This document shows positions 1-64,000 of a stretch of 64,000 bases of DNA, piece after piece. Below the pieces are notes generated by a model that had not been told where the DNA came from, did no database searches, and worked only from the letters and a program-made list of their open reading frames with translations. The position numbers and the translations under genes were made by a program. Positions within the stretch are counted from its first letter, which is position 1, and every line of letters starts with the position of its first letter. Source of the DNA: Hysterangium stoloniferum (lineage: Eukaryota > Basidiomycota > Agaricomycetes > Hysterangiales > Hysterangiaceae); assembly GCA_015178975.1 (NCBI GenBank), contig WHVD01000102.1, positions 251,001-315,000 on the forward strand. Direction: 5' to 3'.

Positions 1-552
1 TCCCACCATGTCTCCCTCTCCTGGATCCCCGGCCACAAGGGATTCCAAGGCAATGAAGAGGCCGACTTCCTCGCAAAAGAAGCTGTTACCCGCCCCCCCA
101 TCATCCACTCCACTATCTCCTGGGCCCTGGAACGTGCCAAGTCCCGCTCCCTAAAACTTTGGCGACAAGACTGGCTACGCCTTCCCCACACCAACCAAGC
201 TGCCGTCGCGCTCCACAAACCCCCTGCTGTGAAACTCTCAAAGTTCCACAAGGAATATGGTGGTCCCCGCCACGTCCACACACGCGTCATCCAGGCCATC
301 TTGGGCCACGGCTTCTTCGGCGCCTACTACCAACGTTTCCTTCCCGACCTCCCCACCTCCTGTCCCTGTGGCACAGAAGACATCCAGTCCCGCCTCCACA
401 TCATTTCCGAGTGCCCCCTTCATGAGGAGCACCGACACACCCTCCGCACTGCCTCTCAAGACTTATCACTCCCCATTATCCTCGGCACCTACAAAGGCCT
501 TGAAGCCCTAGCTGAGTTCATTGACGCCTCTGATGCTTTCCGGAAAGCATAA
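1..552 (+). CDS. LINE ORF2 C-terminus: RNase H and zinc knuckle (5' partial)
   Basis: The reading frame is open from base 1 to a stop at 552, 183 codons, and enters from the left edge. The first 25 codons contain the RNase H signature W-x-P-G-H-K-G ending in G-N-E-x-A-D, the last part of an RNase H domain. At about 361-420 a C-x-C-x(n)-H-x4-C pattern matches the C-terminal zinc knuckle of Tad/I-like non-LTR retrotransposons. The enzyme would remove RNA from the RNA/DNA hybrid during target-primed reverse transcription. No stop or frameshift is visible, so this is a young copy. The reverse transcriptase part lies outside the window. Confidence 0.85.
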   Translation, partial: SHHVSLSWIPGHKGFQGNEEADFLAKEAVTRPPIIHSTISWALERAKSRSLKLWRQDWLRLPHTNQAAVALHKPPAVKLSKFHKEYGGPRHVHTRVIQAILGHGFFGAYYQRFLPDLPTSCPCGTEDIQSRLHIISECPLHEEHRHTLRTASQDLSLPIILGTYKGLEALAEFIDASDAFRKA

Positions 553-724
553 CCGGCCCACCATCCCTGCTCTTCCCCGCCCTTCATTCGACCCTCTCGC
601 CCATACCAACCAGCTACATACACATCTTGCCGCCCCCACCTACCATAGGGTACTTTTCTCCCAACCGCTATGTATCTTAGTTATGCGACGCGGTATATAA
701 ATGTATTAAAAAAAAAAAAAAAAA
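1..724 (+). mobile_element. 3' end of a non-LTR retrotransposon (LINE) with poly(A) tail
   Basis: The ORF end is followed by about 155 bp of 3' UTR and an A-run at about 708-724, the usual end of a LINE copy. The element inserted just upstream of the protease remnant at 853-2426, which lacks a start codon. Its target-site duplication cannot be checked because the 5' end is outside the window. Confidence 0.8.
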
Positions 725-852
725 GCCTTGTCACGTGCCATTTATTGACTTGAACCGTTGTGTAATATGAACTCCTTGAAGGTGTTTTTGGGAAAACTTC
801 ATATTTTTTTTCGTATTTAAAAGCCAGCGTTCAATTTGTGACACTATAAATT

Positions 853-1087
853 GCGCTCAGCGCGGTGCCGATCGTGGCTATTCCCTCCCAGAACACTCAC
901 CAACTTCAACTCCACACCGTTCCCCTCATTCGACGAGCTGGACCCAAGCCTGAAACTGCGAGCGAAGCACTGCTGAACGCTGGTGTTCTGGATGGATCGG
1001 ATCTCCAGTATGTTTGTTTCTTGGTTCCCGTTTCCGTCGTCACTTTTTTCCGCAATATAATAATAATATTATTTCGTTCACTTACCT

Positions 1088-1127
<40 letters not shown>

Positions 1128-2426
1128 GGTACTACGGGAACGTCGGCTTCAGCACGCCGCCGCAGACGTTCACGGTCATGTTCGACACGGGCTCGTCGGG
1201 CATCGCGGTGCCGGGGATGATGTGTACTATTCCGTGCATGAATCAGCGCCAGTTCGATTGGACGACGAGCTCGACGTTTGTGAATACGGGGGAGACGCAG
1301 ACGATTCATTTCCACACGCGCGGTCCGAGTACGTTGTGTATATTTTTTTTTTCCTTTTGCGGGGGTGCGCGTTTTTTTTTTTTGATTGGCTGATTTGGCT
1401 TTGGCGGTAGTGGTGGGTTTTTCCTTGTGTTCTCTTTTCACTGGTATTCATCTTTTTTTTTTTGCCTAGGATCTTCAATCCCTCGATGTTTCGAAGGTCA
1501 AGGATACTATGTTCCTTGGCAGACCTTTTCCGGATGCGGAATTCAATTTAATTACCAACCAGACTGCAGGATTTGTGAGTGCGTTGCCACTCATACTGGT
1601 GGTTAGTTAAACCTTCGTTCAAGTTCATCAACATGTATGACGGTATTATTGGTGGGTATTTGCGCCCATATGGTTGCCATACCAGCTTATTGAATTACGA
1701 TCCTAATGCCCCTCTCTACCACTCGCTTAAGCGCAATGGCTTTTCAGGTATATTTATAGTCATACTCCCGTGTGCGACTTAATCACTGCGTACTGTCAGC
1801 TCTCTTCGGGTTGTATCTCACCCCAAGTCACTACGTCGGTTCCGAATTCATCCTCGGCGGAATCGACAATTCCAAACTGAACGGGTCGAACCTAACCTGG
1901 TTTTCCGTCACAGACCCGACTGCGTCCAAAAATAACTGGTCTTTGTCTCCAACCCATATTTTCGTTAATCACGCCGAATTGGATCGTAGCTTATTCGCAG
2001 AACAGTTGATCAATTTTCATTCTGGAGAGACGCATGTCATCATGGGGAGAAAATTGGCCGCTGTACATACCTCGTTTTTACGAGTCCCCCCAGTTTACTT
2101 AGTCTGACCTCACATGTCAATTTTAGGCAATGAACGCCCGAATATCCCCCGCGATCCAACCCATCGGATCGGATGGTTTTTTCGGCCTTCCGTGTAGCCA
2201 AGTACCCTCGTATCGCACGGAAATCACGCTCACGTTTGAATTAACCTTTGGTGCTCCTGTCAACCTCACGATTCCGTCGCGGGACCTCAGCGTGGGCCGG
2301 TTTCAGGATAACCCAAGTTTCTGCCAGACGGTTATTAGCAGTGCCGATATTTCGGGCGGAATTATTGTGGTGTCGTTACTTAAGCATTATTACTCTGTGT
2401 GGGACGTTGATGGGGGAAGGATGTGA
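853..2426 (+). pseudogene. Pepsin-like aspartic protease (family A1), decayed
   Basis: Exons run about 853-1007, 1129-1328, 1470-1574, 1609-1747, 1800-2062 and 2127-2426, with GT-AG introns of 50-140 bp. The first catalytic triad D-T-G-S is intact (about 1180). The second lobe is recognisable, with a G-S-E-F-I-L-G-G-I-D stretch. At the second catalytic site the expected D-[ST]-G-T reads H-S-G-E, so the catalytic Asp is lost. The usual C-terminal G-F-A is cut by a TGA at 2424-2426 where GGA is expected. No ATG or signal peptide is visible upstream: an in-frame TAA sits at 847-849. Such enzymes are secreted endopeptidases, but this copy should be inactive. Confidence 0.8.
1091..1126. repeat. 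(CA)n(TA)n microsatellite in protease intron 1
   Basis: A run of CA dinucleotides changes into TA dinucleotides and ends at the intron acceptor AG (1127-1128). Open frames here come from the repeat and are not genes. Confidence 0.9.
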
Positions 2427-4344
2427 TTTGCTTCTAATGGGTTTTAGATGTGGCAATGTGGCCGTCGTAATGGACTTTTCTCTCATTGGACACGAAACAT
2501 GAACATGTAGCGCTAGTTATACACTCTTTCTAATAGGATTAAATACTGGATTTTGTGAATCTCGACGTTTGACACTACTCCAGATTCAGGACTGATGGTA
2601 ATGGCATGGGTTCAGGACGAGTGCCTACGCGTTTCGTAGAACAATCACAGCATATAACGCTATGCTGCCCATATAACTTTTATAAACGAAGATGGCACCT
2701 AGAGCACCTCATCATGGCAGGGAAGCTGTCGCTACTCGTTGTTGTAGATTTGTGATTGATGGGCCGATGGCACTTCTCTCGAGATTCCGGCCCGGTGCGA
2801 CATCAACAGCCTCATGATGTACGTAAGTCCAGTAACTAGTGACAAAACAAAAATAAGGTGACGAATGGCAATGCCAAGGCATACTCTCCAGATCTACACG
2901 GCCCATCTCCCGATCATCCACGTGCATGTACCACAATCCCCTTTTTGCCTCGTGCGACCAGAGCTTTTTCCCATTCCTATAAATACCCAAACTTTCTTTT
3001 CATTTTAGTTGTTATCAGCCACACCCAGGGAGTGTGTTTTCGTCGCCCCCCCAGTGCATACGCATCCGTAGTAATGACTCGGGTAAATTAGTTCGGGCAT
3101 TACCTGCCCTATTGTAGGTAAATATAGCCGTTACTAGCCACACGCAGGTAGCAACTGAGTTCGGGTGGTTACCTGCCCTATTATAGTTTTTGTCAACCAG
3201 TAACGAGGGGCTGTACAATTCCTATCTTGCCAGGGCAGGATGCCACTCAATGTCCAGTGGAGTGGTAAGAATCATGATGAACCCTCCACGTATTTTTCTC
3301 ACACGCGATTACCTTTACCTTTCAAAGTATCATTTTTTAAATTCTATATATCTTAAATAAATTTATTATTATATAATGTGAGAAGAACTTGGACTGTGCA
3401 CTAAGAACTCCTGAGTGGCAACGATTCCTACGCGTACACGGCGGAACTAGTGCTCTCCTTTATTCAATCTTCACAGTTCTTCTCAGAGTTCGGCTTCTAC
3501 CAAGTGGTGGCTGAGCATATTCACTGTTCGATATGACAGCTCTCAATATATGCAGGTAGTATAGGAGGGTCTGTGTGATTTATATAGCAGATATAATTTT
3601 CCCAAACATTCCCAAATACCTGCTGCTCCCATCGGTACAAGATGCTTAATGCATACTACTAACTCAGGAAATTCACAAGTCCAGCAAAGAGCTGGCCAAA
3701 AAATTGTTTAGGTCTGATTTGACGTCGACTTAATACAAGGTGACTTAACCCCAGTTATAACTCTACTCCCCAAACATATGCCCAGACAACGCACGCGGCA
3801 TCAGGATATCAAGTAATTGGGGTGTATGATTATACTAATTTGCCACAGAGGGAAGACAGTAGATGGCAGATGGAAGATCGTAGCATACTATGTAGTCATA
3901 ATCATGAAGTGATGATAATTTGCCAAATGAAGGAAATTATTGGCACTCAAATAAGTACTCTCATCAAGTTTCTGGCATATGTGGTAGCTGCGAACCTTTG
4001 CCTCTAATTCATAATTGCATAGGTTGTTATGTTGTAAAGCCACAGACTGGTTGAAGTTGAGCGCCTGCGATCATACTACATATACTGCACCGAGAATGCT
4101 GTTAATTTAATTTCTGGAGCAGCTAAGAGTGACCCCAGCACTGGTATTTGCTAAAATCTCACATGGCATCCGTGGCAGATATTCAAGCAGCAACTGCAAA
4201 GTAACTATCTTAGGCCATTTCATCGCACACAACACTGACCGTAGGTTTCCAGTATGCTTGTGAATTACACCGATTTGGCAACACTAGGTTTGTCTACACG
4301 AAGTCACAGCTGTTTACCACTCTATATAGACGGGTATCTCAGTT
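2427..4344. other. No gene recognised; short direct repeat
   Basis: No ORF here has a coding look. An imperfect repeat of about 30 bp (GTTCGGG...TTACCTGCCCTATT) occurs near 3090 and 3158. The stretch is AT-rich, and I see no LTR ends or tRNA boxes. Confidence 0.5.
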
Positions 4345-5290
4345 TTGTTTAGTTATGATACGATCTTGACTTTTCCAGCGGAAATCCAATTCGTATGGAA
4401 GAGTAGGATGAGACTAGCATCTGCGCTGTACATCATCGCCCGATATTCATTCCTACTTAAGTTCATATTCGGTGTCGCCGATGATTTAGTAGATACACCG
4501 TTAGAGGTGCGTGGTGGGATGAGTCTGAAAATGTCCCTTGACTTACAGCAGTTGATAGTGTGTGGTACCATTTGAGCCTTCAGGTTAATTGTTTACTGAT
4601 TAGCCATAGGACATGTAATGCACTATTCCACACCATTGATGTTCTGGAAACTGTAGCCGCGCTTAGTGTACACGGTGATTAATCTATTTAGCATTTACTT
4701 TCTCAAATAACTCAACCAAGATGGATGTCAGGGGTATTACTTACAAGGGTTTATGCGATAAGCAGGGATAACAAATACCTCTTAACTCCAATCTTGTTCA
4801 CATATCTTGGAGAAGTCTCCTGCCGTATGGTGTGTTTACCTATTGGCAATATGTGGACCGCTATACCCATGAGTTTAATAGCTCGTTATAGTCCATGAAG
4901 ATTGCATTTTTGGGAGAAGTGTCCAACTGTTCGTTTCACTTGAATGGAACCATATAATTATGTACTAACATCATTGAACAGTAGTATGGAAGTCAATTGC
5001 ATGTGCCTGAAAGACCACAAGTTGACATGACCGTTATAGACTCAGCAGCAACCGCTCTTACAATTACGTTGGATGGGCTCATATTATTTACCACATTGTT
5101 TCACACCATCGGCATGATTAGGCTGCAAAGAGGTATTAAAGAATTGCGGAAACGGTCTATAACCTATCTACTTGTGCAGCAAGGTAACTTATCGCGGTGG
5201 TTATGTCTACGTGTCGTTATAACTTGATCATATTAATTGTAGGTGTGCTCCGATTTGCGTCAGTGCTAAATTAACGTGACTTCAGTTAAT
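4345..5290 (+). pseudogene. DUF6533 multi-pass membrane protein, copy 1
   Basis: The first exon (about 4345-4500) gives a tyrosine-aspartate start followed by L-T-F, E-I-x-F-V-W and an A-R-Y segment, the N-terminal signature of DUF6533 proteins, which are predicted seven-helix membrane proteins of unknown role common in mushrooms. A later exon (about 4997-5185) has the family's D-G-L-I-L-x-x-T-L helix and the following loop. A plausible intron (5186-5243) leads to a few more residues and then a stop. The frame is broken between these exons, so I read it as a pseudogene. It duplicates 6272-7190. Confidence 0.55.
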
Positions 5291-5466
5291 GAAATTTAAT
5301 TTTGATTATGTAGCGTAATTTTCACATGGAGTTTACAAATTTTAATCACGGATAAGGTTTGGGATTGCCCCTCCTTTCTATCTTTTTCACTGATACTACA
5401 TTTCTCCCAAGCTTATCACAGTGAAGACCTTTCATCCTGAGAATTTTATACTACGCACTCATCCCA
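4356..5466 (+). repeat. Tandem segmental duplication, left copy (right copy 6272-7371)
   Basis: About 1.1 kb carrying the DUF6533 gene is repeated at 6272-7371, roughly 90% identical by eye, including introns and the 3' flank. The spacer 5467-6271 is not duplicated. The right copy stops at about 7371, where an E-type LTR begins. Confidence 0.85.
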
Positions 5467-6271
5467 CATCCAATATAGGTCACACTTAAAGGCCTCGGCA
5501 CAAACTTCGAATTTTGGCGAGTATTTGTCGCACCCATTTCGCCTAACTTCTTAATGTCAACTGCAGCATATCCATCCTTCTCGTTTGCCGCTTCTTTCTC
5601 AATCTGCGAGAATTAAACTCTTCATGTAACGCAATCAATACGACGAGCAATCTCGTGGTCACTACTTTCCGAGGGGCAGTACGCAGTATTGGAGATTCTT
5701 TGATCGAGGACGTCGGAGATGCAAACTACACAGGAAACTTTATTTTGAGGGGGCAGTGTGAAGGAGGAATCCCCGTCCATTCCGCAGAGAGGTGTGAGGA
5801 AACCTCTGGTGGGGAGAGTTGAAGGCCTTGGTGCACAGTAATGCAAGGGAGTTATCTGCCGAATATTATGAGTGACCATCCAATTAAAAATATTTATAAC
5901 ACTTGACTAAAACAAACCATTGGGTCCATTCCATATGTCGACTAATTATTCTATGGATTCAGGATATTAGAAAAGCCGCAAGAATATTTGTATTTATTTA
6001 TTTATTTATAAAGCACCCGTTCACTCAATAGTGTGGAATCATATACATAAACCAATCTGAACCTAGTCAGACCTGAGAAGAATACAGTAGACAATCTAGA
6101 GGATGTAAATCAGTCATTACATGCAGCATTATTGCATGCTATTCATCTTACAGCAATTATAGAGCGTAATTATAATAGTTGGATCAGATTGGCAGTCTTA
6201 TTAAGCGCCTGACTGAAAGGAAACTTCGGCCTCGAAAGCTATTTACTATATGATCTGTTCATTCCGAACGG
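5467..6271. other. Spacer between DUF6533 copies; possible C-terminal exon remnant
   Basis: One + frame at about 5490-5640 gives a hydrophobic, serine-rich stretch that could be the decayed last exon of the first DUF6533 copy. This is weak. A short (TATT)n run lies at about 5993-6010. Nothing else is recognised. Confidence 0.35.
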
Positions 6272-7190
6272 AGATACGATCTTGACTCTTCCAGTGGAAA
6301 TCAAGTTCGTATGGAAGAGTAGGATGAGACTAGCATCTGTGCTGTACATCATCACCCGATATTCATACATACTTGAGTTTATATTTCGTGTCTCCATTGA
6401 TATAGCAGATGCATCATTAGAGGTGTGTGGTGGGATGGGTCTGAAAATGTCCCTTGACTTACAGCAGTTGATAGTGTGGTACCATTTGAGCCTTCAGGTT
6501 AGTTGTTTACTGATTAGCCATAGGGCATGTAATGCACTATTCTGCACCATTGATGTTCTGGAAACTGTAGCAGCAGTTAGTCTACACGGTGATTAATCTA
6601 TTTAGCATTTATTTTCTCAAATAACTCAACCAAGATGGATGCCAGGGGTATTAGTTCCAATGGTTTACGCTATAAGCAGGGATAACAAATACCTCTTAAC
6701 TCCAATCTTGTTCACATATCTTGGAGAAGTATCCTGCCATGTGGTGTGTTTACCTATTGGCAATGTGTGGACCGCTATACCCATGAGTTTAATAGCTCAT
6801 TATAGTCCATGAAGATTGCATTTTTGGGAGCAGTGTCCACTGTTCATGTCACTTGAATGGGACCATATAACTATGTACTAACATTATCAAACAGTAGTGT
6901 GGAAGTCAATTGCATATGCCTGAAAGACCACGAGTAGACATGATCGTTATAGACTCAGCAGCAACCACTCTTACAATTACGTTGGATGGGCTCATATTAT
7001 TTACCACATTGTTTCACACCATCGGCATGATTAGGCTGCAAAGAGGTATTAAAGAATTGCGGAGATGGTCTATAACCTATCTATTTATGCAGCAAGGTAA
7101 TTTATCTCGAGGGTTATGTCTATGTGTTGTTATAACTTGATCATATTAATTGTAGGTGTGCTCCAATTTGCATCATTGCTAAATTAACAT
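6272..7190 (+). pseudogene. DUF6533 multi-pass membrane protein, copy 2
   Basis: Same gene as at 4345-5290 in the same order: the E-I-K-F-V-W / T-R-Y segment (6282-6425), the next helix region (6465-6596) and the D-G-L-I-L-F-T-T-L helix (6910-7105). Substitutions relative to copy 1 are scattered, mostly transitions. No intact full-length reading frame can be assembled. The family is known only by sequence, and its biochemical role is unknown. Confidence 0.55.
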
Positions 7191-7371
7191 GACTTCAGTC
7201 AATGAAATTTAATTTTGATTGTTCAGCTTCATTTTCACATGGAATTTACAAATTTTAATCACAAATACGGTGGGATCACCCCCTTTCTATCCTTTTCACT
7301 GATACTACAGTTCTCCCAAGCTTATCTCAGTGAAGACTGTCATCCTGAGAATTTTATACTATGCACTCAGC

Positions 7372-8168
7372 CCCTTCCATCTGTCATCCCATCTCCTTGT
7401 CCTCATTCATGCTTCTACATGCACCTGACTCTCTATACCCACCAGGTTACAGTGAACTGGAAAGCCTGCCGGCATCCAGACCCCACCATATATGCATCCA
7501 ACCCTCTACTGTATATGGTACCCAAGCAAAGTCACAACTGGAGTGCCCACTAAGACCCATGCATGTTGAAGCTGTCTATATCCAACTCTGTCTCATGCAC
7601 CAGTCACCAGACTCTGCCTGGACAACCCATCAGCTCTCAAATGGAGCTCTGTTCCCATTATGGTCAAATGACCTGTCATGTTTTGCATCCCACTCCCATT
7701 CTGTTCTATCCCTAACACCTAGCTTGGTGTTTATTCCTCTCATTTCATGATTACTTGTTTTGATCTTCATTATTACTGGATTTGGTATTGCATACATTCC
7801 ACACTATGTATATACATAGCCTAGCTAATGTTGTACATACAATCTGGTCAGAAAATCAACTAAGTTCTCCCCCAGTAATGTAGCATATACAGTACATATC
7901 CTGCTCCATCCCCATCTCTCATCTTCAAAACACAATGCTATTGACCTCGTCAGAGCCTGCTGGCTTTCCGACTGGTCTCCCAACCTATTGACTGTTTGAC
8001 CTATCAACCTATTGACTACTCCCAGACTCCCTGGGTTTTCTGTCTGCCTGTTTGAAATTGGACACCACAATCTCATGAGGGCACAGCCTATAAAGCTGAA
8101 GCCAAGTCCTACTGGAATATCTGTGGGTTTCTGTGGAAACCCTCCATGAGCCTGCACATCCCTTAACA
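7372..8168 (+). mobile_element. E-type LTR, sense strand +
   Basis: Collinear with the reverse complement of the E LTR at 26431-27250. It has the U5 core motif read on + at about 8085-8113, a TATA-like GTATATACATA near 7810, and a TAACA end at 8164-8168. The 5' end is degraded. It cuts off the right DUF6533 duplication. Confidence 0.7.
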
Positions 8169-8438
8169 AAAGGTCACTTAACCATCTGGGATTTGATTCA
8201 AACATAATTCAGTTTTTTAAACTTTGGAAATGTTTAAAACTTATTTGTATATTATGAAATGAATGTTAAAATATGTTATTTTGTTGCAAGCCATTGAGAG
8301 TTCTCACAGTCTTGCTACACACTTTTTTGTTTTAATGTAGTAGTATATTTGAAAACCTTTGGCTATGTAGTACATTACAGTAGCTTAGTAATATGAACTT
8401 ATCTTCATCCATTTTCTCTATACTGTCAACATTGTACA

Positions 8439-8450
8439 GGTTATGGGCCT
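8439..8450 (+). promoter_or_regulatory. Primer-binding site, half-tRNA iMet type
   Basis: GGTTATGGGCCT lies directly after the LTR. It is complementary to the anticodon stem-loop of initiator tRNA-Met, the primer type known from Drosophila copia, rather than to a tRNA 3' end. Confidence 0.65.
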
Positions 8451-8874
8451 CACCACATTGTTTTAAAGAGTCACATTAATACCATCTCATTATCTTATGT
8501 CTAATATCAATGCTTTACTCACAAGCATCCCAAAACTCTTCAGTGATAACTACCATGAATAGAAGTTTTCACTGTATATGGTTCTGCAGCATTGTGAGTG
8601 GTGGAGCAAAGGCACCTAAGGGTGAGAGTAGCAAGGAGTATTTGGAATGGGCAAAGCATTCAGAGGATGGTTACATGGCAATTGGACAATTGCATCAAGC
8701 CAACAATCATATATTCAGGATTGTACCACTGGACCTGAGGCATGGCAAGCACTTGTGAAAATCTATCAGGTGAATAATTGGGCCAATTGGATTTCATTGA
8801 AATGCCAGCTTTATATGTACCAGCATGATGTCAAAAAGCTGGTGATGGAATATGTCCATGGCATTTTGACTCTC

Positions 8875-9659
8875 TGTTAAGAACAGAAACTGACTCATGT
8901 CAGTAGACCAATGGGGACCGAATGGAAGGACTTGGCTTCAGCTTATGTGCTGCACCCTCACAAGTTACCGTCTGGTGTCCTTAAATTTTGGGTGGGCAGA
9001 AACTAGTCCCATCAAGTAAACCTCTCAGTGAACTACTGATTGGAAACCGAAGGATAAGTCGAGGGTTGGGTCGGAGAGTCGGAGACTGAGAGTCAGAGAT
9101 TAGAGGTTGAAGTTGTAAATGTAGGTTGAATCATAAATCGGATGGAGTCGGAATGTGGTGGTCATGAATAGATAATGGAGTCGGAAATTAGAGGGGTATC
9201 TAAGTTGATCTAAGTTGATATTCTGATTGTCTAATAACTACATTTACAGCGGGTTTATATACAAGTTGTTGGCATCTAGAAACTAGCGGAAACACGATTG
9301 ACAAATAAAATTGACTAGAAACTGGAAGGTTACAATAAGATCGGAAGCCAAGATTTAGCCGAGAGCGGGATTACAAGAAAAGGGAATAGTCCATGGGCTC
9401 CAAGTATATATGGGCATATGTGAAACATAGAGTAAAATGGATCATCATAATGAAAAGGGACATATCAAAGCATAACCAGATGGTACGAGTATATTTTGGC
9501 AGGGGTGTAAATGGGGTTTAATCGCTGTGAAGGTATATGTCAGTGTCGGTGTTCCGAAGGTTGCCGAAATGATGATTTGATCAATACTTGGAACATCAAT
9601 AGACGGTAGTATTCTCAGGGACCATTGGATTGTGACACAGTTATGACACAGTTGTAACA
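8875..9659 (-). mobile_element. Solo LTR, family A, with target-site duplication CTCTC
   Basis: It starts TGTTAAGAAC and ends GTAACA. CTCTC at 8870-8874 is repeated at 9660-9664. It interrupts the copia gag frame exactly. The U5 core is on the minus strand near 8930-8950. Confidence 0.9.
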
Positions 9660-9744
9660 CTCTCACTTCACAGCTTCAAGCAATTGGAGTCAAGTTACAT
9701 ACATGAGGAGTGTAAGGGCAACTCTCCAGCTCACACTAACTTCC

Positions 9745-10130
9745 ACAACAGCTAAGTAGGGGTGCTAGTAGTGGGAATCCAAAGATAAAACATTAGACAT
9801 GTATCAAGAAATACAGATAAAGCTCACCTAGTAGAGGGAATCCGAAGATAAAAGATCTACGGAGCCCTCTACTGGCGATGAGACTAAAAAGTCGAAAAGA
9901 ATATTACACTAAGACCATAGCAACAGTCCCCGGGATAACAACTCAGTGCGGCCTCTCATGCCTGACGCGTTCCAGATCCCCATTGGGGGATTCAACGAGG
10001 TGTTTGACCAGTTGGGAGTCCACCTTCAGTCGATAATGGCTATCGATGGTGTTGGGTGTGAAGTCGACTTCCGGTGTGCTTAACTTGGTCCCCTGACAAG
10101 GAGGAGGATGTGCCAGATGTCCTCATGTAT
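9745..10130. other. Unidentified segment inside the copia gag
   Basis: Between gag pieces lies about 385 bp of richer-CG sequence that does not align with gag. It contains an imperfect repeat (GGGAATCC[AG]AAGATAAAA at about 9773 and 9835) and a short open frame at about 9954-10083 that I do not recognise. It is probably another insertion. Confidence 0.4.
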
Positions 10131-10522
10131 TGTTTGGCTCTGTAATTTGGTGTGGTTACAACTGCTCTTATGCAGTGTGTGGGATCACTTACTGTCAAGG
10201 ATATTTCCATGGTGCTGGTGGAAGAAGAAAGTCATCTGAAAGGCTGGAAAGATGCTGAGAGTCAAATTGCACTGAAAATGAAAATAGACTCACAAAATGC
10301 AAAATGGCCAATGAATTGGTATAGATGCAATAAAGAAGGTCACATCACACATTTCCATCCCATGCTGAAGCCAGTTGATTCATCCTCAAGTGAATCACCT
10401 ACCAAGAACACAGACACTCTCACTGCTAGCACAGGGGAGAGTATTTTTATATTGTGTACCTGATATTGTTGCATGGACTAGGGGTTACAAGCAGGGCTCA
10501 AAGGTCCAGCATTCTGTGGTCT

Positions 10523-11269
10523 TGTTAAGAACTGAAAACTGACTAATGTTGGTAGGCTGATGGGGACCGATTGGAAGGACTTGGCTTCAGCTTATGTGCT
10601 GTGCCCTTGTAAGTCACTGTTGGGTGTCCTTAAATTTCGGGTGGGCGAAGACTAGTCCTGTTGAATTCCTCACGGTGGGTTACCAATTGGAACCGAAGGA
10701 TAAGTCGAGTGTCGGGCCAAGGGGTCAGGGACTGAGGGTGGGCGAGTGCACACAAAGGCGGAGAGCGGGATACTTAGAGTAAGACTTCTAGAGATGTATG
10801 TGGGTGTTCTGAGTTGATATTCTGATTGCCTAGTAGCTACAATTACAGCGGGTCTATATACAAGTTATTGGCATCTAGAAAATACTAACTAAGGAAAGAG
10901 CAGAAACATTACTGACAAATAAACTTGACTAGGAACGGTTACGATAAGTTCAGAGGCCATGATTTAACCGAGAGCGGAATTACGAGAAACGGAAATAGTC
11001 CACAGGTTACAAGTATATACGGGCATATGTGAAACATAGAGTAGAATGGATCATCATAATAAAAAGGGACATATCAAAGCATAACCAGATAGTATGAGTA
11101 TAACTTGACAGGGGTGTAAATGGAGTTTGATTGCCATGAAGGCATACATCAGTGTCAGGTGACCGATGGTTTCTGATGCGATGACTTGATCGATAACTTG
11201 AAACATCAGTTGATGGTAATATCCTCGGGGACCGTCAGGCTGCAACATGGTTGTGACACAGTCATAACA
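10523..11269 (-). mobile_element. Solo LTR, family A
   Basis: It starts TGTTAAGAACTG and ends CATAACA. The flanks GGTCT (10518-10522) and GGTTT (11270-11274) match at four of five bases, a decayed target-site duplication. It sits inside the family-B copia element. Confidence 0.85.
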
Positions 11270-11667
11270 GGTTTGGGAGGTTGGGAGAATGCATTCTAGG
11301 AGAAAGGGATGCTCCAAGGTTCAATTCAACACCAAAAGTACCAGAGAAATTTCATGTCTAGTGGGTGCAGTGGGTGTGTTTCAATTTTTCAAATGGATTT
11401 TGCATCAAGTGGGTGCATTTGTTTTTGTGTTAAGTGGTTATTTCTCATTTGGTGCACATGGATTTACTACAAGCTCTCAATGATGTACAAAGTGGGCATG
11501 TTAAAATATGTTATTTTGTTGCAAGCTGTTGAGTGCTCACAGTTTTGCTACACACTTTTTGTTTTAATGTAGTATATTCAAAAATGTTCAGCTACATAGT
11601 ACATTACAGTAGCTTAGTAATACAAACTTAACTTCATCCATTTTCTCTATACTGTTAACATCATACA

Positions 11668-12034
11668 ACAAAGTATCTCTCAGGAGCTGAATAGGCTATG
11701 AAATAGTTCAGTAGATTAAAACATTAAGACTTTTAAAAAGTATATCCTTTTAAATAATCCATTTCATGCACATGTCATTGACATCTCTGAATACATATGT
11801 ATTACATTGGAATCAGTCTGTCAACCTGAACAGATTTCTACTTGATTCAACATACCAAGAATATATAGGTAATTTCACTTAATAAAGAAAGCCATAGGAT
11901 GAAAAATCCCCAATCATATCTTACATATTTTATTGGGAAATAACTACAGAAAACCATATACAATAGTTCTATTAATTGACTTTGAATTGTGTAGGATGTA
12001 ATATGGAGAATTGCTTCTCACAGTTGGTGGTTAA
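11668..12034. other. Nothing recognised
   Basis: AT-rich spacer between the copia element and the next solo LTR. No ORF, LTR end or tRNA box is seen. Confidence 0.5.
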
Positions 12035-12039
12035 CAATA

Positions 12040-12694
12040 TGTTACAACCTGTGTGCTTGGCACACTGTTGGACCTGATTGGACCTCATGCAGAACTCCAA
12101 TCACTCGCAAACTGTTGGTATCCTGACTAACCCCATTAAGCACCTTCATTGTTCCCAATTGGTATTTCCATCTGCCCCTTATCCTATTCAACCAGTTTAT
12201 GCCTTTTCCACCCCTGTAGTAGTCTACATCCAGATTTATAATGTTCCATCTATTGGTCTCCATTTTCACATCACTCTATATTTAGTTCCATCTTCTCCAT
12301 TAGTACTTTCCTTTGTTCTGTTTTTGTTTGGATAAGTGCCAGATTTCTGTATATATGCTGCTCATGTATCATAGTATTACAATCAGAATATAAACTTAGA
12401 TTACTCCTAAATAACTTTCATAGTCCCACTCTAAGTGTTCTACCCTCTGCCTCTGTCCATGCTTGCCCACCCTCGGTTTCTGACTTTTGGTCTCTGACCC
12501 AACCCCCAACTCGTCCTTTGGTTTCTGATTGGTGATTTAACATCAGGTTTATTTGACAGGACTAATACTCATCCACCCAAAATTTAAGGACACCCAATGG
12601 TAACTTGTAACGGTGCAGCACATAAGCTGAAGCCAAGTCCTTCCATTCAGTCCCCATCAGTCTACTGACATCAGTCAGTTTTCTGTTCTTAACA
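12040..12694 (+). mobile_element. Solo LTR, family A, with target-site duplication CAATA
   Basis: It starts TGTTACAACC and ends CTTAACA. CAATA at 12035-12039 is repeated at 12695-12699. The sense direction is inferred from a TATA-like TGTATATATGC near 12350 and the U5 core near 12610-12640, about 60 bp before the LTR end. Confidence 0.9.
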
Positions 12695-12699
12695 CAATA

Positions 12700-13130
12700 T
12701 GATGGTCTCAGAATAGATACACTATCTATATCGCTGAAGTTTGTAACAATAAATGTGTATTAGTAAACTCTGATATGTATTATTGCAATCACAAACATCC
12801 TCCTGAGTGATGATGAGAGGGGCTATAGGAAAGTGCCACACAAGAGCTACAACAATTTTTCTTTCAAAACAAGTGGTTACCTTATTAATTTTGGATTGGA
12901 AAATTGTCAAAATACAATTACCTCTGACTTTAGGACCTCAAAACACAAGAATGCTACATGTAGTATATAGACATGTTCCTGCTGAAATATACCTTGTATA
13001 CCACTTTAATTGAAACATCCTTGGTTTTAGCCCTTAATTGAGTAATATGCATACCCCAATAAAATTATTAGAGTGCTAAATAACAAAATATGACATCAAA
13101 AACATGTATGTTGCCATAGTTACCTATATA
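12700..13130. other. Nothing recognised
   Basis: AT-rich sequence without coding character. It may hold the decayed 5' part of the H-type LTR that follows. Confidence 0.4.
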
Positions 13131-13530
13131 TCTGCTGTGATACTGAACCAACTTCACTTGTGGATGTCAGAGGCTCTAAAAGAAGTATCATGTATGCTAT
13201 AGTATTTAGTTCTAATATTGACTTAGATTACCACTCCTTGTTTTAAAGCCCTTTACTTTCTCCTAATCTTCTTGAAGACATTGTCAGCTAGTGGTGACTC
13301 TTACCTCCACAACCCTTAGCATTTTGGCCTTCCAGTCGATTCAGCTAAGTACCCTCTTCAGTCCAAATCATACTACTTGCTCTTCTTAACAGTTCATGCA
13401 AGGGTGCAAAACACAAGTTGAAGCCAAGCTCCACTTGTTTTGTAGAACCAGATCTCCCAGTTAAGTATGAAATACCCATCAGCCCTCCAACATCACTTCC
13501 CCCTTTGTCTTTAGACCTTAGATCTTAACA
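13131..13530 (+). mobile_element. H-type LTR (5' end unclear)
   Basis: Collinear with 55702-56323, for example the shared GACATTGTC and CTTAGCATTTTGGCC blocks. It ends TTAGATCTTAACA at 13530. The U5 core is at about 13395-13430. The start is not definable by eye. Confidence 0.65.
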
Positions 13531-14460
13531 CCCATGGACCCTCCAAACCTTTTAAAGTCCCTGAACCCCTCAGATTCCCAACTCTCTAATGCCTCATACT
13601 CTCCATCAGCATCTGGAACTCTCCACAGAGCTCCCAGAGAGTTTCCATGATCACCTTTTGGACCTGGTTTCCCTTCTCCAGCAGCACATTTTGGGCATCT
13701 ATGCCTGCTGCTACATTATCTGCCCCAGAGCCTCTTCAAAGGCACCCAGCCTTTCTGTGGCCCCTCCAACCTCCTGGTTACTGGCCCCCATGGCCTCCTG
13801 TATGAATGAACACTTGGCTTTTACATAGGTGTGTGCAGGGCCAGCTGTTGAAAACAAGGGGGGGGTATATGTCAGTACACTGTGGATGCGAGCAAAAAGC
13901 ATTAATATTACTAAGCTACTATACAGGACTATGTAGTGTTATCACGAAATATATTAAGAGCCACAAGTGTCATCATGTTGAGATTATTACTGAATGGCCA
14001 AAATTTCAACACCAGCATCCCAGACTCTGACCAGATTTCTGTGAGATTTGAAGCACTAAATAATACTCAGTATTTGCATGCTGTATGCCAAATAGATAAC
14101 TGTTGATTACCTAAATAATACTAGGTAATGGTAATAAGTTACTGAAACTGGAAACTATGATAACAATGTATCTCACCTCAGTATTTGTACACTGTATGCT
14201 AAATAGCTGAGGTGAAGTTGACTGGAATGGCTTCTATTTAAACTAATTTAGAATAAGAGGAAGAGTGGAAACAATAGTATGGAATGTACTAGAATGTTTT
14301 TAAAGAAATATTATAGTGACAAAGGGAACAAAAAAACAAAAGGAAGCTTTTGTTTATGTATCATCATCCTTACTTCTATACCATAAAGGGACTGTTGCAT
14401 GCTTGTTATTCCAACAATTTCCAGTAACAGTCCACTCCCCATTCTGTGCAACCAGAGCAC
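13531..14460 (-). pseudogene. Decayed copy of the chromovirus antisense zinc-cluster ORF
   Basis: The minus strand at 13560-13900 carries the same C-terminal region as the ORF at 21645-22750: K-A-K-C-S, then A-G-I-D-A-Q-N-V-L-L. The first half of the zinc cluster, C-X2-C-X6-C, lies at 14427-14459. The two halves are separated by about 500 bp of inserted sequence and the second half has lost cysteines. It sits directly behind an H-type LTR, as if gag-pol had been deleted. Confidence 0.6.
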
Positions 14461-14840
14461 TGTGGATCATTTTTGGTCTTCAGCTGGGCTGGAGGCAACT
14501 TTTTGGTCCACTGAGGAATATTGTCAGTCAGTGGATGCCCCATGGTGTGAGAGGTACTGCAAAATATACTCCAAAATATAGTCCAGATGAGCCTACACTA
14601 TATTTCCATTATTATTTCTATTTCTCTCTCTATTTTATTATACACATATATTTAGTTCGACGACCTATGCATTCAGTACATAGACTCTTGTGGGTGCATA
14701 CGTGCCAGACCTATGTATTCTAGCACCTATAGTTAGAACTCAGACACTTTTTACCCTGTAACCATGACTTGCCCAGACACCCACTTAGTGTCCTGCAAGT
14801 TGTGATTGGGGTATCATCTCAACTGTCACAGACAGGCCTT
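14461..14840. other. No gene recognised
   Basis: Low-complexity AT-rich stretch between the decayed zinc-cluster ORF and the leader of a gypsy-like gag. No feature is supported. Confidence 0.4.
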
Positions 14841-16555
14841 AACTACTACCAGCGCAATCACAGTTTCAAACTACACTAGTTGAAACTCGAACCATTATCT
14901 CAATCCGCACAGACTATATCTGTGCTACTCTGTTTATTCGACTCTCTCGTTATTTCCTTAAACACTCGAGCAGTCACTCAGAATCGTACTTCAAAGTCAA
15001 TTCTCTTTCATTCATCTTAGCTATCTATTCCACTTAAGATAGCCAATCCTCTCAACTGTATTGAACTAGATAGTCAATATGCATTTGGTCTGTATTAGAC
15101 TTAGATAGTCAATACATTGTCGTGTCGTACCTAAACAGTCAATATTCTTCGTATATAGAATGGTTGGAACTTCCACCACTCTTCACAGTGGTGATCCAAG
15201 CTGGACCGCTCTTTCCCTACGAAGAAAACATTACTGTGTGACTATTAATTTCTAAGCACACAAATGACCACGGTTAAGAACCAAACACTGAGATCTTTAA
15301 TGACCCCAAGTAGTTCAACACCTCGTCAAAGACCTGCTAGTCTGGAACCACCCTGTAACATCACCATGAGGAAATCCTCATTGACTTTTCAAAGATCAGC
15401 CCCTCCTGAGGATTCCCCCAGAGTAGCAGCTGGACCGTCAATGAATACCCTCCCCGATCTGCCCGAGGAACATTCACCAACCAGGTAGTTGAGCACCCCT
15501 GGAGCTAATGTCAAGCCTACCTGAGCACCCGAGCCTGTTCTCGCGTTCCCACCAAGACAGGTTATCCTTAAGCAGTTCCTTGGGGGTCATATGGTTTATG
15601 CCGAGCCTATCAATGTGAAGTGGGACATGTACTACACTGATCGAATCTCTGCTGATCAGCTTACTCCTTTCATGGAGGAGTATGAAATGGATTACCCTTC
15701 TTTACCGGTGACGGTAGCAGTCTGGTTAGGTCATTATCAGGCCATCGTATTGGCCTGGGACTTATTCACATGACCAGGAACCCTTGAGGATCTGACCTGC
15801 TCAATTCCCGAATGGTCAAGTGATGTTACATCCATTATGGAAGGGGGAAGAACAGTTTTTAAGTGGGAAGTGTTCTCTTTATTCCTGGAAGCGCTTCGTA
15901 CACACAATGATGTGCTGCAAATCCTTCACATCCTACTCGGTGGGGATCACGTCATGCCCAAGGTTGACTACCAGTATATGTACATTCAAATGTTGGAGGA
16001 GTCTCTTAATGGAGTCACACCAAATGTATCATTCACATACTTTACTCTAAGGGGCGGTTGAAGCAAAATCAGAGAAGACTCGATAAAATGGTTTTGGAGG
16101 TGCTTCACCCTTATAATAATTCAATTCAAGTGCCCGATTCGCCTCTCTCCATGACTAATTCATTCATTCGCAACCTAAATGGGTCTCCTGATACTCATTT
16201 CCTCCATTCACTCAATTGTCCTGTCATTTTGGAGGATTTCCTGTTGGATATGAGGACAGAAGTGATAGATTGCCTTCAGGAAAAAAGGATTGAAGTCTGT
16301 GCTCCTTTCCATCAGCCTCAGCCGTGTCAGCCTTTGAATACGACCGAATTGATAGATGAATTGCGACGGAACCCAGCCCCACACCCCACCAGGGGATTCA
16401 TTGCTCTTGCGTCGCATTCGAAAGAACTTCAGATAGCCCCAACTTCAGTGACGAACAGCCTGTGGTTAGGAATTGATCAGTCGCTAGCAAGGGTCGACCC
16501 TCCTTCTCTACCGCATTCACCGAGGGTATAGCTGGTCTGGTTGCTGGTTGAGGAT
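14841..16555 (+). pseudogene. Gypsy-type gag N-terminal region and leader, broken
   Basis: A CT-rich leader with a repeated AGATAGTCAATA block (about 15070-15145) precedes a methionine at 15264. Several frames then carry one decayed protein: 15264-15488, 15591-15773, 15837-16061 and 16058-16531. Its proline/serine-rich composition and position resemble the gag N-terminus of the element at 62317, but similarity is weak. It ends where an E-type LTR piece begins, so it may belong to a different element from the chromovirus to its right. Confidence 0.45.
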
Positions 16556-16557
16556 CA

Positions 16558-16638
16558 CTGAATCCAGATGATCCCCACCATTTATAGGGCGTGGGTGCAT
16601 ATAAGTTAGTGCCCAGAGTCCAGCGGGAACTCCGGTCA
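16558..16638 (-). mobile_element. Fragment of an E-type LTR
   Basis: It matches the last 75 bp of the E LTR at 26431-27250 (GTTAGTGCCCAGAGTCC, then GGTCATAACA). It separates two gag pieces. Confidence 0.7.
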
Positions 16639-16639
16639 T

Positions 16640-17165
16640 AACAAATATGATGGAACTCAATTCAAAGCTTTGGACTACATCATGGATATCATGAGTCTCT
16701 CGGAGGTATCAGACTCCATGAGCACATTGTTAGGAGTCACTCTGCCAAGACGACTCACTGGCAATGCTAAGGTCTGGTGGAGCACCCTGGACTGTGAACA
16801 TTGCACCGAATTCAGTCGATCTCATGGGTCATTCCTTTAGGGCATCATACAGGGATTACGTGGAACTCGTTGGTGCAAATCCTTAGCCTTAGAATGGGCA
16901 GCCATGAAATTTCAACAAGTCGGCCATGATCGTGAGACACCTGTTCACTACATTCAATGGAGAATTAAACTTTATCCCTTCCTCTATGGGTTCCACCAAA
17001 ATTGAAAGGACGAAATGTGCAGACTCATCCTGACGCTGCCCACAGAATGGCTTTACCTTCTACAAGGACAACCCATCGATGACATCATGAGCTTGCAGAC
17101 TTATGCTAACAATCTACAAGAGTCTGCATTGAAGGAAAAACCAGCTTCCAATCCAAAAAAATGAG
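16640..17165 (+). pseudogene. Chromovirus gag core
   Basis: It begins with a K-Y-D-G-x-x-F segment followed by V-W-W and L-P-x-E-W-L blocks, typical of the Retrotrans_gag domain that forms the capsid. It has at least two in-frame stops. The zinc-knuckle part that should follow is not visible. Confidence 0.6.
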
Positions 17166-17499
17166 TAAGCAATCCTCCAGACTCTGCGTGGGCTGAGGGT
17201 TGTGTTACTGTAACTCTCCACACATTCTTGAGTTCACCCATCTTAACACATCCACTCTTTTGAATTCTGACTCATTATTTGTAACATTTACTTTTGATAT
17301 GATCCTACACTCCATTTTTCTGTGCTTTTGGATTCCAGCTTGATCGATTGTTTTGTAGATATTGAATTCAATTGAAAAATTTTGTTGTCAACCTATTCAA
17401 TAAACCTGATTGGACTCCAACCTTTCAATGGTACAAGCAATTCAGTTATCACCCAAGCTTGCAACCTACCTACATATCTAGTTCCCATGCAGAACATTA

Positions 17500-18769
17500 C
17501 GGACAATCACATTTTATGTGACACAGTTGGACTCAAGTTGCTTGGTCATCCTAGGACATAACTGGCTTACCTGACACAATCCATTGATTGACTGGGTATC
17601 TGGCAGTATTACTTTCCAGACACCTGTGGCACCCAATATAACTGTATCATCCCTGGCCATTTCAGCACCTGTGGCCTCTACAGCACCTCTGGCTTCACCG
17701 GAACACATGGTAATCCCATCCATTTCCCTCATTAATGCAGCAGCTTTTATTAGGACTACAAAATTGGATGGATCCCAGGCATTCACAATCAATTTGAAAG
17801 TTGACAAAGCAACCAGACATTTTGTGACTCCAGGTTCTGAGCACATTGCCAACCTAGAAGGCATCCCAGAGAAATATCATGACTTTGTGGATGTTTTTAG
17901 TAAATGAAAAGCTGACCAGCTTCTGCCCCACAGACAGTACAACTTAAAAAATTGATCTTGAAGACAGGGCCCAGCCACCTCTTGGACATATTCACCTGCT
18001 GTCCTCCATGGAACTCTCTGCCATATGGGATTTCCTGGATGAACACTTGTCTATAGGTTTTTTCCAGCCTTCAAAGTCTCCTTTCAGAGCACCCATCCTT
18101 TTCATCAGAAAAAAGGATGGATCCCTTAGACTATGCATTGATTTCCACAGACTCAATGCTGTCACATGGAAAGATAAGTATCTGCTCCCACTTATTTCCA
18201 ATCTCCTCGATGCTCTGCAGAATACCCAGATCTATACCAAGATAGACCTCAAACACACCTACCACTTTGTCTGGATCGCTGAGGGAGACAAGTGGAAAAC
18301 CACTTTCTGGACCCATTATGGAGCTTTTGAATGGTTGGCGATGCCCTTTGGGTTAACCAATGCTCTATCTGTTTTTCAACATTTTATTAATGATATTTTC
18401 TCTGACATGCTTAATGTAGGTGTCATTGTTTATTTGGATGACATTCCTATCTACTCTGAGGAGCCCATGGCACATAATGAACAGGTCCACGAGGTCCTCT
18501 GGAAACTCCAACAACATGGTCTATTCACAAATGGTAAAAATGTACTTTGGACATGGATGGAGTATTTGGGTTTCATTATGGGACCTGACAGACTCTGGAT
18601 GGATGAGGCCAAAGTACAAGTATCAAAGATTGGCCCAAACCCTGAAAAGTTAAAGATATCCAATCTTTCCTCGGATTTACCAATTTTTATTGGTGGTTTA
18701 TCCACAAATATTCTGAGATCATGGTCCCCCTTACTCATCTCACTCATGGAGGATAACCCAAAACTTTAA
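17500..18769 (+). pseudogene. Chromovirus protease end and reverse transcriptase
   Basis: 17500-17600 holds the protease tail (L-G-H-N-W-L, then the I-D-W signature). 17850-17907 is the linker with E-K-Y-H-D-F-V-D-V-F-S-K. From 18008 the reverse transcriptase frame is open for 253 codons: S-P-F-R-A-P-I, D-G-S-L-R-L-C-I-D-F, then M-P-F-G-L-T-N-A and the catalytic Y-L-D-D at about 18430. It copies element RNA into DNA. Stops at about 17905 and 17955 break the polyprotein, and the thumb region is cut by the insertion at 18770. Confidence 0.85.
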
Positions 18770-19385
18770 AAGTTATTTGTCCACTAAAGTATATATATAT
18801 ATACTGTATTGTTTGTTGTAGAATTAATATTTAATCAAATTCAGTCTATCAGGTGATACTCTGGGGAATAAGGAAATATTAATATTTATCTTGTATCTTA
18901 CAAAAGTTAGTCAAACAAACATATATAGATTATCCTTTTGGGGATAAATTCCACAACATGGATTGGTTGGCCAGATAGTTCTGGTTAACTTTCTTAACCA
19001 AATAAATTTAAATTATATGAACTACATTTGAAAGTTTGCATAATATACAAGAGAATACATCTTATTCCAAAGATTAAGTCATAACCCAAATAATTTTGGT
19101 TAACTATAATGTTTGTGGACATTTTAAAAGTCACAGAGACTAGAGAATGCATCTCATCCCAAAGGTTAAGTCATAACCCAAATAATTTTGGTTAACCATG
19201 ACATTTGTGCATATTTTAAAAGAGTATACGAGTTTTAAAGATGAAATTTTGGGGTAATGAAATATAAACTCCTAAAACATATAGTCATAGCCAAAGGAAA
19301 TAGTCTCACTTAAAAATATGAGGACTTTTCCATAACATTTTGTATATTCAATGAATTGTGACTATCCTCCCATAAGGATGCTCTG
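18770..19385. mobile_element. Unidentified insertion between reverse transcriptase and RNase H
   Basis: The pol frame stops at about 18768 and resumes at about 19388 with N-F-N-D-K-C-H-A-A-F, so about 615 bp is foreign. It contains an imperfect tandem repeat of about 95 bp (19045-19130 and 19140-19222; core GTCATAACCCAAATAATTTT). I see no clear terminal repeats, target-site copy or coding sequence. Confidence 0.6.
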
Positions 19386-20093
19386 TGGAATTTCAATGAT
19401 AAGTGTCATGCAGCTTTCAATCTTTTAAAAGATTCTTTTTCTTCAGCTCCCATTCTTTCCCACTGGAAGCTGGGCCTCCCACTCATCGTTTAAATGGATG
19501 CCTTGCACTATGCATTAGGAGACATTTTGTTGATCCAGGACTCCAACAGAGAAATTCACCCTGTCACTTTTCTCTCCCAGACTTTTACCAGTCCCGAGTT
19601 CAATGTCCATGACAAGGAACTTCTCACAATTTTTGAAGCCTTCAAAGTGTGGAGACACTATTTGGAGAGCACAGAAATTCTAGTAGATGTTGTAACTGAT
19701 CACAAAAACCTGGAATATTTTTCAACCACAAAAGCTTTGACCTGCTGGCAAGCCCAGTGGTCTGAATATCTATCTGCCTTTAATATCATCATCCATTTTC
19801 AACCCAGCCACATTGGGGGAAAACCTGACACTTTGACTAGACGATGGGACATCTATCCCAAAGAGGGGAGTAATGACTATGCCACAGTAAACCCACACAA
19901 TTTGAAACCAATATTCACAAACTCAGAACTTACTGCATCAGTCCACACTACTTACCTTATTCATCCAGTCATGCATGAAATTATCATTATGGACATTGAG
20001 AAATTACATCAAGATATTCTATCAACAATTCCACTAGACCCAGTAACCAAGGCACATCTTGATAACCCCATGGATCCCAGTCAACCCCAGTAG
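19386..20093 (+). pseudogene. Chromovirus RNase H
   Basis: After a stop at about 19491, the frame 19494-20093 carries M-D-A-L, F-N-V-H-D-K-E-L-L, the T-D-H-K-N-L block and the W-S-E-Y-L-S tail, all typical of gypsy RNase H, then the spacer to integrase. It degrades template RNA during reverse transcription. The short frame is intact, but it is separated from reverse transcriptase by an insertion. Confidence 0.8.
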
Positions 20094-20128
20094 TCCCTAG
20101 ACCAGCATGGTTTCATTAGACTTGACAA

Positions 20129-21192
20129 TTGTATCCATGTACATACCAGACTCCAATGGCCTCCACCTCAGGATCCTCCAGTACAAACATGATCACCCAC
20201 TCTTGGGACATTTTGGGCTCAACAAGACTCTGTCAATGTTGTGCAGAGAAAATACTTGTCCCAGACTCTGAGATTTTATTAAGCACTATTGTAAATACTT
20301 ACATTATTTGTTTACACTCCAAATCACAGCATCACAAACCATATGGCCTTCTGAAACAACTCCTGGTACTGGAATACCTGTGGAATTCCATCTCTATGGA
20401 TTTCATTGAACACCTACTGGACTCCAAAGGCTGTTCCACCATTCTAGTCATTGTTGCCAGATTCTCCAAGCAAGGTATTTTCATCCCAACACATGACACC
20501 ATTACATCCATGCAATTAGTGGAACTCTTTGTAATCCATGTATTCTCCAAGCATGGAGTTCCATCCCATGTAACCTCTGATTGAGGATCAGAGTTTGTAT
20601 CTCACTTCTTTAGATCCCTCAGAAAATCCTTGGACATGAAGTTACACTTCACATCCTGGTATCACCTGGAAGGTGATGGACAAACTGAGCATGTCAATCA
20701 GACACTGAACAATATCTCTGCATATATTGCAACTATCAACAGGACAACTGGAAATCCTTGTTACCCCTTGCAGAATTTGCATACAACAATGCACCCTCAG
20801 CCACTACTGGTGTAGCCCCTTTCTTTGCAAACAAAGGTTATAATCCCAATATTATGGTAGGCCTGGAATGGAACTTGGCCTCCACCCATGCTCAAGAGTT
20901 TGTCATGGACCTCAATGAACTCCATCAAGAACTCCAGAAAGTGATAACATCTGCCCAAGAACAATATCAATGTTCAGTGGACAAAAACTGGATTCTGCCA
21001 CCTAATTTTAAGATTGGTGACTATGTTTTTGTTAAAGCTCAATTCTTCCAGACTACCCATCCTTCTAAAAAACTTGCTGAAAAGTATCTAGGGCCATTTG
21101 AAATTATTGGACAAGCTGGCTCTTTATCATGGAACTGTGGCTTCCAGATATCATGTGTGTGGTGTACCCAGTATTTCATGTCTCTATGTTAG
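20129..21192 (+). pseudogene. Chromovirus integrase
   Basis: The catalytic core is visible with D in S-M-D-F-I-E-H (about 20400), D in V-T-S-D before G-S-E-F (about 20580, followed by a stop) and E in D-G-Q-T-E-H-V-N-Q (about 20680). The C-terminal part (20758-21192) includes L-A-E-K-Y-L-G-P-F. It would insert element cDNA into the genome. Stops and shifts lie between the three parts. Confidence 0.85.
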
Positions 21193-21229
21193 AACCATGT
21201 ACCACTAACACTATCCCAGACACATGCAA

Positions 21230-21470
21230 CCTCCACCCCCTCTGGTTGTTATAGATGGAGAACCTGAGTTTGAAATCTCACAAATTTTAGATTCAAAAAT
21301 AGATAATTGTTGATGCATTTGTAAACTGCTCTACTTGGTCAAGTGGGTGGGTTACAAGGGCAACAGATGAAGAAACTTCTTGGATCTTGGCCACAGAACT
21401 TGGGAATGTCATGGAGATTGTTACTGATTTTCATATGGCTTACCCAGTCAAACCAGGGTCATGATCATCT
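21230..21470 (+). pseudogene. Integrase chromodomain
   Basis: Across two frames the sequence gives E-F-E-I-S-x-I-L-D-S, then Y-L-V-K-W-V-G-Y, E-E-T-S-W and a final F-H-M-A-Y-P-V-K-P-G, a chromodomain of the kind that directs chromoviruses to heterochromatin. A stop near 21313 and a frameshift break it. Confidence 0.8.
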
Positions 21471-21644
21471 CTTTGACCACATCATCCATGGACCCCCATA
21501 CATATCTTGGACTCATCTCATTCTTCCTTGTCACCCTATGTCTCTCTTGCTTTTACAGATTTTGACTTGTTTTGATTTTGACTCAAAGTGGATATTCTGT
21601 GGGTTTTTTCTTATTTTTCACACATAAACAAAAAACAATTATTA

Positions 21645-22750
21645 TTAGTCAGCTAGTATTATAATGGGTCCCAGCTGTCCTGCCTCCACAAACTCCTTAT
21701 GCAAGTCCTTGACCTCCTCAGGCCCCATGTATATGTCCATCTCCCTAGAACACTTGTAATCCCTGGCCTCAGAATCCTCATAACCCATGTAGTCTTTTAG
21801 GAACTCCCAGAATAGCCCACAGAAGTCCTGAATACAACCTACCAAAGCCCTCAACACATTGTTGCTATCATGTAACAAAACATTTTGGGCCTCAATGCCT
21901 GCCACAATCCATCCTAAAGTCTCCTCCAATGCCCCTGCATGACCACCCATTTCCCAGGAACTGGAACCTGAGGCATCCTGGACCAATGAGCACTTGGCTT
22001 TCAAGTGCATGCATGGCCAGCAGCCTGGGCCCTGACTGGCTTTCTGAAAACAATCCATGTTCTTGTCATGACAACTGGAGCACTGTGGGTTGTTTTTGGT
22101 CTCCAGCTGGGGTGTTGCATTTTTCCAGGCCTTCTGTCATTAATAAGTCAGTTGTATATCTGTTGAAGACTGTACACTTACCTTCTGAGGACTACCCTGT
22201 TCCCCTCCAGACTTTGTCTCGACATCCATGGCTTTGTGCTACCAATACTATTAGTAAGGACTTGGACCATAAAAAATACTTGTCTCACCTTTCCTGCAGC
22301 CACCACAGACACCTTGGCATGTTCTGCAGTGACCTGTGCTGCCTCCTTCTCTGCCTCTGCCTTCTTAGCAGCCACCTCTTCCTCTTCCCTTTTCCTCTGC
22401 TCCTCTGCCTCTTCTTCTGTCACCAATGCCACCTGGTATTCCCTCTCCAGAACTGCCTCCTCCTCCCTGGCCTTCCTCTCCTCTTCTTCCCATCATTGCT
22501 GCTGCTCCTCACACTCCACAAGTATCTGCACAGTTGTGAGCAGAGCCTGGTATGTGGACCCTATAGGAGCCCCAGCATTGGTGGTAGTTTTCTGCAGCAT
22601 GGATATCCCATTTCCTAGATGTTGATGGGGGTATGAAAGAAGAAATTTTATTATTTTCAACATTATATAGACTCCTTGCATTTGAACCTTACCTTCCAGA
22701 TCATCTGATGTGTTGACACATATGTACCTGTAACTGACAAACTCAAACAT
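21645..22750 (-). CDS. Antisense ORF with coiled coil and Zn(II)2Cys6 cluster (degraded)
   Basis: Encoded opposite to the chromovirus, between its chromodomain and 3' LTR. From the N-terminus: an A-G-A-P-x-G-S-T-Y block (about 22590), a highly charged E/K/A-rich coiled coil (22300-22432), then at 21990-22082 a perfect C-X2-C-X6-C-X9-C-X2-C-X6-C pattern, the fungal zinc-cluster spacing. A helical C-terminal half follows, ending at 21645. The zinc-cluster frame is open from about 22110 to its stop. The N-terminal pieces need introns (for example GT-AG at about 22245-22290) or have shifted frames. Zinc clusters bind DNA in fungal regulators. The role here is unknown. Related decayed copies lie at 13531-14460 and 53739-54546. 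Confidence 0.6.
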
Positions 22751-22777
22751 GTCCTAGGGCCTCTATGGGATTTCTGC

Positions 22778-22793
22778 CTTAAAGGGAGGGTAC
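22778..22793 (+). promoter_or_regulatory. Polypurine tract before the 3' LTR
   Basis: TTAAAGGGAGGGTAC directly precedes the LTR start TATTAGGACC. The corresponding tract of copy 2 reads GGGGGATAC before TGTTAGGATC, which supports the assignment. Confidence 0.65.
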
Positions 22794-23347
22794 TATTAGG
22801 ACCAGGAAACCTGCCAGGACCTGGAATGCACCCTATAAATATCCAACTCTCTATATCACATGATCTCACCACCAGACTCCTCCCAGATAACCCAGACTCC
22901 ATTCTATATGTACTGACTCTCTGTATTGTACAAACTATGCACTGGACCCCACCCAGATATTCTGGACCACTTGTTCTCAATCCATCTTTGCCCATTTGTC
23001 ATCTGGTTCAGTTTACCACTGTGTTTCCCTATCTGTTTGACATCTGTTTCATTGTCTTATTGTACTCTTGATATATATTTTTGTATGTCTAAGTTAGTAG
23101 TACAATAATCTACTAGTCTATATAGTCCAGTAATTATTTGTACATACAATCCAATCAGAAAATCAACTTAGTTTCTACTTGTCATTTGCTCCCTGTGTAT
23201 TCTCAGAACCCACAGGTTTCCCATCTGCTCCTGTTTGAAATTGGACAACATGATCTGTGAAGGCATAGCACATAAGCTGAAGCCATGTCCTTCCTGGAAC
23301 TTGTGCAGGTTTCCCCAGAGACCCAACCATGAGCCCCACACTTAACA
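22794..23347 (+). mobile_element. Chromovirus 3' LTR, copy 1
   Basis: It runs from TATTAGGACC (original TG changed to TA) to CTTAACA. A TATA-like run lies near 23070-23090 and the U5 core at about 23263-23300, 50-60 bp before the end. It resembles family E. Confidence 0.7.
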
Positions 23348-23999
23348 GTATTAAACCTCACAGCTTAGGGTATACATATTCATACACAATATATAGTATT
23401 AATCCCACCAGCTCATATGAAAATTGAGGAAGAATTGAATGAAGGGGAGCCATTGTATTTCACTGAATATTAAATAGCATCTCATAAGGCCAACTATATA
23501 CATAAATATATAGACCTATACTATATAGTACACACCCCAAATCCTTTCCTCTTAATTGGGCCCCTTTCCTGAGATACAGCACAATTTGTCTGTGGGTCGA
23601 AAGCAGAATTTCTTTTTAAACATTGAACTCCACCTTAGGTACTTGGAACAGCTGTAATCATATTTTGTTAATTCTGTGGTAGGCATTATGCAATACTGGA
23701 ACACTTTTTGTAATTCTAACCATCTTACCACATACCCACATGCATGATACTATTGTGGATTACCTAAATTTTCCCTCTCCACCTCGGATCAAAAAACTAT
23801 AACTCTCACCCTTTTCTCTCTCTCTACAAGGCTATGACCTGTGGGGGGTAAGCCCCCATTATGCTACCACCCCACAACTTTACTTGGTCACTTTGTGACC
23901 TGGTGGATCAATAATAATGTCTTTAAACACTATATCAGTTATATCTGCCTTAAAAATAATATTTTCAAATACTCAATCACATACATAGCTTTGGTATTA
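23348..23999. repeat. Two repeated blocks shared with 57 kb and 60 kb
   Basis: 23520-23665 is repeated at 57134-57282 (shared ACACCCCAAATC, AATTTGTCT and CTCCACCTTAGGTACT blocks). 23828-23880, with the palindromic GTGGGGGG...CCCCC, is repeated inverted at about 60588-60640. No coding sequence is seen, so these are probably remnants of unrecognised elements. Confidence 0.55.
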
Positions 24000-24180
24000 C
24001 AGTGACTCACAAAATGTATCCAATGATGTGGTGAGGTGACACAAGGAATAATGGACTGACTTATGTTTTTTAGGTTCAGTTAATTTACAAAAGTATATAA
24101 AGTATATAATTCTGAATAATGTAAACTTTAATTACTTTAAAATAAGTCTCTGAATGAGAATAAATGGGAAGCTGGAATGC

Positions 24181-24366
24181 ACAGAAGCCATCAATATGAC
24201 ATGGTCACAGAAGGTACAGTGACTCACAAAATGCAGTAGAAATCACCAAGATATTTGTCAACATGCTCTATCATGCATAGTTTGATATGACATAGTGTCA
24301 TTATGTAATCTCCATATATGGTAACAATATGAATATTGTAATAGAGAAGGTTCATTGGATACCTTT
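24181..24366. repeat. Tc1 inverted repeat, left (partner 28060-28294)
   Basis: It pairs with 28060-28294 in reverse complement over about 186 bp, with a deletion of roughly 45 bp in the left arm. It contains an inner copy of the 17-bp terminal motif, an IR/DR-like layout. Confidence 0.75.
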
Positions 24367-24512
24367 TGTAGCTGAGAGGTTCTTGCATGAAAATCATGTG
24401 ACTATGTTGATTGTTTACACTTGCTTATGTTTTTTCAACATTTCATTTGATCATGTTGTGCTAAAGTATAAGTCAAAGGGCTCTCACAGCTAAGATTCTC
24501 CTAATTTCAACT

Positions 24513-25098
24513 ATGCATCCCCTTTCCCTTGCTGCTCAGGATGAGATCCTTTCTCTACTTGATGCTGGTTATTCTGCCAAACATATTTCAGTTTCTACTG
24601 GCTATGGCTTTGCTACTATCTCCAAACTTCACTCTAAACATGATTCCCACCTGTTTAAGTCCCCTGGTGGTCACCCTTCCAAACTCTCTACAGCCAACAT
24701 CTGTTTTGCATGATGCCTTATCAGCTCTGGGAAGGCCAACACAGCTGTAGATGCAATAAAGGCACTTTGCACTTTCACTAACCAGTCACTCCATCCTCAA
24801 ACAGTGCATCATAGACTCAAGGCAGCTAAGATAAAGCCTATAATAAAGAAGAAAAAGCTTCTTCTTTCTAAAAAGCATAGAAAGGAGAGAATGGACTTTG
24901 CTTTGGCACATCAGAATTGGACTGTGGAGGACTGGAAGAAGGTGGTATGTCTGATGGGACAAAAATCAATAGGCTGGGATCAGATGGTAGGAAGTGGGTG
25001 TGGAAAAAGGCAGGGGAGGGCTTGAGTGACAGGCTGGTTGAGGAACCCTGAAGTTTGGTGGTGGATCTTTGATAGTATGGGGGTGCATGCTGTAAGGG
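24513..25098 (+). pseudogene. Tc1 transposase, N-terminal part
   Basis: It starts at the methionine at 24513 with a helix-turn-helix (D-E-I-L-S-L-L-D-A-G-Y-S, I-S-K-L-H). After a stop at 24713 it continues in the +3 frame with the second DNA-binding region and a basic segment (24804-24900). The W-V-W-K-K region near 25000 precedes the break. The first catalytic Asp region is garbled. The frame continues at 27601 with no loss apart from the insertion. Confidence 0.75.
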
Positions 25099-25705
25099 GG
25101 GGTTGTTAGAATGAAGAAAGGAGGTGGATGTGAGGCACTGGAAGTGCAGGATCTCTGTTAAGTTTTTGTGGTGCTGTTCCTAGACTGTATAACTTTCCGT
25201 TTGTCTGAGTGAGGTGGCAGTACTCATTGTAAATGGATAAGGACTAAACAAATACAAATAGACCTTATATAATCCAAAATACGTGGTGAATTCCCAACCG
25301 CAGCGACCCGAGCCCTAATGCTCGTGATCCCTCACTAACCCAAATCCCAGAAAAGTTAACACACTCCCTCGAGCATAAGGGGCTTGCAGTGACCATTCCC
25401 ACTCCCTCAAACAGATATCCATACTGTCCAAGTCTCCCCACAGCCCGAGCACTCCCTGAAGTTCAACAACTCTCAATCTGAACCAAAATGCCTCTACTGT
25501 GAATAGCAAGTCTCCCAGTCCAAGCTCCCTCACTGTAACTCCCATTCCCAATCAATCCCAAGGCCATTTATGGCAAGTGTGATGGCAGATGGCAATGTCT
25601 AAACATTGATCCAGGACAAACTTGACCTGACTCAGTATTCTGCACAGTCCTTCATGCCAGCGGCTAAAGTCGATTGTTTATGAGTGATAAGTCTCGCATG
25701 GTGTG

Positions 25706-26108
25706 TGAGAATGACGGTGGAATGTGAGAATGACGGTGGAATGTGAGAATGACGGTGGAATGTGAGAATGACGGTGGAATGTGAGAATGACGGTGGAATG
25801 TGAGAATGACGGTGGAATGTGAGAATGACGGTGGAATGTGAGAATGACGGTGGAATGTGAGAATGACGGTGGAATGTGAGAATGACGGTGGAATGTGAGA
25901 ATGACGGTGGAATGTGAGAATGACGGTGGAATGTGAGAATGACGGTGGAATGTGAGAATGACGGTGGAATGTGAGAATGACGGTGGAATGTGAGAATGAC
26001 GGTGGAATGTGAGAATGACGGTGGAATGTGAGAATGACGGTGGAATGTGAGAATGACGGTGGAATGTGAGAATGACGGTGGAATGTGAGAATGACGGTGG
26101 AATGTGAG
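25706..26108. repeat. 19-bp minisatellite, about 21 copies
   Basis: The unit TGAGAATGACGGTGGAATG repeats without visible change. Because 19 is not a multiple of three and the unit has no stop on the minus strand, all three minus frames stay open. These are not genes. Confidence 0.95.
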
Positions 26109-26430
26109 TGGTGGTATGCAAAGAGTGAAATCCGTGCGACGAACAATGATGTGTGGAATGGCAATTTGTAGCGACGAGATCAAAGGTGGTCTTCACAGCA
26201 CCTAGCTTTGGTTAATGGTAGCAAGCCGTGATCCATTTATGTTAAGTTTTCGTGGTGCTGTTCCTAGACCATATAACTTTCCGTTTGTCTGAGTGAGGTG
26301 GCAGTACTCATTGTAAATGGATAAGGACTAAACAAATACAAATAGACCTTATATAATCCAACATACATGGTGAATTCCCAACTGCAGTGACCCGAGCCCT
26401 AATGCTCGTGATCCCTCGCTAACCCAAATC

Positions 26431-27250
26431 TGTTAGGATACACACACAGGGCAGGTTTCTGGAGAAACCCGTGGGATATCTGGTAGGACTTGGCTTCAGC
26501 TTATAGGCTGCGCCCTCGCTAGATCGTGTTGTCCAATTTCGAACAGGCAGACGGGAATCCTGGGGAGTCCAGGCGGGGTTTGTGGGTCGTAGATCGTAGG
26601 TCGGAGGTTGTGGGTCGTGAGTCGAGATGGTTGAGAGAGATAGATGCGCCGGAGCCTGTGGGCTCCGACTAGTGCGAGTGGTGTGAATCAAGTAGGGTTT
26701 TAGAGCAGAAAATGTTATTAGATTACTGGGGGGAATCTAAGCTAATTTTCTGACTGGATTGTATGTACAACATCTGCCAGTTTATATAGACCATGGAGTG
26801 AATGGCATAGCAAATCCAGTAATAATGAAACGAAACTAACAAAACATAAAACGGGAATAGTAAACACCAAGTTTGGTGTCAGGAACAGGACGGAACGGAG
26901 TGGAGTCCAAATCGTGACAAAGCATAACCCATAATGGGAAATGGAGCGGGAGTGGAGTCCTAAATCATGACAGGTCATTTGACTAAAACAGGAACGGGGC
27001 TCAATTAGAGCAGTGATGGGATTCTGAGCGGGATCTGGTGACTGATGCATGGGATGAAGATGGACATAGACAGAGATGGAGTCCGGGGGAAGTCCAGTGA
27101 CTGATATGTGTCATAATGAGGTCGAAACGTAACAAGTCTTGTCGTACAGAGTCCAAGCAGGAAATCCTATAAACAGACATTTGGTGCATGTGGGGCGTGG
27201 GGGCGTACGGGTTAGTGCCCAGAGTCCGGTGGGATTGTCTGGTCGTAACA
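26431..27250 (-). mobile_element. Solo LTR, family E, inside the right D LTR
   Basis: It starts TGTTAGGATAC and ends GGTCGTAACA. Comparison with the uninterrupted D LTRs at 25350 and 42970 shows insertion within AAATC/CCAG. The target-site copy is not clean. The U5 core is at about 26488-26520 on the minus strand. Confidence 0.8.
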
Positions 27251-27381
27251 GTCCCAGAAAAGTCAACAAACTCAGACACAGACACAGACACAAATGAGCA
27301 AATGTAAATTTCACCAGCACACACTATGGACCCACAACAGTACACAAGTTGTAGCTAATGTGCCAAGTCACTAAATGTAAC

Positions 27382-27589
27382 TGTTAGAATTACATAATAG
27401 GGTGGAAAGTATTGACCTGAGCTGGATTTGAACCAGTGACCACTACATATGTCTGGATTACATGTCTAGTGCTCTTAACCCCTGAGCTATCAGGCCATTA
27501 AGAGTAGTTCTATTAAGAACCAGTTACTAGTGAGATGATTAGTCATCAGCAAGATATTAATATATCCAGCAACCATTGCTCATTCATCA
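27382..27589 (-). mobile_element. Solo LTR carrying a tRNA-like sequence, target-site duplication GTAAC
   Basis: It starts TGTTAGAATT and ends ATTCATCA. GTAAC at 27377-27381 is repeated at 27590-27594, inside the last bases of the C LTR. The layout matches 46235-46478 and the LTRs at 52659-53510. Confidence 0.7.
27413..27496 (-). tRNA. tRNA-Thr(TGT)-like sequence within an LTR
   Basis: 84 nt. A 7-bp acceptor stem (GGCCTGA with TCAGGTC), a perfect D stem (GCTC/GAGC), an anticodon loop CATGTAA and a T arm around GGTTCAAATCC can be drawn. The D arm closely resembles tRNA-Thr. An extra stretch of about 11 nt lies between anticodon and T arms, and base 33 is A instead of T, so it is probably not a working tRNA. 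Confidence 0.6.
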
Positions 27590-27600
27590 GTAACAGGGGT

Positions 27601-28060
27601 TGGGTATGCATGCAAGATTGATGGATGGATGGATGGGGATCTCTACATACAGATTCTGGAGGATGACAAGCCAGCCTTAGTGACTATGGTAAATCTGCAG
27701 ATGATGTTATCTTCCAGCAGGATAATGCCCCAAGCACACCTGCAAGAAGGCCCAGAATTGGTTCCAAGAAAATGGTTTCAGAGTTTTCTAATGTCCAGGA
27801 CAGTCTCCTGACTTGGGTCACATTGAATACTTATGGAATCACCTGAAGAGGAGGTTGGCAGAGTATGAGAATACACTCCAGGGTATGGAAGAGTTTTGGA
27901 AGGAGGTGGTGGAGGAATGGTACAAGATTGATGCAAAAGTGTGTCAGGATTTGATTGAAATTATGCCTAGGAAAGTTGCAGATACATTAAAGTCTAAGGG
28001 TGGCTATACCAAGTACTTAATACAAGTAATTTCCCACCTACATAACCCTGTCAGCAACAA
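27601..28060 (+). pseudogene. Tc1 transposase, C-terminal part
   Basis: It opens with C-K-I-D-G, contains the second catalytic D in F-Q-Q-D-N-A-P (about 27715) and the third acidic residue in H-I-E-Y-L-W (about 27830), and ends in G-G-Y-T-K-Y. The expected spacing is DD34E, blurred here by frameshifts. It cuts and pastes elements at TA sites. Several shifts make it inactive. Confidence 0.8.
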
Positions 28061-28294
28061 AAGGTATCCAATGAACCTTCTCTATTAAAATATTCATATT
28101 GTTACCATATATGGAGATTACATAGTGACACTATGTCATATCAAACTATACATGATAGAGCATGTTGACAAATATATTGGTGATTGTTACTATTTTATCT
28201 ACTGAGGTATAAGGTATATAAGTTGAAACTGCAAACATTGGATGAACTTTGTGAGTCACTGCACCTTCTGTGACCATGTCATATTGAGGGCTTC

Positions 28295-28920
28295 TGTTAA
28301 GTTCCAAAGAGGATCTCCTCAAGCCCCATGGAGGTTTCTGGTAATTATTCCAAACACTTTCTGGGAATGTCCTGTGGAGTCCCTGGGTAACAGTCCAGGG
28401 AGTTTCTGGGGATTAGTACAAGGAGTATCAAAATAATTACCAGAGGTACTGAGATGGACTTGGCTTCAGCTTATGTGCTGCACCCTCATACACTCATTCA
28501 GGTGTCCATATTTCAAGCTAACAGAACACCTACAAGGAAGATGTATATTCTGTTCCTGTGGGAGTTCCAGGAATTGAGCTTGCAGACAGACAAGAGGAGT
28601 AGAGACTGGATCAGGACATATTCGGGGTGTAACTAGTTTGAGATTCAAACTAGAGAGTAAGTACATGAGTATGGAAGACTTATATAGACTTTGAAATGTA
28701 ATAATACCAAGTCTGGTAATGATGAGGGGCAGAACAATTAAACATACAGTAAAACAAAACAAGTAAATACTAAACTGGGAATTTGGGACGGGGTGGAATG
28801 GAAGTGGAGAACAAACTAGACAGGTCATTAGACCATAATGGGAGCAGGGCTCTGTTACAGGGGTTCTCAGGAGTCCAGCTGGGGGTCTGGTGACTGGTCC
28901 ATGAGATACAGAGTGTCCCA
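28295..28920 (-). mobile_element. F-type LTR with U5 core
   Basis: It starts TGTTAAGTTCC just inside the Tc1 inverted repeat and holds the U5 core at about 28453-28485. Its distal part aligns with family E (GGTCTGGTGACTGGTCCATG). A truncated sibling is at 60848-60976. The far end is unclear. Confidence 0.6.
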
Positions 28921-28999
28921 ATTTCCTTTGTTCTGTTATTATCAAATCTCCATTTTCAGTCCTCCATGCTTCCATTGACTTTAGTATAAAACCCCACCT

Positions 29000-29368
29000 T
29001 GTACAATACTACCCTTCAGTTTGAATATTGACTTAGAATACCCATTTAGAATACCCTCTCATATTTAGAAGCTGATGGAATAATACCTTCATTTGTTTTG
29101 AAAGTATTGTTCATGCTGCTTAATCCTTTTGCTAGTGTCTGGCCAGACTGAGACTTACTCCCTTTGCAACCTTAGCCTCTGGACCCCAATTTATAGCTAA
29201 GTGTCATTATACAGCCTGCTACATACTTTGTTGCTTGTTTTGAAGTACTGGAGCATCTTACAGTTTTGTGCAGGGTGCAACATATTGTATGTTGAAGTCA
29301 AGCTCCACTTGTCTTCAGTAACTGGAGTTTTTCCCATTTTGTCCCACTCTGAACACTTCCCTCTAACA
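29000..29368 (+). mobile_element. H-like LTR, 3' part
   Basis: The U5 core lies at about 29272-29312 on + and the LTR ends CCTCTAACA at 29368. The GAATATTGACTTAGAATA block matches other H LTRs. The 5' end is not found. Confidence 0.5.
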
Positions 29369-31050
29369 CTTTCACTTTGGGATAACCTTTTGTCATTTCA
29401 TTGTTCCATGCCACATTTCTCATCTATTCCTTCCACATCAGTCTTTTTATATAGTCACATCACATTGAGAGCTCTTGGATATTCTGGACCCTTATTTAGT
29501 TTATAGATATTCCATTGCCCTCTTCCCCATTCCACTCACCTCTTTGATATTGATTTTTTTAGTATAAATTATTGTTTTGTGAACTACTTGTCTTCAGTGT
29601 GAATATTGACTTGTAATTTCCTTTATTGCCCTTCAAACTTGTTGGGGATTATCTTTGGGCTCCTGGAGTATTCTTTTGTACCTACTAGGTGCTTACAAGT
29701 GTCAGCATATGGTTCATGCTCCTTGCAGCTCACATACCACATTCCCAAAATTCAACAGACAGGTTGTTCAAGCAGGCTGAACTATAATATCCTATAAGTT
29801 AAATGTGACCACTGACACCAATCACTTAAATCCAACAATAGCTAATCCCATTCTATTTATGGAAGAAACCCATAGTTTAAAATTGACCATGGTGTTAAAC
29901 TGCCAATGGTTTAAACTTCATCAATTTAATATTATGTCCACTGTGGAGGAAATTGTTGGGAAAGGAACAACAGTAGCAAAGGAATAGCTAAGAAAAGGAA
30001 TCAAATAGAATGGTCTGTTTTCAAAGGGACTATAAGGAAAGGAATAGAATAGTTGAGAACTGGAATTATTTAATTGAATTTACTGGAATTGCTCACGCTT
30101 CTCACACAATGAAGGCACACCGTCAAAGAGAGGTGTGCATTGCTCTATCCATCCTGCACCAACATGTATCCTTATAATATGGCACTCGGCGGCAAGAATC
30201 CACATTGTCACTGCGATGGGTATCGGGACTGTATGTCGACCACTATAAAAGCGCGATGGAGGTAACTGTCCCTTTCCCCTTACCAATGTTGAAGAACTTC
30301 TCAATACTTGCTAAGGTGCTATCGTTAGGTTTTGTTTCGTCAATCATCGGTATTAGACAGTTCATAGCACATAAATGCGGTAAATCGGTCTGTTCTGCTG
30401 ATTTACACTCGCTTATTAAGTTCACTAAAGAGTCCCTTAAAAAACAAAATGGTATTGGATGATTAGTGGCTGCAGGAGAATTTTACAAGGCGATCCTAGA
30501 TACAGGTACGTGGTCATAGATGCATTTCTCCACTATCAGTGCCTTGCGTAGCCAAGAGATGAAGGATGTAATGCTGTTATATGGTTTAGCTTTTATCGTC
30601 AGCTCCAACATCACCATTGGCATGGGTGTGGGTGTTTAATGACGAGAAGGTTGTGAAAGTTTCCGGATGCCGACACGGCGCTGGGACTCAAACAGAAACT
30701 GTGGATGGCTGTGCTCCATAGCCTGAGCCTATTAGTCTTACACGTTTACGGGACGCCTAGGTTTTGCCAGTGTTTGCATAACAGTGATATATTTATCGAT
30801 CCAACCGACTTTACTATTGGCCGAGTTATTATGGAGTTGCGTGTATAATAATTTAACCATTTAGACTTGTCGTTTGCATCCCAAGGTCAAATTAAAGAAC
30901 ATTTCTAATAATATTGACCCTAAACAGTAACAACGGTCAATTTTGAATTGCCTTGATTGTGACAGGAAGCCTTGCACGGCCATCCGTCGCTTCTTTCACC
31001 CTGAAAATGGGGCCGCCGTGAATCTCTGAATGGGAAGGCTATCTAAAGAC
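29369..31050. other. Transition from transposons to gene island; no gene resolved
   Basis: Up to about 30070 the sequence is AT-rich and resembles transposon debris. From 30080 the composition becomes like that of the genes to the right, with normal CpG. Short frames exist on both strands (for example 30205-30462 +), but no domain or consistent splicing pattern could be assembled. Confidence 0.4.
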
Positions 31051-33420
31051 CTACATTGGCTTTACTATGCCTGCCGATGTCCTCATAATCCGGATATGTT
31101 CTGGAGGAGGCGAGAACTCAAAGCTTTCTAACGTTTCAACCAAAATAGCTTGCATTTCGACGACTCTATTCCATAGGGAGACGTTATAGGAGTTGGAGTT
31201 CAAGACTGAAGTCACACTCACGCGAATCTCCAGCTGTTTGTTTGTGAGCCGATTGAATTATGGTTTAGACAAAGAGACTTACCCTATACAACTTCTTACA
31301 CCACTGCTGAACGAGGCACTATGGAGAGTTTGGCGTCAGATTTGTAGAGCCATAGTAATATCACCTACAGATTGGCAAAAACTCCCATATTCGCACCTTG
31401 CTTGACGCTACCATCCAGGAAACGTTCAGGCCGCCATACATGCGGATCATTACCCCAAAGTGCCTCTAGCCTTAAATACAATCAGCAGCTACTACCCCCG
31501 TTATCCATTAATAGCGAACCTGTTATATGCCACAAGCGACATGATAATCCGCTGCCCCTCACCGACCCGTACGCTTGTAATGGTCTCTCCAGTCTTCCCT
31601 GTTGCAGGTGTAGAGAGGGGGATAACGTCGTCCTCTCCTGCCACGCGATGGAGCGCTGGAATAATCGGATGGAATCGAAGGGTTTCCTAGAACCAAATGG
31701 ACATTATACATCCATAATGAGCATACATGGTTAATCAGACAAACCTTCATTATTGCCAAGAGATACTTCATGGAGTCGAGGTCGGCGACTGACAATTCTT
31801 TATCTCCACGCCGTGAGGCTTGTTCACGAGTCGCCTTTATCTCATCTTTTACCAATTTTTGGTATTCGGGGTGCCTTGCTAGTTCGTAAACTGTCCATGT
31901 CAGGGTAGATGCGGTCGTTTCATGACCAGCTAGGAACAATGTGCTATAAAGATTTGTTCTTCTTTACACGAAGAGACCGAAAGGACGTCAACCACTCACG
32001 TCAATTGAGACATGACTTCCTTATCACTGAGTTTGAACTCGGGCTCTTCTGCTAAATTGGCTCTAACTGGATTAATATTAGCGTCATTGCATTCCAATCA
32101 TTTCATGGGAAATCATACCCAATACACTCATAATGTCCTTCGAGCCCTCTTTACCAGAGGCATAGATAGCTGTCTGTCCGTCAACTACTTCTTTGGCCAC
32201 ACCTAGGGCGACCTTATTATACTTGTGGAGGATCTCCAGGCGCGCGAATGGCAAACTGAGGAAAAACGACACCATCCACTGAGGCACCCATCCCATCACG
32301 GCATCCATGACTATCATTGAATCTGGACGCTTCCCAAAAGCCTTGGAGCTGTATTGCATTTAAAAATATTGAACTAGTGCATTGAGTGGACAGATACTGA
32401 CAATAAATTATCATAAGCTTGTGCCAGTTTACTTTTGGATCCTTGGTCGAGGGCACCAAATTGGTAACCAAATCCGACTGAGCAGAGTCAGGTATGAGAA
32501 TGTTGAAGGAAAGCTCGATTGTAGATCAGACAGTACTCACCTTCGCCAATGGCATCGAGGGTTGTATGAGCAAGCCAAGGCAAAATGTCAACGACGGACG
32601 ATGCTTCACCCGATTCGGACAAATTGTCCCTCAACTTGTTCACCATCTAGAAGAACATCAACCAACCTGTCAGTATTCGTATCACAGTCAATGGAGGAAC
32701 CAATACCCGTTGAGCAATATGTGTAAATACAGGAAGAAACGCACGCAAGGCACCGAAAGAAAACGCCGGAAGCATTATCTTTCGGTGACGAATGTGCTGT
32801 GCTCCTTGAATAGGATGAAGGGCTTTAGAAGTCGACATGTTGTTTCAAATATATAGCACTACCTTCAGCCCAAATGAGGCCATGTCCAGTAGTGAGGCTC
32901 GATATTGCTCTTACTTCCTGGGGCTTGTGGAACTTATAGCCAGATATATTGAGAATATGTTGCATTGCCTAGAAAAACGTTGTAAACCTCATCCACAGTG
33001 GTTATCGGCAGACTTGACGAACTTTGGGATCCGCCGTCCAAAGTATGTCTCGCTATAACACAAATCAACAACACGTATCAGAGGATTCTTGTAACACAAA
33101 GCAGCAGTCCATTCCTTCACGTACGCCCATTACGCCCTTAATCGCAATTGTGCTGCCAAATTCCTTGGACCAAGCAAAATCTGCATCGCCAACTTCTTCA
33201 GGGTTCATTAATGCTCTAAGACTTCCTGAATGTTATTTTCATTAAACCACGAGAAACCACAGAGGACAGAGACGGCACGCATACCAACAAGCCATGATTC
33301 CGGCTTTGGTCCGGGAAGGTGTGCAATCGAAGTCGACCTCAAGTATCTGAAGATCGCACTAACAGCGAGTAGAGCGATTAGAAGGAGAACCGTTGCTGTT
33401 GCTGTGTAGAGGGAAAACAT
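31051..33420 (-). CDS. Cytochrome P450 monooxygenase, apparently intact
   Basis: Begins at the methionine at 33420 with a membrane anchor and the L-P-G-P-K-P hinge. About 15 exons joined by GT-AG introns of about 40-60 bp give roughly 535 residues, the usual length. The I-helix A-G-H-E-T-T lies at about 31930, the K-helix E-T-L-R at about 31685, W-R-P-E-R-F at about 31415, and the haem loop F-S-S-G-V-R-S-C-I-G near 31290. The stop is TAG at 31051-31053. No frameshift is needed. P450s insert one oxygen atom into lipophilic substrates at the ER with a reductase partner. The N-terminal style resembles basidiomycete-expanded families, but I do not assign a CYP number. The substrate is unknown. 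Confidence 0.9.
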
Positions 33421-35504
33421 TGTGAAATATGTGACTTGGTTCTAAACAAAATTGCGACCATGTTTTGCATTCCTTTTATCAAATACGAACGAGACGACCA
33501 TGCACCGCCACAGATGAATATGTAAATACGACCATGCACCGTCACCGCTAAATATGTATTCAATTCGGCCGCGGACTCTTAGACTTTCAGAGTTGCCTCA
33601 TTTGACCCGGCAAATGAATTTTAATTGAATAACGCCGCTTTGATCAGTTTATCAGTTCTAGTTTCTCTTAAGGTACGTCGCTTTAGTTCAGCACCTTATG
33701 TAATCATATTACTAAAGTCTTATTTCCGGAACCCGGAACTGAAACTTTTTTTTTGTGAATTTGCTCCTGGTAACGGTCAAGATTCTCACCAAGACCTCCA
33801 TTTCCGCGCACCAAAAAATCAAAATTACAAAAATAAAGACGTAGGGTATCGAGTGCTACAATATATCCTACTCTGAAGTGCTATGTAATACAATAGCGGA
33901 CCTGTTGAGTCACGTGCCTCCTTCAGGAAAACGAAATGCTTTTGTCACCAAAAGCACGTGACACTAGATTTGCATGGCGCTCATCTATCTTAAGAATGGT
34001 GCAGTGCACCTAATCACCGCTACATTTTTTGCAACGGCCGCTTAACGGTGGAATTGCGTCAAATGAAAAAAAAATCCATTTGTGGACTTTTTGTATATTA
34101 TACCTTTCAAAAATTGAAGGGAAACATGCAATGTCTCCATACAGACCATCCGGAAATGGGAATACCGGATGCAGCTCACAAAGCGGGGCAAGGCTGCAAA
34201 AGAAGTTCAGAAGCATGTCAGGGACTTCAATCACACAGAAGGATATGCAATCCTTCTCATCTTTTTTTTTTGAATATTTAATGTATATTATACATATATA
34301 TAAATTGTTTTTAATGCCTGAAAGCCCCGGCTTGGGAATAAAATAAACTTCTCAAAAATATTATGAATGTATATTAAACATAAATTTCCTCTTTATCAGA
34401 GAATAGCTCAACTTCAAGTAATGTGGCCTCTGAATCCCTGCTGGCCAAAATTTCCCGCCGCGGAGTTGCTTCGATTTCTTCGTCACTCTCAAGATCCCCT
34501 GTTGGACTTACTTGGCTGTCCCAGGCAAGATTTTGACTTTGGCGGCATTGTGTACAAAGGGGCCGAATGAAATTGAACTGGTCACTTACATTATACAAAA
34601 GAAAATCTGACATCCTTGACCATGCGGTACCTTGTCCTTACGGCCCAGAGTGGACGGCCCAAGTGCTACTCGGCCCAGCTCGGCTTGGGCGTTTCAGGGC
34701 CCGGCTCAGCCGGCCCACGGCGGGCCTTGTCAAGTACTACATTCAGTTTTGAGAATTTTGGAAACTCCTCTCGATGATCTTTTAATATCATTGAAAACTT
34801 CATCTACACCCCTTAGATTTCGGATCAGGCTTCTTTCGGCTGCAAAGGGGCATTTACGTCTATGTATCCAATTCTGGCCCTCCGAGTGGGGAATGGTCAT
34901 TTCCCCATGTCGTCAGTGCTGAGATGACTGAGCCTCAGGACCTTTGAGGACAACGGCTTTAGCATGACCTGAGCTCCCCAATGATCAACCCATGGTACTG
35001 CAATCATACAAAAAGGGAACTAAATATAATTTGTAAAAGTAAATCAGATTTTTTGCCTGCTGGTAGCATGTCAGTAACTGTGCAGTTTAAATCTAAAGGA
35101 CATTTCGAGATTGAGAATTTGAGCCTCAGCGCTGTTAGGACCTCTTGTCATCAGGTAAGCGTCAAAGCCCTTAGGCTGCCAAGCCACGGGAGGAATCCTC
35201 ATTCGGAGCGCAGCAGGCATCAGCCAAGGCATCCACATCGCCATTACCGTTCCTTAGCCCCTATCGCCACTAACTAGTGATGACCCATTCAACTCACATT
35301 TGTGATTTTTATGGGGACCTCTAACGAACTTTCTTAAATAGCTCCCAGTCTCATGTTTTGCAATCCGCCGTACGCGTAACCACCATTTTCCTTTGGGAAA
35401 AAAAGTCATAATTGTACATCGTAACAAGGAGGGCAAAGGAAATATAAAAGTCCACATTCGGATTGCTTAGGTACCAGATATTCCGGTTATGCAAATCCTC
35501 TCAC
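33421..35504. other. Intergenic; no gene resolved
   Basis: It contains a short direct repeat (CGACCATGCACCG near 33495 and 33529), a run rich in CGGCCCA near 34640-34730, and several short frames without recognisable domains. The P450 promoter must lie at its left end. Confidence 0.45.
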
Positions 35505-37730
35505 CCCCACCTTCCTAGACTCAGGACCAAATTCCTTGCTTCCTCCTTGGCAACTTCCATGTCCCGTCTCAGATTTCGAGTTCCCACAGGATTCGCCTTC
35601 TGACAATAGCTTGTCAAAATATTCTTCCCATTGGCTTTCTTCAACTCTCCCAGCAAACGCTTGGAGATATGGTCCTGGGGACTAATAATGGCATTTAGAA
35701 TATGAATGGCACGTATGGGTCCCATCCGGTACTTGTTAAATGCGTGGTTACTTCAAAGTTCGAATGGTTAGTCAACTCAATATCGTGAGAGGATTGAGAG
35801 AAAATAATAAATTCGACATACTCAACCACACCGACTAAAGACTCCACCAATCTCCCCTCTGCTCTCAGCAATTCCATAGAGGTGAATACCATCGCACAAA
35901 TACACTGCAATATGTCACATATCGCCAGGAGCTCGGCATGAGGAGGTTTGCGCTTCCCCTTTACTTCCATTTCTACCTTCTTCACTTGGTTTGTCAAGTC
36001 CTTGAAAGAACCCACAAGACCCGACACGCCCAAAGGCCCTTTAACAATATCGACGAACCCGCTCTCTTCGACTTGACACATCTCAAAGAGGGGTATTTCC
36101 CACGGTCGGCATTTAAGTGGGCCTTCACTTCCTCCCCTGTTTTATATATAAAAAGAAAATGTGTATTGGTCAGTAGTGGAGTCGGTGATCTACGATATAT
36201 GGGGTTGGGGAACTGGAATATAACAGACTCTTTAATCCTCCTATATCCCATCATTCTTACACCCGACAGTTCCTCGGGGGTGAGACACCTATACATCAGA
36301 ATCAACTGCGCCATTCTGGGTATGTTCTGTCCAAGGAGACGATGGTGCCTTGAGAACGGCGCGAACGCCAATTCCTTCGCAGTGATACAGAACGTTGCGG
36401 AGATAACGTGTGGGTCTTGCTCGTGAATGGGTTTGTTGCCGATTGCGCTTAGCAAAAGCCATGTAATATCGCTCACTGCAGAAGCGGGTAAACTCCGAGC
36501 GAGGTACCTGGAGTGGAGGTTAATAACGAGGAGATGAAATACGGGCTTTTTTTTTCTATGGCACTTACAGAACAGAAATATTACTGTGCAGATGAGCCAG
36601 CCACATAGCCACCTCAGGTGATATAACGTTCGGTCTACCGGCGGCCTTTGTACCAGTAGTTGTCCAATTAAGCCATGCAACCAATTTGGATCCTACATCG
36701 GCCGCGAAGAGGTTGACATTGCGAGAGTAGCATGGTCTCAAAAAAAATAGTTGACTAATAAATGCCAGAACTAAAGATGAGTATGCAGGTACCTGACAAA
36801 TTCCAACGCATCTTTCAAAATCTCCGAAAACCTCTCCTGAACCCCCTTATCAAGTTCGGTTATTGTCAATACAGCTGAACCGGAGAATCGTTTCTCCGAC
36901 TGATCAAGCCACTTGATTGCACGGCGAGTCTTCATCGACATCACTACACGATCTACAGTGTTCAAGCCAAGTAGTCCAATGTGGAATGTTTTTGCGGCGT
37001 AATGGCGGGCCAGGAGGACACGGGAACGTGAAGCCGATATCTGAATCGCAAATTCCATCTTGTCTCGGATATCCTTGGATTTCGCCATGCTGGGTAATCT
37101 GACATCGTGAAGGAGAGCAGGTGGCACAATGACTGGAGAGGTTGTTTCGCGTTTCACTTTGCCAGCAGGCAGGTCGCAGATTATCTTTGCCAGGAGGTCA
37201 TTTGGGGGACTGTCCGTTGTGGTAGCAAGTCCTGAGCACTAGGATATATACAGTTAAAACAGAGAATAGTCGTTGCATGGATAGAGACATACAAGTCCAG
37301 CGACCCACTCAGTGATGTGCTCATCTGAAAGCGGGTGGTGCTCTTTATCTACTGTTCTCAGACACAGACTATGGGTGGGATCATCGCATGCCCATTTCCT
37401 CTCTAATATATCGCAGAAATAATGACATTGTTGTTGGCTGTATTCGTTGGAGACGTCCCTGAATAAGTGTGACTACGTTTGAAAATAAAAATTAGTAGGT
37501 CTAACAAGAGCTCACCCAGAGCTTCGTCGGGATTGATAATGCCGTAGTGAGTGTTGAAGCAACATGTAGATGCAGATGAGGTCCTGTTCCGAGTCGGTTC
37601 TAACTCGGCTATGCTTGCTTCTTGACAGGTGTCACAGCAGCACCAGCAAGGGCTGTGCTTTGCTACGTTAATTGCCAATTCAGATTTGAGGCTGTACAAA
37701 TGCAAGTACCTAGCTGTACATGTCAACCAA
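35505..37730 (-). CDS. Uncharacterised multi-exon protein
   Basis: Several long minus-strand blocks have coding character and plausible splice sites. 37515-37726 is cysteine-rich (C-W-C-C-C-D-T-C). 36800-37230 is helical, with R-H-Y-A-A-K-T-F-H-I-G-L-L. About 36545-36735, 36170-36510, 35700-36060 and 35505-35700 follow. No domain is recognised, no signal peptide is seen, and exact exon joins are uncertain. CpG content is normal and there are no transposon marks, so it is likely a host gene. It lies between the P450 and the MFS transporter. Confidence 0.5.
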
Positions 37731-37879
37731 AGCCAATCTGAAGTTCTGGTTTCAACTTAGATGGAATTAGCGCCAAGCGCCCAGAGCGATCCACATCTTT
37801 TGTCATGTGCTCAGGTTCTGTAAGGATAATCACATGCAAACGTTCCAAGGACTGATACACTTAATATCACCAGTTAATT

Positions 37880-38350
37880 AAATTATATGTCCCAAAATGG
37901 GATTGAGACCCACGGCCATGGACAAACAATGGCTTAGAGCGATACCCCAAACCTTAGTCTGGTGTGCTGTTATCTATAATCACTCTAGATTAATGGTGCA
38001 CTGATATCATTATAATGTCCCCTCAGGTCATTCTAAATGACAACTACCCGATTCCTAAAACTATTTGACACGAGCCGCCAAGTCACCCTTCTACTTGGCT
38101 GGAACTGATATTGTAATGTCATAAGAAAATTCTACTTTACAGTAGTAACTTGCTCACCTGCTCCGGTCCTGAAGCGGGATTGACATCCGCAGCCTGATAC
38201 AAACAATGGCGCTTAAGCCTAGTCCGAGGTGCTATTATCTATAATCGCTGTATATTAGTGGTGCACTAATCATAATTATAATATTTTCCACATGCTCAAT
38301 TTGTAACTAGCCGACTCTTATGCATATCCAATCCTCCCGGTCTCCCCGTC
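37880..38350. repeat. Diverged direct repeat of about 100 bp between two genes
   Basis: 37925-38015 and 38190-38290 share ordered blocks (CAATGGC, GCT[GA]TTATCTATAATC, GTGCACT, ATTATAAT). On the minus strand each carries a possible tRNA B box (for example GGGTCTCAATCCC). This may be a decayed SINE pair. No A box is clear. Confidence 0.4.
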
Positions 38351-38591
38351 TGGTGCCACCAACCGCCAAGCGCCCCTCAGACCAAGCTTACTTGGCTCGG
38401 ACTTGGCCGCCTCTTATGTACCTATGATGTTTATAATAAACGTGGGTCAAGTTAAGGATGAACGTGCACATTTATCCTAGATATATGGATTTTAATTTCG
38501 AAGTCAAAAGGAAAGCAAACGTGTCCTCTTGCTCCTGCTCCTGCAGCCGTATTTTCGCGAACCGTCAACTATCGTTGAGTTCATTTTCAGC

Positions 38592-41500
38592 ATGACCAAC
38601 TTGAAAGGTGTATGGAATTGTACGTATTTATCCTGTGGTGTGGCTGCGTGTATATCATAGTGGTTTAATGATGCGGTGTTGTAGCGTATACATTGATTGA
38701 GAAACGCAACATGTACGTCGTTGACATTTGAGCGTCGCCAATATCTAACTTTAGATACACCCTCAGTGCATTCTATATTGGCGGTATCATGTTCTACAAG
38801 CTCGGCTTAGAGTTCTTTAATGGCTCTATCACCACGCTGGCAAGCGATCGTTTCGCATCTGCCCGTACATTCACGAAACGTATGTATACTTCTATCTTTC
38901 GCTACCATTGTCATATATATAACAAACGCGTGTTATTTACCCCCAAATATCGATAGTCGGCGCCGCCCAAGGAATCAACCAAGCAGCCCAGTGCGTCGGA
39001 GCAATTCTCATCGGCCCCCTTGTCAAGCGATGGCCAACACGTTCGGTTCTATCAGTTGCGATATTTGTATTCGCTTTGATGACAACAATTTTACTTATTG
39101 TTGATGCGGGAACTGGTGGGTCCACTTCGCGTCTTGCCCTCCGTTTTGTGAGTTTATACCCCGCGACCACCAGGTGGGAAAATCAAACCGGCTGGGGCAT
39201 CCAAACCAGTTTATGGAAGTTGGAATCCTAATATCGTAGGTTGTGTCAGCTATATTAGGAGGTGGTATGCTAATATAGCCCGCTTTGAGATATTTGTGAT
39301 CTGGACGTTTAGCGGTATTGTCTACGGAATGGTCGAGCTTGTTCGACGGGTCATGTACGTCTTCCCTCGTTTCTCTAGCTCTTCGATTCTCTTTAACGAC
39401 TCATAATCACACATCCCAGTCCCGCTGACATCGTCGGTGGTGACGTTCAAAAATTACGTCGAATGGACGCTACCGTTGTATGTCCATATTTACCGCCATT
39501 TCCCACTCTCATGAAATTTAATCAATATTTAAGCATGTGTTCTATGGTATGTCATTTTGCGTCCTAAATTCATCATGCATGCCTGACCAACGCCAATAAC
39601 CACCGACAGAGGTAGCAGGAACAATAGGTGCATTCGCCTCGTCCTCCGCAATCAGTCGATGGGGGAACAATTATAGTTTCTTCCTTACGCCTGGTATGTA
39701 CGCATTTCTCATTTCTTTGTAATTCGTCATTGTTATCATTCTGACACGACCGATAACATCAATCACAAATAGTCTTCTTCGCTTTCGCAGGTGTAAGTCA
39801 TGATCTCAATCCCTCCACATATTCTCTCATTCTCATTGAATTACACACACATACACACACTGACCTCTTCCAACTATCAACCACCAGGTAACATGGTTGG
39901 CCGTCAGCGCTTTAACATTTCGGCCCAGGTCGGATAAGGATAATCAAGATGCAAACCTCGATACGCCACCTATCGCTAAACAAGGATACGTACTGCAATT
40001 TTTCGGAACGATAATAGGATTTGCAGAGTCCTTGATTTATGGTGCGAGGTTGGTTTTCGGGCATCGGAAATTTATCTGTGGGTTGAAATTTCGTTGTGTC
40101 ATTTGTCGTCTACTGTAGGAGGTGAGGACACTGAAAATGAACTGTTTTAGGGCTCGTACCCGGATAGTAAGTGCTCATTTTCCCGGGGCAGTTAAAAGGG
40201 GGCTCTCTGGACGTATTTTCATTGACTTGATTTTTTGAAATTAGTGCACTTGCACTTTATCTGCATAGGTAAACACCCGTTGCGTTGCCTCCTTCTGTGC
40301 AGAGAAACTGACATTGTCTCCCCCCCAGATTCCTAGAAAGCAGTCTCGCCCCCGCGTTTGCCAAGCGCGTGTTGACTATCTCGGCTTGGAGTCAGATTAT
40401 TGTTGGAGGTTAGTCTTGCCGCTATACCACCCTTCGGGTGTCCCTGCCAAAGCTTTATTTCCTAACCGATGGCTTATCTCCGCTTCCTCATCCCAGGATC
40501 CAATTTCGGAGAAGTACGTTGCCCCTCCCTGCCCTCTTCTCCCAAAATTAAGCATGACCCCCACTTGTACTAATCAATCACCCCGACCTCTAACAGCTCC
40601 TGGGCGCCCTCTCAGTGTTCCTTCTCTCCGATTACGTTACGTCTCCCCTTCCTTGGCTCCGTCTCGATGCGCTTATGGTGCGTCTGTCAGTCCATTTCGC
40701 CGAGATCCATCAATTTCGTCCCCCCCGCTCTTGTCCTCGTATCCAGTTCGTTCACGTTCATTCCCATCGCACATACAACATAGCACATTCTATGACGCAC
40801 GCTACATGGCTGACTTGCATCCCCCTTTGACCCACAGCTTAACATCGTCTGGATTCTTCCCTACTTTGCGACAATTGCGACACCCAACGTTGAATGGGCG
40901 TGGAAAGTTGCGGGGTGTTTTATTCCTATTTCGTTTGTGAGTGGTTGATTTTGTTCTTTCTTTTCTCTTCCCTTCTTTTCTTTTCCTTGCTTTATTTTAC
41001 TTTTTTTTTTGGTCTACGGGATGCGATTTCCGTACAACAAAGCCAATAAACCTAACCAACCTCCCTTTTTTTTTCTTCTCATCGTTTTCCTATAGGGTTG
41101 GGCTGCAGGTGATGTATCTCTAGCAGCATACATCCAATCTTCGCTGTCGGATGCTGGATTTGGTATGTTCGGTTCTCGTATTCACTGTCGATTCCATGGA
41201 TTGTTCACGTTGCATTACGTCATTAGATAATAAGCATGTCTCACCGCTAGGAGCCGTCATGGTACGTTTTTCAATCTCCCCATGGGGTTATTTTATTGAC
41301 TTGAACTCATAATTTCCCCCCCACACTCCTCCAATCATTGACGATCCTCAGGCCATACTCTATTCAATATACATCATCCTCAATGCCATATTCAGCTCCG
41401 TCCTTGGAAAAGTGATAGATGACGATTTCACGGCGACCGGAAATATTGAATCGTCATTGAAAAGAGTCGCTGGGTACATCTTTATTACTTTATCCACATT

Positions 41501-41714
41501 GATGCGCACACTGACACAATTCTCCCTTCCATTTTCTAGGATCCAATTCTCTGTATGTAGTGGAATTATCCTTCTAGCAACATTTATCCCCATCGGCGCG
41601 TTCGCATTGAATCCGAAGTTTATTGGGCACAGTTATGATTCGGAAAAGGCTATGGACCAGAATCTTGTTGTAGTTGAGGGTAAGGGTGATAAGTACAACG
41701 GGGATCAGGATTAA
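38592..41714 (+). CDS. Major facilitator superfamily transporter, apparently intact
   Basis: Starts at ATG 38592. More than a dozen exons, split by introns of about 50-130 bp, form one reading frame ending TAA at 41712-41714. The blocks include F-F-N-G-S-I-T-T-L-A-S-D-R-F (38815), V-G-A-A-Q-G-I-N-Q-A-A (38955), the cytoplasmic L-V-K-R-W-P-T-R loop (39020), P-A-D-I-V-G-G-D-V (39425), a long polar central loop with F-R-P-R-S-D-K (39930), and W-A-A-G-D-V-S-L-A-A-Y (41100). Alternating hydrophobic helices fit a 12-helix transporter of about 500 residues. The substrate cannot be read from sequence. The exact structure of the first two exons is uncertain. Confidence 0.8.
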
Positions 41715-42780
41715 GCAAAGCCGGAGTGGGGATAAGTCGCCGTCTTTTGGATAATGAAGAAGGTTTTTAGTCTACGTTTCGATTTTGAGTCTTCTGATCT
41801 GTCTCGTGTGGGGATAGACTCAGCGAATCTATAATGGATTGGCGGCCGGTTGTGTGTTTGTTGCGCTCTGTCATCTTTTGTACCTTGTAGTCATTATGAT
41901 TTTTTATGATTGGTCTGCTGACAGCCGGCGTGGACGAGTTCGAAGGAACTAAGCTATGAGAACGGTGTACGCGTTTCAGGAACCCCGCTGCTCTTGAATG
42001 GCCGGAGTTGACGTGTTGGTGAAGGAGTGGCGAGAGGCGGCATTACCCCACGCCCAAGTAGAAAATCAACAGGTAGTTGTCTGTGATATCTATGTAAACC
42101 TACTGAGACATCGTTATCTATATTATATCCTGATGTCGTCGTTTCCCTGACCAGGGATAACTGTGAAAAGTGCTTACCCGGGTAAGGCCTGTAAGTGATG
42201 TGGTCCGAACCGAGACACATTTCTTACCAACGACAAACCAATCTGCTAAGTTTTCATCAACTCAGAAGAGCCCACCCCCTCTCAATAAACGTCTCCTGGC
42301 TCTGATATATACCTTACAACGGGGATTCTACGGTCATCTTGCCTTGGCCTGATGCGGTAAGATGGCCTAGGCCATTGTTGGTAGACGGACCGACATGTTC
42401 TGAATAGGGAGGACGTCCTGAAAGTGTGGCGTCATAGGAACCTAGTTGGGCTTGAAAATAAAAAGAACTAAAATAATTACAGTAACAAAATATTACATAC
42501 TTCACAATCCTGCCTGTATCAAAAAATGACAATAAAAAAATTAAAACAGCTATTGGTTAAAACCAAGATTGGGAGGGCAGGTGGCAGGTAAAAACACAGG
42601 CTTGGAAATGGTGCACAGTCTATATTGGAGGTAAGATGAATGACCATTATAAGATGATGGAGGTGGCTCAAGTTCGTATACAGATTGTGTAACTCACCTG
42701 TCTGCAAGTGGGATGTGGATACCTGTTGCACAATTTGTTGCTGGATGTGACTGCTTGTTAAGATTTGTGTTGGTTGGTCC
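41715..42780. other. Intergenic; no gene resolved
   Basis: It holds the MFS 3' flank and about 700 bp without coding signal. The gene island ends at 42780, where a D-type LTR begins. Confidence 0.45.
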
Positions 42781-43299
42781 TGTTAAGTTTTTGTGGTGCT
42801 GTTCCTAGACCGTATAACTTTCCATTTGTCTGAGTGAGGTGGCAGTACTTGTTGTAAACAGATAAGGACTAAACAAATACAAATAGACCTTATATAATCC
42901 AAAGTACATGGTAAATTCCCAACTGCAGTGACCCAAGCCCTAATGCTCGTGATCCCTCGCTAACCCAAATCCCAGAAAAGTCAACACACTCCCTCGAGCA
43001 TAAGGGGCTCACAGTGACCATCCCCACTCCCTCGAGCATAAGGGGCTTGCAGTGACCATCCCCACTCCCTCAAACAGATATCCATACCATCCAAGTCTCC
43101 CCACAGCCCGAGCACTCCCTGAAGTTCAGTAACTCCCAATCTGAACCAAAATGCCTCTACCATGAATAGCAAGTCTCCCAGTCCAAGCTCCCTCACTGCA
43201 ACTCCCATTCCCAATCAATCCCAAGGCCATTTATGGGAAGTGTGATGGCGGATGGCAATGTCTAAACAGTGATCCAGGACAAAATTGACCTGACTCAGT
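42781..43299 (-). mobile_element. Family D element, truncated
   Basis: LTR 42781-42986 is nearly identical to 25156-25361. The following interior aligns to 25362-25637 and then stops. It carries an extra tandem copy of about 41 bp (ACTCCCTCGAGCATAAGG) near 42990-43065. The minisatellite and second LTR are missing. Confidence 0.8.
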
Positions 43300-43461
43300 G
43301 TGGATAAGCTCTGCAAGATCTGGGAGTATTGTTACAATGACTTCAATCTGATCACTACCATCATTGCATAATTCACTATGCATGGATTGGATGTATTGTT
43401 ATTGCACAGGCTGTTTCAACTCAATGTTTTTGTACTTGTGCATTACACCTGGTATGTTAAA

Positions 43462-43778
43462 TGTTAGAATGAGATGAGAACCAATAAAGAAAACTTGCAC
43501 CTGCTATATCCTTTCCCTGGGGGTATTGCTTGTGTTTCATTCCACTGAGGATGCACTGTTTGACTTGGTGCCATGTGAGATGGCTGGTTGCCTTGCTCTC
43601 AGTTGCCTTTTGTGATACAAGCAGAGCCTTTGTGGTTGGAGCTGCACCATTAATCATGCTCAATAAAAATGCAAGTAAATGGAAAGAACCACTGATCTCA
43701 ATTAATCTGTCCCACTGTTGAACCAATAAGCCCAATAGCCTCAATTGCCTCCAGCCCTGCCAAGGGTCAGACTTAACA
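43462..43778 (-). mobile_element. Putative solo LTR (family G)
   Basis: 317 bp framed by TGTTAGAATGAG and CTTAACA. The termini fit the other LTRs here, but the flanks (TTAAA, GTTTC) do not match. A 110-codon minus frame inside has no recognisable domain. Confidence 0.4.
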
Positions 43779-43869
43779 GTTTCCACCACAAAGGGGGGGT
43801 TAGTGGATTAATTAATAACCCCACTGTTCTTTGAGCGAATCCCCACGAATTATACCTATTCCACATCTT

Positions 43870-44310
43870 GTGGGGATAGGAGCGAGATGAGATGGATTTC
43901 AGCCCAGATTATCCAGGTGGTAAGAATGAGGCTTAGGACAATGATATAACATCGTAGTCTTAGTTTACTTATCATGTTACAGGGATTCTGTGATTTTCTC
44001 CCATATGTTGCCACTGAGCCACAGAGCTTGGAGAATATATTCACTTATTCTTGGTATTATCGTGATCATTTATATCTGACTTCAATAGGAAATCTCGGAA
44101 TGTAATTTGTAACAGACCAATAGGCACCGGTTCACCTCTAAACAAACTCATAAACAAATGCAGGTTACAATAGGTATATGTGATCTTAACTTCACTCATC
44201 AGACACCTCAAGTTATCTGTATTAGTAGGATGCCTCACTGGTCTAAGTAGCAAATTCTTTACTTCAAGTTTCATGGGAGAATCCTGATACAAGTTTCGTA
44301 ATGACTGCAA
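43870..44310 (-). pseudogene. Possible F-box-type gene remnant
   Basis: The minus frame at 44041-44310 gives V-K-N-L-L-L-x-P-V-x-H-P-T-N, reminiscent of the repeat region of mushroom F-box proteins. An L-P-N-E-L-I-L-F motif occurs in both arms of the palindrome to the right. An E-type LTR piece lies between. The link is an inference. Confidence 0.35.
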
Positions 44311-44659
44311 CTGTGAGAGAAGTGCACAGTAACCGATATTGAAGTATCATATTTACAATTGTACTACATCTAGCATAAATACAATCGTTAGAGTAGCAAT
44401 GAAACGAGGGCCCATAGTGGAAAGAAACGGACATATATGTGATTTAATATGCTGAAAAAATAGTTTGCATACAGGTCAGTGACTGGATATATAGGGCAGT
44501 TGAAGCCTGTGTGGAGGTTTGATGTTTACCTCCAGTGTTCGGGGTATTGCCTCAAGTGAGTTTCTCTTTCTGCCCTGCTGTTATAATGAACATAGCATCC
44601 AGGACATGAACCTTAGAGCATAACATTGGCCAAACTTTCCAATATAAGGACTCACTGGA

Positions 44660-44840
44660 CTTACAGGGTATGTGGGGCAGGAGCAGAGTCTGAATTGTGA
44701 CAGGTCACTTGACCATAATGGGAATGGGGCTCAGTTAGAGAGCTGTCAGGTTTTCTGAGCAGGATCCAGTGACTGGTGCATGGGACAGGGTTGGAGATAG
44801 ACAGGAGTGGAGTCCGGCAGGTATTCTGGTGAGAGGGATA
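44660..44840 (-). mobile_element. Fragment of an E-type LTR
   Basis: Collinear with 26940-27090 (GACAGGTCA, GGGGCTCA[GA]TTAGAG and GATGGAGTCCG-like blocks). It ends where the palindrome begins. Confidence 0.65.
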
Positions 44841-44848
44841 GATACACT

Positions 44849-45861
44849 GTTATCCCAGGTCTACATCCTTTTTCGTTCTGCCCAGGGTCTTTAGGTGTTC
44901 TTCTTGCTCCGTAAAACGCGCAAGCTCTGTCTTTTTGGCGTCTCGTGGGTACATCTAGACCATTAGACCTTCATGCATTGGCGCTCTTCTCTCGTTCAGA
45001 TTCATAGAGGTGTAGTGTTGTGCATAGTTGTCCTTGTCGCAAAATATAGTTTGGTTTATTCTACTCCGTACCTAGAGTTTGAAGGGGTAAAACTATTTCT
45101 TCGACTTATTTGACATCGTTGCAGATTCTGTGCATAGATACAGACGCCTCTCCGGAGATTGCTTAATCGGAAATAGATTGTTGCCATGAGTAACATACCA
45201 AGGTTCTTCACAGATGAAATAAGATTAATTCGTTCGGAAGATCCAAAGGAAAGCCAGACTTGCAGTGATTGACAAAGAGATTCAATATTCATGCTTGTCG
45301 ATTCATGCTTGTCGATTCAGACATATCGGTCTCGCACCCAGCTTATTACCCCGCCCTACCTAGGTATGAGCCACAAATGGAACAAAAAACAACTCTATAC
45401 TATAACTTTTATGATGGAATGCTATTGAATCTCTTTGTCAATCACTGCAAGTCTGGCTTTCCTTTGGATCTTCCGAACGAATTAATCTTATTTCATCTGT
45501 GAAGAACCTTGGTATGTTACTCATGGCAACAATCTATTTCCGATTAAGCAATCTCCGGAGAGGCGTCTGTATCTATGCACAGAATCTGCAACGATGTCAA
45601 ATAAGTCGAAGAAATAGTTTTACCCCTTCAAACTCTAGGTACGGAGTAGAATAAACCAAACTATATTTTGCGACAAGGACAACTATGCACAACACTACAC
45701 CTCTATGAATCTGAACGAGAGAAGAGCGCCAATGCATGAAGGTCTAATGGTCTAGATGTACCCACGAGACGCCAAAAAGACAGAGCTTGCGCGTTTTACG
45801 GAGCAAGAAGAACACCTAAAGACCCTGGGCAGAACGAAAAAGGATGTAGACCTGGGATAAC
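44849..45861. repeat. Large palindrome: two 439-bp arms, 135-bp loop
   Basis: 44849-45287 is the reverse complement of 45423-45861 with no mismatch found in the blocks compared by eye. The loop is 45288-45422. The flanks show no target-site duplication and the arms encode no transposase. One arm reads as a short F-box-like start. It is either a real inverted duplication or an assembly fold-back. Confidence 0.85.
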
Positions 45862-46234
45862 CGAAAAGAATCGACTATTGACTTTCCTGCCGATAGACTC
45901 GTCCAACGCTCATCTGTGTTCCAAGTGTTCACCCTACACGATTGAACCTGTTGATGGCCTCATATGCATTCTTGAGCCCTCTCTGTGTATTCTTGACTTC
46001 ATCTTGGACGCGCTCAATAGACTTGAAGTACTTGACAGTTTTAACACGAAGTTCTGATGTGGAAGCACAAGCGAATGGCGAAGGGTTATCGTGTAACAGA
46101 GTATAACATAGAGCATACACATATGAGAAGCGCATAAAATGGAAAAAAAACTGCATCTACGCACCAGCAGTCACATCTTCGTCCGCAACAATCAACGCCC
46201 ACCGATGAAGTTGTAGCGCACTAAGGGTAGTGAG

Positions 46235-46478
46235 TGTTAGAAAACATGAGTAATGTAGAAAATGAATAGCCAGACTGGGGATTGAACCCAGGATCTCTCG
46301 ATTACATAACAAAGGTGTTAACCACTACACCATCTGACCTTGGGTAGGTTTGGTCTTACACTGTACTTAAGGATATAACCCTAAGCGCCATTCCTATTAG
46401 ATCATATACACACTGAACTCAGAGCTGTACACCATATGGTCCCAGTTGGAACAATGGTTGGCATTATATAATCTAACA
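46235..46478 (-). mobile_element. Solo tRNA-bearing LTR in nagB exon 5, target-site duplication GTGAG
   Basis: 244 bp, TGTTAGAAAA to ATCTAACA. GTGAG at 46230-46234 is repeated at 46479-46483. Same layout as the LTRs of the element at 52659-53510. Confidence 0.9.
46267..46339 (-). tRNA. tRNA-like gene inside the solo LTR (73 nt)
   Basis: Exactly 73 nt fold as a cloverleaf. Acceptor GGTCAGA/TCTGGCT has all seven pairs (two G-U). D stem is GTGT/ACAC and T stem CTGGG/CCCAG, both perfect, with a T loop TTCAATC. A and B boxes are good. The anticodon stem is weak (one mismatch, two G-U). Loop TATGTAA would give anticodon TGT, but base 33 is A, so decoding is doubtful. More likely it is an internal pol III promoter. 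Confidence 0.75.
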
Positions 46479-46731
46479 GTGAGATGGTTTATGCCTTCCT
46501 CAATGGCTTATACAAGGGGAAAAAAAGATTAAGAGCAATGATAAAAGAAATTAGAACACATGGCACACCTTTACTTAGTGCTAGACTCTTCTTCTGCCCC
46601 GTGACCACCACTACAATTTCACGGGCATCCAGAACGGTGGCTACGCCAACAGTAAGGGCCATGCGAGGGACCTAGGATATGTGCATTCAGGTGGGGAAAC
46701 TGATGGTACATATGTGGTATAATTGCCGACG

Positions 46732-46785
46732 AATGGTCGACAAATGGCCGACAAATGGTCGACAAATGGCCGACAAATGGCCTCA
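46732..46785. repeat. Short tandem repeat in nagB intron 3
   Basis: AATGG[TC]CGACAA repeats about four to five times, alternating T and C. It makes intron 3 (46672-46844, 173 bp) the longest of the gene. Confidence 0.85.
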
Positions 46786-47505
46786 CAGAATATTTTCTGA
46801 TACGCGAACCCAGAAATATACTTGCAGAACTTCAGTCGACCTACCTGATTGAGATCATTGTCGAAAAATCGGGAATTGGCAATAATTGTATCATAAGCAA
46901 GTGTCTTAATTCGAGTGCGGGATGCGAGAGAGGAACCTGTGCATGTAAAATGAACCAAATTCCTGCGCAATTTCGAAGGAGATTCGACCTACCCGGTTCA
47001 TTGAATGCCACATGACCATCTTCTCCAATACCAGCAAGGAACAGGTCGATCCCGCCGGCCTCTGTGATTCGTTTCTCGTACGATTCGCACTCTTCGATGA
47101 GATCCTTCTTAGTTCCATCGAGAATATTAACTTGACTGGGTGGGATATCAATATGAGAGAAGAGCTGTGTGAACCTGCACCAATGCAACGGTTTCATCTG
47201 AGGGTTTTCGGTGCCTGAACACAAGGTAGAACCGCGTACATAAATGTATGGTAGCTCTCCCTATGGTCTTTGGCTAGGCCAACATATTCGTCCATGTTAA
47301 ATGTAACCACGTTTTTAAACGAAAGCTTCCCCTCTTGTACCAAGCGGGTCAACACCTTGTAAGTCGGGATGGGGGACGAGCCCGTCGGAAGGCCAAGAAC
47401 GAATTTGCGCTCGGGAGTAGGCGCAAAGTCATTTATGCGTTTTGCAATATAATTGCCAATATATTCACCAACAGATTGTGGGTCATCACGGATGATGAAA
47501 CGCAT

Positions 47506-48064
47506 AGCTGAGGGGGAGTGGTGGTAGTGGCTGAGGAGTGAAAGGGGAGCACGCTCCCATAATTAAATGGTGTGCTGGCGACCTGTGTGAAGGTGCTCTT
47601 CGACAACTCATGATGAGCATACGCACGTTTTTCAGTCTGCCATGTGCAAACGAGAGTTCCTTTGGCCGCTGGCAAGGGTTAGCATTTCGGTTTGTCACCC
47701 GATGTTTTCCAGATGCCTCGGACTTGAATTCCTGGGCAGTGATAGTTTTCTCTGTGGTATGGACGAATATGGGGAACCAGTTGATCGATTATTGAATTCG
47801 GCATCTCGGCGGTCCTGTTGGAGCTTTCTAGCGCCCCAGACTCTGCGGCGTCATACTTGTATCTGTAGCCTTTCAAAGGTCTCGCTTTTTTGGGGGGTTC
47901 TTGTGTTGTCAAGGGTTGCGCGTACTCTGGACAACGATATATTCGGAATGTCTCAGTATACAATAAGGTTTTTTATCTAACCCGAGCGGTCTGTCTTACA
48001 ACCATTTCCCTATTTTTGTCTGAAGTCATTTTTTCTTCTTCCCTGTGTCATATCAGCTTCTATT
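47506..48064. other. nagB upstream region; possible fragment of another minus-strand gene
   Basis: The minus frame at 47679-47963 has coding-like composition, but no domain is recognised and it is not joined convincingly to nagB. The region should contain the nagB promoter. Confidence 0.35.
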
Positions 48065-48620
48065 TGTTAGATTTAGTGATTTGGCACAGTAGTTACAAGT
48101 TGTGTACCATTGTGGGTCTGTAGTGTGTGCTGGTGAAATTTGCATTTTCTCGTTCATGTCTGTGTCTGTGTCTGAGCTCTCACACTTCTTGTGTTTCACA
48201 TCCACCTCCCTTCTTCATTCTAACAGGTTATGGACCCCGGCTCTTACTAAATAACACCAAATTTACCACCAAACTTCTTCTTGTTAGCCCTATCACTTCA
48301 CCACCACTCGTAGCATCACTTCACCACCACTCGTAGCATCACTTCACCACCACTCGTAGCATCACTTCACCACCACTCGTAGCATCACTTCACCACCACT
48401 CGTAGCATCACTTCACCACCACTCGTAGCATCACTTCACCACCACTCGTAGCATCACTTCACCACCACCCACTCTACCAGCATCATGTCTTTGCCCAACT
48501 TCCTCACTCCTATCATAGCCAAAGTTCCTCTCCTTACAGAAGACAATTATTCCAAATGGAGAGATGCAATGTCTATGCTGGTGCTTTTTGGATTACAGAT
48601 GAAGATGATACTGTGGCTCG
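48065..48620 (+). mobile_element. Copia family C: 5' LTR, primer site, minisatellite and gag start
   Basis: LTR 48065-48225 (161 bp, TGTTAG to CTAACA). Primer site GGTTATGGACCCC (48226-48238) follows with no gap. A leader minisatellite is at 48292-48470. A gag ATG at 48485 opens M-S-L-P-N-F-L and then L-T-E-D-N-Y-S-K-W, the start of a copia gag. The element is cut at 48620 by opposite-strand copia sequence, and matching + gag resumes at 50046. Confidence 0.75.
48292..48470. repeat. 23-bp minisatellite, about 8 copies
   Basis: The unit ATCACTTCACCACCACTCGT + AGC lies between primer site and gag ATG. There are no unique spacers, so this is not a CRISPR-like array. Confidence 0.95.
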
Positions 48621-50045
48621 AATGAAGAAGGGAGGTGGATGTGAAACACAAGAAGTGTGAGAGCTCAGATACAGACACAGACATGAATGAGTGAATGCAA
48701 ATTTCAGCAACACGTACTACGGACCCACAATGGTACACAACTTGTAACTACTGTGCCAAGTCACTAAATCTAACACTCCCACCTGATGAGACATATCTAA
48801 GTAATAACTCCCACCATGTTGTAGACACAAAATGCAGCAATATGACCTGGGCAACCACAATGGTGACAGTGACCTTCATTGGTAGGATCATACCAATGAA
48901 AACCTTTGTCATCTTCTAAAATAGATGGTGGAGTAGTGTCTGACCTAGAAAACTGACCAGGTTGTTTTCAAACATTCCCATGCCTTGGACCAGCTGCATA
49001 TGTGTTAAGAACTGAAAACTGACTGATGTCAGTTGGCCAACAGGGACCGATTGGAAGGACTTGGCTTCAGCTTATGTGCTGCGCCCTCGCAAATGTCCAT
49101 TGAGTGTCCTTAAATTTCGGGAAGGTGAAGACTAATCCTAACGAGTTCCTTTCGGCGAGATATTGATTGGGACCGAAGGTTAAGTCAAGTGTCGGGCCAA
49201 GGGTCGGCGACCGAGAGTGGACCAGCACACACAAAGGCAGATGAGGGGATTCTTAGTACAAGACTGCTAGAAGTGTAAGAGGGTATTCTGAGTTGATATT
49301 CTGATTGCCTAGTAACTACAACTACAGTGGGTTCATATACAAGTATCAGGCGTCTAGAAAATACTAACTAGGAGAAGAGCGGAACAGGGTATTGACAATA
49401 AGCTTGACTAGGAATGGGAAGTTTATGATTAGTTCGGAAGCCAAAGAGATAACTGAGAGTGTAATTACGGGAAAAGAAAATAGTTAGAGGGTTACAAGTA
49501 TATATAGGCATATGTGAAACATAGGATAGAACGGAACATCATAATAAAAGAGATGTATCAAAAGTTTAACCAGATAGTACAAGTATATTTTGACATGGGC
49601 ATAAATGGAGTTTGATCACCATGAAAGCATACATCAGCATTGGGGGCGATGATTTCCGATGTGGTGACTTGAGTGATAACTTGAATCGTCGATAGGTGGC
49701 GATAACCTCAGGGCTGAACGGCTGCGACACGGTCATAACAATATGCAACATCGATCAGCTCAGATTTGATGGCAATGGCAGAGGAAGCTGAACCAATGAG
49801 AATTCCTTTGGTATCAGAAAGAGAGGGTTCGGATTTGGCAGTGAGAATGGAAGTACGAATGGTGTGGTAGGCAGGGTGAAGGTTTATAAGGAGGACATCC
49901 AATGTTTGACAATCATTGATAACACAACCTAAAGATATAAGGTTCTGGTGAGCACTTTCAATGGCATGGATGTAAATGTCGATGGATTGAGAAGGATCAT
50001 ACTCGATATGATAGAAATCCTCACGACATTTGAAACGACGAGTAA
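48621..50045 (-). pseudogene. Copia gag-only element fragment, opposite strand
   Basis: Minus order: gag from 50049 (F-K-C, E-Y-D-P-S-Q-S-I, L-D-V-L-L-I-N-L), interrupted by the solo LTR 49003-49740, then an intact CCHC knuckle (C-X2-C-X4-H-X4-C at about 48820-48860). Directly after come the purine tract GGTGGGAGTG and a C-type LTR (48775 down to 48620). Nothing of pol lies between knuckle and LTR. One stop (about 48960) is seen in gag. Confidence 0.7.
49003..49740 (-). mobile_element. Solo LTR, family A, target-site duplication ATATG
   Basis: It starts TGTTAAGAACTG and ends GGTCATAACA. ATATG at 48998-49002 is repeated at 49741-49745. It splits the minus-strand gag. Confidence 0.92.
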
Positions 50046-50223
50046 GCAAATGGCAGCCATCATCTGGTCTACTATTAGTGATGAGTTGCAGTATTTGGTT
50101 ATATGGCAGACTTCAGGTTTAGCTCCTTGGAAAGCAGTGAGGGAACACTTCCAGAGGTCTACAATGGTCTGTTTGCACAGAAGCAGCCTTGCATATCAAC
50201 TGAGGTATGTTATGCACAGTTAG
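50046..50223 (+). pseudogene. Copia gag fragment, plus strand
   Basis: It encodes A-A-I-I-W-S-T-I-S-D-E-L and E-H-F-Q-R-S-T-M, the natural continuation of the gag that starts at 48485. The two plus-strand parts therefore flank the opposite-strand insert. Confidence 0.5.
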
Positions 50224-50284
50224 TTCTTGTTTCTTTCTGTTACTGGACATACTGATCATTTGGGTAGATATTATACTTGTTATA

Positions 50285-50490
50285 GGTTATGGGCCCTGTC
50301 CCAAGTTACTGATTAACAAATTAACAGGAATAAGACTCTGACTTGAAACCATGCTGACCCTCAAACTGACCACTGACTGAAAATCACACTGGCTACTGAC
50401 CTGGGCACTGACCTAACAACTGATCTAAAATCGCACTGACACCCAACCCAGCCACTGACCTAAAATCATGTTGACACCCAACCTGACCAT
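50285..50490 (+). mobile_element. Copia leader: primer site and degenerate repeats
   Basis: Primer site GGTTATGGGCCC (50285-50296) follows an LTR end of which only about 60 bp is recognisable. The leader at 50335-50490 has degenerate repeats of about 40 bp (ACTGACCT, AAAATC, TGACACCCAACC), placed like the minisatellite of family C. Confidence 0.5.
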
Positions 50491-50749
50491 AATTGTATAA
50501 GTGCCATCTTAACAGGGCCTGTGGTACTCACAAGGCTAACAGAGGGATATCCAAATATAAAGGGACTTTCTCTCCTAGATGCTTTGAGATATGGGGTGTC
50601 TTAAAATAGAATGATAGCTCATCCCAATGGATACTAACTATTTTCTCTACCTTGGAAATATTCCTAGAAGGTATTAGAAGACTCAGAAAATCACAGGAAA
50701 ATCACAACCAATTAGTCTCCTAGGAATGTCAGTCAGGGGAATTTATGAG
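50491..50749. other. Nothing recognised
   Basis: Short spacer between the copia leader and the integrase fragment. Confidence 0.4.
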
Positions 50750-52012
50750 AGGTAAAATTCCACTAGATCCTGTAACCAAGGCACATCTCACCAATCCTGT
50801 AGACTCTGACTAACCTTGGTGGTCTCAAGATCCACAAGGTTTCATTAGACTTGACTCTCACTCAACTTTCCTTCAACTTTCCTTTGACTTTTCACTTGAC
50901 TTAATTTCTGACTTTTCCTTCAACTCAATTTCCAACTCAATTTCTGACTTGTTTCAGTCTGACATAAATGACAATTTCATTCTTATATCATATTATAGTC
51001 ATTGATTGACATTCAAAGGCATGAAAGGGCAATAAAAGGTGCAAGGGAAGTCAGTCAGAAAATCTGTATTTTAGTTGTTCCATCTCTGTGTATTATCTAA
51101 TTATTGAATCTTTCAGAGATCTTTCTGATATACTCATTTGTGGGTTTTTGTGTTCTAATATAGCCTCAAACTTCATTATCAGGATGAATTGATACTTGGT
51201 GAATGAGGCATCCATTACTCAACATAGAAGAAACATTACAACTTTTATTCAATACTATCAAGAAAATCAATCTGTGTCAACCACTTCCAGCATCAGAACA
51301 TCTATGGAATTCAATTTCTATTGATTTTATTGAACACCTACCAGGCTCCAAAGGCTATTTCACAATCCTAGTTGTTGTTGATAGTAAGGTATTTTCATCC
51401 CTACACATGACACCATTACATCCATAAACTAGCACAACTTTTTATCATTTATGTATTTTCCAAGCATAGTGTCCCATCCCATGTAACTTCTGATTGGGGT
51501 TCTGAGTTTGTATCACATTTTTTAGATCCTATGGAAAAGCCCTTGATATAAAATTACACTATATGTCAGATATCACCTGGATGGTGATAGGCAAACTGAG
51601 TGTGCCAATCAGACACTGGAACAATATCAACAGGACAATGGGAGATCCTTTCTTCCCCTAGCAGAATTTGTATACAATAACACACCATCCGCCACTACCC
51701 TTTTTTCCAATAAGGGGTTACAATCTAAACATCACAGTATACCCAGAACACAACCTTGCTTCAGCCCATGCTCAAGAGGTTGTCACAGACCTTGATAACA
51801 TGCAGCCAGGAACATTATCAATATTCTGCAGGCAGAAACTGGATTCTGCCACCTGACTTCAAGATTGGTGACCATGTTTTTGTTAAAGCCCAATTCTTCT
51901 GGACAACCTGATCCTCCAAGAAACTTGCTGAAAAGTAATTAGAACCTTTTGAGATCACAGGGCAAGCTGGCTTGGTATCTTGGACTCTCTGGCTCCTAGA
52001 TAGCATGCTATT
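50750..52012 (+). pseudogene. Chromovirus integrase fragment
   Basis: Aligns with 20020-21130: T-K-A-H-L near 50780, the first catalytic block S-I-D-F-I-E-H (about 51320), remnants of D-W-G-S-E-F-V (51490), and the C-terminal L-A-E-K region (51920). About 370 bp at 50862-51230 is not homologous and interrupts it. Dead. Confidence 0.7.
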
Positions 52013-52680
52013 AAAGTCTAAACAAAGGGGGGATTCCTAGAGATGAGGATGACAGGCTCTGGGGGTCCATAGGGTTAGAATGTACTTAGCCAGGAGGTCC
52101 AGTTCTACAGGACAAATGGAGCTTGGCTTCAACTTATGTGTTGTGCCCTCACATGAACTGTTGGGGTGCTCCAGTATTTCAAAACAAGCAAATAGTATGT
52201 AACAGACTAAAAGTCCACACTTAGCTTAATTAGGCAGGAGGCCAAAATGCTCAGAGCTGGGGTGATAAGAGTCTCAGCTGGCAGATGATGTCTTGAAGAG
52301 GATTAAGTAAAAGAGTAGGGGAACAATATTTGAACTAAAGAATTATAGCATACAGGATGAGAGTTGTATACTAACATGAGACAGATGATCAATCATGGAG
52401 GTAAGAAGGCAAATGGATCAAAAGAAGCAAGTGATGAGATGAAGAGATGAAAAAACTAAATGCAAAGTAATAGTAGAATACTAAAAAGGATTGAGGTGGC
52501 AAATGATGTGCACATATAGAGCAGATAGTAGGAAAGCATTGGAATGGGAGTGGAATGGAATAATTAAAGGATAATCTATAGTAAACCAAATCTCAGGGTG
52601 CTGGGGGCAGTGATGCCACACTTTGGGATACTGATAACTGGATGCTAGAGGGTTGTCATATTAAAAGTGTAGAAAATGAA

Positions 52681-52751
52681 TGGCCAGACTGGGGATTGAA
52701 CCAGGGCTTTTGCATATATAGCAGGGGTGTTACCCATTACACCACCTGACT
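52681..52751 (-). tRNA. tRNA-like sequence in the 3' LTR of the TRIM
   Basis: 71 nt, same arms as at 53401-53476 but with a base missing from the T stem and a weak anticodon stem. Confidence 0.55.
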
Positions 52752-53047
52752 CTGGGAAACAGTGCTAGTATTACATAATTTAACACACTCCCATAATGCT
52801 AGCACTCAGCTACATTATATGCAAATATAGGTCCTCTCTGGCTCTTTTTTGTCCAGACTTGTCCACTATACCACACATACAAATATAGCTGTTCACTGTA
52901 AGATATGTTGTGCTGTGAGCACAAAATATCTAATGTGAAAAGATGAGTGAAATCTGATGATATTCTAGGGAACTTGGGAGGCTTTATATGCAGCAAAACT
53001 ACGAGTGGCGCAATCTTAAAGAACAAAAGCACATGTTGAGGACAATA

Positions 53048-53244
53048 GGAAAAAAGAGGGACAATGGGAAAAAGAAGGACAATGGGAAAAGGAAGGACAA
53101 TGGGAAAAAGAAGGACAATGGGAAAAAGAAGGACAATGGGAAAAAGAAGGACAATGGGAAAAAGAAGGACAATGGGAAAAAGAAGGACAATGGGAAAAAG
53201 AAGGACAATGGGAAAAAGAAGGACAATGGGAAAAAGAAGAACAA
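53048..53244. repeat. 18-bp minisatellite, about 11 copies, inside the TRIM
   Basis: The unit GGGAAAAAGAAGGACAAT varies slightly at the left. As 18 is a multiple of three, frames on both strands stay open and give lysine-rich or serine/proline-rich repeats. I do not regard these as genes. Confidence 0.95.
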
Positions 53245-53400
53245 TGGAGGGTTCGATACAATAGGACGTGTGATGTCATGCGTATTGATGACAAGATCAC
53301 AGTGTAGGGAGTCTCACTCCCTTACATCACTCTACACACAAGAACCATGCCCTATAGCACACAGCAGGGCCCATAACCTGTTAAAAGTGTAGAAAATGAA

Positions 53401-53476
53401 TGGCCAGACTGGGGATTGAACCCAGGGCTTCTGCATATGTATATAGCAGGGGTGTTACCCATTACACCACCTGACC
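53401..53476 (-). tRNA. tRNA-like sequence in the 5' LTR of the TRIM
   Basis: 76 nt. Acceptor GGTCAGG/TCTGGCC pairs fully, D stem GTGT/ACAC, T stem CTGGG/CCCAG. The anticodon stem keeps CTGC/GCAG around an enlarged 11-nt loop. The partner in the other LTR (52681-52751) has a 7-nt loop. Confidence 0.65.
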
Positions 53477-53738
53477 CTGGGAAACAGTGCTAGTATTACA
53501 TAATTTAACATGTCAGAGTGAAAACAAGCTGCAGGGAACCAAAAAGGTGATGATCCTAACAGTATCCCCCTATTAGGTTGAGGCCCATTGAGATCTTTTT
53601 AGAAAATAATGTCTAGCTGCCTTGTGTACATGCTTTGGTAAATATCTGCACCTATGATTATTAGTCAATGGGTGCTTGAGGTGATATAAAAATTTCAAAA
53701 TCCCCAATTTTTTATTAACCTTCCTTTTCCCTTTTCTT

Positions 53739-54546
53739 TTGCCCACCACACCTTCCCAGACTTTATTTCTAATGAGCCCTAGTGATGATGATGATGATGA
53801 GGTTGAGGTGCTGCAACCTGTCTGCAGGATGCCAAAGAGAAGAAGCACCTTTGTCTTGAATAGAAGGTTGCTGAAAAGAAGAAAAAGGAGGAGGTGGAGT
53901 GCTGAGCAACATTGTTGGCAAAGTGGAAGACTGCAGGTGAGGCAAGAGGTTGCAGGAGGGGAAAAGGTTGAGTGGCAGGGCTGTTAAGGATATGTAACTT
54001 CTCATGTTTCTTTCACTGATATAAATGTCAATAGGGAGAGAGGAAATGTCAGGATGATGACAATTTAGGAGGGTGAGATTGAGGAGATCAGGGGGTCTGA
54101 GCAGTAAGCTGTTAATTGGGTCGCAGTTTTCATCTACTAACTGTGTCCTTTAGGAGGGGTCCAGGGGTCTGGTGCATGCCCATGAGTCTGAACAGGGTCT
54201 GTGTGCAATGAAGCTGGGCTAAAAGGGTTGTAATTATGCAACCACAACTTTGGAGCCAGTAGTAGAGGCATTTCAAGAAACTGGGGAGACATGGAAAGGA
54301 ATCCTGGAGGTGTTGCATGGCCTGGTCCAACATTGTGAGCACAGGGGGGAGCAGTGGGCTGCAAAGGATGGAAGAATGGAAATGGAGGGCCAGGGGATGA
54401 CAAGATGGAGAGTGTTTAAGAGTCTAGATTGGGGGGAGATAATGCTAGGGGTTGTGGGAAGGAGTGGGAGGTGGTCCAATACCATAGAAGTTGTGGACGG
54501 TGAAGAGGTGGCAGAAGGACTGGTTGTAATAGATACCTTAGACTAA
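53739..54546 (+). pseudogene. Antisense zinc-cluster ORF of chromovirus copy 2, decayed
   Basis: It lies between the pol remnants (54930 upward, minus strand) and the 3' LTR (53561 down), on the opposite strand, as in copy 1. It starts with an acidic D-D-D-D-D-E-V-E-V-L-Q-P-V block, then a basic region corresponding to the coiled coil (53850-53930). A G-P-G-V-W-C-M-P segment at about 54157 corresponds to the second half of the zinc cluster. A helical C-terminus is open at 54250-54546. Confidence 0.5.
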
Positions 54547-54632
54547 AAATGACAATAATGTGTATTTTTCAAAAGCACAACAACAAGTGGCTGAAAACCC
54601 AAGACAACTATAATTTGTGAGGTGAACAAAGT

Positions 54633-54651
54633 GGGGGGGGGGGGGGGGGGG
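54633..54651. repeat. Run of 19 G
   Basis: A homopolymer of 19 guanines between GT and CTGACATGG. It produces false proline-rich frames on the minus strand. Confidence 0.95.
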
Positions 54652-54929
54652 CTGACATGGCAACCCAAACAACACAACAGAGAGGGACATACAGTAAGGT
54701 GACAGGGAGTAATGGAAGTGAGTCCAAAAGAAGTATTGGAGTGCAGAAAACACATTAAATGGTCAATTGTAAAGACTCTAGGTCTTGAGTCCATCAGAGG
54801 GCTGACATGTTATCTAGTTTGTTGAGAAGTCAACTTGTGATTGGTTCATTTCAGGGATCTGGTAGAAATGTTCTTTATGGTGGTGATGCTACAAAGTACT
54901 TGTTTGACTAGAGATGAATTGAAGGGATG

Positions 54930-56840
54930 CTGTAAAAATCATTGGTCCCCTCCTTAAGGTAGATGTCCCATCATCTAGTCATAGCCTCAGGTTTGCCATC
55001 AAGGCAGCCAAGCTGAAAATGAGTCGCAAGGTTGGGAATGAGAAAATATTCTGACTCTCAGACTTGCTGACAACAGGTGCATGGTCATTGTGATTGAAAG
55101 GTCTGAAGGAGGGAAAAAACATCTAAAGGGTTAGCATGCTGTTGACTTAACAAATCCACAAAGTTGTGATACTTCTCCAGGAGGCCATTTAGCTCAGCGG
55201 TTGCTTCTGCTTCTGAAGGGGTAGTTGCATGCACATAGGCACCAAACTGAGAGGTGTCCAAGGAGGACATATGAAGAGGGTGGCCAGTGGAGCTGCTGCA
55301 ACCCTGGCCAAAAACTAAAGAGGAGGAAATTGAGATGGCAGGAGTTTGGAAAGTCTGATGACCCAATACCCAGTCAATCAACAGATTGTTTTCAGGTGAG
55401 TCAGTTGTATCCAAGGATGACTGCACAAAATTGAAATCTCATGGTTGTCACATAAAAGTGAGCTAAATATTTCCACAAGGGAAATGGTAACCAAGAAGGG
55501 TATTGTTTCAGTGGGAACAACTGTTTTTGGTGCCATCAAGAGGTCTAAAGGGAATTGGGTTGACCAAAACAATGGGAGCCTGTGATTTACTTACACTGTC
55601 TCAGCCAGTGATATTAGTGGTTCTGAGGGCTTGTTATCTTTAGCAGAACAGGCCTTGGTATTGTTTAAAGGACATTATTTGCTATGTGACTGGGGGGTGC
55701 CTGTTAGGATCCTGTCATTCAGCCCCCCACAACCTTGTTTTGCCCTCACAACCCTCTGGCACTTTGTTATCAGCACCCCCAACCACAGTCTTGCTGCCTG
55801 CAGTACCCCAACACTTAGTTTACTATAGCTTTCCCCTTTCATCATTCTGTCCTGTCCCCATCCTAATGCCCTCCCATCACCCAATTGATGTGTAAACAAT
55901 ACTTTGCCACCTCATACCTTTTTATTGGACCTCTGCTCATCCAGTACACCTTCATATAAAGTTCCTACAATGTATGCTACTATTCTTCAGTTCAAATATC
56001 AATTTATATTACCCCCATGTAGGTTTCAGCCACTTTACTCCCTCTCTAATATCCTCAAAGACATTGTCGGCAACCCCCAGGCCTTTACCCTTATAACTCT
56101 TAGCATTTTGGCCCTCTGGTTTAAGTGTTGTCTTTAGTCTTTATCATACTATCTTCTCTGCTTCAAATACCAGAGTATCTTAACAATTCATATGAGGACA
56201 CAACACATAGATTGAAGCCAAGCTTCACCCATTTTATAGAGTCAGACCTCCCAACCAGTACAATCTCTCTTGTTGGCCCCCCTGACATAGAGCCCCCTTT
56301 GCCCTCTTGCTTAGATCTTAACAGTGCCACACCAAATTAAGAGGTTATTGTCCTTACACTGCTGCCTCAGCTGCTGGTAGCCTACCATCTGCCCAAGTTT
56401 GCTACTCATATCATCTTTGGGCTTGGTTGCAGAGGTGAGAGGCTTTAGAATTGTTAGAGGTTGAATTGGTCTTGGTTTTCTTTTTTTAATTCTTTGATGA
56501 GTTGTCACCATTGTCATTGTCATTGCCAGGTGATGATAATGCCTGTTTGTTGTCCTGGTTGCTTTTGTGGTTGACTTCAGCATGCCACTCCAAATATTGA
56601 GCATTGCATTTCTGAGCTTAGATTAACATATCAATGAGGGTGGTAGGCTTTCTGTGGCCTTGATAGATATCATCATGAAGATGAGATGGGAGACCAGACT
56701 AGATACATGTCAGAGGGCAGAATCACCCCAATCAACAAAGGTGGCAACACAGAGTTGCATGTAAATTGCAAGAAATATTCAGTAAGCTACTAACTGTGCT
56801 TCATCTTGATATTGGCCAAGGTACGTGTATGATTTCACTG
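54930..56840 (-). pseudogene. Chromovirus copy 2: gag, zinc knuckle, protease, RNase H remnants
   Basis: Minus order: gag core with V-D-W-G-D-S-A-L (about 56720), the D-N-N-L-x-x-x-C-G zinc knuckle at about 56340 interrupted by the solo LTR 55702-56323, the rest of the knuckle at about 55690, the protease region (55378-55572), and the I-D-W and E-K-Y-H-N-F-V-D linker (55085-55426). Then directly an RNase H tail (D-G-K-P-E-A-M-T-R, W-D-I-Y, about 54940-55045). Reverse transcriptase and integrase are deleted. Confidence 0.7.
55702..56323 (+). mobile_element. Solo LTR, family H, target-site duplication GTGCC
   Basis: 622 bp, TGTTAGGATCC to GATCTTAACA. GTGCC at 55697-55701 is repeated at 56324-56328. 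It is inserted in the gag zinc knuckle of chromovirus copy 2, antisense to it. The U5 core is at about 56190-56225. Confidence 0.92.
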
Positions 56841-58129
56841 AAATAGCCTGTCATAAGGCCAACATATACATATAGATGTATATATAGATCCACACAATAT
56901 CATACACATAATACAATGCAGTCTCAACTTCAACAACCAGCCTGACAAATTATCAACTGACAGAAGCAAAGTTATATTCACTTTATCATTTCTTCAGGGC
57001 ACCACCATGATTTGAACCTGCACTCAACAACCTTGATAATTATCAGCTCAGTTGGCTCAACAACTACTCATCCTTCATTATGGAGCTCAGACTTAAGTTT
57101 TCCCTACATCATGCTGTGGGCAATGTGGAAGCTACTGCAGCACACACCCCAAATCACTTTGTCTTAATTGGGTCCTTTCCTAAGATACCACACAATTTGT
57201 CTATGGGTCAAAAGCAGAATTTAAAAAAAAAACTTTGAACTCCACCTTAGGTACTCGGAACACCTGTAATAGTATATTCAAACACAACCTTGTCATTCCT
57301 GCTAAGAAGAAAGAAGTCAAACCTATGGCTGAAGCTGAATCTTCCACTCTTCAATCTCCATTCATGTTGTATGCTGCCAAAAGTACTGCTACTAAATGCA
57401 TTGACCAACTGGACAACTCCGGAGAATGACCTCAAATTAGTATTAATAATAGAAGTAATACATTGAAGTGGAGGAGGAGCTGAAGAGTCAGCCAATTCCC
57501 AAAGGCCATTATCCTCAAGAATTCCCTGTATGGTCTTCAGAGGATTTACCTGCTCTAGACTAAGGGGCATCTATGTTTATGTCATTATGATGATAACTTT
57601 TACCATTAAATCTACAAATGTATTACAAGATGAAACAATGGATGTAAAATACCAAAATATACATCTTTTCAAGATGTGAAATAAAGACTTTTATATAACA
57701 ACAAGAAATAGATAACATGACAAGGTGCCGCTAATAAAGTATGATATCCAAACATTTACATTTTGTATGATTTCCATCATCTAAAGTTGGAGAATTTATA
57801 TCATGTGTCCAGGAAGAAATGCAGTGACGCAGACCCAATGTGGGTACTGTGGGCCTCCATGCCAAGTGCAATACCCACTAAAACTCATTGGTGGCATTGT
57901 GGGATTTTAACCCACTACCTGAACAAGTGGTCAGCATAACGTGAGACCAGGATTGATGACATATGCCACTTAGCCATCGCACCCTTCTCTTGTTTGATAT
58001 GCACCTGACATGTCTGAGAAGATGTATTATGAGAAAAAGGAATGGATGGTAAAGACAAAGGATGCTTACCCTTCAATGTCAGAAGCAAGGACACCAATTA
58101 ACTGATGAAATGTTTCCATGTATTGTTGA
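56841..58129. repeat. Unclassified repeat-rich spacer
   Basis: 57134-57282 repeats 23520-23665. 56850-56900 also shares CATAAGGCCAAC with 23490. The minus frame 57247-57570 has no recognised domain. No LTR termini are found. A tRNA-like minus-strand sequence lies at 57880-58000. Confidence 0.45.
57880..58000 (-). ncRNA. tRNA-derived sequence (type II-like), doubtful
   Basis: The minus strand shows an A-box-like TGGCTAAGTGGC and, about 65 nt on, a perfect T stem GTGGG/CCCAC around TTAAAAT. The acceptor and anticodon stems pair poorly. It could be a decayed tRNA-Ser/Leu or a SINE head. Confidence 0.3.
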
Positions 58130-59940
58130 TTTCAGTCCAGCTCAGGCAAATGGCTTTGTGAAGGCTTTTATTCAGTTTTGGTCAACCATGGAAGGCAATA
58201 CATGAAATAATGAGGAATTAACTAAGGTAGCAAACTCACTTTTGAAAGGATGCTATCAGCATTTTCATACTGGCATCACTTGTCTCAAAAGGATTAGTGG
58301 TGTGATCCAGCCCCAGGTACAGGACACTTTTGAATCATATGCTCTAGGTTTGTTAGAGGCTATCAATGCAGAGGCCTTTAAAGCACATGCTGCAGCACTT
58401 ATACATGACTTTCCAGGTGTTAAAAACTGGATGGATTGGTGGTAGCAGGACAGAACTTCCCAAATGCTTTTTAAACCATTTTAAACCATGAAACAAGATC
58501 TCTGGGAGTGACTACCAGATACTACAAATGTTAAAGAAGCCATGCATTTTAGATGTTACAGTGGGCTTGGTCACAATCTAGGACTTATGGAAGGTCTAGA
58601 GAGATTATTTTCATTTGTGAATCTTCTAAAGATGCAGGGTATTTCTGAGCAATCAGGGATACCAGTGGCATATAGGACTATGAAACCTTGGACTGAGAAT
58701 GCTCATTGGTTAGGATGAACTAAAGTCCACTGAAATCCAACATCTAAAAGATTTCAAAATAATGGTTATCTACCAGATACTGCTAAGGCACTTAGCCTTG
58801 GTACCAAAGGCAAGAAAAAGAAATCTGTCCTTATTCCAGGATACCAATGGAAAGAAAACTCCTGTTGGTTGGATACTTCTTTTGAACTCATATACCAGGC
58901 AGTTGATCACCATTGGCAAGCATTATGTCAAACATTTTCACAACTGGATACTCAGTTATTACTCTCATTTTTATACCATATTTTCACAGAGCATTTAGTT
59001 ACTGTTGGTGATATATTCAATGGTCAAGAAAATATATTGATTTTTACCAAATGTGATCAATTATGTGAACAACTCCTTCAAAAGAGGTTTATCAAAGCAA
59101 TTAATGAGCCTGATGTTCTTATGGGTTGGTTTGAGAGGGCTATTCTCCTGCTTTGGATTACCTGTACACTGGGAAGGCTATTTCAGAGTTGAAGGCTGAA
59201 TCCCACTTGCCTTAAAAAACCATCTTATATTGTTTTCTGGAAATCCCTCTTCCATACAAATTGCCATGACACATTATTGGCTGCATATGGACCTAGACTC
59301 TGGTACAAGGAACAAGGATAAATGGATCCAAAGAGTACCTGCAACCCATTCAATGACTCTTCTTATGCTCAAACAGTCCTGCACCCAATTATCCCCCGAT
59401 GGCCCACCTTTTGAGGATCTTCCTAAACATACACAACTATTTCAAGACCTACTGAAGCACTCATGGCATATACAGCATAGCCAGGTACCACCTTTTCCCT
59501 GCTATAGATGTTGACAAAGAAGTCATTGGATTACTTAAACATGAAATATTTGAGACTTCAAAAGCAGCAGGGCCTGCCAGCTTTCAACAATGGGGATTGG
59601 ATGCAGGTAATCATCAGAATAAATGGAGTCCATATTCTTTTGTTCCCTACTCTTGGAATGAATGTGATATTCCTGAACCAGAGGAGACTGAATATCAGGT
59701 ATTTTACTATCAATTTCAAAATCTGGTATAGATTAATACTCATGCTTTCATATAGCATGGGCCATAATTTAGTGAAGGCAGTGAACCAGACACTCAAGAA
59801 TCTCATATTTTCCCTCTAAATAGACCAAAACCCTGACCAGCTCAGAAGAGCAAAGCAGAGGGAATGTGTGAGGAAGCTTTGTTTGAGAAGCAGTCTGAAA
59901 GAATAGTAAGAAAACAACCCAGATTGAATTATAAAGAGAC
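58130..59940 (+). pseudogene. Transposon-associated gene with USP-like cysteine box
   Basis: Pieces in several frames: 58242-58445 (F-H-T-G-I-T-C-L-K-R-I and D-F-P-G-V-K-N-W), 58500-58700, and 58830-59192 with Y-Q-W-K-E-N-S-C-W-L-D-T-S-F-E-L, which resembles the Cys box of ubiquitin-specific proteases. Further pieces run to about 59900. I associate this arrangement with large DNA transposons of mushrooms (MULE or KDZ type) from memory only. The class is uncertain, no terminal repeats were found, and it has many stops. Confidence 0.4.
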
Positions 59941-60244
59941 TTAAAGGTATGTATAAAATATTTTAATGCAAATAAACAGAGTTTCTGTATATATCATTTG
60001 CATTTTAAGAACATACAGTATAAAGTATTTCACACATAGTATTTGACATTTTTTAGAGCCTCTGTCATCCATAAGTAAAGTTGTTATTTCAATGTGCCAA
60101 AATAGAAAGGGAATGGTGGTTTTTTTGTAGAGAGGAGTAAGTTTGAATACAATGTGATGTAACACCATATTCAGATTGGATTGCAAATACTATTTCTACA
60201 TGTGTATATAGATAGAGGAGTTATTTTAATATGTAAGAGGTTAT

Positions 60245-60535
60245 TGTTAAGAACTGAAAACTGACTAATGTCGGTAGGCCAATGGGGACCAATCGGAAGG
60301 ACTTGGCTTCAGCTTATGTGCTCCGCCATCGCAAGTAACCATCGGGTGTCCTTAAATTTCAGATGGGCGAAGACTAGTCCTAAGGAGTACCTCTTGGTGA
60401 GTTACTGATTGGGACTGAAGGATAAGTTGAGTGTCAGGCCAAGGGGTCGGGGACCAAGAGTGGGCAAGCACATGTGAAGGCGGGGAGCGGAATACTTAGT
60501 GTAAAGTCAATGGAGATGTAAACAGATGTTCTGAG
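60245..60535 (-). mobile_element. LTR family A, truncated
   Basis: It starts TGTTAAGAACTG and follows the other A LTRs to CTGAG at 60535, then diverges. The U5 core is at about 60297-60330. Confidence 0.8.
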
Positions 60536-60587
60536 CATGCATTAATAGATACTTAAAATTGTTGATACAGAATAGAGTGGTGGGGTA

Positions 60588-60640
60588 GTGGGGAGGCTTG
60601 CCCCCCCACAGGTCACAGCCTTGTAATGGTTAATGAAGAT
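60588..60640. repeat. Inverted copy of the 23828-23880 block
   Basis: It contains GGGGAGGCTTGCCCCCCCAC followed by AGGTCACAGCCTTGTAATGG-like sequence, the reverse complement of 23820-23880 with changes. It may be the end of an unrecognised element. Confidence 0.55.
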
Positions 60641-60847
60641 AATCAATAAATATTAGTATTACAAAACATGCAGCATACTCACCAATACATTGCATTGAGC
60701 TACACATCATAAATTCTTGAAGCACTACAATTCATCCCATTATTTATTGGACAGCCTCAGGTAAAGTTCTTGTGTTTCTAAAAGCCACCCCAAATAGACT
60801 ATATTGAGTTGTTGGAGAGCCTTGGGTAAAGTTCTCATGTTTCTGGG

Positions 60848-60976
60848 GGCCTGTTAAGTTCCAAGGGTCTCGAGCCACAGAGTTTCCAGTAATATTCTGA
60901 ACACTTTCTGGGAATGTCCCATGGAGTCCCCAGGTAATAGTCCAGGGAGTTTCCAGGGATTAGTACAAGGAGTATC
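60848..60976 (-). mobile_element. F-type LTR start, truncated
   Basis: Matches 28295-28430 (ACTTTCTGGGAATGTCC and AGGGAGTTTC blocks) and ends at AGTATCAG, where the gypsy LTR follows. Confidence 0.75.
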
Positions 60977-61254
60977 AGCATATGTGATGTATCTAGTATA
61001 TATTCACGAATTTTCCCTTAATTTTCCAGAATTTATTTCAATTTATTTTATTCTATTTTATTTTATTTATTAATTCAAGAATTAGGCTATTTTCCTTTTA
61101 ACTTCGAATACTCAAAGCTTCGAATGACATCATATTATGTAATCGAAGCCTAGAGCGGTCGAAATATAAGTATAATAAAGCCGGGTTATCTGATTTCGAG
61201 AGACCGGGTTTTTATTATATTATATTAGTACATATATGCGCATTATTATCGCGC

Positions 61255-61300
61255 GATCACGTGACATCACGTGACGACGACGTCACGACGTGTTTACAAA
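61255..61300 (+). promoter_or_regulatory. CACGTG / CGTCA cluster in the LTR
   Basis: Two TCACGTGAC palindromes and two CGTCACGACGT-like sites lie within 45 bp, about 260 bp upstream of the TATA box. Such sites bind bHLH and bZIP factors. Function here is inferred. Confidence 0.45.
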
Positions 61301-61546
61301 TAGTCGCGAGTAGTTTTCGCAGCCGCCCGGCCGCGTTTATTTCCGTTTCGGCGCCACGGCTTATTTTGCTTCCACCCTCGGCCATCTCGGGTTTATTCTC
61401 TGACTCGACCGGTTCGGATCTTCGGTTCGGATCTTCGAGTCGGGTGATAGCTATGACATCATAGCGGAATTATAGAAACTTTTAGAAGCTTCCAATAATT
61501 TCCTAATTAGTTATTTAGCTATTATTAAGCAAAAATCTCTACATGT

Positions 61547-61560
61547 ATAAAAGGAGGCCT
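61547..61560 (+). promoter_or_regulatory. TATA box of the LTR promoter
   Basis: TATAAAAGGAGG, the only strong TATA in this LTR, placed between the presumed U3 and R. Confidence 0.6.
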
Positions 61561-62316
61561 AAATCACTGAATAAAGAACAACTACTTTACTACTATCAAC
61601 AGCACCAGCTCATAAGCTTATCTAATCATCCTAAGGACAAAAATAGCCTTAGTCTGATTTACTAACTGCAAGCACCTACACTTGCAGCATTTGAACTCTT
61701 TCTCAGCAACTCTTGAACTTAGCTAATTCATCTAAGTTCCCTCAGCTTCCCGGAAAACCTTTAGGCTTACTAATCACTTAAGTAAATCTAAATTCTCATT
61801 ACTGAAATCCCTGCCCGTTTAGGTTATTCAAGAGCCCATTTTAACAGCACAGTTAATCGATCTTTAAACAAACGCTTGGATATTCGACTCTCGGACAATC
61901 TCTCTATTTATAAATTATTTAACAGCTTGTTAAATCTTTATAAATAGTAAACTAAAAGGCTACAAGAAAGCGAAGGCTTACGACAAGTTTCCGCCAACTT
62001 ATTGCGCATACATTCAGCTCCCGAACCTTTATTCTCAAAGAGAACTTAACTTTCGTAGAGCACGTCACTACAAGTTCATCTGAATTTGTCAAGAGACCAA
62101 ACAAATATTGACTTTAGTTGTTTAAGCTTAATAGCGCAGCTAATTAATCTATCAGTATTTAAATTACTGGACCTTTATTTGTTTATTTCTTGAATCCCTT
62201 GCCGTGTCAACGCTTGTTAATTATTTGAGAGAGTAAATAGCCGGATACCTTACAAAATTGGTGGACGTTCTGGGAAATCTTGCTTTCAATCTATCGTTGC
62301 AGCAATCTTTCAGTAA

Positions 62317-64000
62317 TTCACTTATATTCTGGATCAAGGCTTTCATCCCGAACAACAAGAAATTAAATCAAGGTTAAATCAAGTGACTACCAAGTTACAA
62401 CAGCTTTCCTCGAATCAATACATTACTCCCTATATTCCTATAACACCCATTCCTCCTTCGAATACACCTACTCTACTACCACCTCTTAGTATTCGATACA
62501 CCTTCGGTAGGAGCCGCAACAATCCTATCATGTCAAAAACATCAAGTATACAACCCGAACGGGAGAGATCTATTTCTCCTAACAGACCCATTACCCCAAA
62601 AGCATTCCGCCATCTTAATGTCACCATTCCAGACAGTCCTGTCCTTAGCTTCTCTGGTACACCTCAAGAGCACCAACCGAGAAGTGACAGAGCAAGACCA
62701 GGTGATCTTACCCATCTCTATCCCAGCACAATCCAATTGAGGAGGTTGTATGAGCCTTCATTTGAGGATAAGGCTAGAAGAGATGTTATTCTAAAGATTG
62801 GTACTAAATATATTCCAAAAGAAGATAGGCTTCCTTCAATGCCTTTGCCAATTCCTGCAGAAAGGGTGGCAACCCATGCTCTCTATTTGATGAAGGACTT
62901 GTTAGTTGGAGTACCCAGTGAAGAGAATAGGAATTTACCTGCAGATCAGGCAGGCTATTACATTGACCCTGGCTGCTATGAGATACTGTCTGATATACTC
63001 CTTGAACATATTCAGACAGCTTCTCCACTATTAGAAGCCAAGGGCTTACCTATTCCAAATGTTCCTATCTGGGGACCAAATAATGATCCTCGTGAAGCTT
63101 GGGGCCAGGGTGATTTTGAAGTCATCTCAGTCCTTTACCGTGAGGAAGTGGAGAATACACTTGCCTATCTATATTCACATGATTCTCTGATGCCTATGGG
63201 AACGACTCAAGCACCACAGCCTGTGGCTTCCTCCCCCAGGATCAGATCTGAGGGGATTAGGCAAACACCCTCTCCATTACCAACCAGTGACCAACCTTTA
63301 GAAATCATTCACTCAACTCCGAAGCAGCTCACAAGCGAAATTAGATTTGAATTGCCACCTCCAGAGGCACCTTCAAATCACAAAAGTCAAGCTGCACAAG
63401 GAGATGAAGTTGATTCTAATATTATACAGCATGAAACCAAGCGAAGTGTACCCTTGTTTGAAGAACATGGATTTCAAGATGCTAAAAAGAAGGCATCTGA
63501 AGAACTATTCAGTCCACATTCAAGTATCACTTCACCATACAATGACTTGCCTGCATATATGTCAGAATCTAGGAGACTATCAGAGCTACTTCAAGATCCT
63601 CAAGAAAGAAGGACTATGGAGAAGAGGAGTTCATTGCCTCATACTCAAGTAGCTTCGGGAGATCCTCCTTACGAACATCCTAAAGAGCCCCCTGATCGAA
63701 ACAACAGTGGACATCATTTCCCTCATGACCCTGACAGAGATAGACGTACTTCATATCGGAGACCAATCAGGCCAAGTTTCTTTGAAAATCGAAATCTCCC
63801 TTATGGAGGAGGTCCTCCAGGTGGTGGAGATGATGACCCCTATGATCCAGGTGGTCCTAAAGACTTCAATAATCTGAACCGTGGAAAAGGCAAGCCACTT
63901 GACTCTACAAACTCTAAAGGCATTCAAGAAGCACATTTCGACTTGAAACTGAAACCCGAAATCATTCCTAAGTGGGATGGTGATCCTGATACATTGTCAA
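62317..64000 (+). CDS. Gypsy gag, intact so far (3' partial)
   Basis: The frame is open from the stop at 62314-62316 to the window end, 561 codons, with the first ATG at 62530. The product is proline/serine-rich and acidic in the first 450 residues, with a glycine-rich G-G-G-P-P-G-G-G-D-D-D stretch at about 63810. It then enters a conserved L-K-L-K-P-E-I-I-P-K-W-D-G-D segment at 63945, the usual start of the gypsy capsid domain. No damage is visible, so the element may be recently active. An upstream start in the leader, or a non-ATG start, cannot be excluded. Confidence 0.8.

What the first reader, a model, noticed from the sequence alone, without database searches (positions are those of the whole stretch)
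52659..53510. Miniature LTR element whose LTRs are built around a tRNA-like gene
Seen directly: 127/132-bp LTRs, an adjoining primer site and purine tract, a perfect 5-bp target duplication (TGTCA), no coding capacity, and in both LTRs a near-complete tRNA cloverleaf in element sense with A and B boxes. The known parallel is Cassandra, whose LTRs carry 5S rRNA promoters. A tRNA-bearing counterpart in a fungus is not something I can place. A pol III promoter inside the LTR could drive transcription without U3. Which enzyme set mobilises it is inference.
Basis: partly seen in the sequence, partly recalled or inferred. Interest (0 to 1): 0.88.

Follow-up and report, generated by a model that had tools for sequence, protein, structure and literature searches.

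The report
tRNA-bearing mini LTR retrotransposon (Helenus-type)
This is a dead copy of a small, protein-less jumping element whose two end repeats each contain a tRNA-like gene; that kind was described in 2024, but hybrid copies elsewhere in the same genome point to the larger elements that probably move such elements.

Summary
Window 52659-53510 is a TRIM-type LTR element on the minus strand: LTRs of 132 and 127 bp, primer site, purine tract, TGTCA target duplication, and a tRNA-like cloverleaf in each LTR (Rfam 41.6 and 21.0 bits; cut-off 29). It is not unplaceable: Kojima (2024, PMC10886601) named such elements Helenus, fungi included. Its 852 bp include a nested 430-bp solo LTR; a usual member is 411 bp. 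The family is multicopy (189 exact LTR cores in 111 Mb). The window also holds solo LTRs of two other tRNA-LTR families; a fourth lies elsewhere. The family's primer site is a 15-nt perfect complement of the host initiator-tRNA anticodon arm and is shared with RT-bearing Copia elements. Not reported in the main text of that paper are recombinant copies joined exactly at the LTR/primer-site border. One (fourth family) has a 5' tRNA-LTR, an intact Copia gag-pol frame, an unrelated 3' LTR and matching 5-bp duplications. For the window's family, 6 of 69 such junctions are chimeric, though none with a proven RT-coding partner. This supports sharing of particles with Copia. Pol III transcription is plausible but untested. 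Verdict: new member of a known kind, with direct clues to its helper.

The parts
52654..52658 (.). target duplication TGTCA, one side
53511..53515 (.). target duplication TGTCA, other side
53379..53510 (-). 5' LTR, 132 bp, TGTTAA..TTAACA
53401..53476 (-). tRNA-like segment in the 5' LTR, 41.6 bits, with a 4-bp insertion in the anticodon loop
53364..53378 (-). primer site GGTTATGGGCCCTGC; 14 of 15 positions as in the usual family site
52897..53326 (-). nested 430-bp solo LTR of another element (TGTAAG..CTTACA, GTGA on both sides, 18-bp tandem array); not part of the original element
52786..52792 (-). purine tract GGGAGTG next to the 3' LTR
52659..52785 (-). 3' LTR, 127 bp, ending TTAATA instead of TTAACA
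52681..52751 (-). decayed tRNA-like segment in the 3' LTR, 21.0 bits (below cut-off)
46235..46478 (-). solo LTR of the related family A2, GTGAG on both sides, tRNA-like segment 46267-46339 (44.9 bits)
27382..27589 (-). probable solo LTR of a third tRNA-LTR family (T3), GTAAC on both sides, tRNA-like segment 27413-27496 (44.4 bits)

Best explanation
It is a dead, nested-into copy of a multicopy Helenus-type TRIM: a non-autonomous LTR retrotransposon whose LTR is little more than a tRNA-derived unit between integrase ends. Proposed cycle: (1) TFIIIC and pol III use boxes A and B in the 5' LTR (inferred). (2) Transcription passes the short T4 run just after the tRNA and ends at the same run in the 3' LTR, so both RNA ends share the tRNA segment as the R region (inferred). 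(3) The RNA enters particles of a Copia element with the same primer site (supported by chimeras). (4) Initiator tRNA pairs by its anticodon arm with the primer site (complementarity shown, use inferred). (5) Copia reverse transcriptase and integrase make and insert the DNA with 5-bp duplications (duplications shown). Strand transfer at the shared primer site between two DNAs sometimes swaps LTRs or fuses elements (junctions shown, mechanism inferred).
For: LTRs, primer site, purine tract and 5-bp duplications; 15 of 30 fetched loci are solo LTRs with perfect 5-bp duplications. tRNA model matches in both LTRs and in fetched copies of four families, 39.0-52.2 bits. 15-nt perfect complement to the host initiator tRNA, positions 25-39 of the gene as read. 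The LTR/primer-site 16-mer occurs 631 times, control 0; 15 of 34 Copia RT hits on contigs C1-C45 have it 1.5-5 kb upstream on the same strand, 2 of 34 on the opposite strand. Chimeras: L038 with GCCAT; C35:906369-911437 with 5' tRNA-LTR, 1374-aa frame matching gag and RVT_2, unrelated 3' LTR, AGAGA; C2 with outer LTRs 249 of 251 and TTTTT. 6 of 69 junctions of the window's family are chimeric (with L038 and the window).
Against: No transcript was seen. Within family A, box A columns vary as often as the 5' flank (0.32 of columns each), though with fewer deviating cells (0.64 against 1.53 per column; box B side 0.21). Absence of T5+ runs is what shuffles give in 57-75% of cases. The RT-coding chimera belongs to family B, not to the window's family A: A's chimeras are with a gag-only element and with interiors (D) without long frames or (E) not examined. 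One of four chimeras with both ends read, C14, lacks matching duplications, and AGAGA and TTTTT lie in simple sequence. The integrase-core match in C35 is just under Pfam's cut-off (31.1 against 32.6 bits). Rfam at gathering threshold gave no hit in L016, where ARAGORN does.
Confidence: 0.7

Rival explanations
1. The LTR is driven by pol II like an ordinary TRIM, and the tRNA segment is an inherited tRNA or SINE insertion without promoter role.
For: No transcript data; within family A box A columns are no less often variable than the 5' flank; lack of T5+ runs is not significant; anticodon loop decays freely.
Against: Four families in one genome keep the cloverleaf with boxes, and LTRs of A and A2 align only over the tRNA and its edges, 78 of 94 columns. 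A T4 run starts 4 nt after the tRNA in A, A2 and B, though not in the window copy of T3.
Confidence: 0.25
2. The chimeric copies come from recombination or gene conversion between integrated copies, or from misassembly, and say nothing about shared particles.
For: Junction homology is only about 16-18 bases but the families are abundant; C14 lacks matching duplications, and two of the three duplications seen lie in simple sequence.
Against: 5-bp duplications flank L038 (GCCAT), C35 (AGAGA) and C2 (TTTTT), which recombination between two insertions would not leave (criterion taken from PMC1950507, section 4). Outer LTRs of L038 agree at 116 of 120 bases, those of C2 at 249 of 251 columns. Junctions at the same border recur with several partner types; contigs reach 4.4 Mb.
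Confidence: 0.25
3. The tRNA-like LTR segment is a working tRNA gene, a host-useful passenger.
For: ARAGORN calls tRNA-Ile(TAT) in many copies; all four families keep paired acceptor stems in the printed alignments.
Against: All 25 inserted bases among 20 haplotypes fall in the anticodon arm, in 5 haplotypes; anticodon calls differ between families and can be ambiguous, as in L078.
Confidence: 0.05

Closest known systems
Helenus (TRIMp3), Kojima 2024, PMC10886601
   Same: Short LTR element without proteins, tRNA-derived segment in both LTRs, primer site and purine tract, 5-bp duplications, primer site against the initiator-tRNA anticodon arm (the dominant type in fungal Helenus) or its 3' end, several families in one genome, solo LTRs
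   Different: Window copy carries a nested solo LTR; the host initiator-tRNA gene read here shows no intron whereas the paper reports one in rust fungi; chimeric copies with Copia are not described in its main text (word search). Sequence identity to any named Helenus family could not be tested
Cassandra (5S rRNA-bearing TRIM of plants), as described in PMC10886601
   Same: Pol III-transcribed small-RNA gene captured in both LTRs of a TRIM
   Different: tRNA here, no 5S rRNA match among Rfam hits of the window
Template-switch complex LTR elements, Sabot and Schulman 2007, PMC1950507
   Same: Three LTRs, two interiors, flanking duplications and near-identical outer LTRs, as in L038 and C2
   Different: There the switch is modelled between R regions of close relatives; here partners share little more than LTR ends and primer site, and C35 has two different outer LTRs

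Membership tests
Helenus | tRNA-derived sequence in the LTRs | tested here: met
   41.6 bits in the 5' LTR; 21.0 bits, below cut-off, in the decayed 3' LTR; 46.6-50.4 bits in fetched family A copies
Helenus | short (paper: under 1000 bp screened, 311-1263 bp found), no mobilisation proteins | tested here: met
   852 bp, usual copy 411 bp; no Pfam match in the only frame of 150 aa or more
Helenus | primer site and purine tract at the ends of the interior | tested here: met
   15-nt complement to the host initiator tRNA for the usual site
Helenus | 5-bp target duplications (fungal and plant members) | tested here: met
   TGTCA; 15 of 30 loci as solo LTRs with perfect 5-bp duplications
Helenus | boxes A and B conserved | tested here: inconclusive
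   Boxes present by eye in the four families (consensus recalled); within family A box A columns are not less often variable than the flank
Helenus | fungal members moved by Copia (proposed in the paper) | tested here: inconclusive
   Shared primer site and chimeras; no functional test, and no RT-coding chimera for the window's own family
Helenus | sequence match to a named family in Repbase or Data S1 | not testable with these tools
Cassandra | 5S rRNA-derived sequence in the LTRs | tested here: not met
   Rfam gives tRNA and no 5S rRNA in the element
tRNA-derived SINE | single unit without LTRs, primer site or integrase-type 5-bp duplication | tested here: not met
   Two LTRs, primer site, purine tract, TGTCA

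The most novel reading that the evidence does not exclude
The tRNA-LTR elements and Copia share particles, and plus-strand transfer between their DNAs at the common initiator-tRNA primer site exchanges whole LTRs. This can hand a coding Copia interior a tRNA (pol III-type) 5' LTR, and gives the short elements a route to new LTRs, new primers and new helpers, which would explain how several tRNA-LTR families with two kinds of primer site coexist in one genome.
Probability: 0.5. Interest if true: 0.62.

Novelty: new member of a known kind. Interest (0 to 1): 0.45.

Why it matters
[quoted passage not shown] A genome with hundreds of tRNA-LTR copies, coding Copia with the identical primer site, and joined molecules with target duplications makes the helper question answerable from sequence. 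It also warns that tRNA gene counts in such genomes are inflated by LTRs: ARAGORN's only two calls in this window both lie in LTR-type repeats.

Tried and rejected
Working tRNA gene: disfavoured because the insertions fall in the anticodon arm. 5S rRNA or Cassandra: no match. Absence of T5+ runs as a sign of pol III selection: not significant. The 158-aa frame in the interior: an effect of the tandem array, no Pfam match. A first pattern for the initiator tRNA hit one place that ARAGORN does not call a tRNA; a D-arm pattern then found three places, of which one, L093, was checked. An interior-only genome search found 7 places and missed copies already known, so it was not used as a count. In one search the line for the window's A2 LTR used wrong ends; the ends given here come.

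Literature: listings (20 of 54 shown; 20 of 1,126; 12 of 12; 10 of 18; 5 of 6,049) showed one paper on tRNA-bearing TRIMs, PMC10886601. Of it I read parts 1-5 of 6 of the whole text and passages; of PMC1950507 the abstract and section 4. The other papers I saw only in listings. Supplements were not read.

Full report
1. The thing itself. The element at 52659-53510 reads on the minus strand. In element sense it is: TGTCA; 132-bp LTR (TGTTAA..TTAACA); primer site GGTTATGGGCCCTGC; interior; GGGAGTG; 127-bp LTR; TGTCA. The LTRs agree in 124 of 132 columns. Each holds a tRNA-like segment in element sense: 41.6 bits in the 5' LTR and 21.0 bits in the 3' LTR, cut-off 29. The 852 bp are swollen by a 430-bp insert at 52897-53326 with GTGA on both sides and an 18-bp tandem array. 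A second copy of that insert, with CTGC on both sides, lies in L040, so I read it as a solo LTR of another element. The copy looks dead: diverged LTRs, a decayed 3' tRNA segment, and a nested insert with ten T5/T6 runs in element sense.

2. Copies in the genome. The window lies in a 111 Mb, 554-contig assembly. The 132-bp LTR gave 41 matches, 40 of 538 candidates scored. A 23-nt core through box A occurs 189 times, reversed-pattern control 0. LTR end plus primer site (22 nt) occurs 69 times, control 0. Of 30 fetched loci 15 are solo LTRs with a perfect 5-bp duplication, and one 128-bp LTR sequence recurs in 15 rows (L029 and L030 overlap, so some rows are the same copy). A usual element is 411 bp: 128 + 155 + 128.

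3. Other tRNA-LTR families. The window holds two more. A2 is a solo LTR at 46235-46478 with GTGAG on both sides. T3 is a probable solo LTR at 27382-27589 with GTAAC on both sides; in two fetched T3 copies, L168 and L170, the flanks match at four of five bases only. A full A2 copy, L164, has 656 bp, identical LTRs and CCCAC; 40 of 425 candidates were scored for A2 and 40 of 152 for T3. A fourth family, B, has 208 exact 25-nt cores, control 0, a 251-bp LTR and a 67-bp interior. Fetched copies outside the window score 39.0-52.2 bits; the host initiator tRNA scores 58.9. Of the ten loci, L016 alone gave no hit at the gathering threshold, although ARAGORN calls a tRNA there.

4. What the tRNA segment does. 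LTRs of A and A2 align only over A 27-119, 78 of 94 columns, which is the tRNA and its edges. Among 20 distinct A haplotypes (from 40 rows, overlapping loci included) all 25 inserted bases fall in the anticodon arm, in 5 haplotypes. That argues against decoding. A T4 run starts 4 nt after the tRNA in A, A2 and B, not in the window copy of T3. Results that do not help: box A columns vary as often as the 5' flank within A (0.32 of columns each; deviating cells 0.64 against 1.53 per column), and the lack of T5+ runs is what shuffles give in 57-75% of cases. Pol III transcription is therefore the favoured but untested reading.

5. Primer. A D-arm pattern found three places; the one checked, L093, is called tRNA-Met(CAT) by ARAGORN and shows no intron. 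The primer sites of A, B and a gag-only Copia element are perfectly complementary over 15 nt to positions 25-39 of that gene; that of A2 over 14 nt to positions 62-75, the 3' end with an added CCA. The window copy differs from the usual site at one of 15 positions. Interiors of A and A2 share 72 of 83 columns over A 56-133, so related elements use two sites on the same tRNA.

6. Helper. AACA plus the 12-nt primer core occurs 631 times, control 0. I compared the 34 Copia RT hits on contigs C1-C45 among the 150 listed (of 1,270 candidates) with the first 100 listed of the 631 sites: 15 of 34 have the site 1.5-5 kb upstream on the same strand, 2 of 34 in the same range on the opposite strand. I then read 20 sites, picked to avoid places already known as family A or gag-only: 5 have a tRNA-LTR upstream, 15 another LTR or unclassified sequence; because of the picking this is not a frequency.

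7. Chimeras. (a) L038 (C135): a 120-bp LTR without tRNA, the A interior, the A tRNA-LTR, a gag ORF (Retrotran_gag_2 and zinc knuckle), the same 120-bp LTR (116 of 120 identical), GCCAT on both sides. Of 20 loci of that gag-only element examined it is the only one with the TRIM piece. (b) C35:906369-911437: 5' LTR is the 251-bp B tRNA-LTR; then a 1374-aa open frame with matches to Retrotran_gag_2, DUF4219, Pol_BBD, gag_pre-integrs, RVT_2 and, just under its cut-off, the integrase core; 3' LTR is an unrelated 350-bp LTR (best local alignment 10 bp); AGAGA on both sides. (c) C2: B tRNA-LTR, interior starting like that of an RT-bearing Copia (L084), that Copia's LTR, B interior, B tRNA-LTR; outer LTRs 249 of 251 columns; TTTTT on both sides; no RT hit is listed inside it. 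(d) C14: B tRNA-LTR, Copia with an RT hit, Copia LTR, no matching duplication. For family A all 69 LTR/primer-site junctions were read over the first 60 bases: 62 lead into the TRIM interior (the window included), 6 into others (L038 gag-only; L100, L104, L116 type D; L130, L154 type E; types judged by eye), and 1, L131, is unclear. For B, 10 of 46 listed cores on C1-C45 have the exact site: 6 lead to another B LTR, 3 to a Copia RT, 1 (C2) to a Copia-like interior. Type D stretches in L161 and L162 have no frame over 113 aa; type E was not examined. So no chimera of the window's own family with a proven RT-coding partner was found.

8. Reading of the chimeras. The joins sit exactly at the LTR/primer-site border, where unrelated partners share about 16-18 bases. 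In plus-strand transfer the new LTR strand carries a copy of the primer site that pairs with the primer site of the minus strand; if two DNAs in one particle share that site, pairing can be between molecules. This is inference from textbook reverse transcription. Sabot and Schulman (PMC1950507, section 4) use flanking duplications and similar outer LTRs to tell pre-integration fusions from later recombination. L038 and C2 meet both; C35 meets the first and has two different outer LTRs; C14 fails. AGAGA and TTTTT lie in simple sequence, so L038 is the cleanest case.

9. Place among known things. Kojima 2024 (PMC10886601) defines Helenus as TRIMs with tRNA-derived LTR segments in fungi, animals and plants, with 5-bp duplications in fungi, primer sites of most fungal families against tRNA anticodon loops, the initiator tRNA being the dominant type, and a proposed Copia helper. 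The window element meets the structural features that could be tested; box conservation and helper stay inconclusive, and identity to a named family was not testable. The words chimer and template switch do not occur in that paper's main text. It is a new member of a known kind.

Noticed in passing
L038 and L047-L065 (G000): An abundant gag-only Copia-type element (about 1.43 kb, 120-bp LTRs, 95-99% identical copies, 40 of 157 candidates scored) with the same primer site and no reverse transcriptase.
   Followed up: partly
G000 C4:59743-60719 and C16:165975-166563: Tandem arrays of tRNA-LTR elements sharing LTRs: family B at 317-318 bp steps, family A at 283 bp steps.
   Followed up: no
L162 (G000:C24:163000-164400): Head-to-head arrangement: on one strand family A LTR followed by a type D interior, on the other a type D LTR end followed by the start of a family A interior.
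   Followed up: no
G000 contigs C14, C35, C60, C109, C137, C182: Family B cores are crowded on a few contigs, for instance more than 20 on C35, mixed with Copia, as in a repeat-rich region.
   Followed up: no
window 25632-26211: Long frames open in several reading frames through a tandem repeat on the minus strand.
   Followed up: no
window 17948-21192: Remains of an element with a RVT_1 reverse transcriptase match, broken into several frames.
   Followed up: no
L131 (G000:C301:362465-362590): Family A LTR followed by an interrupted primer site and unrelated sequence, perhaps a small insertion.
   Followed up: no
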